From an uncultured Lachnospiraceae bacterium (lineage in GTDB: Bacteria; Bacillota; Clostridia; Lachnospirales; Lachnospiraceae): 64,000 nucleotides of DNA. The notes beneath the pieces were generated by a model that was not told the DNA's origin, made no database searches, and saw only the letters and a list, made by a program, of their open reading frames with translations. The DNA lies in the NCBI GenBank assembly GCA_947243855.1, contig CAMXIK010000001.1:62001-126000 (forward strand), written 5' to 3'. Shown here in pieces: positions 1 to 64,000 of this stretch (position 1 is the stretch's first letter; each line of letters opens with the position of its first letter). The translations under genes were made by a program, and so were the position numbers.

Positions 1-1
1 G

Positions 2-397
2 AAGATTATTAAGGAGGAGAAGATCGAGGTTGCCAAAAGCGTGTTTGCGGGAAGAATATCCGAGGAGCTGCTTGGATTTCTCACTATCATTATCTCAAAA
101 GACCGTTACAGGGAGATCGACGAGATCCTGACGTATTTTGTTGCTAAGGTTAAGGAGTACAAGGGAATAGGCATTGCCACGGTGACAACAGCCGTTCCGC
201 TCAAAGACGGCCAATGTAAGGAGATCGAGCAGAAACTGCTTGACACCACAAAGTATAAATCGATGGAGATTAGTTACGGCGTGGACGCATCCCTGATCGG
301 GGGAATGGTGATCCGGATTGGCGACAGAATCGTTGACAGCAGTATCAGCACGAAGCTGAACGAGCTGCAAAAGGATCTGCTAAAGGTACAGATATAG
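2..397 (+). CDS. atpH: ATP synthase F1 subunit delta, 5'-truncated
   Basis: This is the C-terminal part (about 131 residues) of the delta subunit, which links the F1 head to the peripheral stalk of the membrane ATP synthase. The reading frame is open from base 2 and runs in from outside the window, so the true start is not visible; GTG at 41 is an internal codon. The remaining part has the helical then alpha/beta C-terminal shape typical of the OSCP/delta family, ending at TAG 395-397. Full-length relatives are about 180 residues. It lies 29 bases upstream of atpA, in the canonical F1 order delta-alpha-gamma-beta-epsilon, which is the main support for the identity. Confidence 0.9.
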   Translation, partial: KIIKEEKIEVAKSVFAGRISEELLGFLTIIISKDRYREIDEILTYFVAKVKEYKGIGIATVTTAVPLKDGQCKEIEQKLLDTTKYKSMEISYGVDASLIGGMVIRIGDRIVDSSISTKLNELQKDLLKVQI

Positions 398-423
398 AAA
401 ATTATAAAGAAAGGTGCGTATGA

Positions 424-1932
<1,509 letters not shown>

Positions 1933-1943
1933 GAGGTAATGCT

Positions 1944-2807
1944 ATGGCCTCAATGAGAGACATTAAAAGGCGTAAAGGCAGTATTCAGAGTACACAGCAG
2001 ATTACGAAAGCTATGAAACTCGTTTCTACCGTTAAACTGCAAAGGGCGAAACAGCGCGCAGAACAGTCGAAAGCATATTTTAACTGCATGTATGAGACAG
2101 TGACTTCCATGCTGGCGAAAACCGGCAGCCTGAACCATCCCTATTTACAAAAAGGAGAGTCCGGGAAAAAGGCGGTCATTGTGATTACCTCCAACAGGGG
2201 ACTTGCGGGAGGATATAACTCCAATGTGGTGAAGCTGATTACGCAGGGCGGCTTCAAGAAGGATGAGCTTGAGATTTATGCGATCGGTAAGAAGGGCAGG
2301 GATGCGCTGAACCGTTACGGGTATCACATTATGGAAGAAGATTCGGAGATTATCGAGGAACCTTCCTATGTGGACGCTATGGCGATCAGTAATCAATTAC
2401 TGGACGCTTATGCGAAAGGCGAGATCAGCGAGATCTATCTGGCCTATACGGGATTTAAAAATACCGTGGTACATGTGCCGACCATGCTGAAACTTCTTCC
2501 GGTGGAGGCTCCGGAACAGGAGCAGTCTGAGAAAGAGCCGGAAAGCAAGGCGATGATGAATTTCGAGCCAGAGGACGACGAAGCATTGGATATGATTATT
2601 CCGAAGTATGTTACCAGTTTGATCTATGGCGGTCTGGTGGAGGCGGTTGCAAGCGAGAATGGTGCGAGAATGCAGGCAATGGATTCTGCAACGAGCAATG
2701 CTGAGGAAATGATAGATCACTTATCACTGATGTACAACAGAGCACGTCAGGGGTCTATTACGCAGGAATTAACAGAAATTATCGCAGGTGCAAATGCGAT
2801 CAGCTAA
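1944..2807 (+). CDS. atpG: ATP synthase F1 subunit gamma
   Basis: Central rotor shaft of F1, 287 residues. The N-terminus (MASMRDIKRRKGSI) and the C-terminal segment around residues 240-285 (ATSNAEEMI...LMYNRARQGSITQELTEI) are the two long helices that form the coiled-coil axle and are diagnostic of the family. A strong AGGAGG stands just before the ATG. A charged insertion near residues 188-210, rich in Glu and Lys, is longer than in many homologues and probably a surface loop. The gene sits 11 bases after atpA and 28 bases before atpD. Confidence 0.97.
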   Translation: MASMRDIKRRKGSIQSTQQITKAMKLVSTVKLQRAKQRAEQSKAYFNCMYETVTSMLAKTGSLNHPYLQKGESGKKAVIVITSNRGLAGGYNSNVVKLITQGGFKKDELEIYAIGKKGRDALNRYGYHIMEEDSEIIEEPSYVDAMAISNQLLDAYAKGEISEIYLAYTGFKNTVVHVPTMLKLLPVEAPEQEQSEKEPESKAMMNFEPEDDEALDMIIPKYVTSLIYGGLVEAVASENGARMQAMDSATSNAEEMIDHLSLMYNRARQGSITQELTEIIAGANAIS

Positions 2808-2823
2808 CATTAAATACGAGTGA

Positions 2824-4242
<1,419 letters not shown>

Positions 4243-4278
4243 AGACCATATAGGCAGATAAAGAAAGCAGGTTAATAT

Positions 4279-4689
4279 ATGGCTGAGGATAGCAGAAACT
4301 TTACATTAAAGATCATCACACCGGACAGGGTCTTTTACGAGGATCAGGTTTCCATGGTGGAGTTCAATACGGTTGAGGGCGAGGTCGGAATCTATAAGGA
4401 ACATATTCCGATGACGATGATTATTGCGCCCGGAATCCTTACGATCACAAAGGATCAGGAGGTATCGGAGGCGGCGCTTCATGCGGGGTTTGCCGAGGTT
4501 CTTCCAGAGCAGGTCACGGTGCTTGCCGAGATCATTGAGTGGCCGGAGGAAATTGATTTAAGCCGTGCGGAAGAGTCGAAATCCCGTGCCGAGGAGCGTA
4601 TCAGAGAGCACGCGCCGGGGACGGACATGCGCAGGGCGGAAATGTCCCTGCGAAGGGCTGTGGCCAGAATAGAGACCGTACAGAAATGA
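4279..4689 (+). CDS. atpC: ATP synthase F1 subunit epsilon
   Basis: Epsilon subunit, 136 residues, which sits at the foot of the gamma shaft and can inhibit ATP hydrolysis. The N-terminal beta-sandwich (FTLKIITPDRVFYED onward, about 8-90) and the C-terminal helical hairpin (about 95-136, rich in Arg, Glu and Ala) are both present, so this is the full-length form. It is the last gene of the operon, and a strong hairpin follows directly. Confidence 0.96.
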   Translation: MAEDSRNFTLKIITPDRVFYEDQVSMVEFNTVEGEVGIYKEHIPMTMIIAPGILTITKDQEVSEAALHAGFAEVLPEQVTVLAEIIEWPEEIDLSRAEESKSRAEERIREHAPGTDMRRAEMSLRRAVARIETVQK

Positions 4690-4703
4690 TAACAGTTCAC
4701 ATG

Positions 4704-4738
4704 CAGGGGGACGGGTAAAACCGTCCCCCTGATCATTC
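4704..4738 (+). terminator. Hairpin after atpC, probable operon terminator
   Basis: An uninterrupted 11-bp stem (CAGGGGGACGG at 4704-4714 against its complement at 4721-4731) encloses a 6-base loop just 14 bases after the atpC stop. The stem is very stable but is not followed by a clean T-run, only by a mixed stretch. It may therefore act as an mRNA 3'-end stabiliser or a weaker intrinsic terminator. Confidence 0.6.
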
Positions 4739-4799
4739 TGCACTTTTCAGAGATACCGCCATATGATAAAATAAAACGATAGCTTATCATGGTGAGCAG

Positions 4800-5153
4800 A
4801 TGAGACAAACAAGAATATTACCTTTTTATATGACTTATCCGATGCCGCTTTTTTATCAAGAGCAGGATACGGTGACGAGAGATCTGGAATATTTACAGGA
4901 AATGTATCCAGTAGAGGCGAAGAAATATCAGAAAGTGATTGCGGAGATTCTGGATCGGTTAGACTATGAAGGCAGTATGCTCTATGACGAGTATCCCGAT
5001 AAATGGCAGATTTATCGTTTAACCCAGATTACTGTGGATAAATTGAAGGGGGCCGGTGGAGAGGAACCGGCGGCTGACTTGGTTCAGGTACTTCTGTGTT
5101 ATGAAATTTACAAGAGACGGCATGCAAACGAAAATGGAATTTTGAAATTCTGA
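4800..5153 (+). CDS. Hypothetical protein, 117 residues
   Basis: I do not recognise a domain. The protein is short, mostly soluble and helical, with many Tyr, Glu and Asp residues, an N-terminal tract with several Pro/Tyr/Phe residues (about 5-22), and no signal peptide or membrane segment. The length and codon use look like a true gene: it fills the gap between the ATP synthase terminator and the next long gene in the same direction, and no opposing frame is better. The ATG at 4800 has a weak GGTGAGC site before it. It may be co-transcribed with the membrane-anchored protein 41 bases downstream. Confidence 0.7.
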   Translation: MRQTRILPFYMTYPMPLFYQEQDTVTRDLEYLQEMYPVEAKKYQKVIAEILDRLDYEGSMLYDEYPDKWQIYRLTQITVDKLKGAGGEEPAADLVQVLLCYEIYKRRHANENGILKF

Positions 5154-5194
5154 GCGCGCGCATAATATGTGATAACGGTGAGAAACGGAAACCT

Positions 5195-7735
5195 ATGAAG
5201 AGAGCAATCATAAAAGGTCTTTGTCTGGGATGTATCTTTGCGCTTGCATTGATGATCCTCAGCACGGTGATGAATCAGGGAAATACGGATATGACGACCG
5301 AGATGGGGGAGGCGACCTACCCTGTGTTGTCCATGTATGTGGGCGCATACAGGGTGGGGAGTCTGCATGGGTATGCCCATAGTATGGAATCTGCTTATCT
5401 GAGGGACAACCTCCAGCCTGTCGACGCTGACCGAAAAATAGAGGTAAAGATAGATACCTATGGACGTGAAATGGAAGAAATCGGGTTTGAGGTGCGGAGT
5501 CTGGACGGGGAGCGGCTGGTGGAGAGCACGCCGGTAAAGAATTATCAGGAAAAAGACGGGGAGATTACCTTTTCCATTACCTTAAAGGATTTGATTGAAA
5601 ACGACACGGAATATATGCTGGTTTTTCTTGTTACGCCGAAGGGGAGCACGCCCATCCGCTATTATTCTAGGATTGTGTTAAGCGACTCTCTTCATATACA
5701 AGAGAAATTGGATTATATCATGGATTTTCATGAGAGAACTTTTGATAAAGAAGCGGCGGTGGAATTAACAAAATATTTGGAATCTAACGCAGAGGGAGAC
5801 AATACTACCTTTAGCAAGGTGACGATACACTCCAATTTTAATCAGGTGACGTGGGGAGATCTGGCGGTTGAGAGGATCACGGAGCCTCGTATTATTATTA
5901 AGGAGCTTTCGGAGCATACGGGCGCCTTTCATATCGAATATCTGGTAAATATTAAGAAAGGAAAACAGACGGACTATTACCGTATCAATGAATATTATAG
6001 GATTCGTTACACGCCGGAACGGATGTATCTGTTGGATTTTGAAAGAAACATGGAGCAGATCTTTGACGAGGAGGCGCAGGTTTACGTCAATGACAAGATT
6101 GTATTGGGAATAACCGGAGACAAGGTGACGCTTCAGGAGAGCGACGGTGGTAATGTATTTGCCTTTACGGTGGCGGATAAGCTTTACAGCTATAATGTGA
6201 CCGATAACAAGCTGGCAAGACTTTTCAGCTTTTACGGGAATACTGAGGAGCTTCTGGACGAGAGAAGCGCATACAATCATCATGATATTCGCGTGTTGAC
6301 AGTGGACGAGACGGGAAATACGCTTTTTTTGGTCTATGGTTATATGAACAGGGGGCGGCATGAAGGATGTGTGGGCGTAGCGCTTTACGCATATAATAGT
6401 GTTGCAAATACTGTGGAGGAGATGGCTTATATCCCATATGACAAATCTTATGAGCTGTTAAAGACAGATATTGGGAAACTCTCCTATCTGAGCAGGACAG
6501 GCAGCTACTATTTTATGATGGGCGGCAGTGTGTACGCGGTGGATCTACAGTCTCTCGAAGTGCGGGTTGTGGTAACGGGATTGAGGGAAGGCGGCTATCA
6601 TGTCTCACAGTCCAATAAAATGTTGGTTTGGCAGAGTGGGAACGATCTTTATGCGGCAAAGGAACTTGTTCTCATGAATTTGAATACGCAGAAGCAGACG
6701 AAGATTCAGGCGGGCATAAACGAGTATATTTCAGTAGAAGGATTTATGGAGGAGGATTTGGTTTACGGGCTGGCGAGGAAACGGGACGTTAGGGAAAACA
6801 GCACGGGGATCACAACATTTCCTATGTATTGCCTGAAAATTCAGAGTGATGGCGGCGATATTTTAAAAACGTATCAGAAGGATCAAGTCTATGTTGTGGG
6901 CAGCGAGATTACAGAAAACCAGCTTACGCTTTTTAGGGTGACATACGATGAGGAAAGCGCAAGCTATGTGCCTGCTCCAAACGATCAGATTATGAATACA
7001 GAGGAGGTTAAGAGCGGGCTTAATCAACTCAGTTATGTGGTTACGGAAACTTACGAGACAATCTGTCAAATTGCGGTAAAAGACGAAATAGACAGCCGTG
7101 CGTTAAAACTCTTAACGCCTAAGGAGATTTTGTTTGAGGGCAGCCGTTCGGTTGGCGAATTGGCGAGCGGGTTTGTTGAGAAATATTTTTATGTATACGG
7201 AAAAAATGGGATAGAAGATATCTATGTTAATCCCGGAAAAGCGGTAGATTTGGCGTACCGTACAGCCGGGGTGGTGGTGGATGACGACGGCGACTATGTC
7301 TGGAAGAGAGAAACCAGAAGCACGCGCAATCAAATTATGGCAATTACGGAAAATGAGGCTACGGAAACGAGAGGTTCGCTTGCCGTCTGCCTCGACACGA
7401 TCTTAAAATATGAAGGTATTTCCAGAAATACGCAGAGCCGCTTGAATCAGGGGGATACGGTGTTTGATATTTTGGAGGGTGATCTTCAAAATTGTACGAT
7501 TCTGGATTTGTCGGGATGCAGTCTGGATGCGGTGCTATACTACGTGAATATGGATATCCCGGTTCTGGCTACTTTGGAGGACGGAAATGCGGTATTGATC
7601 GTAGGATTTAATGAACTTAACATCGTAGTTATGGACCCTAGCGATGGAACATTGGAAAAGAGAGGTATGAACGACTCTACGGAGTGGCTTCAAGAAAATG
7701 GTAATCAGTTTATTTCCTATATCAGAAAGGACTAG
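5195..7735 (+). CDS. Large membrane-anchored protein with degenerate C39-like C-terminus
   Basis: An 846-residue protein of unknown function. A basic start (MKRAIIK) and a hydrophobic segment at about 7-28 form an uncleaved signal anchor, so the bulk should face outward. The middle (about 250-600) is beta-rich with short repeated Tyr/Asp strands resembling a propeller or sensor fold. The last 130 residues resemble the papain-like C39 family: a GSLAVCLDTIL...YEG segment, then NAVLIVGF and VVMDPSDGT, matching the family's GHAVVVVGY...DP pattern. The expected catalytic His is Asn, and no Cys sits at the expected Cys-Gly position, so the domain is probably inactive. It lies 41 bases after the 117-residue gene and 13 before a HAD phosphatase. 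Confidence 0.7.
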   Translation: MKRAIIKGLCLGCIFALALMILSTVMNQGNTDMTTEMGEATYPVLSMYVGAYRVGSLHGYAHSMESAYLRDNLQPVDADRKIEVKIDTYGREMEEIGFEVRSLDGERLVESTPVKNYQEKDGEITFSITLKDLIENDTEYMLVFLVTPKGSTPIRYYSRIVLSDSLHIQEKLDYIMDFHERTFDKEAAVELTKYLESNAEGDNTTFSKVTIHSNFNQVTWGDLAVERITEPRIIIKELSEHTGAFHIEYLVNIKKGKQTDYYRINEYYRIRYTPERMYLLDFERNMEQIFDEEAQVYVNDKIVLGITGDKVTLQESDGGNVFAFTVADKLYSYNVTDNKLARLFSFYGNTEELLDERSAYNHHDIRVLTVDETGNTLFLVYGYMNRGRHEGCVGVALYAYNSVANTVEEMAYIPYDKSYELLKTDIGKLSYLSRTGSYYFMMGGSVYAVDLQSLEVRVVVTGLREGGYHVSQSNKMLVWQSGNDLYAAKELVLMNLNTQKQTKIQAGINEYISVEGFMEEDLVYGLARKRDVRENSTGITTFPMYCLKIQSDGGDILKTYQKDQVYVVGSEITENQLTLFRVTYDEESASYVPAPNDQIMNTEEVKSGLNQLSYVVTETYETICQIAVKDEIDSRALKLLTPKEILFEGSRSVGELASGFVEKYFYVYGKNGIEDIYVNPGKAVDLAYRTAGVVVDDDGDYVWKRETRSTRNQIMAITENEATETRGSLAVCLDTILKYEGISRNTQSRLNQGDTVFDILEGDLQNCTILDLSGCSLDAVLYYVNMDIPVLATLEDGNAVLIVGFNELNIVVMDPSDGTLEKRGMNDSTEWLQENGNQFISYIRKD

Positions 7736-7748
7736 GTAGAAACAGCGG

Positions 7749-8417
7749 ATGGAAAGATCAAGTATTGCGGTAATTTTTGATATGGACGGCACCATTTTTG
7801 ATAGCGAAAGACTGGTTTTGGAGTGTTGGGAAAGGATCGGAAAGAAATATGGGATTCCCGATATTGGCGAGGTGTTTATGCAATGTATCGGGACGAATAA
7901 GGTTCGCACACAGGAGATTGTCTTTGGGCATTATGGGAAAGATTTCCCCTATGAAAAATTTAGCGGGGAGAGTTCCGTGTTATTCCATGAAATTACAGAG
8001 AAGGAGGGGCTTCCGGTAAAGGTAGGCGCGCGGGAGATACTGGCGTATCTGCGGGAACAGGACGTTCCTCTTGGGCTGGCTTCCTCCACACGGCTCGCCG
8101 TCGTCACGCAGGAGCTGAAAGACGCCGGGCTCTATGAATATTTTCAAACGGTGGTGGGCGGCGATCTGTTAAAGAACAGTAAACCGGCCCCAGATATCTA
8201 TCTGATGACCTGCGAGCGTATGGGTGTTCTGCCTGAATATACATATGCCATAGAGGATTCTTATAATGGGATTCGCTCGGCGCACGCCGCTGGACTGCAT
8301 CCCATTATGGTGCCGGATATGATGCCGGCCACGGAGGAGATGGAGGAGTTAAGTGAGAGGGTGTTTACGGATCTGGTGCAGGCGAGGGAGTATTTTGTCC
8401 AAATATTGGATTTATAG
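7749..8417 (+). CDS. HAD-superfamily phosphatase, beta-phosphoglucomutase/GPH type
   Basis: A 222-residue haloacid-dehalogenase-like hydrolase of the subfamily with a small alpha-helical cap between motifs I and II. Motif I is FDMDGTIFDSE (9-19, nucleophile the first Asp), motif II is the Ser in GLASST, motif III the Lys in NSKPAPDIY, and motif IV AIEDSYNGIRSA. All are intact. Substrates of this branch include sugar phosphates and phosphoglycolate; sequence alone does not tell which. It follows the membrane-anchored protein by 13 bases, and its end overlaps the convergent Abi gene by 6 bases, with no terminator between them. Confidence 0.88.
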   Translation: MERSSIAVIFDMDGTIFDSERLVLECWERIGKKYGIPDIGEVFMQCIGTNKVRTQEIVFGHYGKDFPYEKFSGESSVLFHEITEKEGLPVKVGAREILAYLREQDVPLGLASSTRLAVVTQELKDAGLYEYFQTVVGGDLLKNSKPAPDIYLMTCERMGVLPEYTYAIEDSYNGIRSAHAAGLHPIMVPDMMPATEEMEELSERVFTDLVQAREYFVQILDL

Positions 8418-9374
8418 TAGTGTGCTGTCCCCCAGAGGTGCGGTTTTGATTTCCGCCCAGTTAGTTGGAAACCCCATGTATTTGTACATTTGAAGTTTTT
8501 GTAACTGTTTGGTAGAGATTAGCAACGTTTGTAACGCATTATCGATTTCTTCTACAAGCAGACAGAATTCATCGTGGCTCAACAGATATTTGAGCACGAT
8601 AATCACGGCAAAGAGATCTTGTTTTCCTTTGGTATATTGTTCGTTTGTTTTAGTAATGTGTAGATATTGATGGATAAAGGTGTTATTGATGGCGCCTTTT
8701 TTATAGCGGTAGTTGAAAAGTCTTTCATTATGAGCGCAAACATTTCGGACACGTGCAAGTAAATCCAGCATTCGTACCAGCTCGTTTTCAGTAACATAGT
8801 CAAATTCAATACTGATACGAGACTGGATGCTTTGGGGAAGGAAACTGTAAAATTTTGAGACAGTTCCTAAAGTCAAAGCTTTCATCATGACCCAGAGAGG
8901 AATATTTCCGTGCCTTTTAAGTTGATGGCTGACATATAAATAATCCTTTGGATCAGAGACGATTTTAGATAAACGTCCGATCAGGTCGTTGATATCTGAT
9001 TGATTGGCACGTGAATAGTTATATTTTGTGGCATCCAGATAGTGTTGTTGATCTTCTCCGTAGGTTTCGCAAAATGAGTAGGAAATCAAGGACTTAATGT
9101 GCTTCTCAACTTTAAGAATATTGCGCAGAATAATTGTTCGGAGTGCATCATCAAAAACATAGAGAGAATAAATATCATCTAAAGAAGTGCGAGGCTTGTA
9201 TAGGCCGTTTTTTGCTTTAAAGGGATTTTTATATCCTGATATTAATGCAAAATAGCTGTGTCTTTTTAATAAATTAATTGCGTCTTCATTGTTAGTGATA
9301 GAAAGCCCCTTGCCAACTAACTTTTGTATTTGTTGATTATATGTTAAAAACGGTTTATCATTTGTGGTATCCAT
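8412..9374 (-). CDS. AbiD/AbiF-type abortive-infection protein with HEPN motif
   Basis: A 320-residue protein of the Abi_2 family (AbiD/AbiF-like), which acts in phage defence. The N-terminal half carries the family pattern (LLKRHSYFALISGYKNPF at about 35-52, then a LR...ILKVEKHIKS helix near 81-95). The C-terminal half holds RNVCAHN at 210-216, an Arg-x4-His motif typical of HEPN ribonucleases, so an RNA-cleaving toxin role is likely. The start ATG is preceded by AGGGG seven bases upstream. A dedicated strong promoter and a structured leader with its own terminator-like hairpin lie immediately upstream, suggesting an RNA partner. The codons are A+T-richer than in neighbouring genes, consistent with transfer. 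Confidence 0.85.
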   Translation of the reverse strand: MDTTNDKPFLTYNQQIQKLVGKGLSITNNEDAINLLKRHSYFALISGYKNPFKAKNGLYKPRTSLDDIYSLYVFDDALRTIILRNILKVEKHIKSLISYSFCETYGEDQQHYLDATKYNYSRANQSDINDLIGRLSKIVSDPKDYLYVSHQLKRHGNIPLWVMMKALTLGTVSKFYSFLPQSIQSRISIEFDYVTENELVRMLDLLARVRNVCAHNERLFNYRYKKGAINNTFIHQYLHITKTNEQYTKGKQDLFAVIIVLKYLLSHDEFCLLVEEIDNALQTLLISTKQLQKLQMYKYMGFPTNWAEIKTAPLGDSTLL

Positions 9375-9390
9375 AAGTTTCCCCTATATG

Positions 9391-9455
9391 TAAGAAAGCT
9401 CCCGTAGGAGCCTTCATAGGTCGCGGGCCTCGCAGGTGTCCGCAACACGATCACT
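9391..9455 (-). ncRNA. Candidate structured small RNA (antitoxin-like) upstream of the Abi gene
   Basis: About 65 nt lie between the predicted transcription start (near 9455) and the end of a terminator-like hairpin near 9391. Read on the minus strand, GTTGCGG can pair with CCGCGAC, enclosing an inner CCT-GCG-AGG hairpin. A second hairpin (GCTCC/GGAGC, 9398-9411) is followed by TTTCTT. The RNA ends about 17 bases before the toxin start codon, so most transcripts would stop before it and some would read through. Structured RNAs are known upstream of AbiF-type genes (I recall an Rfam 'AbiF RNA' motif); I could not run a covariance search. Confidence 0.65.
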
Positions 9456-9461
9456 GAGATC

Positions 9462-9490
9462 ACTATACCATGTCGAAAAAAAAGTGTCAA
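9462..9490 (-). promoter_or_regulatory. Strong sigma-A promoter for the Abi small RNA and gene
   Basis: On the minus strand a perfect -35 TTGACA (9485-9490) is separated by 17 bp from -10 TATAGT (9462-9467), and a TGG precedes the -10, giving an extended -10 element. The predicted start is about 9455. A 6-bp hairpin (CGGAAT/ATTCCG, 9492-9509) lies directly upstream of the -35 and may end transcription coming from queT. Confidence 0.8.
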
Positions 9491-9581
9491 GCGGAATGGG
9501 AAAATTCCGACAAGAATGTCACTTCTGCATAGTCGTATCCCAGCAATAGTATCATATGTATCATACAGAGATTTTATTCCT

Positions 9582-10121
9582 TTAAAAGATGCGCCCTTTG
9601 TATTTCTCCAGAACTGTCAGTAAAACCATTCCCAAAATACCGCAGGAAATCACTTCCCCAGCGCCGACGGTCAGGCAGTAGAATCCGAGGCACTGTACAA
9701 GGGACATGCCTTCCATCAGCAGGCCGTAACCATAAACTAATATCAAAGGAACGATAATGGTGTTGGCAAGAATCGGGCAGACTGGCGCGCACCACTTCCA
9801 TCTGCGGAGCGCATAGGTGCCAAGAGCCCCAAGCAGCGTGGCAAGACTGCCAAAAATGATATCGGGCAGGGCGCAGCCAGTCAGAATATTACTTAGCAGG
9901 CACCCAATAAAAAGGCCCGGTATAGCGGCTGGGGTGAAATAAGGAAGAATAGTAAGCGCTTCCGAAAAACGAACCTGAATCATGTAGTTGGCTAGTCCTA
10001 GGGTGTTTGCGAGAATAGTCAATACAATGTAGAGTGCGGCGATCATGGCCGCCTGCGCCAGAAAAAGCGCATGAGAGTGTGCGGTTTTGAAAGAAACCGC
10101 CTGTGTGTTTTGTGTTTTCAT
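9582..10121 (-). CDS. queT: QueT-family transporter, ECF S-component for a queuosine precursor
   Basis: A 179-residue integral membrane protein with about five to six hydrophobic segments. Its N-terminal AAMIAALYIVLTILAN, followed by QVRFSEALTILP, is the typical signature of the QueT (DUF988) family, the substrate-binding component of an energy-coupling-factor importer for preQ0/preQ1-type precursors of the tRNA base queuosine. The start ATG has an AAAGGAG ten bases upstream, and that site lies in the tail of a preQ1-I-like riboswitch, which strongly supports the assignment. It follows the PRPP-synthetase-like gene on the same strand, and a stretch of about 90 bp separates it from the Abi promoter. 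Confidence 0.88.
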   Translation of the reverse strand: MKTQNTQAVSFKTAHSHALFLAQAAMIAALYIVLTILANTLGLANYMIQVRFSEALTILPYFTPAAIPGLFIGCLLSNILTGCALPDIIFGSLATLLGALGTYALRRWKWCAPVCPILANTIIVPLILVYGYGLLMEGMSLVQCLGFYCLTVGAGEVISCGILGMVLLTVLEKYKGRIF

Positions 10122-10131
10122 GTGTAGTTGT

Positions 10132-10175
10132 CTCCTTTAGTTTTGTTTTAGGTGAGGAAGGTCTCGAACTCACCG
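10132..10175 (-). promoter_or_regulatory. preQ1-I-like riboswitch controlling queT
   Basis: On the minus strand a 6-bp stem GGTGAG/CTCACC (10151-10174) encloses the loop TTCGAGACCTTC. It is followed by a short A-rich tail ending ACTAAAGGAG, in which the last bases are the queT ribosome binding site (10132-10137). This is the compact hairpin plus A-rich pseudoknot tail of class I preQ1 riboswitches, which hide the ribosome binding site when preQ1 is bound. The gene behind it is a queuosine-precursor transporter, as expected. Confidence 0.7.
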
Positions 10176-10198
10176 TGTATATTTACCGGAATCGTTAT

Positions 10199-11386
10199 TT
10201 AGTCTAACTCCCCGGCTTGATACCGTGCCACAATCGACTGAATACGCTCTACTGGATTGAGAAGATCGCTGATAGATGCGTCGTGATTCAGTGTGTCGAT
10301 AATATAAGCAATATACTTGCTCATGTCGCAGTCGATATACCATTCGCGCTTTAACAGTTCCGGTGTCTGGTAGATCAAATTTGTGGTCAGCACCCGACTG
10401 ATGGTGCCGGCTTCGTAGGCTCTGTCAAAGCGATCCAGTCCGGCTGTGAAAAGACCGAAGGTAGAAAATACGAAAATGTTATTTGCCTTGCGTTCCTTTA
10501 AGGCGGAAGCAACTTCCAAAACACTTTCGCCGGAAGAAATCATGTCATCGATAATGATCATGTCTTTGTTTTCGACATTGCTGCCGAGAAATTCGTGCGC
10601 AATAATGGGATTTCTGCCATTTACGATCTGCGTGTAGTCACGTCTCTTGTAGAACATACCCATATCAAGCCCAAGCACATTAGCGATGTAGATCGCCCTG
10701 CTCATGCCGCCCTCGTCCGGGCTGATGACCATCATATGGTCGTTGTCTACCTGTAATCCCTTTACATGGGTCAAAAGTCCCTTGATAAATTGGTAGGCAG
10801 GCTGTACCGTCTCAAAGCCGTGTAACGGAATGGCGTTTTGCACGCGTGGGTCGTGTGCATCAAAGGTGATGATATTGTCTACGCCCATATTCACCATTTC
10901 CTGAAGGGCCAGAGCACAGTCAAGAGACTCTCTGGCGGAACGCTTATGCTGTCTGCTTTCATAAAGGAAAGGCATAATTACGGTGATACGTCTCGCCTTG
11001 CCGCCGACGGCTGCAATAATACGCTTTAGATCCTGATAATGGTCGTCAGGAGACATATGATTTTCGCGGCCGCAGAGAGAGTAGGTGAGGCTATAGTTAG
11101 CCACGTCAACCAGAATATAAAGATCGGTGCCGCGTACAGACTCTTTGATCACGCCCTTGGCTTCGCCGGAACCGAAGCGCGGAACAATGGCATCCAGAAT
11201 ATAGGTATCGCGCTGATAGCCCGAAAAGGCGAGAGATTCTTTGTGTTCGCTCTCTCTTTCCGTACGCCATTTCACTAGATAATAGTCAACCTTTTCTCCC
11301 AGCTTCGTACAGCCCTTTAAAGGGATCATCCCCAGAGAGCCGACAGGTATGGTTTCCAGATTCCGTTTCTCTTCTCGTCTGTTCAT
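10199..11386 (-). CDS. Ribose-phosphate pyrophosphokinase-like protein (divergent PRPP synthetase)
   Basis: A 395-residue member of the PRPP synthetase family, which makes PRPP from ribose 5-phosphate and ATP. The PRPP-binding loop is seen as MIIIDDMISSGES in the C-terminal half, and the segments RITVIMPFLYESRQHKR and ITFDAHDPRVQN correspond to the ATP flexible loop and the metal-binding histidine region. At 395 residues it is about 75 longer than standard Prs and the N-terminus is divergent, so this is a second Prs-like class. Its ATG overlaps the end of the DnaI-like gene by four bases (ATGA), implying translational coupling to the replication genes. Confidence 0.85.
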   Translation of the reverse strand: MNRREEKRNLETIPVGSLGMIPLKGCTKLGEKVDYYLVKWRTERESEHKESLAFSGYQRDTYILDAIVPRFGSGEAKGVIKESVRGTDLYILVDVANYSLTYSLCGRENHMSPDDHYQDLKRIIAAVGGKARRITVIMPFLYESRQHKRSARESLDCALALQEMVNMGVDNIITFDAHDPRVQNAIPLHGFETVQPAYQFIKGLLTHVKGLQVDNDHMMVISPDEGGMSRAIYIANVLGLDMGMFYKRRDYTQIVNGRNPIIAHEFLGSNVENKDMIIIDDMISSGESVLEVASALKERKANNIFVFSTFGLFTAGLDRFDRAYEAGTISRVLTTNLIYQTPELLKREWYIDCDMSKYIAYIIDTLNHDASISDLLNPVERIQSIVARYQAGELD

Positions 11387-12360
11387 GAATTCTCTCTTTC
11401 TGCTTTTTGCAATTTGTACATGCGGATATCTTCACCGGCCAGTCTGCAGACCTCATAATTACTTGTAATACGGGAAAAAATGCGGTCAGAGTATCTATCC
11501 CGTAACTGTGCCAGCGTAAAATTTGTAGAGACGAGGGTGGACTTTTTGCCAAGATGTCTCTCGTTTAAGAGGGAAAAAAGCTGGGAGGAAGTAAACTGGT
11601 TCGTCAGTTCCGTACCCAGATCGTCTATGATAAGCAGATCGCACTGATAGAGATCAGCGTAGGCGTTCTGCCGCTCGTCCCTATTTTGGGTATGAAAGGC
11701 GGCGTCCGAAAGCAAATCAAACAGGCCCGTCGCTCCAAAATAAAGGACCGAATAACCTTGATCCATCAATTCCTTCGCCACACAGCAGGAAAGAAATGAT
11801 TTTCCCGTACCCACTGTACCATAAAAAAAGAGATTATGGTAGTCCGAATTAAAATTTTTGATAAAACTCTGGCATGTTTTTACGGCATTCTGAAAAAGGG
11901 CCAATGCTTCGCCCGTGTAATATTCGTAGGAGAGCAGCGTAAAATTGTTTTGTTTCAGCAGATCTTGAATACCCGACTGCTCATAGAGGAGAGAGATCTC
12001 CGCCTGCCTGAAACAGTGACATTTTTCACGGTTACGATAACCGGTATCCCGACAGTCGGGACAGGAATAGACTGGTTCCAGATAGTCTGCGGGAAATCCA
12101 GCGTCGAGCAGAAGCTGTTTTTTTTCTTCTTTCAGGCGGGTAAGGTCTTTTCGGAGCGTTTCAAGCGCGTCCGTATCCCCTGATAGAAGCTTTTTCCCCT
12201 GCGCAACAGAAAGAGAGGCGGTGCGATCCTCAAGTTCAGAATATTTCGGAATGCGCTCGTATACCTCGGCGCGTCTTTTCTCTGTTTCAAGACGGCTGAT
12301 TCTCTGCTTTTCTTCATATTGCCGGAAAATCCGGTCGTATTGGATGTTTGTTAATGGCAC
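11383..12360 (-). CDS. DnaI/DnaC-like AAA+ helicase loader
   Basis: A 325-residue ATPase expected to load the replicative helicase. A charged N-terminal coiled coil (about 10-95) is followed by a Cys cluster (100, 103, 114, 116) that probably binds zinc, then the AAA+ core with Walker A GTVGTGKS (181-188) and Walker B LLIIDDLGTE with Asp246/247. This is the layout of the Gram-positive helicase loader DnaI. The start is GTG with AAAGGAG seven bases upstream. It sits 12 bases after a DnaD-domain gene, a standard pairing for primosome assembly in Lachnospiraceae. Confidence 0.9.
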   Translation of the reverse strand: MPLTNIQYDRIFRQYEEKQRISRLETEKRRAEVYERIPKYSELEDRTASLSVAQGKKLLSGDTDALETLRKDLTRLKEEKKQLLLDAGFPADYLEPVYSCPDCRDTGYRNREKCHCFRQAEISLLYEQSGIQDLLKQNNFTLLSYEYYTGEALALFQNAVKTCQSFIKNFNSDYHNLFFYGTVGTGKSFLSCCVAKELMDQGYSVLYFGATGLFDLLSDAAFHTQNRDERQNAYADLYQCDLLIIDDLGTELTNQFTSSQLFSLLNERHLGKKSTLVSTNFTLAQLRDRYSDRIFSRITSNYEVCRLAGEDIRMYKLQKAERENS

Positions 12361-12372
12361 GGCAGCTCCTTT

Positions 12373-13473
12373 TTAATTGCTTAGAATCTTTTTTTCCAGC
12401 GATCTTTGAATGGCGTCAAAATCATAATCGTGCTGTGCAAACTGGTTAAATTTATTTGTGGATGCCGCAGGACGGTTTGCTTTTGAGCGTTGATGACTCT
12501 CATCCAAGGCCTTAATGTCGTTTTTATGGTGCACCCCGGCTTTTTGCCAGCTTGTGAGGATGCTGTCCGCATATTCAAAACGATGGCTGTCCGTAGCGAG
12601 AACTGTGCGCTCGCAGGCTTCCAGAATCACATCGCTCTCAAAGCCGTAAAGTTTCCGCCAACGGTCGATATAAGCCACTTCCGTTTCGGTGGGCATATTG
12701 TTTCGGCCAAGGGCGCGCATAATGGCATAGACGGTTTTGTCGTATTTCCCCGAAAGCGCAGCCGCTTGTTTTGGTGTTTTAATGCCCTGTTCGGCCCAGC
12801 TTATGGCTACCTTTTCTATGTAACGAAGATCCCTTTTGCCGCGGTCAACGCAGTATTGAATCAAATAGTCCGTCAGATCTTCAGAGAAACCAAGTTTGTC
12901 CATAATAAAAAGAATGGTCCGCATATCGCCGGCGCTCAAGGGCTTTTTGAGATATTGTTCCGCCACGAACAGAAGCCTTGAAGCGGCTTCGTCCGACTTG
13001 AAAGCCTGTAGCTGCTGGGCCGTATAGTTCGGCTTTTCCGGTACCGCTGAAACGTCGGGGCGGGCGAGACCGGAAGAGGCCGGTACAGCCTGTGCGTCGG
13101 GATAGACGGACGCCGCAAAGGAAGGATAAGTAGTCATTCCGACAGAAGGAGCCTCTACGGTCATGTTGACGGATGGCGTCGTGGAATCCATCAGGTGAAT
13201 GCCGGTAATATTTTTACGGTCGTCGTAATCTAAAAGGAGAAGACGGTTTTTTTCCCAGTATTTCAGGGCGCGCACCACATCCTTCTCCGTGTAATTAAAT
13301 TTGTCGGCGATAGCGCCGATGCTTGTATCGAGTCTGGCGCTCATCATGCGGATCAGGTAAAGATAGATTTTTAGCTGCGCATCATTGGCCATCTGCATAT
13401 ATTCGTCAATAAAACGATTGGAAATAACCGTAGAATCAGTATAGTTGTCCTGATAAATTGTCAAAACCCCCAT
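12373..13473 (-). CDS. DnaD-domain replication initiation protein
   Basis: A 366-residue protein with an N-terminal winged-helix region (about 20-90, TVISNRFIDEYM onward) and two DnaD/DnaB_2-type helical domains, recognisable by KVAISWAEQGIKTPKQA and ADSILTSWQKAGV. DnaD proteins remodel DNA and recruit the helicase loader at origins. A longer in-frame extension to 13680 exists but runs through the promoter region. The start at 13473 (MGVLTIYQDN) is chosen because it follows AGGGGTGTT and matches the family N-terminus; the ATG at 13476 is an alternative. The linker between domains is Pro/Ser/Ala-rich. Confidence 0.88.
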   Translation of the reverse strand: MGVLTIYQDNYTDSTVISNRFIDEYMQMANDAQLKIYLYLIRMMSARLDTSIGAIADKFNYTEKDVVRALKYWEKNRLLLLDYDDRKNITGIHLMDSTTPSVNMTVEAPSVGMTTYPSFAASVYPDAQAVPASSGLARPDVSAVPEKPNYTAQQLQAFKSDEAASRLLFVAEQYLKKPLSAGDMRTILFIMDKLGFSEDLTDYLIQYCVDRGKRDLRYIEKVAISWAEQGIKTPKQAAALSGKYDKTVYAIMRALGRNNMPTETEVAYIDRWRKLYGFESDVILEACERTVLATDSHRFEYADSILTSWQKAGVHHKNDIKALDESHQRSKANRPAASTNKFNQFAQHDYDFDAIQRSLEKKILSN

Positions 13474-13529
13474 CATAACACCCCTAGAAAAATAATGATA
13501 AACAAGCGAGTCCGTTCGCCTGTTTTCTG

Positions 13530-13535
13530 AGTATA
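13530..13535 (-). promoter_or_regulatory. Extended -10 promoter of the dnaD-dnaI-prs operon
   Basis: On the minus strand TATACT is preceded by TGC, giving an extended -10 element; no good -35 is seen. Predicted start is about 13523, giving a leader near 50 nt before the DnaD-domain start codon. Confidence 0.5.
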
Positions 13536-13611
13536 GCATTTGTTTCGGGGAAAGGATATGGGCAAACTGTAAGAAACGGATTAGCGTAAATAAATTTTGA
13601 ACGTGTCTGTT

Positions 13612-13729
13612 CCTGTGGAAATTGTGGACAGGGTGAAAAGAAAGCGGAAAATGGTATTCGGTATTCCACAAAATATCCACAGAAAATAATTCACCGCATG
13701 GGGTTCTTTTCTGTGGATATTGTGAATAA
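13612..13729. promoter_or_regulatory. Cluster of DnaA-box-like 9-mers upstream of the dnaD operon
   Basis: Six sites resembling the DnaA box TTATNCACA lie in 118 bp. TTATTCACA (13721-13729, minus) is a perfect match; ATATCCACA at 13712-13720 (minus) and 13673-13681 (plus) match 8 of 9; 13662-13670 (plus), 13614-13622 (minus) and 13624-13632 (minus) match 7 of 9. They fill the gap between murC and the dnaD promoter, so DnaA could control the helicase-loader genes or be titrated here. Confidence 0.55.
13673..13720. repeat. 14-bp perfect inverted repeat between murC and dnaD
   Basis: ATATCCACAGAAAA (13673-13686) and its exact complement (13707-13720) surround a 20-base spacer. Each arm starts with a DnaA-box-like 9-mer. 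As RNA on the minus strand it would form a hairpin followed by TTTTG and could end murC transcription. Confidence 0.75.
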
Positions 13730-15109
13730 TTATTTTTGTAACAGGTTTTCTCCGACTTTTACGACGTCACCCGCGCCCATAGTTATCAACAGATCATCCT
13801 TTGTGCAATTTTTCATGAGGAAATTTTCAATTGCGTCAAAGGAAGGAAAGTAGTGGCAGGAGTGTCCGAGGGAACGGATTTTTTCCTGTAGGGTTTGGGA
13901 ACTGATGCCCAGCGTATCCTTCTCTCTGGCGGCATAGATATCTGCCAGGACAATCTCGTCCGCGAGGGAGAGGGCTTTCGCAAATTCTTCCATGAATGCT
14001 TTGGTTCTCGAGTATGTGTGGGGCTGGAAGACGCACCAGAGCCGTTTGTGAGGGTACTGGGCGGCTGCGTTTAGGGTGGCGCGGATTTCTGTCGGATGGT
14101 GGGCGTAGTCATCGATGATATTGACGCCGTTTACCTGTCCCTTGTATTCAAACCGTCTGTCAGTGCCGTCAAAAGAGGAAAGACCTTCGCCAATATCTTT
14201 GTTGGAAAGAGAAAGCCGGTCCGCCACGGCGATTGCCGCTATTGCGTTTAAGATGTTGTGCTCCCCGTGTACGTGCAGGGAAAATCTGCGCTCTCCCCTG
14301 TCTTTCTGCTTTAGCAGGAAGGAAGGGAATCCGGATTCGTCAAAGGTAATGTCTGATGCACTGTAGTCAAATTCCGGAGAAAACCCGTAGGTAATCACAC
14401 GGCAGGACAGCCCTTCCGTGATTTCCTGATAATCCTTGATCCCGCCGTTTAGGATCAGCGTTCCGTCGGCGGGCAGAAGTTCGGCAAAGCGGTGGAAGGA
14501 GTGGCGGATGTCCGCAAGATCCTTAAAGAAATCGAGATGGTCTTCTTCTATATTAAGAATGACACCGATTTTTGGGAAAAAATGTAAAAAGCTGTTGGTG
14601 TACTCGCAGGCCTCCGTGACAAAGATATCGGATGCGCCGACCCTGATGTTGCCGCCGATGGGTTTGTAGATACCGCCGATGGACAGGGTTGGGTCCATGT
14701 CTGCGCTCAGAAGGATCTGAGAAAGCATGGAGGTGGTTGTGGTCTTGCCGTGAGTGCCGCTGATTGCGATGGGCGTCTTATAGTTTTTCATCATCTGCCC
14801 TAAAAGCTCAGCCCGTGTCAAGGTGGGAATGCCGAGTTTATTGGCGGCGAGAAGCTCCGGATTGTCGCTTTTGATAGCGGCGGTGTAGACGACTAGGTCA
14901 AGTTCGGCGGTGAGATTTTCTTCGCGCTGGCCATAGAAGACTTTGACGCCGCGTTCTTCCAGCATGTGAGTCAGATCGGAGGGTGCGCGGTCGGAGCCGG
15001 AGATTTGAAATCCTTCGGTCTGGAGAATCTCAGCGAGACCGCTCATACTGATGCCGCCGATTCCGATAAAGTATATTTTAATTGGATTGTGGAAATCAAT
15101 CTGGTACAT
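13730..15109 (-). CDS. murC: UDP-N-acetylmuramate--L-alanine ligase
   Basis: Cytoplasmic ligase that adds L-Ala to UDP-MurNAc in peptidoglycan synthesis, 459 residues, normal length. The N-terminal Rossmann motif GIGGISMSGLAEIL (about 13-26) binds the nucleotide sugar, the ATP loop is AISGTHGKTTTTSM (about 112-125), and the middle contains the conserved NIEEDHLD. The ATG is preceded by AAGGGAG at good spacing. It is monocistronic or reads weakly into the dnaD region; its own promoter lies just upstream, divergent from glgC. Confidence 0.97.
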   Translation of the reverse strand: MYQIDFHNPIKIYFIGIGGISMSGLAEILQTEGFQISGSDRAPSDLTHMLEERGVKVFYGQREENLTAELDLVVYTAAIKSDNPELLAANKLGIPTLTRAELLGQMMKNYKTPIAISGTHGKTTTTSMLSQILLSADMDPTLSIGGIYKPIGGNIRVGASDIFVTEACEYTNSFLHFFPKIGVILNIEEDHLDFFKDLADIRHSFHRFAELLPADGTLILNGGIKDYQEITEGLSCRVITYGFSPEFDYSASDITFDESGFPSFLLKQKDRGERRFSLHVHGEHNILNAIAAIAVADRLSLSNKDIGEGLSSFDGTDRRFEYKGQVNGVNIIDDYAHHPTEIRATLNAAAQYPHKRLWCVFQPHTYSRTKAFMEEFAKALSLADEIVLADIYAAREKDTLGISSQTLQEKIRSLGHSCHYFPSFDAIENFLMKNCTKDDLLITMGAGDVVKVGENLLQK

Positions 15110-15139
15110 GGGTGTCTCCCTTTTACAGTTTTTACTAGT

Positions 15140-15168
15140 ATTATACTCATTTCCCGAAAAAAAACCAA
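15140..15168 (-). promoter_or_regulatory. murC promoter
   Basis: On the minus strand a consensus -10 TATAAT (15140-15145) has TTGGTT 17 bp upstream (15163-15168). The predicted start is about 15133, giving a short leader to the murC ATG at 15109. Confidence 0.65.
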
Positions 15169-15223
15169 TATAAAGTTATGAATTGTGGAAAATCAGATTG
15201 GTATGTAAAAATTAACAAAGAGA

Positions 15224-15252
15224 TTGAAAAAAACATAAAAATATTGTATATT
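15224..15252 (+). promoter_or_regulatory. glgC upstream promoter (P1)
   Basis: TTGAAA (15224-15229), a 17-bp spacer, then TATATT (15247-15252) in a very A+T-rich tract. It is the distal of two candidate promoters in the 282-bp gap between murC and glgC. Confidence 0.5.
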
Positions 15253-15299
15253 ATTAATATATCAAAAGGACTAAGAGCAGAAAATTCCTGTAAAATATA

Positions 15300-15328
15300 T
15301 TCAGTTTTTACACAGTTTGTGGTATACT
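15300..15328 (+). promoter_or_regulatory. glgC proximal promoter (P2)
   Basis: TTCAGT (15300-15305), a 17-bp spacer and TATACT (15323-15328) preceded by TGG, an extended -10. Predicted start near 15335, about 57 nt before the glgC start codon. Confidence 0.6.
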
Positions 15329-15391
15329 TTAATCACAGATATGTTTTGATGAATGAGGGAATAAATATATAAGAAAATAAGAGGTGATAAA

Positions 15392-16666
15392 ATGGTAAAG
15401 AAAGAGATGATTGCCATGCTTTTGGCAGGCGGTCAGGGGAGTCGGCTGGGAGTTCTTACGTCAAAGGTGGCCAAGCCTGCGGTGTCCTTTGGAAGTAAGT
15501 ACAGGATCATAGACTTTCCGCTGAGTAATTGTATCAATTCCGGTGTCGATACGGTGGGCGTGTTGACACAGTACCAACCGCTTCGGTTAAATACACATAT
15601 CGGTATCGGTATTCCTTGGGATCTTGACAGGAATATTGGCGGTGTCACGGTTCTGCCTCCTTATGAGAAGAGCACGAACAGTGAATGGTATACTGGTACG
15701 GCAAATGCGATCTATCAGAATATCGCGTACATGGAGACCTATGATCCCGAATATGTGCTGATTCTTTCAGGGGATCACATCTATAAGATGGATTATGAGG
15801 TAATGCTTGATTTCCATAAGCAGAACGGGGCCGAAGTAACCATCGCAGTTATGCCAGTACCCATGGAAGAGGCGAAGCGCTTCGGTATTATGATTACTGA
15901 TGAAAACCGCAGAATCACCGACTTTGAGGAAAAACCGGCGAATCCCCGCAGCAATTTGGCGTCGATGGGCATCTATATTTTTAACTGGAAGACGCTGAAA
16001 GAGGCTCTTCTTGCGAATTCGGAGCAGCCGGGACTGGATTTTGGCAAACACCTGATCCCCTATTGCCATCAGAAGGGCGCGCCGCTCTACGCATATGAGT
16101 TTAACGGGTACTGGAAGGATGTGGGAACGCTTCATTCCTTCTGGGAAGCGAATATGGAGCTGATCGACATTGTGCCAGAGTTTAACCTCTACGAAGAGTA
16201 TTGGAAGATTTATACGAAGAGCGAAATTCTCCCGCCGCAGTATTTGTCTCCGGACAGCGTGGTTGAGAAGAGTATCATCGGAGAAGGCTGCGAAATCAGC
16301 GGACAGGTTTATAACTCGGTGATCGGATGCGGCGTTACCATTGGAGCCGGTACGGTGGTGCGGGATTCTATTATTATGAATCAGACGCAGATCGGGGAGA
16401 ACTGCGAACTCTATAAAGCGGTTGTCGCAGAAAATGTGGAGATTGAGGATAATGTCAAGCTGGGTATCGGCGAGGCCGTTCCCAACGAGACAGACCCCGG
16501 CATCTACGACCATGATCTTGTGACGGTGGGCGAGAGAAGCGTGATTCCCAAGGGAATTACGGTGGGGAAGAATTCAGTGGTCTTTGGTATTACGACGCCG
16601 GACGACTATACGGACGGAAATCTTCCCAGCGGCAAAACTTTAATTAAGGCAGGTGATAAATTGTGA
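15392..16666 (+). CDS. glgC: Glucose-1-phosphate adenylyltransferase
   Basis: ADP-glucose pyrophosphorylase, 424 residues, making the glycosyl donor for glycogen. The N-terminal nucleotidyltransferase domain begins [26 protein letters not shown] (about 9-34) and includes the [10 protein letters not shown] catalytic region. The C-terminal third is a left-handed beta-helix of hexapeptide repeats (about 290-400). The start follows AGAGGTG. The next gene, glgD, overlaps its end by four bases, the usual Firmicute GlgC-GlgD pairing. Confidence 0.97.
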
Positions 16667-17781
16667 GAGCAATCGGAATAATCTTAGCAGGCGGTAATAA
16701 TCACAGAATTAAGCAGCTAACCCAGAAGCGTGCAGTCTGCGCGATGCCCATTGCGGGAAGTTACAGAAGTATTGACTTTGCGCTTAGTAATATGTCCAAT
16801 TCCCATATCAATAAAGTGGCGGTGCTTACCCAGTATAATGCGGGCAGCCTGAACGAGCATTTGAGTTCTTCAAAATGGTGGGATTTCGGACGGAAGCAGG
16901 GCGGCCTGTTTGTACAGACGCCAGCGGTGACGGCGGAGAGCAATGCTTGGTATCGCGGTACGGCGGATGCGATTGCACAGAACCTGTCTTTCTTAAAGAA
17001 CAGCCATGAACCCTATGTGGTGATTGTTTCCGGCGATTGTGTTTATAAAATGGATTATAATAAAGTTTTAGAATACCATATAGAAAAAAAGGCGGATATC
17101 ACGATCGTGTGCAAGGATATGGAGCCTAATGTAAATGTGGAACGTTTTGGTATTCTTAAGATGAACGAGGACAGCCGCATTGAGGAGTTTGAGGAGAAGC
17201 CGGTCGTTGCCAAGTCCAACACCATATCCTGTGGTATTTATGTGGTTAGAAGGCGTCTGCTGATTGAAATGATCGAGAGGTGCAGCGAAGAGGATCGTTA
17301 TGATTTTGTCAAAGATATTCTGATCCGTTATAAGAACCAGAAGAGGATTTACGGTTATAAGCTTAAAGAATACTGGAGCAACATCGCTACCGTAGATGAT
17401 TATTTCAGGACAAACATGGATTTCCTGAAACCGGAGATTCGGAATTATTTCTTCAAACAGTATCCGGACGTTTATTCTAAGGTGGACGATCTGCCGCCGG
17501 CAAAATATAACGTAGGCGCAAAGATCAAAAACAGCCTGATATCCAGCGGCTGTATTGTCAACGGTACGGTGGAAGATTCCGTTATCTTTAAAGAGACATA
17601 TATCGGAAGTAATTGCTACATCAAGAATTCCATCATTCTGAATGATGTGTATATTGGAGATAATACGCACATAGAAAACTGTATTGTGGAGAGCCGGGGC
17701 ACGATTCGCGCTAACTCTTATCACAAAGGTGAAGATGGGATAGAGATCGTGGTAGAACATAACGACAGATATTCCCTTTGA
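16663..17781 (+). CDS. glgD: GlgD subunit of glucose-1-phosphate adenylyltransferase
   Basis: A 372-residue GlgC paralogue that partners GlgC in Firmicutes and raises its activity. The N-terminal [20 protein letters not shown] retains the fold but differs from GlgC at the pyrophosphorylase loop, and the catalytic segment reads [11 protein letters not shown], with Cys where GlgC has His. The beta-helix C-terminus is shorter than in GlgC. The start is GTG, overlapping the glgC stop (GTGA), so translation is probably coupled. A promoter for spoVG overlaps its last codons. Confidence 0.93.
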
Positions 17782-17806
17782 CCAAATGGCAAGTTTGTGT
17801 TATGAT
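17778..17806 (+). promoter_or_regulatory. spoVG promoter overlapping the end of glgD
   Basis: TTGACC (17778-17783), a 17-bp spacer and TATGAT (17801-17806) preceded by TGT, giving an extended -10. The predicted start is about 17813, making a leader of about 180 nt. Confidence 0.65.
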
Positions 17807-17812
17807 AGGCGA

Positions 17813-17994
17813 GATATGTGTTAGGGGGAGACGAGGGGTGATTGCCAAGAAGATTTAAGTTGTCTGTATTAGGGGGCATAATTAACTAAATGTTTATTAC
17901 AAGCTACGTGGCTTGATGGGTATGACTTGTGTAGAAAGCTTGTGAAACCCGGTAGATTCCATACCGGTATCATATGATAAGGAGGCTGAGCTTC
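17813..17994 (+). other. Long structured 5' leader of spoVG
   Basis: The leader has no gene. It contains a CCGGTA/TACCGG hairpin near 17951-17970 and an upstream segment with two competing pairings: CAAGC with a nearby GCTTG, or ACAAGCT with a more distant AGCTTGT. Alternative structures of this kind suggest regulated folding, but I recognise no known riboswitch class. Confidence 0.4.
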
Positions 17995-18267
17995 ATGAGA
18001 ATTACTGATGTCCGCGTGCGCAAAATGACTCAAGACAGCAAGATGAAGGCAATCGTCTCGATTACGATTGACGATGAATTCGTAGTTCATGACATTAAAG
18101 TAATTGAAGGCGAAAAGGGTCTGTTCATAGCTATGCCGAGCAAGAAGGCATCGGACGGCGAATATCGCGATATTGCGCATCCGATTAATTCGGAAACTCG
18201 GGACAGGATTCAAAGGATAATCCTGGAGAACTATGAGAAGGCGCTTATAGAACCGAATACTGAGTAG
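17995..18267 (+). CDS. spoVG: SpoVG-family RNA/DNA-binding regulator
   Basis: A 90-residue SpoVG protein, a small dimeric nucleic-acid-binding regulator affecting sporulation, cell division and virulence traits in Firmicutes. The family start ([11 protein letters not shown]) and the conserved [21 protein letters not shown] and [10 protein letters not shown] segments are clear. An in-frame ATG at 17974 lies upstream, but the ribosome binding site AAGGAGG falls inside that extension with proper spacing to 17995, which fixes the start. A strong intrinsic terminator follows, so the gene is probably monocistronic behind its own leader. Confidence 0.96.
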
Positions 18268-18286
18268 CATAGGATGAAAATGAGAG

Positions 18287-18313
18287 AAGGACGCGAAGGC
18301 GTCCTTTTCTTTA
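18287..18313 (+). terminator. Intrinsic terminator of spoVG
   Basis: Perfect 8-bp stem AAGGACGC/GCGTCCTT (18287-18294 and 18299-18306) with a GAAG tetraloop, followed by TTCTTTA. Confidence 0.9.
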
Positions 18314-18364
18314 TGTCGTATGTTAGGAAAGAAAGATATTATTTATTTTTACTAAATTTAGGTC

Positions 18365-18393
18365 TTGACTTTTGATAATTATGACAGTATACT
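18365..18393 (+). promoter_or_regulatory. Promoter of the amino-acid ABC/ATP-grasp operon
   Basis: TTGACT (18365-18370), exactly 17 bp, then TATACT (18388-18393). The predicted start is near 18400, about 110 nt before the first start codon. No other convincing promoter is seen before the operon ends near 27.1 kb. Confidence 0.75.
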
Positions 18394-18434
18394 GAGTTAC
18401 AGACAGGAAATTATACATGTATACAATAATACAG

Positions 18435-18486
18435 AAACAAAGGCGTTTCTTTCGGAGCAGTCCGATGGAAGCGCCTTTGTTTTGTA
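18435..18486 (+). terminator. Leader terminator/attenuator before the ABC operon
   Basis: An 11-bp outer stem (AAACAAAGGCG at 18435-18445 with its complement at 18472-18482) continues inward with GU-containing pairs and an inner CGGA/TCCG stem. The descending arm ends in TTTGTTTTG. It lies between promoter and first gene, so it can act as a transcription attenuator or make a short leader RNA. Confidence 0.65.
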
Positions 18487-18512
18487 TAAGCAGAGAAAAA
18501 GAGGGAACGGCC

Positions 18513-19238
18513 ATGATCAAATTGGAGAACGTCAACAAATATTTCGGGGATCTGCATGTGCTGAGAGATGTGAATTTGGAGGTGAAGGAGGGCGAGAAAC
18601 TGGTGATTATCGGACCCTCCGGTTCTGGAAAATCTACAACGGTTCGCTGTATGAATTTTTTGGAAGAACCAAACAGCGGACATGTGTACATAGACGGAGA
18701 AGAATTGACCCACAGAAATAAAACGCAGCTTGTCCGCAGGACAACGTCCATGGTGTTTCAGCAGTTTAATCTGTATCCGCATATGACGGTGCTGAAAAAT
18801 CTGGTATTGGCGCCGATGAAGCTCCACCATAAGAGCAGGGAGGAGGCGGAGGAGCTGGCGTACCATTATTTGGATGTGGTGGGACTGAGAGAGAAGGCGC
18901 ATGTCTATCCGACCACGCTTTCCGGCGGGCAGCAGCAGCGGATCGCGATTGCAAGGGCGTTGTGTATGCAGTCTAAGATCATTTTATTTGACGAACCTAC
19001 ATCAGCTCTTGACCCGGAGACGATTCAGGAGGTATTGGATGTGATGATCAAGCTGGCAAAGGAGAATATCACCATGGTGGTGGTAACCCATGAGATGGGA
19101 TTTGCCAGACAGGTGGCCGACCGGGTGATTTTTATGGCGGATGGGCAGATTTTGGAGGAGGGAACGCCGGATCAGTTTTTTGGAAATCCGCAGAATGAGA
19201 GATTAAAGACTTTCTTAGGGAAAATCATTCGCAAGTAA
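18513..19238 (+). CDS. Polar amino-acid ABC transporter, ATP-binding protein
   Basis: A 241-residue ATPase of the GlnQ/HisP type that drives uptake of polar amino acids. Walker A is GPSGSGKST (about 33-41), the signature LSGGQQQRIAIARAL (about 137-151) and Walker B IILFDEPTSALDPE follow, with the switch His in VVTHEM. An in-frame extension to 18417 crosses the leader hairpin and is rejected; the ATG at 18513 starts the family MIKLENVNKYFG and follows GAGGG. It opens a ten-gene operon containing the binding protein and two permeases. Confidence 0.95.
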   Translation: MIKLENVNKYFGDLHVLRDVNLEVKEGEKLVIIGPSGSGKSTTVRCMNFLEEPNSGHVYIDGEELTHRNKTQLVRRTTSMVFQQFNLYPHMTVLKNLVLAPMKLHHKSREEAEELAYHYLDVVGLREKAHVYPTTLSGGQQQRIAIARALCMQSKIILFDEPTSALDPETIQEVLDVMIKLAKENITMVVVTHEMGFARQVADRVIFMADGQILEEGTPDQFFGNPQNERLKTFLGKIIRK

Positions 19239-19281
19239 AGGGCGGGTGTTTTCATAGAAAAGACGACAGGAGGAGAAAATT

Positions 19282-20235
19282 ATGAAAAAGAAAGTATTGG
19301 CGCTCGTATTGGGTGCGGCGATGGTAATGACAACGCTTACGGGCTGTGGGTCCGGGGAGAAGCCGGCGACGGCACAGGCTGCGGAAACGGCACAGGTGGC
19401 GGAGGAAGCGGCAGGGGAAGCGGGATCAAGTTCCGAGGAGGCTGGCGCGGAGGAAACAGATGCAGAGGCGGCGAAGGATATTGCTTCTGCAGATGTACAG
19501 GCGATTGTGGACAGAGGCGTGCTGCGGGTAGGCGTGAAAAATGCGGTGATCGGCTTTGGATTTCAGGATGAGCTGACAGGCGAATATTCCGGCATGGAGA
19601 TTTCTCTCGCGGAGAAAATTGCGGAATCCTTGGGCGTGGATGTAGAGTTTACCACCGTGACGGCGGCAACGAGGACGGAGCTTTTGGATTCGGGCGACAT
19701 CGATTGTGTGCTGGCAACATTTACGATCACCGATGAGCGTAAAGAAAGCTGGGATTTCTCCACGCCGTACTACACGGATTATGTGACGGTTCTGGTGCAG
19801 AAGGATTCAGGCATTGCAGGACTGGCGGATCTGAAAGACAAGAAAGTGGGCGTATCCTCCGGTTCTACTTCGGCGAGAAGCCTTGTGGCGGCTATGATTG
19901 AGAACGGTGTGATCGGAGGAGACGGTTTTGATACGGAGACTTTTGACCCGAGCACATGGACGGACGGAATCAGCTTTGCGCAGTATGACGATTATCCCAC
20001 AATTTCTACAGCATTGAGCGCAGGCGAGGTGGACGCTTTCTGCGTGGATAAGTCGATACTGGCAGTTTATCACACGGATGACCGTACCTATATTGAAGAG
20101 AAATTTGCGCCGCAGGAGTATGGCGTGGCTACGAAAAAAGGGTCTGGGTTCAGCGCTTATGTGGACGAATTGGTGACGGGCTGGTTGGCTGACGGCACGA
20201 TCGACGGATTGATTGCGGAGAATGGAATCGAATAA
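19282..20235 (+). CDS. Amino-acid ABC transporter substrate-binding lipoprotein
   Basis: A 317-residue SBP_bac_3 family protein. The signal peptide ends in the lipobox LTGC (about Cys22), so it is anchored to the outer face of the membrane. A low-complexity Ala/Glu/Gly linker (about 28-70) precedes the two-lobed binding domain, which starts at RGVLRVGVKNAVIGFGF and includes the family segments SGMEISLAEKIAESLG and VGVSSGSTSA. The ligand is likely a polar or charged amino acid; the sequence alone does not say which. A strong AGGAGG precedes the ATG. Confidence 0.94.
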   Translation: MKKKVLALVLGAAMVMTTLTGCGSGEKPATAQAAETAQVAEEAAGEAGSSSEEAGAEETDAEAAKDIASADVQAIVDRGVLRVGVKNAVIGFGFQDELTGEYSGMEISLAEKIAESLGVDVEFTTVTAATRTELLDSGDIDCVLATFTITDERKESWDFSTPYYTDYVTVLVQKDSGIAGLADLKDKKVGVSSGSTSARSLVAAMIENGVIGGDGFDTETFDPSTWTDGISFAQYDDYPTISTALSAGEVDAFCVDKSILAVYHTDDRTYIEEKFAPQEYGVATKKGSGFSAYVDELVTGWLADGTIDGLIAENGIE

Positions 20236-20269
20236 CAGCGTGAGAAGAACTTAAAGGAGAGGAAATGTT

Positions 20270-20995
20270 ATGGCCGGATTATTTTCAGCAAGCGCATGGA
20301 ATAAAGTATGGATTTACAGAGGCACCTTTTTGATGGGGCTTAGGAACACCGTGATTTCTGCGGGATTCGGCCTGCTTCTCTCTCTGTGTATCGGAATGAT
20401 CTTGGGATTGTTTGCCACCAGCGGGATAAAACCACTGGCGGCAATCGCCCGAGTTTATGTGGAATTGATACAAAATACGCCGCTGCTTTTGCAGATGTGT
20501 TTTCTCTATTACGCCTTGGCGTTTTCGGGACACGGTTTGGGGATTTTGGTAACGGGCGTGTTGTCGCTCGGCATATACCACGGCGCGTATGTGGCGGAGG
20601 TAGTGCGCGCGGGTATCGAGGCAGTTCCGAAAGGACAGTTTGAGGCGGCTTTCTCGCAAGGCTTCGGTTATCTTGGGAGAATGACTTATATTATCCTCCC
20701 CCAGAGCATTAAGGTGATTCTTCCGCCCATGGTAAATCAGGTGGTGAATATTTTCAAAAATACCTCCTGCCTCTACATTGTGGGCGGGGCGGATCTGATT
20801 TCCATTACCTACAGTTTTGTGACGGGGGAGAACACGGGCGGCGCCTATGCGCCAGCGTATCTTGTGAGCGGTCTGCTGTTCTTCATAGTCTGCTGCCCAT
20901 TGTCTTCACTGGCGAGCATGTGGGAGATTTCTTTGAAGAAGCGGGAGGACCGGAGCGGCAGGATGGATCGGAAGAGATCGGAAAGGGTGGCATAA
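20270..20995 (+). CDS. Amino-acid ABC transporter permease 1
   Basis: A 241-residue HisM/GlnP-type inner-membrane permease with about five hydrophobic segments. The EAA loop that contacts the ATPase is EAAFSQGFGYLGRMTYIILPQ (about 125-145), complete. It starts 34 bases after the binding protein behind AAAGGAG and ends three bases before the second permease, so the two permeases probably form a heterodimer. Confidence 0.93.
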   Translation: MAGLFSASAWNKVWIYRGTFLMGLRNTVISAGFGLLLSLCIGMILGLFATSGIKPLAAIARVYVELIQNTPLLLQMCFLYYALAFSGHGLGILVTGVLSLGIYHGAYVAEVVRAGIEAVPKGQFEAAFSQGFGYLGRMTYIILPQSIKVILPPMVNQVVNIFKNTSCLYIVGGADLISITYSFVTGENTGGAYAPAYLVSGLLFFIVCCPLSSLASMWEISLKKREDRSGRMDRKRSERVA

Positions 20996-20998
20996 TTT

Positions 20999-21760
20999 AT
21001 GGAGACGATCAGAGGAAGCTTGTCTATCCTAACAAACGGCGCAGTTTTGCTCTATCTTTTGAAGGGCGTGGCCTTTACCGTTATCATTTCCCTGACAGCC
21101 GTGGTCATCGGCCTGTTGTTCGGATCAGTGTTAGCGCTCCTTCGAAATTATTGTAACAGCAGGAAAACGGCGATATTTAAGTGGCTGGCGGTAGCATACA
21201 TAGAGATTTTCCGAAACACGCCGCTGCTTTTATGGATCTTTATTTGTCTGGTGTTCTGCCCCTGTCCGGAATTTTTAGGGCGGAAGATGTGGGGGCTTTC
21301 CTCTGCAGAAGTGAAGCTTTTATTTAAAACGGCGGTGGCGTTGATTTTATTTACGTCCTCTGTCATTGCAGAGATTGTCCGGGGCGGGCTGAATTCAGTG
21401 GCGGAAGGACAATTTGAGGCGGGACATTCCCAAGGATTTGGTACGGTACAGATTATGCTTTATATTGTGCTTCCGCAAGCCTATAGAAATATTGTGCCAA
21501 CCCTGCTCAGCCAGATCATTACCACGATCAAGGACTCGTCCTATTTGGCGAATGTGGCGACGATTGAATTGATGGCGAGGGTGAAAAAGATTTTGAGTTC
21601 GGCACAGAAATATAACGGCATGGGGACAGTCAACGTGTCGGATGTATTTGTGCTCTTCGGTTTTGCCTGCCTGATTTACTTTGTCATTAACTTTACCATT
21701 TCCTTTTTTGTGAGGAATATGCAGAAGAAGCGGAAGCGGGCGGTGCCAGTGAGAGCTTAA
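20999..21760 (+). CDS. Amino-acid ABC transporter permease 2
   Basis: A 253-residue permease, paralogous to the preceding one, with the same five-helix layout. Its EAA loop reads EAGHSQGFGTVQIMLYIVLPQ, and the conserved YIEIFRNTPLLLWIF lies in the first half. It ends in a basic tail. The three-base spacing from the upstream permease indicates strict co-expression. Confidence 0.93.
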   Translation: METIRGSLSILTNGAVLLYLLKGVAFTVIISLTAVVIGLLFGSVLALLRNYCNSRKTAIFKWLAVAYIEIFRNTPLLLWIFICLVFCPCPEFLGRKMWGLSSAEVKLLFKTAVALILFTSSVIAEIVRGGLNSVAEGQFEAGHSQGFGTVQIMLYIVLPQAYRNIVPTLLSQIITTIKDSSYLANVATIELMARVKKILSSAQKYNGMGTVNVSDVFVLFGFACLIYFVINFTISFFVRNMQKKRKRAVPVRA

Positions 21761-21814
21761 AGATCGTCAGAAAAAGGGAATATGACGAAAAGAAAAGCGG
21801 CAGGGAGAGACGGG

Positions 21815-22429
21815 ATGGAACAATATGTAATTACGATTTCAAGACAATTTGGGAGTATGGGAAGAACCATTGCCAAACAGATGGCTAGGGAACTTGGCAT
21901 TGAATTTTACGACAGGGATATCGTGGAGGAGACTGCGAAGCGGATGGGGCTGCCGGTATCTGTGATCAGCGCCAAGGAGGAAAACGCCAATTCTATTTAT
22001 TTTAGGAGGCAGTACCCTTTGGGGATGGGCGTTTCCAATATGCAGGACGAGATATTCAACATTCAAAAAAATATCATAGAAGATCTGGCGAAGAAGGAGT
22101 CCTGCATTATTGTGGGCAGATGTGCGGATTCCATTCTGGCGGACAGCAAAAACCGACTCAGTATTTATATTTATGCGCCTTATGAGAAGCGGCTGCAAAA
22201 CTGTACGGAAATTTTAAAGATGGAAGAGAAGACGGCGAGAAAAATGATTCGGGAGGTGGATCGTTCCCGGGAACTGTACCACAGAAGATACTGTCCGGAA
22301 TATACGGACGCTTTTTCCAACCGGGACGTTCTGATCGATTCAAGCCGTTTTGGAATAGAAAAAACAGCGGAGATATTAGTGAAGCTGGCGTTGGATTTAT
22401 ATGGGGGCGTACTATGGACGAACGAATGA
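21815..22429 (+). CDS. Cytidylate-kinase-like family protein
   Basis: About 204 residues, of the Cytidylate_kin2 family: P-loop kinase-like proteins whose substrate is unknown. The N-terminal YVITISRQFGSMGRTIA is the modified P-loop, followed by IEFYDRDIVEETAKR and CIIVGRCAD segments typical of the family. An upstream in-frame ATG at 21782 adds 11 charged residues. I chose 21815 because the family normally begins directly at the ITISRQFGS strand and GGGAG precedes it. Its end overlaps the ATP-grasp gene by 16 bases, tying it to that pathway rather than to CMP metabolism. Confidence 0.82.
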   Translation: MEQYVITISRQFGSMGRTIAKQMARELGIEFYDRDIVEETAKRMGLPVSVISAKEENANSIYFRRQYPLGMGVSNMQDEIFNIQKNIIEDLAKKESCIIVGRCADSILADSKNRLSIYIYAPYEKRLQNCTEILKMEEKTARKMIREVDRSRELYHRRYCPEYTDAFSNRDVLIDSSRFGIEKTAEILVKLALDLYGGVLWTNE

Positions 22430-23745
22430 GCAGATTAGAACTGTTACAGCACACGGATGCGGTCAACGAACTGTTGGCGCGCTACGGCGTAAAATTCGGT
22501 ATCTATAAAAATAATGAATTCAGGGAGCAGCTTTTTCCGTTTGACGCCATTCCGAGGGTGATTGAGTGCGGGGAGTTTGCATTTTTGGAGCGCGGCCTGA
22601 AACAGCGGGTTATGGCCCTGAATCTTTTCCTGAAAGATATTTACAGCAAAAAACAGATTGTAAAGGACAAGGTTGTGCCGGAAGATTTTATTTTCGCTTC
22701 CAGCGGTTATATGGCGGAGTGCGAGGGCGCCATGCCGCCCAAGGGGATTTACTCCCATATTTCGGGCATTGATTTAGTGAAGGGAAAGGACGGGGAGTGG
22801 TATATTTTGGAGGATAATCTGCGGGTGCCCTCCGGCGCTTCTTATCCCATGATTGCCAGAGAGTTCTGCAGAAGAAGTTCGCCCAATACCTTTCATGACA
22901 ATCATCTGGAGGATAACCGGAATTATGCGGCGCTTTTGCGGCGGACGATGGACTATGTGAATACCGGCGGGCATACGGTGATCCTCACGCCGGGACGGTA
23001 TAATGCGGCTTATTTTGAACATTCCTATCTGGCGGAAAAGACGGGAGCGCATTTGGTAAATGGTTCGGAGCTTATGGTAGAGGACGATAAACTCTATTAT
23101 GTGGCGGTGGACGGACGAAGAGAACGCGTAGGGGCGGTATACAGACGAATCTCGGACGAATATCTGGACCCCATGAACTTTAAGCCGGAGTCGTTGATCG
23201 GCATTCCGCATATTTATGATGTGTTCCGCAAGGGCAATGTGGCGCTTATGAATGCGCCGGGCAATGGCGTGGCGGATGACAAAGGAATCTATTATTTTGT
23301 GCCGAAGATGATTCAATATTACTTGCATGAGGAACCGATTTTGTCCAATGCGCCCACCTATCTGCCTTTTTATGAGGAGGACATGCAGTATGTGCTTGCC
23401 CATTTTGACGAGCTGGTATTGAAGGACGTGGCGGAAGCCGGCGGTTACGGCGTGGTTTTTGGCAGAAGCATGTCGAAAGCGCAGAAGGAAGAATTTATCG
23501 CGCTGTTACAAAAAGAGCCGAGAAGGTTTATCGCGCAGGAAATTATTGATTTTCAGGATCTGGATATCTTAGAAGAGGGAAGCGTGATTCCGCGGAAGGC
23601 GGATCTGAGGGCTTTTGTGCTGACGGCGGAAGAGCCTGTCGTGTGGAAAAGCGGTCTAACGCGGTTTTCCAGAAATCCCGATTCGTTCATTGTCAATTCA
23701 TCGCAGGGAGGAGGATTTAAAGATACATGGGTATTATCTCAGTAG
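22414..23745 (+). CDS. Circularly permuted ATP-grasp protein
   Basis: A 443-residue CP_ATPgrasp family enzyme (formerly DUF404/DUF407, COG2308). Such enzymes are predicted to form amide or peptide bonds using ATP. Diagnostic segments are FLKDIYSKKQIVKDKVVPEDFI, the GEWYILEDNLRVPSGASY region, the VLKDVAEAGGYGVVFG nucleotide loop and the terminal SSQGGGFKDTWVL. It overlaps genes on both sides, upstream by 16 and downstream by 19 bases. The adjacent alpha-E and transglutaminase genes complete a widely conserved trio for which a role in peptide synthesis or modification has been proposed but not shown. Confidence 0.9.
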   Translation: MDERMSRLELLQHTDAVNELLARYGVKFGIYKNNEFREQLFPFDAIPRVIECGEFAFLERGLKQRVMALNLFLKDIYSKKQIVKDKVVPEDFIFASSGYMAECEGAMPPKGIYSHISGIDLVKGKDGEWYILEDNLRVPSGASYPMIAREFCRRSSPNTFHDNHLEDNRNYAALLRRTMDYVNTGGHTVILTPGRYNAAYFEHSYLAEKTGAHLVNGSELMVEDDKLYYVAVDGRRERVGAVYRRISDEYLDPMNFKPESLIGIPHIYDVFRKGNVALMNAPGNGVADDKGIYYFVPKMIQYYLHEEPILSNAPTYLPFYEEDMQYVLAHFDELVLKDVAEAGGYGVVFGRSMSKAQKEEFIALLQKEPRRFIAQEIIDFQDLDILEEGSVIPRKADLRAFVLTAEEPVVWKSGLTRFSRNPDSFIVNSSQGGGFKDTWVLSQ

Positions 23746-24389
23746 AACAGGCGGACCGGTTATATTGGCTGGGAAGGTATACGGAGCGGGTCTACACGAC
23801 GCTTCGTATGTTTTGCCAAAGCTTTGACGTTATGATCGACGAGCTAAGGGACAGTTACAGCGAGTTTTGCAAAAAGATAGATATTCCCGATATTTATGGG
23901 GATAAAGATACTTTTTTGAAGGTGTATCCGTTTGATCTGGAAAATCCCGATTCCATTATCAGTAATCTTGACAGGGCTTATGATAATGCGGTGGTGCTCA
24001 GAGAGAGTATCGGTTCCGAGGCGCTGTCCTACATACAGTTGGCGGTCTATGAAATGAATAAGGCCAGCGTCAGCAAAGCGCCGTTAATCGAGCTGCAGCA
24101 TGTGATCGATGATCTGCTGGCTTTCTGGGGCATTGCGGACGATCAGATTGACTCGGAACAGATTCGCAACATTATCAAAGCAGGCAAACGCATCGAGCGG
24201 ATCGATCTCTATGCCAGATTAGGCGTGGCAGGACAGGAGCTGGCTCGGGAAGTGCATCGCATGATTCCGCGGGTTGAGAGAAGCGGTCTGGAATATGAGG
24301 CGGATCAATTGAAGCTGCTTAAGGAGTTGGCGGAAGACTCGGAACCGGACTATTACAGGATTGTGCGGGAAGTGGAGACGGTTATATAG
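23727..24389 (+). CDS. Alpha-E domain protein
   Basis: A 220-residue, almost entirely helical protein of the alpha-E family (DUF403, COG2307). The start MGIISVEQADRLYWLGRYTERVYTTLR is the family hallmark, with conserved Glu/Arg on successive helices. Its biochemical role is unknown, but it nearly always accompanies the circularly permuted ATP-grasp and transglutaminase-like proteins, as here. It overlaps the ATP-grasp gene by 19 bases. Confidence 0.9.
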   Translation: MGIISVEQADRLYWLGRYTERVYTTLRMFCQSFDVMIDELRDSYSEFCKKIDIPDIYGDKDTFLKVYPFDLENPDSIISNLDRAYDNAVVLRESIGSEALSYIQLAVYEMNKASVSKAPLIELQHVIDDLLAFWGIADDQIDSEQIRNIIKAGKRIERIDLYARLGVAGQELAREVHRMIPRVERSGLEYEADQLKLLKELAEDSEPDYYRIVREVETVI

Positions 24390-24402
24390 CGAGAGGTGGA
24401 TT

Positions 24403-25191
24403 GTGAAACGACTGCATTTTGATTATTTTATGAAAATTGATTATTCGGAAGCGGTGTCTCTTTGCCATTTTACGATAAAGTGTTTTCCTCAAAACACAAA
24501 ACGGCAGAGAGTGGAGGGTGTGTCCATTGCGCTGTCGCCTGCCGTGCCTTACAGCATAGGAGCCGATTCCTTTGGAAACCGGCAGATATACGGGCGGGAC
24601 GACATTGCGCACCATAGTTTTTCTTTTCGGATTACGGGGAAAGTCCGCACGGGTCTTTCTGCATGGGAGGAGGACGCTGATGTTGACCAGACGGCAGTTT
24701 TTCGATATCCCCACGGGTTAAATCAGGCCGGAAAAGGCCTGCGGGCTTACCATGATAAGATCGGGAAAGAACTGCCGGAAGACGCATACGGAAAAAGTTT
24801 GTGTATCATGCACAGATTGTATCAGGACTTTACTTATGAGAAAGGCATCACCGATATGAATACGACAGCGGAGGAGGCTTTTTATCTGGGGAAGGGCGTG
24901 TGTCAGGATTACGCGCATATCTTGATTGCCTTGCTCCAAATGGAGGGGATTCCCGCCCGGTATGTGACGGGTATGTTGATAGGCGAGGGAGCCAGTCATG
25001 CATGGGTGGAGGTTCTGCATGAGGGAAGATGGTATGGTCTTGATCCGACGAACGACAGTCCGGTGACGGACGCTCACATTAGAATCGGCGCAGGCAGGGA
25101 GGCTTCGGATTGCCTGATCAACCGGGGTATTATGCACGGCGGCGGTACGCAGGTACAGACCATAGAGGTGATTGTAAGCGAAGAGGATTGA
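24403..25191 (+). CDS. Transglutaminase-like cysteine protease/amidase
   Basis: A 262-residue transglutaminase-core protein. The catalytic triad is visible: Cys167 in GKGVCQDYAHI, His199 in SHAWVEVL and Asp214 in GLDPTND. The N-terminal third is the beta-rich domain commonly found in bacterial members. The start is GTG at 24403 after GAGAGGTG; an upstream frame to 24361 only overlaps the previous gene. With the ATP-grasp and alpha-E proteins it forms the conserved trio, where it may hydrolyse or transfer the amide bonds the ATP-grasp makes. Confidence 0.9.
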   Translation: MKRLHFDYFMKIDYSEAVSLCHFTIKCFPQNTKRQRVEGVSIALSPAVPYSIGADSFGNRQIYGRDDIAHHSFSFRITGKVRTGLSAWEEDADVDQTAVFRYPHGLNQAGKGLRAYHDKIGKELPEDAYGKSLCIMHRLYQDFTYEKGITDMNTTAEEAFYLGKGVCQDYAHILIALLQMEGIPARYVTGMLIGEGASHAWVEVLHEGRWYGLDPTNDSPVTDAHIRIGAGREASDCLINRGIMHGGGTQVQTIEVIVSEED

Positions 25192-25211
25192 CGCTTCGGA
25201 ACGGAGGAAAC

Positions 25212-26174
25212 ATGATTGAGACGGTAACGTCCATTGCGCTGCCGGCGGATGAGACGCTTTCCATCAGGAAACAGCGGATCGAACCGAAAGAAAAGAGCGG
25301 CGTTGAAAAAAGAATCAGTATTGTGACAGGCATACATGGAGACGAACTGGAAGGACAGTATGTCTGTTTTGAATTGGCAAGACGCATAAAGCGGCGGATG
25401 GAGTGTTTAAAAGGAATTGTAGATATTTATCCGGCGTTAAATCCGCTGGGAATTGATTCCGTAACAAGGGGGATTCCGGCTTTTGATCTGGACATGAACC
25501 GGTTGTTTCCGGGGTGTCAGGACGGCAATATGACGGAATATCTGGCGTCTCAGATTGTACAGGACTTGTCGGGTTCTGCGGTGGTACTGGATATCCACGC
25601 CAGTAATATTTATCTCACGGAGATCCCCCAGATCCGCGTCAATGAGCTGCACGAGCGGGAGCTGGTTCCGCTTGCGGCACAGACGGGCGTAGATTTTATC
25701 TGGGTACATGGGGCAAGCACCGTGTTGGAATCGACGCTGGCCTACAGCTTAAATAGTACAGGCACGCCGACGCTGGTGGTGGAGATGGGCGTGGGGATGC
25801 GCATTACCAAGTCTTACGGGGATCAGTTGGCGGACGGTATTTTGCATTTGATGAAAGAACTGGGTTTATGGACGGGGGAAACGGCGGGTGTCAGAAAGCC
25901 CGTGATCTCCAAAGATCCCGATGACGTGGCATATCTCAACGCCGCCACCGGCGGTATTTTTGTGCCGGTTGTGAAGCATTGGGAATGTCTGCATAAGGGG
26001 CAGTTGATCGGCCAGATTATCGACCCGCTGGCTGGAACGGTGGTAGATGAAGTGGCGGCGCCGATGGACGGCATTTTATTTACCATCAGGGAATATCCGG
26101 TGGTAGACGAGGGTTCCCTGATCGGAAGGCTGCTTTGTAAAAAAGCCTGCGGACACCTGTGGGAGGAGAAATGA
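25212..26174 (+). CDS. M14/AstE-like zinc carboxypeptidase or deacylase
   Basis: A 320-residue member of the succinylglutamate desuccinylase/aspartoacylase branch of M14, which cleaves amide bonds of N-acyl amino acids or small peptides. Zinc ligands are His42 and Glu45 (IHGDELEG) and His129 (VVLDIHAS), and the likely catalytic Glu is 191 (TLVVEMGVG). All are intact. A biotin-lipoyl-like C-terminal segment (about 255-315) is present. The start follows GGAGG; the longer frame to 25110 overlaps the upstream gene and is rejected. The ATGA overlap with the next gene pairs it with a degenerate paralogue. Confidence 0.88.
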   Translation: MIETVTSIALPADETLSIRKQRIEPKEKSGVEKRISIVTGIHGDELEGQYVCFELARRIKRRMECLKGIVDIYPALNPLGIDSVTRGIPAFDLDMNRLFPGCQDGNMTEYLASQIVQDLSGSAVVLDIHASNIYLTEIPQIRVNELHERELVPLAAQTGVDFIWVHGASTVLESTLAYSLNSTGTPTLVVEMGVGMRITKSYGDQLADGILHLMKELGLWTGETAGVRKPVISKDPDDVAYLNAATGGIFVPVVKHWECLHKGQLIGQIIDPLAGTVVDEVAAPMDGILFTIREYPVVDEGSLIGRLLCKKACGHLWEEK

Positions 26175-27103
26175 AGAAAATTATAGTTTACGAAATAAAG
26201 GGGCTATACCGGGATAACTTTCGGGTAACGGGCTATGAGTTTGGAGAAGGCGAAAAGGCAGTCTGCATCGTCGGGAGTATGCGGGGCAATGAGGTACAGC
26301 AGTTGTATTGCTGCTCCCAGCTTGTCCGGAAATTGAAGCAGATGGAGGCGGAGGGGAAGCTTACGAAGGGACAAAAGATTTTGGTAGTTCCCTGCGTAAA
26401 TCCGTACTCCGTGAACACGCAGAAGCGGTTTTGGCCGGTGGATAATACGGATATTAACAGAATGTTTCCCGGTTACTGTCTGGGGGAAACGACCCAGCGT
26501 ATTGCGGACGGCGTATTTCAGGTGATTTCCGAGTATCGTTTCGGCATTCAGTTTACTTCCTTTTATATGCCGGGAGAGTTTATGCCCCATGTGCGCATGA
26601 TGTCTACGGGTTTTGAAGATACGGAGACTGCAAAGCAGTTCGGTATGCCCTATGTGGTGCTGAGGCAGGTGCGGCCCTATGATACGACTACGTTAAATTA
26701 TAACTGGCAGATTTGGGAGACACAGGCATTCAGCATGTATACGACGACCACGACACGGGTGGACAAGCAAAGCGCGAGAGAAGCGCTTCGGGGGATTCTT
26801 ACCTTTATGCAGAAGCAGGGAATCATACAATATCATGGGCATGACGGGTACGTGTCCCTGGTGGTAAAGGATGTGGATATGGTTCCAGTCCGGACAGGCA
26901 GGGCGGGATTGTTTGATCCTCTTGTTACAGTGGGTATGGAGGTGGAGCGGGGACAGATTCTGGCGCGCATCATCGATGCCTATGAAGGGGAGGCTATCGA
27001 GGAATTGTACGCGCCTGTGGACGGGATTGTGTTTTTTATGCACGGCGAGCCGCTTACTTACTCAAATACGGCGGTGTTTAAGCTGGTGGTGCGGGAGGAA
27101 TAG
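26171..27103 (+). CDS. M14/AstE-like paralogue lacking zinc ligands
   Basis: A 310-residue protein of the same family and layout as the preceding gene, including NPYSVNTQKRFWPVDNTDINRMFPG (compare NPLG...DLDMNRLFPG) and the C-terminal lipoyl-like segment. The metal site is degraded: the HGDE motif reads RGNE (Arg38, Glu41), the DIH motif reads GIQF near 125-129, and no equivalent of the catalytic Glu is evident. It is probably a non-catalytic partner of the active paralogue, or uses a changed chemistry. The start ATG overlaps the upstream stop (ATGA) behind GGGAGGAG. It is the last gene of the operon. Confidence 0.82.
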   Translation: MKKIIVYEIKGLYRDNFRVTGYEFGEGEKAVCIVGSMRGNEVQQLYCCSQLVRKLKQMEAEGKLTKGQKILVVPCVNPYSVNTQKRFWPVDNTDINRMFPGYCLGETTQRIADGVFQVISEYRFGIQFTSFYMPGEFMPHVRMMSTGFEDTETAKQFGMPYVVLRQVRPYDTTTLNYNWQIWETQAFSMYTTTTTRVDKQSAREALRGILTFMQKQGIIQYHGHDGYVSLVVKDVDMVPVRTGRAGLFDPLVTVGMEVERGQILARIIDAYEGEAIEELYAPVDGIVFFMHGEPLTYSNTAVFKLVVREE

Positions 27104-27110
27104 GAGAAGG

Positions 27111-27130
27111 GCGCACCTGTGACGGTGCGC
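27111..27130 (+). terminator. First hairpin after the ATP-grasp operon
   Basis: Perfect 7-bp stem GCGCACC/GGTGCGC with a 6-base loop, 8 bases after the last stop codon; followed by an A+T-rich stretch but no T-run. Confidence 0.5.
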
Positions 27131-27150
27131 GAATATATTGTGAGACAGTG

Positions 27151-27186
27151 AAGGGAGATTCAAGGAATGGGGAATCTCCCTTTCCG
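27151..27186 (+). terminator. Intrinsic terminator ending the ATP-grasp operon
   Basis: Perfect 11-bp stem AAGGGAGATTC (27151-27161) with its complement at 27172-27182, the descending arm ending in CTTTCC. It isolates the operon from pth. Confidence 0.7.
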
Positions 27187-27272
27187 CATATAAGCAGGCT
27201 GAAAGAATGGGCTTGTTATGCGGCGGAGATATTGTTAAAATGGAACAGACGGCACAGGAAGCAGAGGTAATT

Positions 27273-27875
27273 ATGTATATCATTGTAGGACTAGGAAACC
27301 CCGATAAAAAATATATAAATACGAGACACAATATCGGCTTCGAGGTGATCGACGCGATTGCGGAGAAGAATGAAATTGTGCTGGGAGAAAAAAAGCATAA
27401 GGCTGTGATCGGCAAGGGCATGGTGGCAGGACAAAAAACGGTTCTGGTAAAACCGCTTACCTATATGAATTTGAGTGGTGAGAGCGTCCGCAGCGTCATA
27501 GACTTTTATAAAGTGGACGAGAAGAGCGAACTGATCGTAATTTCTGACGATATCAGTCTGGATGTGGGACAGATTCGGATTCGCAAGCGGGGAAGCGCAG
27601 GCGGGCATAACGGCCTGAAAAATATTATTTTACATCTGGGACACGATTCCTTTATCCGGGTGAGGATGGGTGTGGGAGACAAGCCGCCGAAGCTGGATTT
27701 AGTGGACTATGTGCTGGGACATTTCCTGCCGGAGGAGCGGGAAGCAGTGACGGAGAGTGTCCGAAATGCGGCTCTTGCGATTGAGACGGTGATTGCCGAA
27801 GGGCCGGATGCCGCTATGAATCAATATAATACCCGCAAACGGCCGATGCCGGAGCAGGAAGAAGGCGGCGCGTAA
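27273..27875 (+). CDS. pth: Peptidyl-tRNA hydrolase
   Basis: A 200-residue enzyme that releases peptides from stalled peptidyl-tRNA. The N-terminus MYIIVGLGNPDKKYINTRHNIGF contains the conserved Asn and catalytic His (TRHN); KPLTYMNLSG and GSAGGHNGLK are also intact. The frame extends upstream to 27207, but the ATG at 27273 follows AGAGGTAATT and matches the family start. It is followed 49 bases later by mfd, the usual pth-mfd order in Firmicutes. Confidence 0.96.
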   Translation: MYIIVGLGNPDKKYINTRHNIGFEVIDAIAEKNEIVLGEKKHKAVIGKGMVAGQKTVLVKPLTYMNLSGESVRSVIDFYKVDEKSELIVISDDISLDVGQIRIRKRGSAGGHNGLKNIILHLGHDSFIRVRMGVGDKPPKLDLVDYVLGHFLPEEREAVTESVRNAALAIETVIAEGPDAAMNQYNTRKRPMPEQEEGGA

Positions 27876-27924
27876 TTTGGCGGTTTTGGAAAAGCGGATA
27901 GGATAGCGATAGAAAGAGGTTTGC

Positions 27925-30900
27925 ATGAGAGCATTATTGGCTCCGCTTTCGGAGTTGGGAGAATATGAGGAGATCCGGGAACGCCTTGCAAGAGGAAAGG
28001 CGTCGGTAGCTTTGAGCGGCTGTGCGGATTCCCAAAAACTGCATATGGTCTACGGTTTGGGAGAGGGCTTTTGCCGTAAATTGATCGTTACTTATAATGA
28101 TCTGCGGGCGAAAGAAATGTATGAAGACTATCAATTTTATGATAGAAACGTCATGCTGTATCCTGCTAAGGACTTGATTTTCTTTCAGGCGGACATTCAT
28201 GGTAACCAATTGACCAAAGAACGGATCAAAGTGTTTCGCAGACTGGCGGAGAAAACGCCCCTGACGGTGATCACAACCTACGACGCGTTGATGGCGCCGC
28301 AGGCGTCTATGGAGGACTGGCAAAAGCATGTGCTCTCTATTGGCAGGGAATCGGTTCTGTCGGAGAGCAATTTGGCGGCTGCGCTTTCGGGGCTTGGCTA
28401 TGAGCGGTGCGATCAGGTGGAAGCGCCGGGGCAGTTCAGCATCCGGGGCGGTATTGTTGATATTTTTGATTTGACGGAAGAAAATCCTTACAGGATTGAA
28501 CTGTGGGGGGATGAGGTGGAGTCCATCCGCAGTTTTGACGTATTGAGCCAGCGCTCGATCGAGAAATTGGAGTCCGTGCGCATTTATCCGGCCACAGAGT
28601 TGATTTTGTCGGAGGAGGAGCTTGCGGCGGGGTTACAAAAGATTCAGCAGGAGGGGAAAAAGCAGTCGGAAACCCTCAGGAAGCAGATGAAAACGGAAGA
28701 GGCGCACCGGATTGAAACGCAGGTGAAGGAACTTACAGAGACCCTTGTGGAGCTGGGCGTTTCTTACAATGCGGTAAGTCTGGAAAGCTATGTGCGATAC
28801 TTTTATTCGGAGCTTAAGTCTTTTGTGGCGTGTTTTGCGGGGGAGGAAGCTATCGTTTTTCTGGATGAGCCTCTTCGGATCAAAGAGCATGTAGACGCGG
28901 TGGAGTTGGAATTTCGGGAGAGTATGGCGCATCGGGCGGAGAAGGGTTATATTCTGCCGGGACAGATGGATGTTTTATTCTCTGCGGCATCGGTGGCGGC
29001 AAATCTGGAAAATATGAGGGTGGTAAACCTTTCCGCTATGGAGGGAAAGAACCCGATTTTAAAGGCGGATCAAAAGTTTGCCGTACAGTCCAGAAGTCTT
29101 CCCTCTTATAATAACAGCTTTGACGCGTTGGTGAAGGATCTGAAAGCCTACAAGAAAAAGGGTTATCGTATTTTGTTGCTTTCTGGTTCCCGTACCCGTG
29201 CGAAACGGCTGGCGGAGGACCTGCGGGATCAGGAGTTATACGCTTTTTATACGGAAGACCCGATGCGGGAAGTACAGCCAGGCGAGGTGATGTGCGCCTA
29301 TGGCCGGGTGCGAAAAGGGTTTGAGTATCCTCTTTTGCAGTTCATGGTGATTGCGGAGAGCGATATCTTTGGCGCGGAAAAAAAGAAAAAGAGAAAGAAA
29401 AAGCATTACGAAGGCCAGAAAATCAACGATTTTAACGATCTCAAGGTAGGCGATTACGTGGTTCATGAAAGCCATGGCCTCGGTGTTTATCAGGGCATCG
29501 AGAAAGTGGAAGTGGAGCATGTGGTAAAGGATTACATGAAGATTTCTTACCGGGACGGCGGGATTCTCTATGTGCTGGCCACGGGATTTGACGTGATACA
29601 GAAGTACGCTTCGGCGGACGGCGGAACCAAACCCAAACTGAACAAGCTGGGCACACAAGAGTGGACCAGAACAAAGTCCAAGGTGCGCACGGCGGTAGAG
29701 GAAATTGCCGGGGATTTGGTGGAGCTTTACGCGGCCAGACAGGAAGGAAAAGGCTATTGCTACGGGAAAGACAGCGTCTGGCAGAGAGAGTTCGAGGAAA
29801 TGTTTCCCTTTGAGGAGACGGAGGACCAGACGGCGGCCATTGCGGCCACGAAAAAGGATATGGAGAGCGACAAAATTATGGACCGCCTGATCTGCGGCGA
29901 CGTGGGGTACGGCAAGACGGAGATCGCAATCCGTGCCGCCTTCAAGGCCGTGCAGGAAAATAAACAGGTGGTCTATCTGGTGCCCACCACGATCCTTGCC
30001 CAGCAGCATTATCATACCTTTGTGCAGAGAATGAAGGACTTCCCTGTGCGGATCGATCTGCTTTCCCGGTTCCGGACTGCTGCAGAACAGAAGAAGACCA
30101 TTACGGATTTGAAAAAGGGCATGGTGGATATCGTGATCGGCACCCACCGGGTGCTCTCGGCGGATGTCGAATATAAGGATCTGGGGCTTTTGATTATTGA
30201 CGAGGAACAGCGCTTCGGCGTAGCCCATAAGGAAAAGATCAAGAAGCTGAAAGAAAATGTGGATGTGCTTACATTGACGGCCACGCCCATTCCCAGAACC
30301 CTTCATATGAGTCTGGTGGGTATCCGGGATATGAGCGTATTGGAGGAGGCTCCCGAAGATCGGCTTCCGATTCAGACCTTTGTCTGCGAGTACAATGAAG
30401 AGATGGTCAGGGAGGCCATCGTCAGGGAGCTTGCCAGAAAAGGACAGGTTTACTATGTCTATAACCGGGTGAATAATATTGCCGATATTGCGGCTTCCAT
30501 CAGTGAATTGGTGCCGGAGGCCGACGTGGCTTTTGCCCACGGACAGATGAAGGAATCGGAACTGGAACGGATTATGTACGATTTTGTCAATGGGGAGATC
30601 GACGTGCTGGTGTCCACCACCATCATAGAGACGGGATTGGATATTTCTAATGTCAATACCATGATTATTCATGACTCCGATCAAATGGGACTATCCCAGC
30701 TTTATCAGCTCCGCGGGCGCGTGGGGCGTTCCAACCGGACGGCCTATGCTTTCCTCATGTACAAGCGGGATAAGGTTTTGAAAGAGGTGGCGGAGAAGCG
30801 TCTTGAGGCGATCCGGGAATTTACGGAGCTGGGGAGCGGTTTTAAGATCGCCATGCGGGATTTGGAAATCCGCGGCGCGGGAAATCTTCTCGGGAAGAGC

Positions 30901-31485
30901 CAGCACGGACATATGCAGGCGGTGGGCTATGACCTCTACTGCAAGATGTTAAACGAGGCGGTCAAGACGAAGAAGGGAATTTCCGTGATGGAAGATTTCA
31001 ATACCCTTGTCGATTTGGATGTGGACGCGTATATTCCGCCGGAATACATTGTGAACGAGGTACAGAAGCTGGATATCTATAAGCGGATCGCGGGAATTGA
31101 GAACGAGCGGGAGTGCGACGACATGCGGGAGGAACTGCTGGACCGGTTTGGGCAGGTGCCGAAGTCGGTGGAAAACCTTCTGCGGATTGCCCTGATCCGC
31201 TCCCATGCCCATAGGCTCTATATGCCGGAAGTCAAGGGAAAAAACGAGAGAATCAGTTTTACCCTGCGGCCCGACGCGCCCATCCGGGTGGAAAACATTC
31301 CATTTTTGATCAGCGATTATCAGGGGAAACTGCGGTTTGATCCCAAGGGCGGCCCGGCGTTCTATCTTCAATACCGCAAATGCGGGGTGATCGAGAAGGA
31401 TGAGGAGACGCTGATTACCTTGACGCAGGAGGCGTTGGGGAAGATGGAGGAGCTGCTGCTTGCGGGAGAGGAGATAGAAGGGTGA
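27925..31485 (+). CDS. mfd: Transcription-repair coupling factor
   Basis: A 1186-residue SF2 translocase that removes RNA polymerase stalled at DNA damage and recruits UvrA. The order is a UvrB-like module (about 1-350), the CarD-like RNA-polymerase-interacting domain (about 490-565, starting at DLKVGDYVVHESHGLGVY), a translocase core with Walker A GDVGYGKTE near 658 and DEEQ near 758, and a C-terminal TRCF domain (about 1030-1150). The length is normal. Its last codons overlap the start of a RhuM-family gene that begins an A+T-richer island. Confidence 0.97.
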   Translation: MRALLAPLSELGEYEEIRERLARGKASVALSGCADSQKLHMVYGLGEGFCRKLIVTYNDLRAKEMYEDYQFYDRNVMLYPAKDLIFFQADIHGNQLTKERIKVFRRLAEKTPLTVITTYDALMAPQASMEDWQKHVLSIGRESVLSESNLAAALSGLGYERCDQVEAPGQFSIRGGIVDIFDLTEENPYRIELWGDEVESIRSFDVLSQRSIEKLESVRIYPATELILSEEELAAGLQKIQQEGKKQSETLRKQMKTEEAHRIETQVKELTETLVELGVSYNAVSLESYVRYFYSELKSFVACFAGEEAIVFLDEPLRIKEHVDAVELEFRESMAHRAEKGYILPGQMDVLFSAASVAANLENMRVVNLSAMEGKNPILKADQKFAVQSRSLPSYNNSFDALVKDLKAYKKKGYRILLLSGSRTRAKRLAEDLRDQELYAFYTEDPMREVQPGEVMCAYGRVRKGFEYPLLQFMVIAESDIFGAEKKKKRKKKHYEGQKINDFNDLKVGDYVVHESHGLGVYQGIEKVEVEHVVKDYMKISYRDGGILYVLATGFDVIQKYASADGGTKPKLNKLGTQEWTRTKSKVRTAVEEIAGDLVELYAARQEGKGYCYGKDSVWQREFEEMFPFEETEDQTAAIAATKKDMESDKIMDRLICGDVGYGKTEIAIRAAFKAVQENKQVVYLVPTTILAQQHYHTFVQRMKDFPVRIDLLSRFRTAAEQKKTITDLKKGMVDIVIGTHRVLSADVEYKDLGLLIIDEEQRFGVAHKEKIKKLKENVDVLTLTATPIPRTLHMSLVGIRDMSVLEEAPEDRLPIQTFVCEYNEEMVREAIVRELARKGQVYYVYNRVNNIADIAASISELVPEADVAFAHGQMKESELERIMYDFVNGEIDVLVSTTIIETGLDISNVNTMIIHDSDQMGLSQLYQLRGRVGRSNRTAYAFLMYKRDKVLKEVAEKRLEAIREFTELGSGFKIAMRDLEIRGAGNLLGKSQHGHMQAVGYDLYCKMLNEAVKTKKGISVMEDFNTLVDLDVDAYIPPEYIVNEVQKLDIYKRIAGIENERECDDMREELLDRFGQVPKSVENLLRIALIRSHAHRLYMPEVKGKNERISFTLRPDAPIRVENIPFLISDYQGKLRFDPKGGPAFYLQYRKCGVIEKDEETLITLTQEALGKMEELLLAGEEIEG

Positions 31486-32492
31486 AAGAATTTCCATTTT
31501 TAATGTATACGGTTGAAGATAGTGACGTAACGGTAAATGTTATTATTAAGGATGAAACAATATGGCTTTCGCAGAAAGGGATGGCGGAATTATTTGGGTG
31601 TAGTTCAGATAATATTTCACTTCATTTAAAAAATATTTTTTCAGAAGGAGAATTGCAAAAAGATTCAGTTACCGAGAAATTCTCGGCAACTGCCAAAGAC
31701 GGCAAAAGTTACCTTACGCAGTTCTATTCGCTTGATGCCATTATTTCAGTAGGTTACCGCGTTAATTCCAAGCGGGCAACAAATTTTCGGATATGGGCGA
31801 CAAAGGTATTAAAGGAATATATGATAAAAGGCTTTGCGTTAGATGATGAACGGCTGAAGCAGGGAAAAACGGCATTCGGAAAAGATTACTTTAAAGAACT
31901 GCTTGAGAGGGTTCGCTCCATACGCGCAAGCGAACGGCGTATCTGGCAGCAGATTACGGATATTTTTGCAGAGTGCAGCATTGATTACGACAGGGATTCG
32001 CCTACAACGAAAATGTTTTATGCGATGGTTCAAAATAAGTTTCATTTTGCTATTACAAAGCATACAGCGGCGGAAATTATTTATAATAGGGCAGACCATA
32101 AAAAAGAACATATGGGGCTTACTACATGGAAAAATTCGCCGGATGGGCGTATTTTGAAATCGGATGTCACAATCGCCAAGAATTATCTGGACGAAAAGCA
32201 GATTCGTCAGTTGGAACGGGCGGTGACAGGATATTTTGATTACATAGAGGATTTAATAGAGCGTGAAAATACGTTTACCATGGAGGAATTTTCAGCCAGT
32301 GTCAATGAATTTCTTGCTTTCCGCCGATATGAAGTTTTGCCGGATAAAAACAAAGGAAGCGTTTCAAGGCAGGAAGCATGGGATAAGGCACAGAAGGAAT
32401 ATGATATTTTCAATAAGACACAGATAATACATTCTGATTTTGATGATATGGTTAGGGAAATGTTGGGAAAGCAGGGAGATTTGGATGAGTAA
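31482..32492 (+). CDS. RhuM-family protein (first copy)
   Basis: A 336-residue protein of the RhuM (virulence RhuM/DUF4062-independent) family, whose function is unknown. The N-terminal domain (about 15-115) resembles a Bro-N/KilA-type DNA-binding module, with SQKGMAELFGCSSDNISLHLKNIF as a likely helix-turn-helix and KEYMIKGFALDDERLK marking the family. The C-terminal half contains KHTAAEIIYNRADHKKEHMGLT. It begins with GTG overlapping the mfd stop by four bases; ATG at 31503 is a possible alternative. It is a paralogue of the gene at 34410 and flanks hsdM with it. Confidence 0.8.
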   Translation: MKEFPFLMYTVEDSDVTVNVIIKDETIWLSQKGMAELFGCSSDNISLHLKNIFSEGELQKDSVTEKFSATAKDGKSYLTQFYSLDAIISVGYRVNSKRATNFRIWATKVLKEYMIKGFALDDERLKQGKTAFGKDYFKELLERVRSIRASERRIWQQITDIFAECSIDYDRDSPTTKMFYAMVQNKFHFAITKHTAAEIIYNRADHKKEHMGLTTWKNSPDGRILKSDVTIAKNYLDEKQIRQLERAVTGYFDYIEDLIERENTFTMEEFSASVNEFLAFRRYEVLPDKNKGSVSRQEAWDKAQKEYDIFNKTQIIHSDFDDMVREMLGKQGDLDE

Positions 32493-32507
32493 ATTTAGAG
32501 GGAATAC

Positions 32508-34400
32508 ATGATGGACAATAAAAGTATTAAAAAATTAGAATCTGATTTGTGGGAATCTGCGGATTTACTCAGAGCAGATTCCAAATTGACCTCCAATCAA
32601 TATTGTATGCCGGTACTCGGTCTGCTGTTTTTGAGGTATGCTTACAGCAGATTTAAGATGGTTGAGGAAGAAATATTAAAGAACAGACCTATCAGGAATG
32701 GTCGGAAAATGCCTGTGGAAGCAAGTGACTTTACAGCGAAAAGCGCGCTGTTTCTACCTGAAATGGCTCAATACAGTTGGCTTGTAAATTTACCTGAGAA
32801 TGTAGCCGCACTTGAGCTTATCAATGTGTCTGGACAAGCTATGAGAAGTCTTGGCGAAGTGGTAAATAATGCTATGGAGCTTGTAGAGCAGCAGAGTGAG
32901 CAGCTTACAGGTGTGCTTCCAAAGAGTTATACAGATTTTTCGGATGATCTGCTTGAAGAACTTCTCAGAATATTCAATAACAATGCCCTTGATGCTGTTG
33001 GAGGTGACGTTATTGGGCGTATTTATGAATATTTCCTGAATAAATTTGCTAAAAATATAGCATCAGATGACGGCGTGTTCTTTACGCCGAAATCTTTGGT
33101 TAAAATGATTGTCAATATCTTGGAGCCGACAAGCGGTATTCTTCTTGATCCAGCCTGCGGCTCGGGAGGCATGTTTGTACAGACAGGGGATTTTGTAAAT
33201 GAGGCAGGATTACAGGCAAACAGCAGTATGACATTTTATGGACAGGAGAAGGTGGAATATAATGCACAGCTCTGTTTGATGAATATGGCTGTACATGGGT
33301 TGACCGGGGTAATTAAGTCGGGGGACGAGGCAAATAGTTTTTATCATGATGCACATAATTTGGAAGGATGCTGTGATTATGTTATGGCAAACCCGCCTTT
33401 TAATGTAGATAAGGTAAAGGCAGAATCGGCTTCTAATGCTGGCAGGCTTCCTTTTGGCATGCCCAAGGAGAATAAAAACAAAGAAATAGGGAATGCAAAT
33501 TATCTTTGGATTTCTTATTTTTATGCGTATCTTAATGAAGCGGGCAGGGCAGGATTTGTTATGGCCTCTTCTGCTACGGATAGTAAGGGAAGTGATAAAG
33601 ATATCAGGGAAAAGCTTGCGAAAACAGGGCATGTAGATGTTGTAATTAGTGTGGGAAACAATTTTTTTTATGGTAAAAGTTTACCTTGCTCACTTTGGTT
33701 TTTTGATAAGGGGAAAAAAGACGAATTAAAGAATAAAATTCTTTTTATAGATGCCAGAAATTATTATACCGTGGTAGATCGCACGCTCAATGAATGGAGT
33801 GAATGGCAGCTAAAAAATATGAATGCTATCGTTTGGCTTTATCGAGGTGAGAAGGAGAAATATAAGGCATTGCTTGAGGAGTATAGGGCTGTTCTTAAAG
33901 CAATGATTGCGGAGGCGGGTGAGGATGCTCTTAAGGCTGTAATGGACGATTTGTTTACAGGCGGCGTTGAGATAGTTGAGAAACGTCTCGAAATGCTTAG
34001 AGAATCGGCGAAGAAAGCAGTGGAGGATTGTGAAAAAAAAGAAAGGAAAGAACTACGAGCTGTATGGGATAATAAAATTGCATTTGTAAAAGAGATTGCA
34101 GATGTAGTAAAGGAAGCAAATTGGCTCTATAGTAAGTTTGGTGAAGGAGAATATGGGGATATTCTTGGACTTTGCAAAATTGCAGATATGGAAGCGGTTG
34201 AGGGGAAAGGATGGTCGCTTACACCGGGCGCTTATGTAGGTGTAGCTCCCGAAGAAGATGATGGGGTTGATTTTAAGGAGAGAATGGTTGAGATACATAA
34301 GGAGTTATTGGAGCTACAGGCTGAGAGTAATAAGTTGATGAATAGCATTTCTGAGAATATGAAACAGCTTGGCCTGTGGGATGAGATGATACAAAGCTAG
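32508..34400 (+). CDS. hsdM: Type I restriction-modification methyltransferase subunit
   Basis: A 630-residue N6-adenine DNA methyltransferase. The N-terminal helical HsdM_N domain (about 5-150) precedes the catalytic core with the SAM-binding motif DPACGSGGM (about 214-222) and the catalytic NPPF (about 295-298). Both are intact. A long C-terminal helical tail (about 440-630) probably contacts the specificity subunit. It starts with tandem ATGs after AGAGGGA, 15 bases after the first RhuM gene, and the second RhuM gene follows nine bases later. Confidence 0.95.
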   Translation: MMDNKSIKKLESDLWESADLLRADSKLTSNQYCMPVLGLLFLRYAYSRFKMVEEEILKNRPIRNGRKMPVEASDFTAKSALFLPEMAQYSWLVNLPENVAALELINVSGQAMRSLGEVVNNAMELVEQQSEQLTGVLPKSYTDFSDDLLEELLRIFNNNALDAVGGDVIGRIYEYFLNKFAKNIASDDGVFFTPKSLVKMIVNILEPTSGILLDPACGSGGMFVQTGDFVNEAGLQANSSMTFYGQEKVEYNAQLCLMNMAVHGLTGVIKSGDEANSFYHDAHNLEGCCDYVMANPPFNVDKVKAESASNAGRLPFGMPKENKNKEIGNANYLWISYFYAYLNEAGRAGFVMASSATDSKGSDKDIREKLAKTGHVDVVISVGNNFFYGKSLPCSLWFFDKGKKDELKNKILFIDARNYYTVVDRTLNEWSEWQLKNMNAIVWLYRGEKEKYKALLEEYRAVLKAMIAEAGEDALKAVMDDLFTGGVEIVEKRLEMLRESAKKAVEDCEKKERKELRAVWDNKIAFVKEIADVVKEANWLYSKFGEGEYGDILGLCKIADMEAVEGKGWSLTPGAYVGVAPEEDDGVDFKERMVEIHKELLELQAESNKLMNSISENMKQLGLWDEMIQS

Positions 34401-34409
34401 GAGCAGAGA

Positions 34410-35435
34410 ATGGAAAACGGTTCATTGGATATGGGGGATATCATGTCTCAATCAAACATTATAATGTATACGACAGAAGATGGAATTACAAAAATAGAAG
34501 TTACTTTTGATCAGGATACGGTCTGGTTGTCGATTGATCAGATGGCTGAATTGTTTCAACGGGATAAAAGTGTAATTGGAAAACATATAAGAAACATTTT
34601 TAAAGAAGGTGAGTTGGTAAAGGAAGCAGTTTGGGCAAAATTTGCCTATACTGCTTCTGATGGGAAAACATATCAGGTGGATTACTATAATCTTGATGTA
34701 ATTATCTCAGTCGGTTATCGAGTGAAATCTCTTAGGGGGACTCAGTTTAGAATATGGGCATCGACTATTCTAAAAGAGTACATGAAAAAGGGCTTTGCAT
34801 TGGATGATGAACGGCTTAAAAATCTTGGGGGCGGAAATTACTTTGATGAGCTGTTAAATCGTATTCGGGATATTCGTTCCTCTGAAAAAGTATTTTGGAG
34901 AAAAGTTCTTGAAATATATGCAACTAGCATTGATTACGATCCGAGAGCAGAGAGTTCGCTTCTTTTTTTTAAACATGTACAGAATAAAATGCATTGGGCG
35001 GCTCATAAGCATACGGCGGCAGAGATCATTTATCAAAGAGCAAATGCGGATAAAGATAATATGGGACTGACTTCATGGAGCGGGAAAGCCATTAAACGAT
35101 CGGATGTAGAGGCTGCAAAAAACTATTTGAGTGAGGCTGAATTGGATGCATTAAACAAGATTGTAACAGCCTATTTGGATATTGCGGAGGTTCATGCTCT
35201 GAATCGGGAACCAATGTATATGAGAGACTGGCTGGAGACCATTGATGATTATTTGAAAATGACAAGGCGAGATATACTAGATACCAAAGGAAAAATTACG
35301 CATCAGCAGGTGCTGAAAAAGGCGCATGGTGAATATGAGAGATATAAGAAAAAGCAGGAATCGTTGCTTTCGCCTGTAGAATGCCATTTTTTTGAAAGTG
35401 TGGAAGAATTACACAAGTTAGAAGATAAATATTAA
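34410..35435 (+). CDS. RhuM-family protein (second copy)
   Basis: A 341-residue paralogue of the gene at 31482. It shares the N-terminal WLSIDQMAELFQRDKSVIGKHIRNIF helix-turn-helix-like region, the KEYMKKGFALDDERLK hallmark and KHTAAEIIYQRANADKDNMGLTSW. The copies are clearly divergent, so this is an old duplication or separate acquisition, not a recent tandem copy. The ATG at 34410 follows AGGAGCAGAG; 34443 is an alternative. RhuM genes recur inside type I restriction loci in gut bacteria, but their job there is not known. Confidence 0.8.
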   Translation: MENGSLDMGDIMSQSNIIMYTTEDGITKIEVTFDQDTVWLSIDQMAELFQRDKSVIGKHIRNIFKEGELVKEAVWAKFAYTASDGKTYQVDYYNLDVIISVGYRVKSLRGTQFRIWASTILKEYMKKGFALDDERLKNLGGGNYFDELLNRIRDIRSSEKVFWRKVLEIYATSIDYDPRAESSLLFFKHVQNKMHWAAHKHTAAEIIYQRANADKDNMGLTSWSGKAIKRSDVEAAKNYLSEAELDALNKIVTAYLDIAEVHALNREPMYMRDWLETIDDYLKMTRRDILDTKGKITHQQVLKKAHGEYERYKKKQESLLSPVECHFFESVEELHKLEDKY

Positions 35436-35502
35436 AAGGCGGTTGCCTTGTTAAACAAAAAAGAACGACGAGAATCTTGCAAAAGATGAGGGAAATAGAG
35501 TT

Positions 35503-36690
35503 ATGAAATATAATATAGAGCGATTGGGAAAATACATAGAAGTATTGTCTGGTTATGCCTTTAAGTCGATAGACTTTACTGCTAGTGGTATTCCGGTAGT
35601 AAAAATTAAGAATATTAATTCTCCAGATGTATTATTAGATGATGTTTCATATGTGTCCCCCAATTTTTTGAAAACACATAGTAAATACATTTTGAATAAA
35701 AATGATATTTTGGTTGCTATGACGGGATCACATATTAATCAGTGGACTTCTGTGGTTGGGCGAATAGCACGGGTTAAATATGATGAAAAGTCGTTGCTTA
35801 ATCAGCGTGTGGGAAAAATTATAGTTACTGATAAAGAGCATTGTGATGAAAATTTTGTATATTATTACTTGTCGCAAGACTCTGTAAAAATACAATTAGC
35901 TAATATTGCAGGGGGAGCCGCAAATCAAGCGAATATAAGTCCAGATGATATTAAGAGATTGCAAATACTGTTTCCGGATGTTAATATTCAAAGGCGAATA
36001 GGAAAAATTTTGGTTTCTTATGATGATATAATTGAAAATAACCAAAAGCAAATTAAACTTTTAGAAGAAGCAGTACAGCGTCTTTATAAAGAATGGTTTG
36101 TGGAGCTGAGATTTCCATGTTTTGAAAAGTGTAAAATTGTGGATGGGATGCCGAAAGGATGGAAGAAAGTAGGTTTGGAGAAAGTTGCACCTATATTAAC
36201 AGGGAAAAAAGATGCCAATTTTGGAACTGATGATGGAAAGTATTTATTTTTTACCTGTGCGCAGGAGCCGATAAAAGCGCCATCCTATTCGTTTGATTGT
36301 GACGCAGTAATTTTGGCAGGTAATGGAGATTTTAACGTAAAGCTTTATAGAGGACAATTTGAAGCTTACCAGAGAACATATGTGTTTTCACCATCCGACG
36401 AAGACAATTTATTTTTGTTATATCATGCAGTTAGGGAAAATATGAGACAATTGTTTCAGGGAGCCAGTGGTTCTACAATCAAATTTCTTACAAAAAAAAT
36501 GCTTGAAGAGATAAATATATATATTCCAACGGAAGATGTAAAATGGAAATTTAATATTTATTGTGAAAAATGTCAACAAAAACTGGAATTGTTAAAAAGA
36601 GAAATACAATTAGCAAAAGAAGCAAGGGATAGATTATTATCAAAACTAATGAACAACGAAATAGAAATTACAAGGGGGATAAAAGAATAA
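35503..36690 (+). CDS. hsdS: Type I restriction-modification specificity subunit
   Basis: A 395-residue HsdS with two target-recognition domains (about 1-165 and 210-360), each followed by a helical spacer (QIKLLEEAVQRLYKEWFVEL near 185-204; KLELLKREIQLAKEARDRLLSKL near 363-385). It sets the DNA sequence the complex reads; the two half-sites cannot be predicted by eye. The gene is very A+T-rich. Its stop overlaps the next start (TAATG). No partial or inverted second hsdS copy is seen nearby, so there is no sign of hsdS shuffling. Confidence 0.92.
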   Translation: MKYNIERLGKYIEVLSGYAFKSIDFTASGIPVVKIKNINSPDVLLDDVSYVSPNFLKTHSKYILNKNDILVAMTGSHINQWTSVVGRIARVKYDEKSLLNQRVGKIIVTDKEHCDENFVYYYLSQDSVKIQLANIAGGAANQANISPDDIKRLQILFPDVNIQRRIGKILVSYDDIIENNQKQIKLLEEAVQRLYKEWFVELRFPCFEKCKIVDGMPKGWKKVGLEKVAPILTGKKDANFGTDDGKYLFFTCAQEPIKAPSYSFDCDAVILAGNGDFNVKLYRGQFEAYQRTYVFSPSDEDNLFLLYHAVRENMRQLFQGASGSTIKFLTKKMLEEINIYIPTEDVKWKFNIYCEKCQQKLELLKREIQLAKEARDRLLSKLMNNEIEITRGIKE

Positions 36691-38384
36691 TGGGAAAGAA
36701 GTTATCAAATAATCAACTTTTATTAAAAGAGTGCATTCAACAGGAATATGTAGAAAATAGCTTGTATGAAAATGTAGATTCATACTTTGAGTTTTTTTCC
36801 TCTTCACAGATTTTAAAGGATTATGATTTAAGTGATGATGAAATATTAAGTGGAATAATTGGTGGTAGCAACGATGGTGGATGTGATGGAATGTATATTT
36901 TTCTTAATAATGATCTTTTAACACAGGATCAAATCGGGAATTTGACAGCACCCAAAGGGTCTGTATTGAGTTTAATAATTGTTCAGGCCAAAAATACAAC
37001 AGGCTTTGGTGAAGATGCAATAATGAAATGGAAAACTGTATCAAGTAATTTGTTAAGCATATCGAGCGATTTGAACAGCTTTTTGGATCGATACAATGAG
37101 CAGGTTATAGATTCCTTTATGATATTTAGGGATGCTATTACTAAATTAGTACGCTCACAAATTAAATTAAAGATTCACTACTATTATGTGACTTTGGCAG
37201 ATGACAAGCATCCCAATGTAGATAAACAAGCTGATGAATTAAAGGATATTGTAAGGCAAATGTATCCTTCGGCAAAGGTTGACGTTACTTTTGTTGGGGC
37301 AGATAAACTAATGGAGTTATATAATACGGATGCGGAAATATGTGCAAATTTGGAGTTTGCTGAAAATCCAATAGCGAGAGGTAAAAATACAGAGTATATT
37401 TCTTTAGTAAATTTAGCTACATACTATAAATTTATAACAGATGATAATGATAGATTAAGAAGTAGTTTTTTTGAAGCGAATGTTCGAGACTATCAGGGGA
37501 AAAATTCAGTAAATTCACGTATAGCAGAAAGCCTTGCTTCAAGTAATAATGAAGATTTTTGGTGGCTTAATAATGGTATTACAATTTTAGCTGAAAAAGT
37601 AAATCCTGTCACAAATAAAGAACTATCGGTTGTCAATCCAGAGATAGTAAATGGACTTCAAACATCAACGGAAATATATAATTATTATTCTGAAAATAAA
37701 GAATTACTTAAGCTTGAAACAAGGAACGTTTTGGTTCGTGTGATAGTGCCAGCTTCAGAGGAATCACGTGATAATATTATTTTTGCGACTAACAATCAAA
37801 CCAATATACCAAAGTCATCCCTAAGGGTAACAGATACAATACATTTACAAATTGAAATGTATTTTAAAAACCGTGGTTTATATTATGACAGGCGAAAAAA
37901 TTATTATAAAAACCAGAAAAAGAAGGCTGTTGATATAGTAGGAGTATCGTTTCTGGCACAGTGTTTGATTAGTATATTTTTGAGAAAGCCCGATTTTGCT
38001 AGAGCCAGACCGTCAACATTATTAACGGATGATGAAACGTATAATAAGCTATACGAATCAAATGCTGATTTAGAGGTATATTACAAAACAGCGTTATTAG
38101 GAAAGAAGATTCAAACTAACTTAGCAAAGACAACAGAAATGACATCGGCTGAAAGGAATGATGTGTTGTATTATTTACTTTATGGAGTTTCAGCTAAAGT
38201 TGTTGGTAAAAAGGACATTTTATATTCAGATGTTAAAAATATAGATATGAGTGTTGTAACAGATGATTTAATAAATGATTTAAAAAAGATAATTTACGCA
38301 AAATATAAAGAACTCGGTGGGAATGGAAGAGTTGCTAAAAGTGATACATTTATTACTGAAATAGATAAAATGTTAGGTTTGTAG
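36690..38384 (+). CDS. AIPR-family (abortive infection phage resistance) protein
   Basis: A 564-residue protein of the AIPR family, linked to phage defence. The N-terminus contains GGSNDGGCDGMYIF (Asp66) followed by LIIVQAKN (Gln99, Lys101), the pattern of a PD-(D/E)xK-type nuclease; the central WWLNNGITILAEK and NPEIVNGLQTSTEIYNYY segments are typical of the AIPR domain. It is placed between hsdS and hsdR with coupled translation, so it is part of the restriction operon. Low G+C, long Asn/Lys tracts and its position suggest acquisition with the island. Confidence 0.85.
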   Translation: MGKKLSNNQLLLKECIQQEYVENSLYENVDSYFEFFSSSQILKDYDLSDDEILSGIIGGSNDGGCDGMYIFLNNDLLTQDQIGNLTAPKGSVLSLIIVQAKNTTGFGEDAIMKWKTVSSNLLSISSDLNSFLDRYNEQVIDSFMIFRDAITKLVRSQIKLKIHYYYVTLADDKHPNVDKQADELKDIVRQMYPSAKVDVTFVGADKLMELYNTDAEICANLEFAENPIARGKNTEYISLVNLATYYKFITDDNDRLRSSFFEANVRDYQGKNSVNSRIAESLASSNNEDFWWLNNGITILAEKVNPVTNKELSVVNPEIVNGLQTSTEIYNYYSENKELLKLETRNVLVRVIVPASEESRDNIIFATNNQTNIPKSSLRVTDTIHLQIEMYFKNRGLYYDRRKNYYKNQKKKAVDIVGVSFLAQCLISIFLRKPDFARARPSTLLTDDETYNKLYESNADLEVYYKTALLGKKIQTNLAKTTEMTSAERNDVLYYLLYGVSAKVVGKKDILYSDVKNIDMSVVTDDLINDLKKIIYAKYKELGGNGRVAKSDTFITEIDKMLGL

Positions 38385-38407
38385 AATTGTGAAAAGAGGG
38401 TAATGTT

Positions 38408-41400
38408 ATGAGTTATGATTACTCAGAAAACATATTAGTCCAAGAAAGCGCAGGACATCTTCTTGAGGAACTCGGATGGAGAGTCGAGTTTGCCTATAAT
38501 ACAGAGATGCTTGGAGAGAGCGGCTCTTTTGGCAGAAAAACTTATAGGGATATTCTTTTGGCGCGCTATTTTAAAGAAGCTCTTAAAAAACTGAACCCTT
38601 GGTTAACAGCGGAGCTTACAGAGGATGCGGTAAAAATTTTTGAACAGCGCCTTTCTACGGCTTCGTTGTTGCAGATCAATGAGGAAAAGTATAGCTATAT
38701 TCGTGATGGTATCCCTGTAAAGATAAAAAAACCAAACGGAAAAGTGGAGGAAAAGAAAGCCGTTGTTATAGATTTTACCAATGTTGAAAACAACGACTTT
38801 CTGGCAGTAAAAGAATTAAAAATTCATGGAGACCTATATCGCAGACGTACAGATATTGTGGGATTTGTCAATGGTATTCCGTTATTGTTTGTCGAATTGA
38901 AAAAGAATACGGTAGATGTGCAGAATGCCTATACCAATAATTACACGGATTATTTGGATACCATTCCGCAGTTGTTTTATTATAATGCTTTTTTGATGCT
39001 TTCTAATGGTATAGAAGCAAAGGTTGGTACACTTGGAAGTAAATATGAGTTTTTCCATGAATGGAAGCGGCTTAATGAACAGGAAACAGGGAGTGTTGCT
39101 TTAGAAACGATGCTTCGCGGTATTTGTAATAGGGCGAATTTCCTCGACTTGCTGGAAAACTTTATATTATATGATCATTCTGGTGGAACTACAGTAAAAA
39201 TACTTGCAAGGAACCATCAGTACCTTGGAGTGAATGAGGCGGTAAAGGCATATGAAGCCCGAAAACTTAACAATGGAAAGTTAGGTGTGTTTTGGCATAC
39301 GCAAGGGTCTGGGAAGAGCTATTCCATGGTTTTCCTTTCTCAGAAAATACGCAGAAAATTTACGGGATCGCCTACAATTGTCGTTCTTACCGATAGAGAG
39401 GAACTCAATACACAGATTAGCGATACTTTTGAAAATTGTGGTTTGTTGGGAAAAACAAAGGCGTCAAGGTTTATTGCTGCAAGCGGCGACGATTTAATAA
39501 ATAAACTGAAGGGTAATCAGAGTTTTATATTTACTCTTATTCAGAAATTTAATAAGAAAGTGGAACAACCCATTATGACCGATCATGATATTATTATTAT
39601 GTCGGACGAAGCCCATAGAAGTCAGTATGGTGTGTTTGCGGATAATATGATGGAATTGATTCCGAAGGCGGCCAGAATTGGGTTTACAGGGACACCGCTT
39701 TTATCGAATGATAATATAACGGAGCGTACCTTTGGCGGTTATATTTCGATTTATGATTTTAAGCGTGCTGTGGAGGATGGGGCTACGGTGCCGCTTTATT
39801 ATGAGAATAGAGGAGAAAAAATACTTGCGATTCGTAATCCGGATATAACGGATAAAATACTTGATGCAATTGAGGCGGCAGATTTTGATGAAGAGCAGAC
39901 TGAGAAATTGGAACATGAGTTTGAAAACGAGATTCATATTTTGACAGCAGAGCCAAGGCTTCGGTCTGTTGCAAAAGATTTTGTATCTCATTATTCTGAT
40001 CTTTGGACAAGCGGTAAAGCAATGTTTGTGTGTCTTAATAAGGTTACCTGTGTCCGCATGTATAATTTTGTGCAGGAATATTGGCAAAAGGAAATTGAGG
40101 GATTGGAAGAAAGACGGAAAACAGCTTCACAGCAGGAAGCGCAGGAGATTGATCGGAAGATCAAATGGATGATAGATACGGAGATGGCTGTGGTAATTTC
40201 ACAGGAGCAGAATGAAATTCAGACGTTTAAAAAATGGAATCTGGATATCAAGACACATCGTGAAAAGATGGAAAAGCGTGAGCTTGATAAAGAATTTAAA
40301 GATAAGGGAAATCCCTTAAGGGTGGTTTTTGTCTGTGCTATGTGGCTTACCGGATTTGATGTTCAATGTTTATCCTGTTTATACTTGGACAAGCCATTAA
40401 AGGCTCACACTTTGATGCAGACGATTGCAAGAGCAAACCGTGTGGCGGAGGACAAAAGTAATGGGCTTATCATCGACTATATTGGGATCGTAAAAGCGCT
40501 TCGCAAAGCTCTTGCCGATTATACGGCAAATGTTGGCGGCAGAAGCACAGATCCGACGATTGACAAAGAAAAACTGATAGAACGGACATTGGAAGTTATT
40601 GCTGCAGCAGATAAATTTTTGCGCGATAAGGGATTTGTATTAAATGATCTTGTTGTGGCAAAAGATTTTGCTAAGTTGGCATTATTACAGGAAGCGGCTA
40701 ATCTTGTTTGCGACAGCGGAGAGAGCAAAAAGCAGTTTGCGACTTATTGCAATGAAATTAAGCGTATGTGGAAATATCTTGACAGAAAGGATATTTTAGA
40801 TAGTGATAGGAAAAAGAAGGATGCTGTTATTGCCATTTCTGATGAGTTAAAGAAAAAGAGAAAACATGTTGATACAGTTGATTTGATAGTGCAGATCAAT
40901 GGTATCATGGGAGAATATGTCTTGATTGAACAGACATCTGGGAGCAAGAGTATGGAAAAGCGATTTGATATCAGCAAAATTGACTTTGATTTGCTTCGCA
41001 GGGAGTTCGCTAAAGTAAAAAAGAAGAATCTTATGCTGATGGAACTTGATGAGCTCATTCAAACGCGTTTAGATGAGATGCTTCGAGCGAATCCGAGGCG
41101 TATCGATTATTATGAACGGTATCAGAAGATTATTGAAGAATATAATCAGGAACAGGATCGGGCAAATATTGAAAAAATATTTTTGGAATTGATAGATTTG
41201 GCAAATTCTATGAATCAGGAAGAACAGAGATATGTACGTGAAGGCTTTTCGAGTGATGAAGAATTGTCTTTGTATGATATGCTGTTTAGTGAAAATCTTT
41301 CTAAGGAGGATATCAAAAAAATTAAAGAAGTTGCAGTAGAATTACTAGATAAGATTAAGGCTAAGATTTCGGAACTCGATCATTGGACCGATAAACAAGA

Positions 41401-41539
41401 AACGAAAGCAGAGGTAGACACTCTTATCGGAAAAATTTTATGGGAAGGTTTACCGGATTGTTATTCAGACAATGCGATATTTACATACAGACAAAAAATC
41501 TATGAATATGTTTATATGCGTTATAAAGAAATAGCGTAA
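38408..41539 (+). CDS. hsdR: Type I restriction endonuclease subunit R
   Basis: A 1043-residue motor-nuclease subunit. The N-terminal nuclease shows Asp149 and ELK at 163-165 (LLFVELKKNT), the SF2 translocase has Walker A in QGSGKSYSM (about 298-306) and DEAH near 400, and QTIARANRV is the helicase motif VI region. The C-terminal 300 residues are helical and bind the HsdM/HsdS core. All active-site motifs are intact, so the system is probably functional. It ends 43 bases before the sugar-locus GH13 gene. Confidence 0.95.
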   Translation: MSYDYSENILVQESAGHLLEELGWRVEFAYNTEMLGESGSFGRKTYRDILLARYFKEALKKLNPWLTAELTEDAVKIFEQRLSTASLLQINEEKYSYIRDGIPVKIKKPNGKVEEKKAVVIDFTNVENNDFLAVKELKIHGDLYRRRTDIVGFVNGIPLLFVELKKNTVDVQNAYTNNYTDYLDTIPQLFYYNAFLMLSNGIEAKVGTLGSKYEFFHEWKRLNEQETGSVALETMLRGICNRANFLDLLENFILYDHSGGTTVKILARNHQYLGVNEAVKAYEARKLNNGKLGVFWHTQGSGKSYSMVFLSQKIRRKFTGSPTIVVLTDREELNTQISDTFENCGLLGKTKASRFIAASGDDLINKLKGNQSFIFTLIQKFNKKVEQPIMTDHDIIIMSDEAHRSQYGVFADNMMELIPKAARIGFTGTPLLSNDNITERTFGGYISIYDFKRAVEDGATVPLYYENRGEKILAIRNPDITDKILDAIEAADFDEEQTEKLEHEFENEIHILTAEPRLRSVAKDFVSHYSDLWTSGKAMFVCLNKVTCVRMYNFVQEYWQKEIEGLEERRKTASQQEAQEIDRKIKWMIDTEMAVVISQEQNEIQTFKKWNLDIKTHREKMEKRELDKEFKDKGNPLRVVFVCAMWLTGFDVQCLSCLYLDKPLKAHTLMQTIARANRVAEDKSNGLIIDYIGIVKALRKALADYTANVGGRSTDPTIDKEKLIERTLEVIAAADKFLRDKGFVLNDLVVAKDFAKLALLQEAANLVCDSGESKKQFATYCNEIKRMWKYLDRKDILDSDRKKKDAVIAISDELKKKRKHVDTVDLIVQINGIMGEYVLIEQTSGSKSMEKRFDISKIDFDLLRREFAKVKKKNLMLMELDELIQTRLDEMLRANPRRIDYYERYQKIIEEYNQEQDRANIEKIFLELIDLANSMNQEEQRYVREGFSSDEELSLYDMLFSENLSKEDIKKIKEVAVELLDKIKAKISELDHWTDKQETKAEVDTLIGKILWEGLPDCYSDNAIFTYRQKIYEYVYMRYKEIA

Positions 41540-41582
41540 AATATGATAGATAATTTTTTGAGAAATGAAGGAGGAACCTACC

Positions 41583-43127
41583 ATGGAAGGAAGACCAAAC
41601 TGGCTAAACGCTGCGATCTTCTACGAGATCTACCCGCAGTCCTTTAACGACACCAACGCGGACGGAATTGGCGATATGAAGGGCATTATCGAAAAGCTGG
41701 ATTACATCAAAGAGCTGGGCTGTAATGCGCTCTGGATCAATCCTTGTTTTCAATCGCCTTTCTATGACGCTGGTTATGATGTGGAGGACTATCTTACCGT
41801 TGCGCCGCGTTACGGCACCAACGAGGACTTGGTGCAGCTATTTAAGGAGGCGCATAAGCGGGATATGCACGTGCTTCTGGACTTGGTTCCCGGCCATACT
41901 TCGGTCAATCACAAATGGTTCCGGGAGTCCATGAAAGCGGAGAAAAACCCTTATACCGACCGTTATGTGTGGACCGACAGCACATGGGAAGAACCGGACG
42001 GCATGAACGCGCTTAAGGGAATCGCAGAACGTGTGGGCGCCTGCGGCGTTAATTTCTTTTCCCACCAGCCAGCATTAAATTACGGCTACTATAAACCTAA
42101 TCCGGAGAAAAAGTGGCAGCAGTCCATGGACGCGCCGGGGCCTCTGGCCACGAGAGAGGCCATGAAGGATGTCATGCGGTTCTGGCTGAAAGCTGGATGC
42201 GACGGTTTCCGCGTAGATATGGCGGGCTCCCTTGTGAAAAACGACGAGGACGGAAAAGGTACGATCATGCTGTGGCAGGATATCAGGAAGTTTTTGGATG
42301 AGGAGTTTCCAGGGGCGGCCATGGTTTCCGAATGGGGAGAGCCGGACAAGTCTTTGGCGGGCGGCTTTCATATGGATTTCCTGCTTCATTTTGGGCCTTC
42401 CCATTACAATGATCTGTTCCGCTGTGATGAGCCGTGGTTTTCCCGCAGGGGAAAAGGCGACGTTACGGCGTTCTGGGAGAAATATCAGGAGAGTTACCGC
42501 AAGTCCTGCGGAGGACTGATCTGTATTCCTTCGGGCAACCATGATATGGACAGGCTGGCGAGACGGCTTGATCAGGAGGAAATGAAGCTTGTTTTTGCTT
42601 TTCTTTTAACGATGCCGGGAGCGCCTTTTATCTACTATGGCGATGAGATAGGGATGCGGTATGTGGAAGGGCTGAAATCCGTAGAAGGCGGCTATGAGCG
42701 GACTGGATCACGCTCCCCCATGCAGTGGGACGATTCCCTGAATGCCGGGTTTTCTGCGGCAGACCCGGCGAAACTTTATATCGCGCAGGACAGCGCGGCA
42801 GACCGCCCCACGGCAGCAGCGCAGATGAAAGATCCAGATTCTCTTTACAACGAAGTAAAACGGCTGATTGCTTTTCGACAGTCCCATGCGGCGCTTCGCA
42901 ATGACGGAGAGATTGTCTTTTTGCAGACGGGAAATTACCCCTTGGCGTATATGCGGCAGGGCGGCGGCGAGAGCCTTGCGGTGGTGATTAATCCTTCGCG
43001 GGAGCAGGCGGCATGGGAGTGCCACGCAGAGCTTGGACAGGCGTTATATCATATAGGAGAAACGCTTACCCGCACGGATGAAGGGTGGAGCGTACCGCCC
43101 TGTTCCGTAGGAATCTATCAGCTATAA
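41583..43127 (+). CDS. GH13 alpha-glucosidase-like enzyme
   Basis: A 514-residue cytoplasmic glycoside hydrolase of the oligo-1,6-glucosidase/alpha-glucosidase branch. It starts NWLNAAIFYEIYPQSF and has the catalytic nucleophile Asp212 (GFRVDMAG), acid/base Glu250 (VSEWGEP) and the transition-state Asp321 (GNHDMDR). The ATG at 41583 is chosen because the ribosome binding site AAGGAGG lies inside the longer frame from 41565. There is no signal peptide, so it acts on imported sugars. It opens the sucrose/fructo-oligosaccharide locus with the PfkB kinase. Confidence 0.9.
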   Translation: MEGRPNWLNAAIFYEIYPQSFNDTNADGIGDMKGIIEKLDYIKELGCNALWINPCFQSPFYDAGYDVEDYLTVAPRYGTNEDLVQLFKEAHKRDMHVLLDLVPGHTSVNHKWFRESMKAEKNPYTDRYVWTDSTWEEPDGMNALKGIAERVGACGVNFFSHQPALNYGYYKPNPEKKWQQSMDAPGPLATREAMKDVMRFWLKAGCDGFRVDMAGSLVKNDEDGKGTIMLWQDIRKFLDEEFPGAAMVSEWGEPDKSLAGGFHMDFLLHFGPSHYNDLFRCDEPWFSRRGKGDVTAFWEKYQESYRKSCGGLICIPSGNHDMDRLARRLDQEEMKLVFAFLLTMPGAPFIYYGDEIGMRYVEGLKSVEGGYERTGSRSPMQWDDSLNAGFSAADPAKLYIAQDSAADRPTAAAQMKDPDSLYNEVKRLIAFRQSHAALRNDGEIVFLQTGNYPLAYMRQGGGESLAVVINPSREQAAWECHAELGQALYHIGETLTRTDEGWSVPPCSVGIYQL

Positions 43128-43138
43128 GGAGTGGGCGA

Positions 43139-44056
43139 ATGGGACGTGTTTATACTGTGACGTTAAATCCGTCGCTGGACTATACGGTGTCGGTGGAGAA
43201 TTTCCGGCTGGGATATACGAATCGTACCGTGTCGGAATCTCTGACTGTAGGAGGCAAGGGAATTAATGTATCCACAGTCCTGAAACATATGGGAATGGAA
43301 AGTACGGCGCTGGGGTTTGTGGCTGGGTTTACCGGACAGGAGGCGGAAAGGCAGCTTGCCGGGCGAGGAATCAAAAGCGGTCTGATTGCGGTGGAAGAGG
43401 GACAGACCAGAATCAATGTCAAGCTTCAATCCGTGGAGGGTACAGAGATCAACGGACAAGGGCCGAAGATTCCAGTGGAAAAACTCGCACAGTTGATGGG
43501 AATGTTGTCGGAACTTACGGCTGGCGACGTGTTGTTTTTGTCTGGAAGCATTCCCTCTTCCCTGCCAGAGGACACTTATCTGCGGATGATGGAGAGACTG
43601 GCAGAGGGCGTTTTGACAGTAGTGGATGTTTCAGGGCAGGGGCTTGTGAAGGCATTGCCTCTGCATCCTTTTTTGATCAAACCGAATCAGCATGAATTGG
43701 GTGAAATTTTTGGTGTGACACTCACGGATAGATTGTCCGTTATCCCCTATGCGAAGAAACTGCAGGGGATGGGAGCAAGAAATGTGTTGGTTTCCTTAGC
43801 GGGGGAGGGAGCGGCGCTCCTTGCGGAGGACGGCAGCGTATATGAGGCGTCTGCCCCCGAAGGGGAGCTGGTCAACGGCGTAGGGGCAGGAGATTCCATG
43901 GCGGCGGGCTTTCTGGCGGGATGGCTGGAAAGACTGGATTACAGACACGCTTTTTATATGGGGCTGGCGGCCGGAAGCGCCACCGCTTTTTCGGAGGGGC
44001 TGGCGTCGGGAGAAAAAATCCGCGCCCTTTATGAAAAAATAGCGCGGTGGTCATAA
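43139..44056 (+). CDS. PfkB-family sugar kinase, 1-phosphofructokinase type
   Basis: A 305-residue ribokinase-fold kinase. TLNPSLDYTV at the N-terminus, GGKGINVS (about 37-44) and GVGAGDSMAAG with the catalytic Asp near the C-terminus place it in the FruK/LacC branch that phosphorylates sugar phosphates such as fructose 1-phosphate. The start at 43139 follows AAGGAG; the extension to 43085 overlaps the GH13 gene. Given the sucrose and fructan enzymes nearby, fructose or fructose phosphate is the likely substrate. It converges on lacI with 19 bases between. Confidence 0.87.
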   Translation: MGRVYTVTLNPSLDYTVSVENFRLGYTNRTVSESLTVGGKGINVSTVLKHMGMESTALGFVAGFTGQEAERQLAGRGIKSGLIAVEEGQTRINVKLQSVEGTEINGQGPKIPVEKLAQLMGMLSELTAGDVLFLSGSIPSSLPEDTYLRMMERLAEGVLTVVDVSGQGLVKALPLHPFLIKPNQHELGEIFGVTLTDRLSVIPYAKKLQGMGARNVLVSLAGEGAALLAEDGSVYEASAPEGELVNGVGAGDSMAAGFLAGWLERLDYRHAFYMGLAAGSATAFSEGLASGEKIRALYEKIARWS

Positions 44057-44075
44057 GTCGGTGCAGGCCGTTTCC

Positions 44076-45137
44076 TCATAGAGTGGAAAGAGGAGTTTTT
44101 TCCGTCGTCTCCCTTCTCATTAATATCGGTGTAATTACTTTATGGATCGGTTCTGTCAGAGGAACCGGTCTTCTTTTTTTTCGCTCTTCCATTTGTTCTA
44201 CGAGAAGGCTGACAGCTTCATAAGCCATTTTGTCGATTTGCTGTCCCACGGTACTGATGGGTATGACGGCTTCTCTTGAAATGGGAGAATCGTCGAAACC
44301 GACAAGCAGATAATCATCGGGCAGGGAGCCGTATTTTCGGAACAGAAGATTCAGGAAAACATTGGCGTGCGTGTCGCCGGATATAAAAATGCCCTTTTTT
44401 AAGCCGGAATAGGATGCATCTACCTCTTCAAGGATGTCGGTGAGACTTTTTTTCGTTTCTTCAAAAGGATTGTTCAAAGCTGCGTAAATCAGACGATGCG
44501 CCAGTTTTTTCTCCTCACATAGATTCAGGAATCCTTGGATACGTCCGTAGGCAGGGCGTTCCGGTGTGGCATATACCGAGTTTATGTGTATGAGAATATC
44601 GCAGTCATGTTTGGCGAGCAGGCTGGTCGCCTGCACGCCGCCCATATAGTTGTCCGTGTTGACACTGCATACATAGCGGTCTTCCCGCTCGATGGTCACG
44701 ATGGGAATCTGCAGATTCGCCAGTTCCCGGGAAGGGAGCGTAGGGCTTAGCACAATGAGTCCTTCAATATTATAGGCGAGCAGTTCGCGGATATACTGCC
44801 GTTCGGCTTCCTCTTGCTCGTTTCCGACAAAAACGAGGAATTTATAACCGAAACGTTCGTAAGTCAGCAAAATCTGATTCAGCATTTCGGAGTAATAGTG
44901 ATTCAGCAGATTGGGGATGATAATGCCGATAAATTCCGTTTTGCCGTTGGCAAGAATCCGCGCTACTTTGTTTTCCTTATAATCCAGACTGACCAGCGCA
45001 TTGGCTATGATTTCCTGATTCTCCAGAGTGAGGGAATCGGGGGCGTTGAAATAGCGGGAGATAGTAGTCTTGGAAAATCCCGTGTATTTTGCAATGTCGT
45101 CAAAGGTGACTTTTTTCTTTTTGCCGGAATGGTTCAT
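44076..45137 (-). CDS. LacI-family transcriptional repressor of the sugar locus
   Basis: A 353-residue LacI/GalR repressor. The N-terminal helix-turn-helix (about 9-36, VTFDDIAKYTGFSKTTISRYF) binds DNA, and a periplasmic-binding-protein-like sensor follows (about 65-345). The longer frame to 45194 is rejected because ATG at 45137 has AAAGGA before it and starts a typical LacI head. Palindromic AACCGGTT sites lie in the divergent intergenic region, so it very likely represses the importer operon and perhaps itself; the inducer is probably a sugar or sugar phosphate from sucrose or fructo-oligosaccharides. Confidence 0.92.
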   Translation of the reverse strand: MNHSGKKKKVTFDDIAKYTGFSKTTISRYFNAPDSLTLENQEIIANALVSLDYKENKVARILANGKTEFIGIIIPNLLNHYYSEMLNQILLTYERFGYKFLVFVGNEQEEAERQYIRELLAYNIEGLIVLSPTLPSRELANLQIPIVTIEREDRYVCSVNTDNYMGGVQATSLLAKHDCDILIHINSVYATPERPAYGRIQGFLNLCEEKKLAHRLIYAALNNPFEETKKSLTDILEEVDASYSGLKKGIFISGDTHANVFLNLLFRKYGSLPDDYLLVGFDDSPISREAVIPISTVGQQIDKMAYEAVSLLVEQMEERKKRRPVPLTEPIHKVITPILMRRETTEKTPLSTL

Positions 45138-45196
45138 AAGAGTTCCTTTCTGAAAACAGAGGCAGAAAGGTATTGCATCCGCTTGTTTCGTCATAA

Positions 45197-45225
45197 ATTA
45201 TAACAAAATGGGGGAGAAAAAACAA
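45197..45225 (-). promoter_or_regulatory. lacI promoter
   Basis: On the minus strand consensus TATAAT (45197-45202) is preceded by TGT (extended -10); a weak TTGTTT lies 17 bp upstream. Predicted start about 45190. Confidence 0.6.
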
Positions 45226-45240
45226 TGTGGAATCGGTTAA

Positions 45241-45252
45241 GGAACCGGTTTT
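45241..45252. promoter_or_regulatory. LacI-type operator upstream of lacI
   Basis: GGAACCGGTTTT shares the palindromic core AACCGGTT with the operator at 45367. It lies about 50 bp upstream of the predicted lacI start, with an adjoining CGGTT/AACCG inverted repeat (45234-45247). Confidence 0.6.
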
Positions 45253-45325
45253 GTTATATATGCATAAAAAGAAGAAAATGAATTTGTGAATATCCAATAG
45301 AAATACGAAAAATCCAGAGTTTTCA

Positions 45326-45355
45326 TTGACAGTACAATAGGCAAAATGATAAGAT
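45326..45355 (+). promoter_or_regulatory. Promoter of the sugar ABC/GH32 operon
   Basis: Perfect -35 TTGACA (45326-45331) and a weaker -10 TAAGAT (45350-45355) at 18 bp. The predicted start, near 45362, is directly before the tandem operators. Confidence 0.65.
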
Positions 45356-45366
45356 AAAGGAACAAA

Positions 45367-45390
45367 GTAACCGGTTACTTTACCGGTTAC
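45367..45390. promoter_or_regulatory. Tandem LacI-type operators at the transcription start
   Basis: The perfect 12-bp palindrome GTAACCGGTTAC (45367-45378) is followed 12 bp on (centre to centre) by TACCGGTTAC (45381-45390), sharing the CCGGTTAC half. Their position just after the predicted start fits repression by blocking transcription. Confidence 0.75.
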
Positions 45391-45430
45391 GAATAGGGCA
45401 AAAAAGAAGGAAATGAAGGAGGATGACTTC

Positions 45431-46804
45431 ATGAAAAGAAAAGTGAAAGGAAAGGCTGTGGCGGCGGCACTGATTTTGACGTTGACAGTCACAGGGCTTA
45501 CCGGATGTACGTTCGGATTTGCCAGTGATCCGGATGACCCCAATCAGGTGGAGGAAAAGGTAGAGATTGATACGTCGATCGACACTTTTTCGTATGATTC
45601 CGCTTTGAAGGGAACAAGTATTACGTTGATGAACAGTAAGGCGGAGATACAGGTTGCCTTGGAGGAAATGGCCGTTGTGTTCGAGGAAAAGTCTGGCGTC
45701 CATGTAGAAGTGATGCCTGTCACAGACGGGGATTCTCCTTATACGAAGGTAGTGAGCTTGTATAATTCGGGAAATCCGCCCACTTTATCCATTCTGGATA
45801 CGACGGATGTGATCGCTCTGGCACAGGAGAAGGCGGAAGATTTGTCTGCGGAGGAATGGACGAAGGAAGCGGAAGGATACCTGACCGAGGTAAATGGAAA
45901 AGTGTATGGCTTTCCGCTCTGTATCGAGGGACGCGGACTGATTTATAACAAAGCGGTGATTGAGCAGGCGTTGGGAGAAACCTTTGATCCAGCGTCGATC
46001 AAAACGCAGGAAGAGTTTACGGCTTTGCTTGACAGATTGGTGGCAGCGGGCATAGAGAGACCGGTTTCCATGGCGAAGGAAGACTGGTCTTTGGGAGCGC
46101 ACCAGCTTCAGTACATCTATGAGACTTATGACGGCACTTCCGAAGGCGCGCAGCAGGTGATCGAGCAGATTAAGAGCGGAGAACTGCAGGTAGAGGATCA
46201 TCAGCGTATGACAGAGTTTTTGAATACCTTTGACATTTTAAAGAAATATAATGTGGCAAAAGGGGACCCGCTGGGTGCGGATTACGACGAGATGGCTATT
46301 GATCTGGCGGATGGCAAGACGGCCTTTTGGTTTAACGGTAACTGGGCATGGCCGAACTTGAAGGAAGCAGGCGCGAAGAATGAAGATGCTTACGGATTAC
46401 TGCCGTATTTTCTGAATAATGATGAGAACGATTTTGCCAATCAGATGATTCAGGGTTCTCCCTCCAAGCAGGTTATGTTGGACGGTCAGGTGGCGGATGA
46501 AAAGCAGAAGGCGGCTGCGAAAGAGTTCCTTAACTGGATTGTGTATAGTGAAATTGGGCAGCAGATGTTGGTAAAGACCTGTAATGTGATCCCGCCGTTT
46601 AAGAACAATCCTTATGAACCTGAGGACCCGTTGAGCAGGGACATTTATGAACATGTACAAAACGGTACGGCGTTTAACGCATCCGCGATCGTGCCAAACG
46701 ATCACTGGGCGGTTCTGGGAGCGGCTATGCAGAAATATTTGGCCGACAGATGCGACAGGGCGGAATTAATGGCGGCGATTGAGGAGTATTGGTCGCAGCA
46801 GTGA
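45431..46804 (+). CDS. Sugar ABC transporter substrate-binding lipoprotein
   Basis: A 457-residue SBP_bac_1 family lipoprotein with a basic N-terminus, hydrophobic signal and lipobox LTGC (about Cys27). The binding domain begins near residue 55 (GTSITLMNSKAEIQVALEEMAVVFEEKSG) and includes the family PLCIEGRGLIYNKAV and WFNGNWAWPNL segments. It captures an oligosaccharide outside the membrane; given the enzymes downstream, sucrose or a short fructan is the best guess. The start at 45431 follows AAGGAGG; the longer frame to 45413 contains that site. No matching ATPase gene is in the locus, so a shared MsmK-type ATPase is likely used. Confidence 0.92.
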   Translation: MKRKVKGKAVAAALILTLTVTGLTGCTFGFASDPDDPNQVEEKVEIDTSIDTFSYDSALKGTSITLMNSKAEIQVALEEMAVVFEEKSGVHVEVMPVTDGDSPYTKVVSLYNSGNPPTLSILDTTDVIALAQEKAEDLSAEEWTKEAEGYLTEVNGKVYGFPLCIEGRGLIYNKAVIEQALGETFDPASIKTQEEFTALLDRLVAAGIERPVSMAKEDWSLGAHQLQYIYETYDGTSEGAQQVIEQIKSGELQVEDHQRMTEFLNTFDILKKYNVAKGDPLGADYDEMAIDLADGKTAFWFNGNWAWPNLKEAGAKNEDAYGLLPYFLNNDENDFANQMIQGSPSKQVMLDGQVADEKQKAAAKEFLNWIVYSEIGQQMLVKTCNVIPPFKNNPYEPEDPLSRDIYEHVQNGTAFNASAIVPNDHWAVLGAAMQKYLADRCDRAELMAAIEEYWSQQ

Positions 46805-46862
46805 CGGTTCGGGAAACAACAAGCAACCAACGGATAGAAGAATGAAGAAAGAGGGTAAGAGG

Positions 46863-47735
46863 ATGGAGTCGAAAAAGAAAGGAAAAGATTTCTGTATCTT
46901 TGCGCTGCCGGGCATGTTTTGTTTCTTCGCGGTGGTAATCATACCGTTTCTTTACGGTGTGTATCTGACCTTTACGGATTGGGACGGCGTAGCGCAGACA
47001 AAGAATTTTATCGGATTTAGCAACTTTATCGGCGTAGTGCGGGACGGACAGTTTTGGTTATCTTTGCTCTTGACGTTCCGGTATGTGATCGTGGTGGTTA
47101 TTCTGGTGAATGTGCTGGCCTTTGCGATTGCGTGGCTGCTGACGAGGGGCATAAAAGGACAGAACTTTTTCAGGGCCGGATTTTTTACGCCAAACCTCAT
47201 TGGAGGCATTGTACTGGGATATATCTGGCAGTTTGTTTTCTCCCGTGTGTTTGTGAATATCGGGGAGAGTACCGGATGGAAGCTGTTTGAAATTTCATGG
47301 CTGTCGGAGCCGAATAAGGCGTTTGCGGCGTTGGTGCTGGTGTCCGTGTGGCAGCTTTCGGGTTACATGATTCTGATTTATGTGGCTGGATTTATGGGAC
47401 TGAGCGAGGATGTATTGGAGGCTGCGAGCATAGACGGCGCGGCAGGCTGGGCAAAGCTGAAAAATATCATTATGCCGTTAATGATGTCCTCCATTACGAT
47501 CTGCCTTTTCCTGACGCTTTCCCGCGCGTTCATGGTATACGATGTAAACTTATCTTTGACAGCCGGAGGCCCTTACGGCACAACGGAAATGGCCGCTATG
47601 CATGTCTATGAAAAAGCGTTTACATCCAGACAGTTCGGCGTGGGGCAGGCGGAAGCGTTGATCTTGTTTATTGTGGTGGCATGTATCAGTGGATTGCAGG
47701 TTTACCTGACGAAGAAACAGGAGGTGGAGGCATGA
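46863..47735 (+). CDS. Sugar ABC transporter permease 1 (MalF/UgpA type)
   Basis: A 290-residue permease with six membrane segments, beginning with a basic cytoplasmic start then FALPGMFCFFAVVIIPFLYGVYLTF. The EAA loop LEAASIDGAAGWAKLKNIIMPLM (about 195-217) is intact. Several in-frame ATGs lie upstream; 46863 is chosen because AGAGGGTAAGAGG precedes it. Its stop overlaps the start of permease 2 (ATGA). Confidence 0.92.
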   Translation: MESKKKGKDFCIFALPGMFCFFAVVIIPFLYGVYLTFTDWDGVAQTKNFIGFSNFIGVVRDGQFWLSLLLTFRYVIVVVILVNVLAFAIAWLLTRGIKGQNFFRAGFFTPNLIGGIVLGYIWQFVFSRVFVNIGESTGWKLFEISWLSEPNKAFAALVLVSVWQLSGYMILIYVAGFMGLSEDVLEAASIDGAAGWAKLKNIIMPLMMSSITICLFLTLSRAFMVYDVNLSLTAGGPYGTTEMAAMHVYEKAFTSRQFGVGQAEALILFIVVACISGLQVYLTKKQEVEA

Positions 47736-48595
47736 TGAAGCAGACGGAAGTTGGCGGAACCAGAAAAAAAGTGACGAACAGTTTGGCGATAGCCGCATTG
47801 GTTGTTCTATTTATTGCTTATATGTTTCCCTTTATCATGGTGGTGATTAACTCGCTCAAGCAGAAGAGGGATATTATCAAAAGCCCGTTTTCATGGCTGT
47901 ATACCATTAAGGGCCTTTCCTTTGACAACTTTGTAAAAGCGTTTACGCAGATGGACTTTTTGAATGCGTTCAAGAATTCCCTGTTTGTCACAGTTTCAGC
48001 GACTTTCCTAGTAACGCTGCTGGCGGCGATGCTTGCGTACTATATTGTCCGCAATAAAAATGTGATTTCAGGCGCAACCTTTGCGTTGATGGTGGCGTCC
48101 ATGATTATTCCGTTTCAGGCGATCATGATTCCGTTGGTGAGCATTTACGGCGGCACGTTAAATATCCTGAATCACAGGCTTACCTTGATCTTTATGCATA
48201 CTGGTTTTTCTATGGCAATGTCGGTCTTTATGTTCCACGGGTTTGTGAGAGGAAATGTGCCGATTGCCTTGGAGGAGGCGGCTTATCTGGAGGGCTGTAC
48301 CCATACGCAGACGTTTTTTAAGATCGTACTGCCGCTGCTCAAACCCATTATTTCGACGATGGTAATTTTAAATTCGCTTGCTTTTTGGAACGATTTCCTT
48401 TTGCCGTCGCTGGTGCTTACGGATAAAAAGCTGTTGACGCTGCCGCTCTCCACATACAGTTTTTATGGCACGTATTCTGCGGATTACGGTACCATTATGG
48501 CGGGGCTTTTGCTGTGCGTACTGCCGATTCTCATCCTCTATGTGGTATTGCAGAAACAGATTATCGGCGGCGTTGTAGCAGGAGCAGTGAAATAG
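47732..48595 (+). CDS. Sugar ABC transporter permease 2 (MalG/UgpE type)
   Basis: A 287-residue permease with six membrane segments and the EAA loop LEEAAYLEGCTHTQTFFKIVLPLL (about 200-223). Tandem ATGs at 47732 and 47735 follow AGGAGGTGG; the first overlaps the upstream stop. The protein ends with the usual QKQIIGGVVAGAVK tail of the family. It pairs with permease 1 to form the channel. Confidence 0.92.
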   Translation: MMKQTEVGGTRKKVTNSLAIAALVVLFIAYMFPFIMVVINSLKQKRDIIKSPFSWLYTIKGLSFDNFVKAFTQMDFLNAFKNSLFVTVSATFLVTLLAAMLAYYIVRNKNVISGATFALMVASMIIPFQAIMIPLVSIYGGTLNILNHRLTLIFMHTGFSMAMSVFMFHGFVRGNVPIALEEAAYLEGCTHTQTFFKIVLPLLKPIISTMVILNSLAFWNDFLLPSLVLTDKKLLTLPLSTYSFYGTYSADYGTIMAGLLLCVLPILILYVVLQKQIIGGVVAGAVK

Positions 48596-48611
48596 GAGAA
48601 GGATTGTCGAA

Positions 48612-49931
48612 ATGAGAAGAGATACGATACATTTGAAGGCGCCGGGCAACTGGATAAACGACCCTAATGGATTCATTTACTATAAAGGAAAATATCATTT
48701 GTTTTACCAACATTTTCCCTACGCGCCGGTCTGGGGCACCATGCATTGGGGGCATGCCGTAAGTGAAGATCTGGTAAACTGGGAACATCTGGGCATTGCC
48801 CTGTTCCCGACCAGATATGAAGATCAGAACGGCTGCTTTTCCGGCAGCGCCATAGAACACGAGGGACGCATGTATTTGTACTATACCGGCATTCACCATA
48901 TGCAGACAGATCCCGACAATATTCATCTTAGTCCGGGCGATGCGTTTGAATCAGCGCAGCTCATGATTACTTCCGAAGATGGGATGCACTTTGACAATTT
49001 TCACGGAAAGACGGTGGTCGTGCCGCCCATTGCGGACAGCCGGATCGGGGACAGGACGCATACAAGAGACCCGAAGGTTTGGCGCGGCAGGGACGCATGG
49101 TATATGGTGCTGGGCACCATGACGGCAGAACGAAAAGGCGCGCTGCTTTTCTACCGCAGTGAAAATCTGACAGACTGGAACTATGTGAATACCGTATCTG
49201 CAAAGGAAGAGCTTGGTTGGATGTGGGAGTGCCCGGATTGCTTTGAAGTGTCTGGAAAAACGGTGCTGATTGTCTCGCCGATGGGGCTGCAAAAGCAGGC
49301 GCCGCTGGAGGAGAATCATACGGTCTGTATGACAGCAGCGTTTGAGGAAGAAACGTGTAGGATGCAGTTACCGGACAATTACCAATATTTGGATTACGGT
49401 ATGGATCTCTATGCGCCGCAGTCAACGTTGGATGAGGAGGGACGAAGAGTCCTTGTGGCGTGGCTGCGTATGCCGGAACCGGTAGATGGGGAATGGATCG
49501 GGATGTTCTGTATGCCGAGAGTAGTGGAAATGGAAGACGGACATATTTGTTTTCGGGTGCATCCCTATGTAGAGAGAATGTTTACGAGAAAAATCACATA
49601 TCCGAGACAGGCGGACGGCGCGGGGTACAGAGTTCGTTTTGCCTTGCGGGAGGGCGGGGAAATTTCGATTGGCGGATACCGTATTTGGCGGGAGGGAAGT
49701 CGAATCTGTACGGACAGGAGCGCTGTTTTTCCCCGAAATGAGAAGTTTCGCCTGCAGGCGTCCACGCCTGAAATAGAAGGAATATGTGAATTGGACGTTT
49801 ATGTGGATGCGCATATGATTGAGATATTTGTCAATCGAGGAAGGTATGTACTCAGTCATGCAGTTTACGGTCTGACAGACGAGGTTCAAAGCGATTCGGT
49901 TGAGAAATGGGAAATCACTGCGGTGGGGTAA
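48612..49931 (+). CDS. GH32 sucrose/fructo-oligosaccharide hydrolase
   Basis: A 439-residue beta-fructosidase without a signal peptide, thus cytoplasmic. The three GH32 catalytic residues are in place: nucleophile Asp17 in WINDPNG, Asp153 in TRDP and acid/base Glu206 in WECPD. A C-terminal beta-sandwich follows (about 320-439). It releases fructose from sucrose, sucrose phosphate or short fructans; the ABC importer next to it suggests an unphosphorylated substrate. It starts 16 bases after permease 2. Confidence 0.93.
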   Translation: MRRDTIHLKAPGNWINDPNGFIYYKGKYHLFYQHFPYAPVWGTMHWGHAVSEDLVNWEHLGIALFPTRYEDQNGCFSGSAIEHEGRMYLYYTGIHHMQTDPDNIHLSPGDAFESAQLMITSEDGMHFDNFHGKTVVVPPIADSRIGDRTHTRDPKVWRGRDAWYMVLGTMTAERKGALLFYRSENLTDWNYVNTVSAKEELGWMWECPDCFEVSGKTVLIVSPMGLQKQAPLEENHTVCMTAAFEEETCRMQLPDNYQYLDYGMDLYAPQSTLDEEGRRVLVAWLRMPEPVDGEWIGMFCMPRVVEMEDGHICFRVHPYVERMFTRKITYPRQADGAGYRVRFALREGGEISIGGYRIWREGSRICTDRSAVFPRNEKFRLQASTPEIEGICELDVYVDAHMIEIFVNRGRYVLSHAVYGLTDEVQSDSVEKWEITAVG

Positions 49932-49968
49932 CGTAGAAGAAAATCTGGAAGAAGGAGGACGCCATAGG

Positions 49969-51807
49969 ATGTCAAAGATGGATGAAATATTTCAGACAAG
50001 ACTGGAAAGACACCATGACGAGTTAAAATGGCTTTATATGGAATTATATGACAATGATTCCATGTTTGCGGAACTGTGCACAAATTTGTATCGGTTTTAT
50101 AAGGAGCGGAGAAGGCAGCTTAAGACGCGGGATAAAGAGCGGGAGAAGAATCCGGAATGGTTTCGCAAAAATGATATGCTGGGAATGATGTTGTACATCG
50201 ATCAGTTTGCAGGCAATCTCAAAGGGGTAAAAGAGAAGCTTTCTTATCTGGAAGCATGTCAGGTTAATTGTATTCATTTGATGCCTTTTTTGGATTCCCC
50301 GAAAGAGCATTCCGACGGCGGCTATGCGGTGGCGGATTTCAGAAAAGTCAGGGCGGATCTAGGTACGATGGAAGATTTGTCTGAACTTGCGGATGTGTGT
50401 CATCAAAAGGGAATGAACCTCTGTATGGATTTTGTCATGAATCATACTTCGGAGGAGCATGAATGGGCGGTCCGTGCAAGGAAGGGTGAAGGCGAGTATA
50501 TGAGCCGTTACTTTTTCTATGACAATCAGGACATTCCCGAGCGGTACGAGCAAACCGTACCGCAGGTATTTCCGACGACAGCGCCGGGAAATTTCACCTA
50601 TCTGCCGGAGATCGGACATTATGTGATGACTACCTTTTACCCCTATCAGTGGGATTTGAATTATGGAAATCCCCGCGTATTTAATGAGATGATGTACCAT
50701 TTTCTGTTTTTTGCCAATCAGGGTATGGACATTATTCGGATAGATGCAGTGCCTTATATCTGGAAAGAGCTTGGAACAAGCTGCCGCAATCTGCCTCAGG
50801 TGCATTCGATTGTGCGCATGATGCGCATGATTGGGGAGATTGTCTGTCCAAGCGTGCTTTTACTAGGCGAGGTAGTGATGGAACCGGAAAAGGTCGTTCC
50901 CTATTTCGGAACGGTGGAGAAACCGGAATGTCATATGCTCTACAATGTAACCACGATGGCGAGCACATGGAACTGTGTGGCCACAAAAGATATCCGTCTG
51001 CTAAAAAGGCAGATGGAGGCGGTCAATCAGCTTCCGTCGGCGTATACTTTTTTGAATTATCTGCGCTGTCATGACGATATTGGCTGGGGGCTGGATTACG
51101 GGTTCCTTGCACAGTGGGAAATGTGGGAGGCGCCGCATAAGCGGTTTCTGAACGATTACTTCACCGGAAAGATACCGGGAAGTGTCAGCCGGGGCGAGCT
51201 GTACAACGATGATCCGGTTACGCAGGATGCTAGATTCTGTGCGACGACGGCTTCTATGTGTGGAATCGAGAGCGCGCAGGAAACGAATGATCCGGACGCG
51301 CTGCAGGCGGCCATTCATCTGGATATCATGCTCCATGCGTATATGCTGACGCAGTCCGGAATCCCGATGCTTTACAGTGGGGATGAAATTGGGCAGATCA
51401 ACGACTATTCCTATAAGAATGATCCGGATAAGGCGTCGGATTCCCGCTATCTTCACCGGGGGAAATTTCGTTGGGATCTGGCGGAGAAAAGAAAGGCGAA
51501 GGAAAGTGTGCAGGGCAGGGTATTCGGTGCGCTGAATGAACTGGAACGGATTCGCAGACTGGAACGGGTTTTTGAGGCGTCTGCGGATGTTTGGACTTAT
51601 GATGTACACAACAATGCGATTCTCTGCATCGTACGGGAGCAGGCGGGAGAACGGTTTTTTGGAATCTTTAACTTCGCGGATCGTCCAGAGACGGCGTGGA
51701 TGCGGGAGGAGGGCGGCTATACGGAATTGCTCACCGGAAAGAAGATGGAATTAGTTGACATTGTGATACCTCGGTATGGGTTTTACTGGTTGAAAAAAGA
51801 GAACTAA
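49969..51807 (+). CDS. Amylosucrase-like GH13 enzyme
   Basis: A 612-residue GH13 protein with the extra N-terminal helical domain (about 1-95) typical of amylosucrases and sucrose hydrolases (GH13 subfamily 4). The nucleophile is Asp259 (IIRIDAVPYIWK), acid/base Glu301 (LLGEVVM), and the transition-state pair is in CHDDIGW (His368-Asp370). It acts on sucrose, either hydrolysing it or transferring glucose onto an alpha-glucan, which would link with glycogen made by GlgC/GlgD. Start chosen at 49969 after AAGGAGG; the frame to 49900 overlaps the GH32 gene. Confidence 0.85.
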   Translation: MSKMDEIFQTRLERHHDELKWLYMELYDNDSMFAELCTNLYRFYKERRRQLKTRDKEREKNPEWFRKNDMLGMMLYIDQFAGNLKGVKEKLSYLEACQVNCIHLMPFLDSPKEHSDGGYAVADFRKVRADLGTMEDLSELADVCHQKGMNLCMDFVMNHTSEEHEWAVRARKGEGEYMSRYFFYDNQDIPERYEQTVPQVFPTTAPGNFTYLPEIGHYVMTTFYPYQWDLNYGNPRVFNEMMYHFLFFANQGMDIIRIDAVPYIWKELGTSCRNLPQVHSIVRMMRMIGEIVCPSVLLLGEVVMEPEKVVPYFGTVEKPECHMLYNVTTMASTWNCVATKDIRLLKRQMEAVNQLPSAYTFLNYLRCHDDIGWGLDYGFLAQWEMWEAPHKRFLNDYFTGKIPGSVSRGELYNDDPVTQDARFCATTASMCGIESAQETNDPDALQAAIHLDIMLHAYMLTQSGIPMLYSGDEIGQINDYSYKNDPDKASDSRYLHRGKFRWDLAEKRKAKESVQGRVFGALNELERIRRLERVFEASADVWTYDVHNNAILCIVREQAGERFFGIFNFADRPETAWMREEGGYTELLTGKKMELVDIVIPRYGFYWLKKEN

Positions 51808-51820
51808 AGAAATTATAGAG

Positions 51821-51880
51821 AATCCGGCTTTGACATGGCTTTGTCTGGGGAGACTAGCTATGCGGAGCCGGATTTTTATT
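51821..51880 (+). terminator. Terminator of the sugar operon
   Basis: AATCCGGCT (51821-51829) pairs with AGCCGGATT (51866-51874) around a 36-base loop, followed by TTTATTTG. Confidence 0.7.
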
Positions 51881-51899
51881 TGTTTATGGAGGGAAAAGC

Positions 51900-52505
51900 A
51901 TGGATCATACAGGGATTTATGGGTACATGAGGGTGTCTTCCAAGGATCAGAATGAGGACAGACAGCGGATTGCACTGCTTGCTATGGGAGTGCCAGAGAA
52001 AAATATTTACATGGACAAGCAGTCCGGTAAGGATTGTGAAAGAGCGCAGTACAAAAGACTTTTGCGGAAGCTGGATGAGCATTCCGTTTTGTATATCAAG
52101 TCTATAGACCGGCTTGGCAGGAATTACAGTGATTTGAACGAGCAGTGGCGCATTATCACAAAAGAGAAGAAAGCGGATATTGTCGTCATTGACATGCCGA
52201 TTCTTGACACAAGACGGGAAAAGAACCTATTGGGAACATTTATAAGCGACATCGTCCTTACATTGCTTAGCTACGTTGCGGAGAACGAACGAAACAATAT
52301 CAAGCAAAGGCAGGCGGAAGGAATTGCGGCGGCAAAGGCAAGGGGTGTGAAATTTGGCAGGCCGTCAATACCACTGCCGGATAATTTTTACAGTGTGCAT
52401 AAAATGTGGAGGGATAAGAAGCTGACTTTGAAACAGGCCGCAAAAGTGTGTAACCTTGCGGAAAGCACCTTCTTTGATAAAGCAAGAGATTTTGAAAGGT
52501 CATAG
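51900..52505 (+). CDS. Serine recombinase (resolvase/invertase family)
   Basis: A 201-residue small serine recombinase. The N-terminal catalytic domain (about 5-140) begins GYMRVSSKDQNEDRQ with Ser13 as nucleophile, and includes the IKSIDRLGRNYSDL segment with the conserved Arg pair. A long E-helix and a C-terminal helix-turn-helix (about 165-195, LTLKQAAKVCNLAESTFF) follow. Small enzymes of this kind act as DNA invertases or resolvases. Two inverted copies of a dyad crossover-like site lie immediately downstream, so promoter inversion is the likely role. Confidence 0.92.
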   Translation: MDHTGIYGYMRVSSKDQNEDRQRIALLAMGVPEKNIYMDKQSGKDCERAQYKRLLRKLDEHSVLYIKSIDRLGRNYSDLNEQWRIITKEKKADIVVIDMPILDTRREKNLLGTFISDIVLTLLSYVAENERNNIKQRQAEGIAAAKARGVKFGRPSIPLPDNFYSVHKMWRDKKLTLKQAAKVCNLAESTFFDKARDFERS

Positions 52506-52524
52506 TTTTCAGCGCTTATAAAAA

Positions 52525-52548
52525 TCCGAAAAGGTGTACTTTTTCGGA
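52525..52548. repeat. Left crossover-like inverted-repeat site of an invertible segment
   Basis: A 24-bp imperfect dyad TCCGAAAA...TTTTTCGGA with central GT. Its right 15 bp (52534-52548) recur exactly, inverted, at 52651-52665. It could also fold as the recombinase gene's terminator hairpin. Confidence 0.75.
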
Positions 52549-52576
52549 TTATCGACTAGTTATTTAATTATCATAT

Positions 52577-52604
52577 ATTATACCAAAATACATAGATTCT
52601 TCAA
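52577..52604 (-). promoter_or_regulatory. Sigma-A promoter inside the invertible segment, pointing left
   Basis: On the minus strand a consensus TATAAT (52577-52582) is preceded by TGG (extended -10) and has TTGAAG 16 bp upstream (52599-52604). In the given orientation it fires away from the glycosyltransferase. Inversion between the flanking sites would move its start to about 52629, some 56 bp before the glycosyltransferase start codon. Confidence 0.7.
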
Positions 52605-52650
52605 GGAGAATTTGGAAAATATGCACATTTGGGAACTCCTCCTTTAAACT

Positions 52651-52674
52651 TCCGAAAAAGTACACATTAGCGGA
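52651..52674. repeat. Right crossover-like inverted-repeat site of an invertible segment
   Basis: TCCGAAAAAGTACAC at 52651-52665 is the exact complement of 52534-52548, and the site extends to TAGCGGA at 52674, keeping the TCCG/CGGA dyad ends. The central AC is the inverted form of the left site's GT, which predicts inversion, not deletion. Confidence 0.75.
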
Positions 52675-52684
52675 GGTTGGGTTT

Positions 52685-53395
52685 ATGGATAAGCTGTATA
52701 TTGTGATGCCCGCGTATAACGAGGAGGAAAATATAGAAGCTGTTGTAAGAGCATGGTATCAACAGCTTGAGGGAAAAAGCAAGGCTTCAAGGCTTGTGGT
52801 CGCCGACAGTGGGAGTACGGACAATACGCATCAGATATTATGGAAATTGAAAGCTGGCATGCCGCAGTTGGAGATATTGACAGATTCTGACAGGCGGCAT
52901 GGGCCTAAGGTTATTGCCTTGTATCAATATGCGATTAGTCAAGGCGCAGATTATATTTTTCAAACAGATTCGGACGGGCAGACAGAACCAAATCAATTTC
53001 CGTTATTTTGGGATAAAAGAATCGAATACGATATTGTGTTAGGATACCGCGCTGAGCGCAGTGACGGAAAACAGCGCGATTTTGTGGAAAAGGTTGTGTG
53101 TACGCTGCTAAAAATTTATTTTGGGGTAACAGTTCCGGATGCGAATGCGCCGTTCCGCTTGATGAAAGCTTCTGTTGTAGAAAAATATTTATACAGATTG
53201 TGGCCGGAATATGATATTCCCAATATTATGCTCACTACATGGTTTGCGTTTTATCACGAGAACTATATTTTTCAGAAAATCAGCTTTCATCCAAGGCAGG
53301 GAGGAATTAATTCCGTCAATATGCCGGGGATTATGAAAATAGGTTGGAAAGCGCTGGGGGATTTTAGAACTTTTAAAAAAGAAATGGTTAGCTGA
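52685..53395 (+). CDS. Family 2 glycosyltransferase (dolichol-phosphate-mannose synthase type)
   Basis: A 236-residue GT-A glycosyltransferase. The N-terminal YIVMPAYNEEENIEAVV binds nucleotide sugar, and the DxD metal site is Asp95-Ser-Asp97 (QTDSDGQTEP). It has no membrane anchor. Related enzymes charge a polyprenyl-phosphate carrier with a sugar, which would supply the downstream PMT/ArnT-like membrane transferase. GCGGAGG precedes the ATG. The upstream segment contains a promoter aimed the other way between inverted sites, so its expression is probably phase-variable. Confidence 0.87.
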   Translation: MDKLYIVMPAYNEEENIEAVVRAWYQQLEGKSKASRLVVADSGSTDNTHQILWKLKAGMPQLEILTDSDRRHGPKVIALYQYAISQGADYIFQTDSDGQTEPNQFPLFWDKRIEYDIVLGYRAERSDGKQRDFVEKVVCTLLKIYFGVTVPDANAPFRLMKASVVEKYLYRLWPEYDIPNIMLTTWFAFYHENYIFQKISFHPRQGGINSVNMPGIMKIGWKALGDFRTFKKEMVS

Positions 53396-53442
53396 TCGGA
53401 TAACGGGTGAAAGCGGCTCAAAAGAAAGGGTATTAAATTAGT

Positions 53443-55023
53443 ATGAAAGAATATATAAAAAAGGGTGAAAAATATATTGTCGGGTTTGTGTTTTTGCTAT
53501 ATCTGTCAGTGGCTGGCTATAAGTTGACAAATGCCCCTCTCTGGTTTGACGAGACGATTGAATATTGGTTTTCAAAAGTTATGTTCGGCGAACTGCCTTT
53601 TGAATCGGTGGGAACTGTGGGTTCTGTGAATATGTATCAAAGGATTATTTCTACGTTTCAACCGCCTTTATACAATTTTGTAATGCATTTTTGGCTAAAA
53701 TTTGGGGATGGAGAGTGGTGGTTTCGCTTTTTTGGCGTTGCAATGGGATTTTTGGGGATGACTGCCGTATTTAAAACCGTTAAAAGAATAGGGAATGCGT
53801 ATATTGCGTCTATGGCAGTGTTTTTTTGCAGTTTTGTCTATCAACTGGTTTATTACTGGCAGGAATGTGCGGAATACTGCCTGATGCTTGCAAGCTTGTT
53901 TTGGACAATTTATTTTTGGTTCAGGCTGATGGAACAGATAACACCCAAAAATATTATCCTATTCACGGTTTCTGCAATCATACCCGTATATAGTCAATAT
54001 GGAGCCGCATGGGCTGCTGCGGGAATGATAGTTGCCGCCTATATTTATGTTTTACGGAGCAAAAACAAGACTTGTATCATGACCGTTCATGTTTCTTATG
54101 CCGCTGCGCTGATCGTCTTTGCGTTACCGTTATATTTTTTGTTTCTAAAAAAACAGATGTTAATTCAGCAGAGAGGAGAAATTGCGCTTCAGGCGGTGGA
54201 TTGGAATATGAGTTTACTTCATGATATGATTCATAATTTTAAAGTTGTATTTCAATGGAATTTTGCTTCCAGCTTTAGTGACGCCGCCATAAATATATGT
54301 ATTGTCGTTAGTAGTTTTGCCGTGCTGTTTGTTTTACTTGCGGGGAAAAATAACGTCATAAAGACATTTGTTGTCGTTAATATTTTTACATGGCTGATCT
54401 ATTATTTTTCGGTCAAAACCTATTTATACGCCTATGGAAGTTTTGGAAATCGGTATCATCTGTTTCTCATTCCTATGTGGATTATCTTATTTTTTGCGGT
54501 CGGAATTAACCTATATCAAATGATGGCGGACAGACTTTTAGAAAAAAAGAACGTTTTTCCATTTTGTTTCGCTATAATATGCGCATGTTTTATTTTTGGC
54601 ATTTCGTTTTTTTCGTGGAACAAAACGATAAAATATAACTGGGAAAAAGAAAATATTCGCGGAGCGGTGGAAGCGTGGTATGCGCAAAATGCGGAAACGT
54701 CAAATACAATTGTGTATTATGCGGCGGACAGCGGTTTTAGCTATTATGTGAAAATCAATGACAACTACACGGAACAAACGGAAGATAATGTAAATTATAT
54801 GCCATGGTACAGGGAAAAAAGCCCGGGAGAGTATCTTGCCTATGTGAAATCCATATATCAGGACGTTTTACCCGGTGAAATTTATATCGTTGGTTCGCAT
54901 ACCAGAGATAATGTTGATTTTAATGCGCTTGTTGATGCCATTATTTCGGAGGGTTACGGCAGGGAAGATTTATTTTCCTCCAATGCGTATCTCGTTAGGC
55001 TGACTAAGACAGCGGGAGAATAA
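53443..55023 (+). CDS. ArnT/PMT-like membrane glycosyltransferase
   Basis: A 526-residue membrane protein with about eleven hydrophobic segments. The first outer loop carries the Asp36-Glu37 pair in APLWFDETIEYWF, the catalytic signature of the PMT/ArnT (GT39/GT83-like) superfamily that moves a sugar from a lipid-phosphate carrier onto an acceptor outside the membrane. A soluble C-terminal domain (about 405-526) follows. It lies 47 bases after the GT2 gene, with a strong terminator after it, so the two form a short operon decorating a surface molecule of unknown identity. Confidence 0.8.
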   Translation: MKEYIKKGEKYIVGFVFLLYLSVAGYKLTNAPLWFDETIEYWFSKVMFGELPFESVGTVGSVNMYQRIISTFQPPLYNFVMHFWLKFGDGEWWFRFFGVAMGFLGMTAVFKTVKRIGNAYIASMAVFFCSFVYQLVYYWQECAEYCLMLASLFWTIYFWFRLMEQITPKNIILFTVSAIIPVYSQYGAAWAAAGMIVAAYIYVLRSKNKTCIMTVHVSYAAALIVFALPLYFLFLKKQMLIQQRGEIALQAVDWNMSLLHDMIHNFKVVFQWNFASSFSDAAINICIVVSSFAVLFVLLAGKNNVIKTFVVVNIFTWLIYYFSVKTYLYAYGSFGNRYHLFLIPMWIILFFAVGINLYQMMADRLLEKKNVFPFCFAIICACFIFGISFFSWNKTIKYNWEKENIRGAVEAWYAQNAETSNTIVYYAADSGFSYYVKINDNYTEQTEDNVNYMPWYREKSPGEYLAYVKSIYQDVLPGEIYIVGSHTRDNVDFNALVDAIISEGYGREDLFSSNAYLVRLTKTAGE

Positions 55024-55057
55024 AATATAGCAATTTACAGCGATTGTAACATAAAAT

Positions 55058-55097
55058 GGCCCGTTCGTGACAAAAAAGGAATGCGGGCCTTTTTTTA
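55058..55097 (+). terminator. Terminator of the glycosyltransferase operon
   Basis: GGCCCG (55058-55063) pairs with CGGGCC (55084-55089), followed directly by seven Ts. Confidence 0.85.
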
Positions 55098-55150
55098 TGC
55101 CGATATATCATATCAGAAGGAAATCAAGCGCGAACGAAGGGAGCATAAAC

Positions 55151-55867
55151 ATGTTGTGGATCGCTGTATGCGATGACGAAGTCACAGAATGCAGTAAAAT
55201 AGCCAAAAGGATCAGAGAAATGTTAACGGAAATGAAAGTGCTTTGCGAGGTGCGGCAGTTTTACAGCGGACAGGAGCTCTTGCAATCGTCCGAATCTTTC
55301 GACATCATTTTTCTGGATATTATCATGGGCGGATTGGACGGTATGAAAACGGCGCAGATTGTCAGGGAAAAGGCCTATGACAAGCTGCTTGTTTTTATAT
55401 CCGCCAGCCGCGACTATGTGTTTGACGCCTACGATGTGGAAGCGTTTCAGTATCTGCTAAAGCCGATTGAGGATCAAAAGCTGAAACGGGTGTTACAGAA
55501 GGCAGTCTGTAAAACGTTGGAACGGTCGCAGGCATTCATCATCATAAGCAGAGACAGACAAAAGAAAAAAATATTTTTGGATACGATTTTTTATTTTGAG
55601 ATTCGGGGACGCATGATTGACGTTCACGGAACAGACGGTGTTTTCAGCTATTATGGGCAGATTGGCGCGTTGGAAAAAGAGCTGAAAGGAAAGGGCTTTT
55701 TCCGCTGCCATAAAAGCTATTTGATTCATTTAAAATATGTGGACGTGTACAACAGGCAGGAGGCTATCCTCGATAACGGAGAGCGGATTGCCATTGCCAA
55801 GAGACGGTATGAGGCGTTTTGTGGGGAAATTCTTGAATATATGCGGGGCAAAGGAGGAATTGTGTGA
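55151..55867 (+). CDS. LytTR-family response regulator
   Basis: A 238-residue regulator. The receiver domain has the acidic pair Asp8/Asp9 (VCDDE), phosphorylation site Asp56 (IIFLDIIMG), Ser in FISAS and Lys in LLKPIE. A LytTR DNA-binding domain follows (about 135-235), including FRCHKSYLIHLKYV. The start at 55151 follows GGGAG; the longer frame to 55067 runs through the terminator. It is translationally coupled to the sensor kinase. LytTR/GHKL pairs of this AgrA/AgrC type often read peptide signals, but no signal-peptide gene was seen next to it. Confidence 0.92.
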   Translation: MLWIAVCDDEVTECSKIAKRIREMLTEMKVLCEVRQFYSGQELLQSSESFDIIFLDIIMGGLDGMKTAQIVREKAYDKLLVFISASRDYVFDAYDVEAFQYLLKPIEDQKLKRVLQKAVCKTLERSQAFIIISRDRQKKKIFLDTIFYFEIRGRMIDVHGTDGVFSYYGQIGALEKELKGKGFFRCHKSYLIHLKYVDVYNRQEAILDNGERIAIAKRRYEAFCGEILEYMRGKGGIV

Positions 55868-57033
55868 TGCGGTTTAACAGACAGGCGGAAAAAATGTTGC
55901 GGGCAGCATCTATGCTGGCAACGATAATCATACTGGTATATTTGGCGCAATTTTTTTTAGTTTGCTTTTTTTGCTGCTTGATTTTGATATGGAAACATGC
56001 GGTATGGCAGATCGCTGTTCCTTTTGTGGAGGACAAGGAGGCGGATTTGATCGCATGGTGCTGTTTTGGCATAGCGATTATGGCGGTATACGGAATGAGA
56101 AAGCAGCTTCGTGCTGTCTTTCGGGGAAAGCCATGGAAATGGTATGCAGTGCTTATCCTTCCGCTGCTTGTGGTGGAGGCGGTGGCCTATACGGCAAATT
56201 GGGGCGCACAATATGGCATTTTATATAGAAGCGGGGGAAATATGGGTCTGTATTACGATCAGATTTTCAGCTATGCAGGGTGGGTTATCCTGTCCGGTTT
56301 ATCTCTGTTTGCGGTGGGGGCATATGTATTTGGTATGCACCGGATTTATGTGGAACAGCAAAAAGCCGAGCGGTATCAAATGCAGGCAGCGGTCTATCAA
56401 ACGCTGGAGGAGCAGTACAGGCATTCGGAGCGGCTGAGACATGATTTAAAAAATCATGTGCTTGCGCTTCAAGGTCTGTGGGAGGAGCAGGCTTGGGAAA
56501 AGCTGGGGGATTATCTGGAAAGGATGGAGGACAGCGCACAGCTTAGAACAAATGAGGAAGCCACGGGAAACAGAGCGATGGACGCGCTTTTGTGCCAGAA
56601 ACGGAAAATGGCGGAGGAAAGAGGAATCTTATGGGAATGCAGCGTACAGATACCGAGATTTTGCCAGATAGATACATTTGATTTGTGCGTCCTGTTTGGA
56701 AATATACTGGATAATGCGGTGGAGGCGTGCGACAGATTAAAAGACAGTGGGACGCGGCGGGATTCGCAGCCCTTTATCCACGTTCGTGCGGAGGCCGTCA
56801 AAAAATGCTTTTTACTGGAAGTCAAAAATAGTATGAATGCTGTAGAGCAGAAAAAGGGCGGGCCATCGGGGAAAGAAAACCCGCAAGGGCATGGAATCGG
56901 CCTGCTGAACGTGGGAGACGTGGTGCGCAGATACAACGGCGTTTTGAACACGGAAATGCAGAACGCCGTTTATGATATCTCAATTTTGCTGCCGCTTGGG
57001 GAGGCCGCATATGACACTGAACGGGCTGTTTGA
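55867..57033 (+). CDS. GHKL-domain sensor histidine kinase
   Basis: A 388-residue AgrC-type kinase. The N-terminal half has about five membrane segments (to about residue 160), then a dimerisation helix with the phospho-acceptor His in RLRHDLKNH, and an ATP-binding domain with the N box NILDNAVEAC and G box GHGIGLLNV. The ATG at 55867 overlaps the regulator's stop (TGATG), preferred over the GTG at 55864. It forms a two-component pair with the upstream LytTR regulator; the stimulus is not evident. Confidence 0.9.
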   Translation: MRFNRQAEKMLRAASMLATIIILVYLAQFFLVCFFCCLILIWKHAVWQIAVPFVEDKEADLIAWCCFGIAIMAVYGMRKQLRAVFRGKPWKWYAVLILPLLVVEAVAYTANWGAQYGILYRSGGNMGLYYDQIFSYAGWVILSGLSLFAVGAYVFGMHRIYVEQQKAERYQMQAAVYQTLEEQYRHSERLRHDLKNHVLALQGLWEEQAWEKLGDYLERMEDSAQLRTNEEATGNRAMDALLCQKRKMAEERGILWECSVQIPRFCQIDTFDLCVLFGNILDNAVEACDRLKDSGTRRDSQPFIHVRAEAVKKCFLLEVKNSMNAVEQKKGGPSGKENPQGHGIGLLNVGDVVRRYNGVLNTEMQNAVYDISILLPLGEAAYDTERAV

Positions 57034-57113
57034 AACAATATGCTAAAAGGCCCGGTACGTTATGTCGAAACAGAGAATGGACAGATATAACAGAACAGCA
57101 AAGGAGGACGACT

Positions 57114-57641
57114 ATGCACACAAAGACGATGGAAGGATTAATCGGCGCAAGGACCAATATGGAGATGCTCAATACTCCGTTTCGGGTTTTTAAAGAGGCG
57201 AGACTCAAGGGAGACACGGCAATGATGGAGCGGGCGATGGGTTATATGGGTGATTTTCACGAAGATGCTTATGAGTACAAAGAGGAAGCCGACGAGGGTA
57301 TGAAGAAGGATATCGAGGAGACCCGGAAGATTGCAGAAGAGCAGCGCGAGGAGATGATCAAAAACCGCAGGGAAGAGCGCGAAGAGCAACAGAAGAAATT
57401 GGAGGAGGAAAGAAAAGAAAATAAAGGCGATCAAGCTGTGGACACTGTCGAAATCAGCGAGGAGGGCAAGGTGCTTTTAAAGGAGAATACGCCGGAGACC
57501 AAGACAGACATAGAAGGGACAGATGTAGATACAGAGTCAGCCCCGAAGCCAAAGATGGATTTGGAACCTGTGTTTTATTCAAGCGCGGGGGAGGTAAAGC
57601 AGACGGAAGATGCGGGAGCGAAGGTGTCGGCATCGGTGTAG
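57114..57641 (+). CDS. Hypothetical protein with charged coiled coil
   Basis: A 175-residue protein I do not recognise. After a short start (MHTKTMEGLIGARTNMEMLN) there is a highly charged Glu/Lys/Arg coiled coil (about 50-115), then a Glu/Lys/Thr-rich, probably disordered tail. There is no signal peptide or membrane helix. The frame extends to 57030, but AAGGAGG before the ATG at 57114 fixes the start. It stands alone between the sensor kinase and a 33-residue gene. Codon use is like that of surrounding genes. Confidence 0.72.
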   Translation: MHTKTMEGLIGARTNMEMLNTPFRVFKEARLKGDTAMMERAMGYMGDFHEDAYEYKEEADEGMKKDIEETRKIAEEQREEMIKNRREEREEQQKKLEEERKENKGDQAVDTVEISEEGKVLLKENTPETKTDIEGTDVDTESAPKPKMDLEPVFYSSAGEVKQTEDAGAKVSASV

Positions 57642-57764
57642 AAAAGTATTGTTAGGCAAATAGAACTTTAAGTCCCAAATATAGGACTTCATAAATGATA
57701 TCCTCTTTTCAGAACATGAGTTCGCTAATTGAATCAGCGGACTAGAAGGAAAGGAGGAAATATT

Positions 57765-57866
57765 ATGAAGGGTTATGCAGTAGAGAGCGGCTATATGGGA
57801 TATGTGAACGGAGTATATATGTTATTTGCCAGCGAAACAGATTATACGGATTATATGGCGGAATAG
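57765..57866 (+). CDS. Small protein, 33 residues
   Basis: A short frame beginning MKGYAVESGYMGYVNG and ending YTDYMAE, rich in Tyr, Gly and Met. It has a near-perfect ribosome binding site (AAGGAGG eight bases before the ATG), which strongly suggests it is translated. It resembles small 'GYMGYV.G.Y.LFASE' proteins that I recall from other Firmicutes, of unknown function. Two small hairpins lie upstream (AAGTCC/GGACTT at about 57671-57690, and AGTTCGCT/AGCGGACT near 57719-57743). Confidence 0.6.
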   Translation: MKGYAVESGYMGYVNGVYMLFASETDYTDYMAE

Positions 57867-58113
57867 TGGGCATAGTTTATGAGGATGAGATAAACGGCCA
57901 CGACTCCGCCTATTTTTTGGTTGATAGAACGGGGGGAATACAGTACAATACAAATGTATGCGTTCGACGAGCAGGGAAAGCGGGGCGCAGTAATTCGGGC
58001 CAGCGTGCGCGGCTGTAGCTGCGGCATAGCACGAAAACATATTTGCCAAAGAGCGAACATAGGAATAAAATAGCGCATAGATTGAGAGTGGATGCATATG
58101 CGCGGGGGAATAT
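57867..58113 (+). other. 247-bp intergenic region with GC-rich structure
   Basis: No convincing gene. A GTG frame directly after the 33-residue gene runs 50 codons but has no ribosome binding site. A GC-rich section (about 57966-58030) can fold locally, and a 7-bp inverted repeat GCGCATA/TATGCGC (58073-58103) sits just before the hydrolase ribosome binding site. I could not match it to a known RNA. Confidence 0.35.
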
Positions 58114-58878
58114 ATGGTCAAAAAGATAGATGGGATTCCAGTGAATTATATAGACGCGGGTGAAGGTGAAATCGTTCTTCTTTTACACGGCTGGGGCGCT
58201 AACATTACCCTGTATCAGGGCTTGATTGATACATTGAAGGGAAAGAGACGGGTGATTGCGCTTGATATGCCGGGCTTTGGAAAAACGCCAGAGCCGCCTG
58301 TGCCGTGGTGCGTGGACGATTATGTGGATTTTGTCCTGAAGTTTATAGCGTCCTTTTCGATTAAGAGATTGAGCGTAGTGGTGCATTCTTTTGGCGGAAG
58401 GGTGTTTTTTAAAATGAATGCAAGAGACAATCTGCCTTTTGCTGTGGAACGTGCCGTGTTGATTGACAGCGCTGGGATTTTGCCAAAGAAAACATTTAGG
58501 CAGAGGGCGAGTCTCAAATGTTATAAACTTGGGCGGGCGTTTATGAGTACCAAAGCGATGCGCTTTCTCTATCCCGATGCAGTGGAGGATATGCGGCGCA
58601 AAAGAGGTTCTTCCGATTATAACAACGCGACGCCCCTGATGCGCGCTACACTGGTAAAAGTGGTGAATGAGGATCTGGAACCGTTGATTCATTTGGTAAC
58701 ATGTCCGACTCTTTTAATATGGGGGGATTTGGATACGGCAACGCCCATAGAAGATGCGAGACGGATGGAAGAATTGATTGCGGATGCGGGACTGGTAGTG
58801 TGTGAGGGAGCAGGACATTTTTCCTATGCGGAACAGCCAGTAAAAGTGAACGGCGCATTGCAGGCTTTTTTCGGTTAA
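58114..58878 (+). CDS. Alpha/beta-hydrolase
   Basis: A 254-residue alpha/beta-fold hydrolase. The oxyanion region is LLLHGWGAN (about 22-30), the nucleophile Ser92 lies in VVHSFGG, the acid is Asp205 or Asp207 in WGDLDTATP and His235 in GAGHFSY. All are intact, so it is probably an active esterase or similar enzyme; the substrate is unknown. It starts after GGGGGAATAT and sits 12 bases before a Mur-ligase gene, so a cell-envelope role is possible. Confidence 0.85.
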   Translation: MVKKIDGIPVNYIDAGEGEIVLLLHGWGANITLYQGLIDTLKGKRRVIALDMPGFGKTPEPPVPWCVDDYVDFVLKFIASFSIKRLSVVVHSFGGRVFFKMNARDNLPFAVERAVLIDSAGILPKKTFRQRASLKCYKLGRAFMSTKAMRFLYPDAVEDMRRKRGSSDYNNATPLMRATLVKVVNEDLEPLIHLVTCPTLLIWGDLDTATPIEDARRMEELIADAGLVVCEGAGHFSYAEQPVKVNGALQAFFG

Positions 58879-58890
58879 GAGGGCGTTAGA

Positions 58891-60519
58891 ATGGATATTG
58901 TAATCTTTGGCATATGGATGGTCACCTATTTGGTAGGGGCGGTCTGGTATATTTTATATCTAATGCATATGTTTCAGCAAAATTCCTATAAGCCGCGGGA
59001 ATACGGGGAGTGGATGGGTATGCATGCCAACGTGGGCAGGCTGCTTGGCAAATGCTTGTATGCGCTGATCTCTCTTCCGCTTGTGCTGATAGGGAACCGA
59101 GGCGGCCTGATAGCGGCCTGTCTGATGAATGGCATGACTATGCTGGTCAACAAACCCCATGAGGCGAAAAAACCATTGGTGTATACACCGCGTGTAAGAA
59201 GGATGCTTGTCACTACCGGCATTTTATACCTTTTTGTCATGGCGGTGGTTTTGCTGCCGTGGATGTGGATGAGGACGGCGGGAGGGACAATTTTAACATC
59301 GCCGGGAATGTTTGCGCAGCCGTATTATCCGATGTTTCGGAACGTGGAGTTTGGGTTGCTGCTTTTGTTTCTTCTACAGCCCTTTTTGGTATTGCTGGTG
59401 AATGGCCTCAATCATCCGATTGAGAAAGGAATTGACCAGCATTATATTAATGACGCCGCGCGGATTTTGCGGGAAATGCCGAATTTAAAAATTATCGGCG
59501 TGACGGGAAGCTACGGTAAGACCAGCGTAAAATATTATCTGAGTACGCTGCTTTCGACGCAGTATAATGTGCTGCATACGCCGGGCAATTACAATACGAC
59601 GCTGGGTGTGGTGAGGACGATCCGGGAGAGGATGAAACCGTTTCATGAAATATTTATCTGCGAGATGGGTGCGAGGGAAGTGGGAGACATCAAGGAGATC
59701 TGCGATTTGGTGCATCCCAATTACGGCATCATCACTTCTATCGGGCCGCAGCATTTACAGAGTTTTCATACCATAGACAATATTGTTGCCACCAAGTTCG
59801 AGCTGGCGGAGGCGGTGCCTGATGCCGGGAAAGTATTTTTAAATTATGACAATCGCTATATCAGGGAAAAACAGATCAATAAGAAGATTGTCAGCTATGG
59901 AATTGAGGAGGGGGCGGATTTCCGAGCTTATGATATTGCGGTTTCTCCGAGAGGATCTTTTTTCAAAATGAAGGATGAGACGGGGAAAGAGTATGAGTTC
60001 CATACGAAGCTGGTGGGCAGCCATAATGTGCAGAACATCGCGGGAGCCATTGCTGTAGCGCATACGCTGGGGATTCCCATGGAGAAACTGCTTCATCCCG
60101 TGAAACAGTTGGAAAGTGTGCCGCATAGGCTGCAGCTTGTAAGGCAGGGCGACAGAATCTTACTAGACGACGCTTACAATTCCAATAGAAACGGTTTTGA
60201 GGCGGCCCTTGATACGCTTTCTATGTTTCAGGAATTACGGATTCTTTTGACACCGGGTATGGTGGAACTGGGCGAAAAGCAGTATGATGAAAATAAGGCG
60301 GTAGGAGTTTATGCCGCTGACAAGTGCGATTATGCGGTGCTTGTAGGAGCGGAACAGACGAAGCCGATACAAGATGGGCTTTTAGAAGCCGGATTTCCAG
60401 AGAACAGGATGATTGTGGTGGATACCTTGCAGGAGGCTTTTCGGATGGTGAACGCGATTCCCAATGAGAAGCAGAAGGTAGTTTTGATTGAGAATGATCT
60501 GCCGGATAACTATGCGTAA
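58891..60519 (+). CDS. Membrane-fused MurF-like Mur ligase
   Basis: A 542-residue protein whose C-terminal 345 residues are a Mur ligase: ATP loop GVTGSYGKTS (203-212), NYNTTLGVVRTI, EMGAREVGDI, GSHNVQNIAGAIAVA and LDDAYNSN are the MurF signature, so it should join a D-Ala-D-Ala-type dipeptide to a UDP-MurNAc peptide or act on a similar substrate. The usual MurF N-terminal substrate domain is absent. Instead the first 175 residues contain about four membrane segments (near 2-25, 52-85, 106-128, 152-172). It is followed by a D-Ala-D-Ala ligase, matching the pathway. Confidence 0.85.
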   Translation: MDIVIFGIWMVTYLVGAVWYILYLMHMFQQNSYKPREYGEWMGMHANVGRLLGKCLYALISLPLVLIGNRGGLIAACLMNGMTMLVNKPHEAKKPLVYTPRVRRMLVTTGILYLFVMAVVLLPWMWMRTAGGTILTSPGMFAQPYYPMFRNVEFGLLLLFLLQPFLVLLVNGLNHPIEKGIDQHYINDAARILREMPNLKIIGVTGSYGKTSVKYYLSTLLSTQYNVLHTPGNYNTTLGVVRTIRERMKPFHEIFICEMGAREVGDIKEICDLVHPNYGIITSIGPQHLQSFHTIDNIVATKFELAEAVPDAGKVFLNYDNRYIREKQINKKIVSYGIEEGADFRAYDIAVSPRGSFFKMKDETGKEYEFHTKLVGSHNVQNIAGAIAVAHTLGIPMEKLLHPVKQLESVPHRLQLVRQGDRILLDDAYNSNRNGFEAALDTLSMFQELRILLTPGMVELGEKQYDENKAVGVYAADKCDYAVLVGAEQTKPIQDGLLEAGFPENRMIVVDTLQEAFRMVNAIPNEKQKVVLIENDLPDNYA

Positions 60520-60675
60520 GCACAGAACCGTGCAGATTTATGAAAAACAGGACGAGAAAGCTTGCTTTCAGAGAACTGTTTTGAAATAAATCTATAGGGC
60601 GAGAGCCCGTATTGAGCAAAAGGAAAGCGCTGTAGGCGCGATTTTGCGAAATCAAAAGGAGGCAATGAAGGAATT

Positions 60676-61857
60676 ATGAAAATTCGCGTGGGTGTTTTTT
60701 TTGGCGGCAAGAGTGTGGAGCATGAAGTCTCTGTGATCTCGGGGCTGCAGGCATACAATGCTTTTGACAAGGATAAATATGAGCCGGTTCCGATCTATAT
60801 TACAAAGGAGAACGAACTTTATACAGGCGAGCTGATTGCCGATATTGCCAACTACAGAAATATTCCAGAACTCTTAAAAAAGAGCACGCGCGTTTTTCTG
60901 ATGAGCGAGCAAAACGGTGTAAAACTGATCCAATACCCAGAGAAAAAGTTTGGCAGCTCCGAGGTGGGACAGATCGATGTGGCCTTTCCAGTGGTACATG
61001 GAGCCAATGTGGAGGACGGCTCTTTACAGGGATTCCTGCGGCATTATAATATCCCCTTTGCGGGCTGCGATGTGATGGCATCGGCTGTGACGATGGATAA
61101 GTATGTGATGAAGACGGTTTTGAAAGACAACGGAATTCCGGTTCTTGACTGCGTGACATTGCACGGAAAAGAGTATGAGAGCGGCGAAGAGGCGGCGTAT
61201 GCAAAGGTGGAGGAGAAAATTTCTTATCCGGTCATTGTAAAGCCGGTCAATCTTGGTTCCAGCGTGGGCATTAAGGTAGCGAAAGACAGGGAAGAATTGA
61301 AAGAGGCATTGGAGTACGCATTTACTTTCGGGCCGAAGGTGTTGATAGAACGGGCGATTATGAATCTGCGGGAGATTAACTGCGCAGTCATGGGCGATTA
61401 TGAAGAGGCGCAGGCCTCTGAGTGCGAGGAGCCGATTTCCAGCGACGAGATTTTGAGTTATGAAGATAAATATGTGGCAGGCAGCAAAGGCGGCTCCGAG
61501 GGGATGAGAACTGCAAAGAGAGAATTGCCCGCAAACCTGAGTACCGAAAAGCGTGAGGAGATTCGGCAGATGGCGGTTAAGACGTTTCAGACGCTTGGCT
61601 GTAACGGCGTATCGCGGATTGACTTTATGATCGATCAAGATACCGATCAGGTGTATGTCAATGAGATCAATCCGATACCGGGTTCTCTTGCTTTTTATCT
61701 CTGGGAGGCGCTTGGAAAGCCATATGCAGAGCTTTTGGATGATATGGTCAATCTGGCCCTTAAGCGAGAGCGGGAGGAGAAGAGTATGCTTACTTCTTTC
61801 GACAGTAATATCTTGCAGAATGCGAATTTGTCTGGGACGAAGGGTGTGAAAAAGTAG
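60676..61857 (+). CDS. ddl: D-alanine--D-alanine ligase
   Basis: A 393-residue ATP-grasp ligase. The N-terminal VFFGGKSVEHEVSVISG is the classic Ddl start, the ATP-binding region is VIVKPVNLGSSVGIKVA and the metal-binding part VNEINPIPGSLAFYLWE. It is about 30-80 residues longer than minimal Ddl proteins, and the segment before the last domain (SDEILSYEDKYVAGSKGG) differs from the usual omega loop, so it may belong to a side branch. It lies 156 bases after the MurF-like gene; that gap shows no gene. Confidence 0.88.
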   Translation: MKIRVGVFFGGKSVEHEVSVISGLQAYNAFDKDKYEPVPIYITKENELYTGELIADIANYRNIPELLKKSTRVFLMSEQNGVKLIQYPEKKFGSSEVGQIDVAFPVVHGANVEDGSLQGFLRHYNIPFAGCDVMASAVTMDKYVMKTVLKDNGIPVLDCVTLHGKEYESGEEAAYAKVEEKISYPVIVKPVNLGSSVGIKVAKDREELKEALEYAFTFGPKVLIERAIMNLREINCAVMGDYEEAQASECEEPISSDEILSYEDKYVAGSKGGSEGMRTAKRELPANLSTEKREEIRQMAVKTFQTLGCNGVSRIDFMIDQDTDQVYVNEINPIPGSLAFYLWEALGKPYAELLDDMVNLALKREREEKSMLTSFDSNILQNANLSGTKGVKK

Positions 61858-61892
61858 GGACTGATGAATCCTGTGGAAAAGGAAGAGATTGT

Positions 61893-63428
61893 ATGGCAAT
61901 ACCAACAAACATTAAAACTTTACTATCAGGCGAGGTAGTAGAATGGGCAAGGATTGAATTTAAAGAGACGTGGGACTCAGCGGCGGCTTTGAAGACGATT
62001 TGTGCATTTGCCAATGATCTTGATAATTGGGGCGGCGGCTATATTGTTATTGGTGTTGGTGAGAGTGACGGAGCTCCGATCTATCCGTTAAAAGGGGTTC
62101 CGACAGATAAGCTTGATGCTTATCAGAAAAATATTTATGCAAAGTGTAAATTGATTAGACCTGCATATACGCCAATAATAGGTGTAGAGACATATCAGGA
62201 TAAGCAATTTATTGTTCTATGGTGTCCGGGCGGAGATAACAGGCCATATTCTGCACCTAAGACTATGGCAAAGGATAACAGGGAACGGATTCATTATATT
62301 CGTAAAGCGTCAAGTACGGTTGAACCATCGGACGATGAAGAAAAGGATCTGTTTAGTCTGGCCAATAGGATACCCTATGATGACAGAGTAAATCATCAGG
62401 CAGATGTGACGGATTTAAACATAACTCTTATTCAGAATTATTTGAAAGAGGTTAAAAGTTCTCTTTATGAGAAGTCAAAAACGGCAGATTTTATAGAAGT
62501 GTGCCGTGATATGAATATTATTAGCAGTCTTCCAGAATATGTAAAACCCAAAAATGTCGGATTGATGTTTTTCAGTATGGAGCCGGACAAGTTTTTTCCG
62601 TATACACAAATAGATGTTGTACAGTTTCCACAGGGATTGGGCGGAAATGACATTATAGAAAATACATTTAAAGGGCCGATTCACCAACAATTGAGAGATG
62701 CGCTTCAATTTATTAAGAATACAATTATCACCGAAAAAGTGGTAAAACATCCAGACAGAGCAGAGGCAGACCGTTTTTTTAACTATCCGTATGCGGCAAT
62801 AGAAGAAGCTTTGTCTAATGCGGTATATCATCGTGCTTATGATCTTCGCGAACCGATTGAAGTACGCGTGGAAAATGACAGGGTAGAGATTGTAAGTTTT
62901 CCCGGACCAGATCGTTCTGTGACGCAGGAAGGATTAAAAAATTATCGTGTGTCGAATCGCAGATATAGAAATCGGCGAATCGGTGATTTCTTAAAAGAGT
63001 TACATTTGACCGAGGGTAGAAATACCGGTTTTAAGAAAATACTTGATGCACTTGAGGTAAATGGCTCTCCAAAACCGGAATTTGAGACGGACGATGAGCA
63101 TAGCTATTTTATATCGAGACTGTTTGTACATGAGGCATTTTTAAAAGAGGGTGAGCCAAAAAGGAGCCAAAAAGGAGCCGAAAAGGAGCCAAAAAGGAGC
63201 CAAAAAGAAGCCAAAAAGGAGCCGAAAAGGAGCCAAAAAGGAGCCGAAAGAAAACAGATGATTCAGGAATTGCTAAGAGAAAATCCATTCATGACTCAGA
63301 CAATGTTAATGAAAAAATTACATTTGAGTAGAAAACAGGTGCAGAATGATATAAAGGAACTACAGGAGGAGGGTGTGCTTGTAAGGGAAGGTTCAAATAG
63401 AAATGGAAAATGGGTATTGAAGAATTAA
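61893..63428 (+). CDS. AlbA_2/Schlafen-like ATP-binding transcriptional regulator with tandem repeat
   Basis: A 511-residue protein. The N-terminal AlbA_2 (Schlafen-like, divergent AAA) domain spans about 15-150, with VEWARIEFKETWD, GGGYIVIGV and HYIRKASST. A second part (about 290-410) carries the EEALSNAVYHRAYD segment of the companion ATPase-like domain. A lysine-rich linker (about 420-455) is made of an 11-residue repeat (EPKRSQKGAEK) encoded by a tandem 11-bp DNA repeat, and a C-terminal winged helix follows (about 455-511). The start follows AAGGAAG. A change in repeat number not divisible by three would remove the winged helix. Confidence 0.85.
   Translation: MAIPTNIKTLLSGEVVEWARIEFKETWDSAAALKTICAFANDLDNWGGGYIVIGVGESDGAPIYPLKGVPTDKLDAYQKNIYAKCKLIRPAYTPIIGVETYQDKQFIVLWCPGGDNRPYSAPKTMAKDNRERIHYIRKASSTVEPSDDEEKDLFSLANRIPYDDRVNHQADVTDLNITLIQNYLKEVKSSLYEKSKTADFIEVCRDMNIISSLPEYVKPKNVGLMFFSMEPDKFFPYTQIDVVQFPQGLGGNDIIENTFKGPIHQQLRDALQFIKNTIITEKVVKHPDRAEADRFFNYPYAAIEEALSNAVYHRAYDLREPIEVRVENDRVEIVSFPGPDRSVTQEGLKNYRVSNRRYRNRRIGDFLKELHLTEGRNTGFKKILDALEVNGSPKPEFETDDEHSYFISRLFVHEAFLKEGEPKRSQKGAEKEPKRSQKEAKKEPKRSQKGAERKQMIQELLRENPFMTQTMLMKKLHLSRKQVQNDIKELQEEGVLVREGSNRNGKWVLKN
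63153..63250 (+). repeat. 11-bp tandem repeat in coding sequence
   Basis: Eight full copies of GAGCCAAAAAG and its one-base variants (GAGCCGAAAAG three times counting the partial copy, AAGCCAAAAAG once), plus a 10-base ninth copy. Because 11 is not a multiple of three, adding or losing one or two units shifts the frame. Confidence 0.95.
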
Positions 63429-63433
63429 TTATG

Positions 63434-63467
63434 ACAGTACAGTCCAAGTGGGCTGTGCTGTTTTTTC
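63434..63467 (+). terminator. Intrinsic terminator after the AlbA_2 gene
   Basis: A 12-bp stem with two GU pairs (63434-63445 with 63450-63461), loop AAGT, followed by six Ts. Confidence 0.85.
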
Positions 63468-63507
63468 TACTTAGGATATTCTCCTGAAAAACTGTTCCAA
63501 AATATCA

Positions 63508-63555
63508 TTGACAAATAGATACTTTACACATATAATTAAACCCTGAGTTTAATTA
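63508..63555 (+). promoter_or_regulatory. Consensus promoter with palindromic operator before the flavodoxin-like gene
   Basis: TTGACA (63508-63513), 17 bp, TATAAT (63531-63536): perfect sigma-A elements. A 9-bp perfect inverted repeat TAATTAAAC/GTTTAATTA with a 5-base spacer (63533-63555) covers the -10 and the start site. This suggests tight repression by a dimeric regulator, for example of TetR or MarR type, not found in this window. Confidence 0.8.
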
Positions 63556-63602
63556 ATGATTAGAAAAAAGAAATCTAAGATATGAGAAGGAAATGGAGAA
63601 CT

Positions 63603-64000
63603 ATGATAGGTATTTATTTCAGCGGCACAGGAAATACGAAGCACTGCACGGAAAAGCTGGTGCACTTATTGGACGAAACGGCGCAAGCCGTTCCGATGGA
63701 GACCAAAGAAGCTGTGGAGGCATTGTCTCGGCAGAATTTTGTAATTTTGGCCTATCCGGTGCAATATTCCAACGCGCCTGTACTTGTGAGAGACTTTATT
63801 ACAAACCATGCGCCGCTTTGGAAAGATAAGAAGGTGCTCTGTATGGCGACGATGGGACTGTTCAGCGGGGACGGTGCGGGCTGCTCGGCACGTCTGCTCA
63901 AAAAATACGGCGCCGAGATCGTTGGCGGCCTGCACATCGTTATGCCAGATTCTATCTGTGACGTAAAGCTGTTAAAAAGATCGGCTGAAAAAAATAGAAA
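63603..64000 (+). CDS. Flavodoxin-like/EFR1-family ferredoxin protein, 3'-truncated
   Basis: The frame from ATG 63603 stays open to the end of the window (about 132 residues seen). It begins MIGIYFSGTGNTKHC, the FMN phosphate-binding loop (FSGTGNT) of flavodoxins, and continues with NFVILAYPVQYSNAPVLVRDF and VLCMATMGLFSGDG, as in EFR1-type flavodoxin-ferredoxin proteins whose ferredoxin domain would lie beyond the window. It probably transfers electrons in an anaerobic pathway. GGAG stands five bases before the ATG. The upstream promoter and palindrome indicate inducible expression. Confidence 0.8.
   Translation, partial: MIGIYFSGTGNTKHCTEKLVHLLDETAQAVPMETKEAVEALSRQNFVILAYPVQYSNAPVLVRDFITNHAPLWKDKKVLCMATMGLFSGDGAGCSARLLKKYGAEIVGGLHIVMPDSICDVKLLKRSAEKNR

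Follow-up and report, generated by a model that had tools for sequence, protein, structure and literature searches.

Mpi of Bacteroides fragilis is a serine recombinase that flips short promoter segments controlling surface polysaccharide genes, the one enzyme serving many dispersed site pairs. Hin and Gin invert segments of roughly a kilobase with a Fis-bound enhancer, and the Sin/Bin3 resolvases (Tn552, Staphylococcus) act on directly repeated sites, which they resolve with the help of accessory sites. RecV is a tyrosine recombinase, and the RecV-type switches of Clostridioides difficile are, as far as the accessible part of the source describes them, invertible elements that control cell-surface genes in a clostridium. 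The hCom2 survey, in the part of it available to us, reports that Clostridia have short invertible stretches of DNA next to recombinase genes, as candidate promoters, and its main Clostridia link, between inverton group 139 and invertase group 35, concerns tyrosine-type recombinases (PMC11892184).

The locus described here lies in a 64-kb stretch of DNA that was analysed whole and is referred to below as the window. Judged from its sequence, it is very probably a self-contained phase switch, in which a GT2-PMT_2 gene pair would be turned ON and OFF by recombinase-driven flipping of a 126-bp segment. As in the Mpi system, a promoter would be flipped by a serine recombinase; the assembled genome here, however, has one local, exact site pair where Mpi has many, and the extended −10 promoter stands at a fixed place. 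Like Hin and Gin, the recombinase would invert DNA between paired sites, but the segments in its family measure 83–179 bp and are in helical phase. Sin/Bin3 is the best structural match by sequence, yet the sites in the window are inverted and flank a promoter. The resemblance to RecV-type switches ends at the enzyme, which here belongs to PF00239, and the clostridial invertons of hCom2 differ likewise, since in the accessible part of that survey tyrosine-type enzymes are stressed, whereas the enzyme in the window is a serine recombinase; overlap with some of its groups is possible.

Results

Anatomy of the locus

The features of the locus are listed below in window coordinates.

51900 to 52505, plus strand: gene for a small serine recombinase of 201 amino acids (PF00239), the presumed invertase of the adjoining segment
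52525 to 52548, no strand: left recombination site, read from the sequence, 24 bp, a strong palindrome with core GTGTAC at 52534–52539
52537 to 52662, no strand: putative invertible segment, 126 bp between the site centres, equal to 12.0 turns of 10.5 bp
52577 to 52604, minus strand: extended −10 promoter by motif, TTGAAG-16-TATAAT with TG ahead of the −10, reading left, away from the GT2 gene
52651 to 52674, no strand: right recombination site, read from the sequence, 24 bp, inverted, core GTACAC at 52660–52665
52671 to 52675, plus strand: Shine-Dalgarno-like GGAGG, read from the sequence, lying partly within the right site at its outer end
52685 to 53395, plus strand: GT2 glycosyltransferase gene, 236 amino acids (PF00535, 52.4 bits), predicted first gene of the switched operon
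53443 to 55023, plus strand: PMT_2-type membrane glycosyltransferase gene, 526 amino acids (PF13231, 37.4 bits, cut-off 26.1), predicted second gene

The recombinase scored 99.1 bits against PF00239 (cut-off 23.3), its sole Pfam match at E ≤ 1e-3, and in its own genome it is the single match at the same threshold. Its top relative of solved structure is Sin/Bin3 (2r0q, E 2.7e-24); the alignment with gamma-delta resolvase spans residues 6–193, DNA-invertase structures (3uj3, 4m6f) align with residues 7–194, and its motif YMRVSS pairs with YARVSS/YARVST of Sin and gamma-delta. A tyrosine-recombinase inverton (RecV, or group 139 as the accessible part of PMC11892184 presents it) was excluded, PF00239 alone having matched at E ≤ 1e-3. 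The best NCBIfam match was the Mpi model NF009949, at 49.1 bits against a cut-off of 272, and membership of the Mpi family was rejected on that score. The preliminary description of this DNA had drawn a parallel with Mpi, which is sound for the way the system works and fails for family membership.

The two sites share an exact inverted 15-bp arm (52534–52548 and 52651–52665). Their central dinucleotides are opposite, GT at 52536–52537 and AC at 52662–52663, with centres 126 bp apart, and the left site starts 19 bp after the recombinase gene ends. When exact inverted 15-mer pairs with a gap of 40–200 bp were sought, these sites were the only pair in the whole 64-kb window, and no such pair arose in 60 copies of it generated by a first-order Markov model. 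The assembled genome (81 contigs) holds no further exact copy of the 15-mer; it has two copies with one mismatch, unpaired and each on other contigs.

The minus-strand promoter motif has 10 of 12 matches to consensus. Promoter-like sites within 1.8 kb number 5, where shuffles gave 3.9 ± 1.9; the local count is no more than chance, and taken by itself the motif is weak evidence. Its −10 ends 40 bp from the centre of the left site. By arithmetic, a flip about the two centres would carry the −10 to 52617–52622 and the start to near 52629, 56 bp before the GT2 ATG at 52685, and the Shine-Dalgarno-like GGAGG would be unchanged in either orientation because it overlaps the outer end of the right site. 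The preliminary description had sketched the same arrangement: a serine recombinase adjoining two 24-bp sites with an exact 15-bp inverted arm and GT versus AC centres, a GT2 gene beside the switch, and between the sites an extended −10 promoter pointing left, away from that gene, whose start after flipping would fall about 56 bp before the GT2 start codon. Each of these elements was found again.

The GT2 gene is followed after 47 bp by the PMT_2-type gene. Against NCBIfam the GT2 protein weakly resembled PgfS and an undecaprenyl-phosphate sugar transferase, with every score far under cut-off, and the PMT_2-type protein had no match. A role of the pair in lipid-linked sugar transfer of the GtrB/GtrC kind, in which a GT2 enzyme makes a polyprenyl-phosphate sugar for a membrane (GT-C) transferase, would fit the two Pfam families. 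A capsule operon was set aside as the target, the switch being followed by just the GT2 and PMT_2 genes and then a LytTR/GHKL pair. This LytTR response regulator and GHKL histidine kinase (55067–57033) lie directly 3′ of the two glycosyltransferase genes and are colinear in the sister species G003. Upstream, 45413–51807 holds ORFs that by appearance encode a sugar ABC transporter, together with GH32 and alpha-amylase-family genes, an apparent sucrose or fructan operon. A prophage origin of the window's copy was set aside, its flanks being sugar-transport and sugar-hydrolase genes and a two-component pair. No tRNA and no Rfam family at gathering score was found in the window.

Of 77 genomes of the genus, 18 encode a GT2 homologue, the window's own genome counted. 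At the 20 other homologue places (17 other genomes) the flanks, examined over at most 1.5 kb, contained no recombinase match, an absence that is weak for L131, L135 and L138, where less than 600 bp lies upstream, and the DNA upstream of GT2 differs at these 20 places. The switch thus looks like a module set before different genes. In G003 the recombinase is 93% identical to that of the window; its contig ends within the left site (window 52545) and another resumes in the PMT_2 gene (window 54137). This second contig then runs on colinear with the window, so G003 is probably arranged alike, its switch and GT2 gene having fallen into the assembly gap.

Relatives of the recombinase

When one genome per species was scanned, 405 relatives of the recombinase came up, and the best 80 of these were taken further. 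Addition of genus, family and viral loci brought the set to 190 distinct recombinases, after removal of matches shorter than about 150 residues and of duplicates, including L157, a second copy of the window. Loci were picked by protein similarity to the window recombinase (P0001) and never by their sites. At least 200 bp followed the stop codon in 177 of the 190, and the 13 with less room were dropped. The threshold for an inverted pair was a 99% null from 576 shuffles of an earlier, smaller set, reused here.

Just past the recombinase stop codon, 91 of the 177 relatives have an inverted pair above this null with a GTRTAC-type core (GTGTAC/GTGTAC in 54, GTATAC/GTATAC in 17); L257, with an inverted pair and no core, was left out of the 91. 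The centre of the left site lies a median of 24 bp past the stop codon. Arranged by identity to the window protein, paired loci make up 24 of 44 at 70% or more, 52 of 93 at 60–70%, 15 of 36 at 50–60% and none of 4 below 50%. The 86 loci without a pair by this criterion include 20 of the 44 at 70% identity or more. In one sampling of the window's family, 37 of 220 genomes and 36 of 219 genera had a close relative of the recombinase (E ≤ 1e-70). Among relatives on viral contigs (L159–L177), paired sites were present in one of the 15 with 200 bp of room, a rarity that points to a different use there.

Promoters were scored with a weighting of our own, and a locus was called ON or OFF where one strand was clearly better, which gave 45 OFF, 20 ON and 26 uncalled among the 91. 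The −10 ends 38–42 bp from the centre of the site ahead of it in 44 of the 65 called loci; 510 of 1820 shuffled segments were callable, and 3.3% of those placed the −10 end at this distance. This conserved position supports the window promoter better than its motif score does.

Spacing of the sites

The centre-to-centre spacings of the 91 loci cluster at 115, 126–127, 137–138, 147–149, 166 and 176–177 bp. In 76 of the 91 the spacing deviates by no more than 2 bp from an integral number of 10.5-bp turns, where 44% would be expected over the range of 83–179 bp, and none of 4000 null sets reached the phasing statistic observed (R = 0.627 at 10.5 bp). The simplest reading would be that the recombinase dimers must occupy the same face of a short looped DNA. 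The alternative with most to recommend it, which we nevertheless regard as unlikely, is that a few segment lengths inherited from common ancestors produce the phasing, which would then owe nothing to the geometry of synapsis. Close relatives do share lengths, and the signal weakens as the set is thinned: with one representative per 70% identity cluster (n = 24), 37 of 4000 null sets reach it, and in the earlier, smaller set, representatives below 75% identity (n = 15) gave no significant phasing, 17% of null sets being as strong. Against descent, none of 4000 null sets reached the signal with one representative per 90%, 80% or 75% cluster (n = 75, 55 and 36). Moreover, 40 of 70 nearest-neighbour pairs differ in spacing by at least 4 bp, and in 30 of these 40 the difference is within 2 bp of whole turns, where 16.8 would be expected and none of 20,000 simulations did as well. 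The loci that had failed the repeat criterion also speak for synapsis geometry: an exact paired core is present in 11 of them, against 0.06 expected from shuffles for the 86, and, once L011 and L073 with two candidate pairs each are excluded, all nine held-out loci with a single core pair, chosen by core motif alone, are in phase. The position of the −10 and the helical phasing are family-wide rules, and both go beyond what the preliminary description had claimed.

Orientation of the segment

The interior segments of the 91 loci were compared with one another in both directions (4095 pairs). Above threshold, 24 pairs matched best inverted and 41 best in the same orientation, against none of 4000 shuffled comparisons; the pairs are not independent, because related loci recur (L115 is in 8 of the inverted pairs). 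Promoter calls were opposite in all 15 callable inverted pairs and agreed in 21 of 22 callable same-orientation pairs. Two cases have homologous flanks on both sides. In L069 and L115, from the window's genus, 174 of 177 columns are identical when one segment is inverted, against 110 of 209 forward, and the flanking recombinase and GT2 regions are identical in 453 of 561 and 826 of 904 columns. The second case pairs L011, from Lachnospiraceae bacterium GAM79 (a complete genome), with MT835780, a record that bears the name Bacteriophage sp. and no annotation. Here 128 of 137 columns are identical inverted and 83 of 155 forward, and identity in each of the two flanks is 86% (481 of 560 and 772 of 900 columns). 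The window segment itself matches that of L010 inverted (score 49, against 20 forward) and that of L007 in the same orientation (score 47, against 18 inverted).

Assemblies also tend to break here. Among the best 80 of the 405 loci, the contig stops no more than 260 bp downstream of the recombinase match in 13 and no more than 260 bp upstream of it in 2 (one-sided p 0.004), as expected if assemblers met mixed orientations, other causes being possible. The L013 contig is palindromic about the switch, with a large inverted repeat of the recombinase, which is probably a misassembly at a flipping segment; its segment is opposite to that of L012. The proposal in the preliminary description of a promoter inverton beside a serine recombinase, now in the OFF orientation, is supported by the anatomy and chiefly by the relatives in which both orientations lie between homologous flanks.

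We infer that this recombinase would do the flipping, and that it would do so in this strain. It would bind the inverted sites at 52525–52548 and 52651–52674, which would meet by looping out the 12 helical turns between them, and strand exchange at the central GT/AC dinucleotides would then invert the 126-bp segment. In the assembled orientation, OFF, the promoter would face left, its transcripts entering the recombinase gene at the 3′ end, and GT2 would lack a good promoter. In the flipped orientation, ON, the −10 would stand 40 bp ahead of the centre of the right site, the start would fall about 56 bp before the GT2 start codon, and the GT2-PMT_2 pair would be transcribed with the same Shine-Dalgarno sequence. 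The pair would probably charge a lipid carrier with a sugar and transfer that sugar to an envelope polymer, so that the outcome would be a mixed population of glycosylated and unmodified cells.

There is some doubt, if not much, about how clean such a switch would be. Inversion could be real and the output of GT2 still not a simple alternation of ON and OFF, with antisense RNA damping the recombinase and read-through keeping GT2 partly on; we think this improbable. The present promoter does read toward the recombinase, the segment as now oriented also contains a plus-strand promoter-like sequence that is weaker (9 of 12), and a scan from the recombinase to GT2 found no intrinsic terminator. 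The hairpin of the left site did not pass that scan, so the OFF state could be leaky through read-through from the recombinase. That hairpin could nevertheless stop transcripts: it folds at −13.9 kcal/mol on the plus strand (z −3.9, none of 200 shuffles equally stable) and at −11.0 kcal/mol on the minus strand (z −2.2), where TTTTAT follows. The left site forms the more stable hairpin in 42 of 57 loci, a count uncorrected for relatedness and drawn from the earlier, smaller family set, which may contain duplicates. The recombinase-proximal hairpin (52518–52550) perhaps doubles as a terminator between the recombinase and the segment. At 52641–52690 the right site may pair with the Shine-Dalgarno region of GT2 (CUUCCG/CGGAGG; −10.7 kcal/mol, z −1.4), a weak structure.

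That the recombinase is a resolvase or mobile-element relic and the inverted repeat a terminator or regulatory palindrome, with nothing flipping at all, is barely credible: the nearest solved structures are indeed resolvases (Sin/Bin3, gamma-delta), the left site forms a good hairpin and plasmids often encode similar proteins (389 records, Enterococcus accounting for 298, all below 60% identity), but both orientations of the segment lie between homologous flanks, and 91 loci have paired cores, conserved arms, a conserved promoter position and phasing.

Discussion

A promoter flipped by a recombinase is a known kind of switch; the breadth of this serine family in Clostridia and the rules of its layout are the addition. 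In the literature searched we found no description of the window's recombinase family or of phased spacing, an earlier mention being possible, and the available portions of the review PMC11868660 and of PMC10939037 do not mention the family. A more general proposal has, in our estimation, about an even chance of being right: that these loci are widespread, portable clostridial phase-switch cassettes, each a small serine recombinase with a phased promoter segment whose ends have to lie on the same side of the helix, and that the geometry of a loop of about 10–17 turns, and neither an enhancer nor the overlap sequence, would set inversion as the outcome. The GTATAC sites (17 of 91, for example L010 and L014) bear on this point. 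Their central AT is palindromic, so the overlap cannot tell inversion from deletion, which fits loop geometry as the deciding factor. L010/L007 and L011/MT835780 appear inverted despite the palindromic centre of their GTATAC-type cores.

With such layout rules, the presence of a switch, the state it is in and the gene it controls could be predicted from genome sequence alone. The phasing also opens an old question about serine recombinases, how the geometry of synapsis selects inversion, in natural segments that are very short. Phase variation in these gut bacteria may extend beyond glycans, because the predicted targets include GT2 proteins, membrane O-acyltransferases, flagellins, a protein kinase and EcoRI-type methylases. 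The downstream genes were scanned in the earlier set (57 ORFs from 59 loci, two loci having no ORF), with 25 of 39 families listed; among the matches listed, the first downstream ORFs comprise Glycos_transf_2 (9, the window included), EcoRI_methylase (3), MBOAT (3), Acyl_transf_3 (2), flagellin (2), dynamin (2), protein kinase (1) and a chemotaxis signalling domain (1). The EcoRI_methylase loci could possibly be phase-variable switches of DNA methylation; their ORFs, assigned through similar N-termini, are likely L015:6816–7787, L016:6815–7756 and L102:319–1269 (minus strand). The flagellin ORFs, with members likewise taken from their N-termini, lie right behind the switch at L022:6834–8819 and L028:6790–8793.
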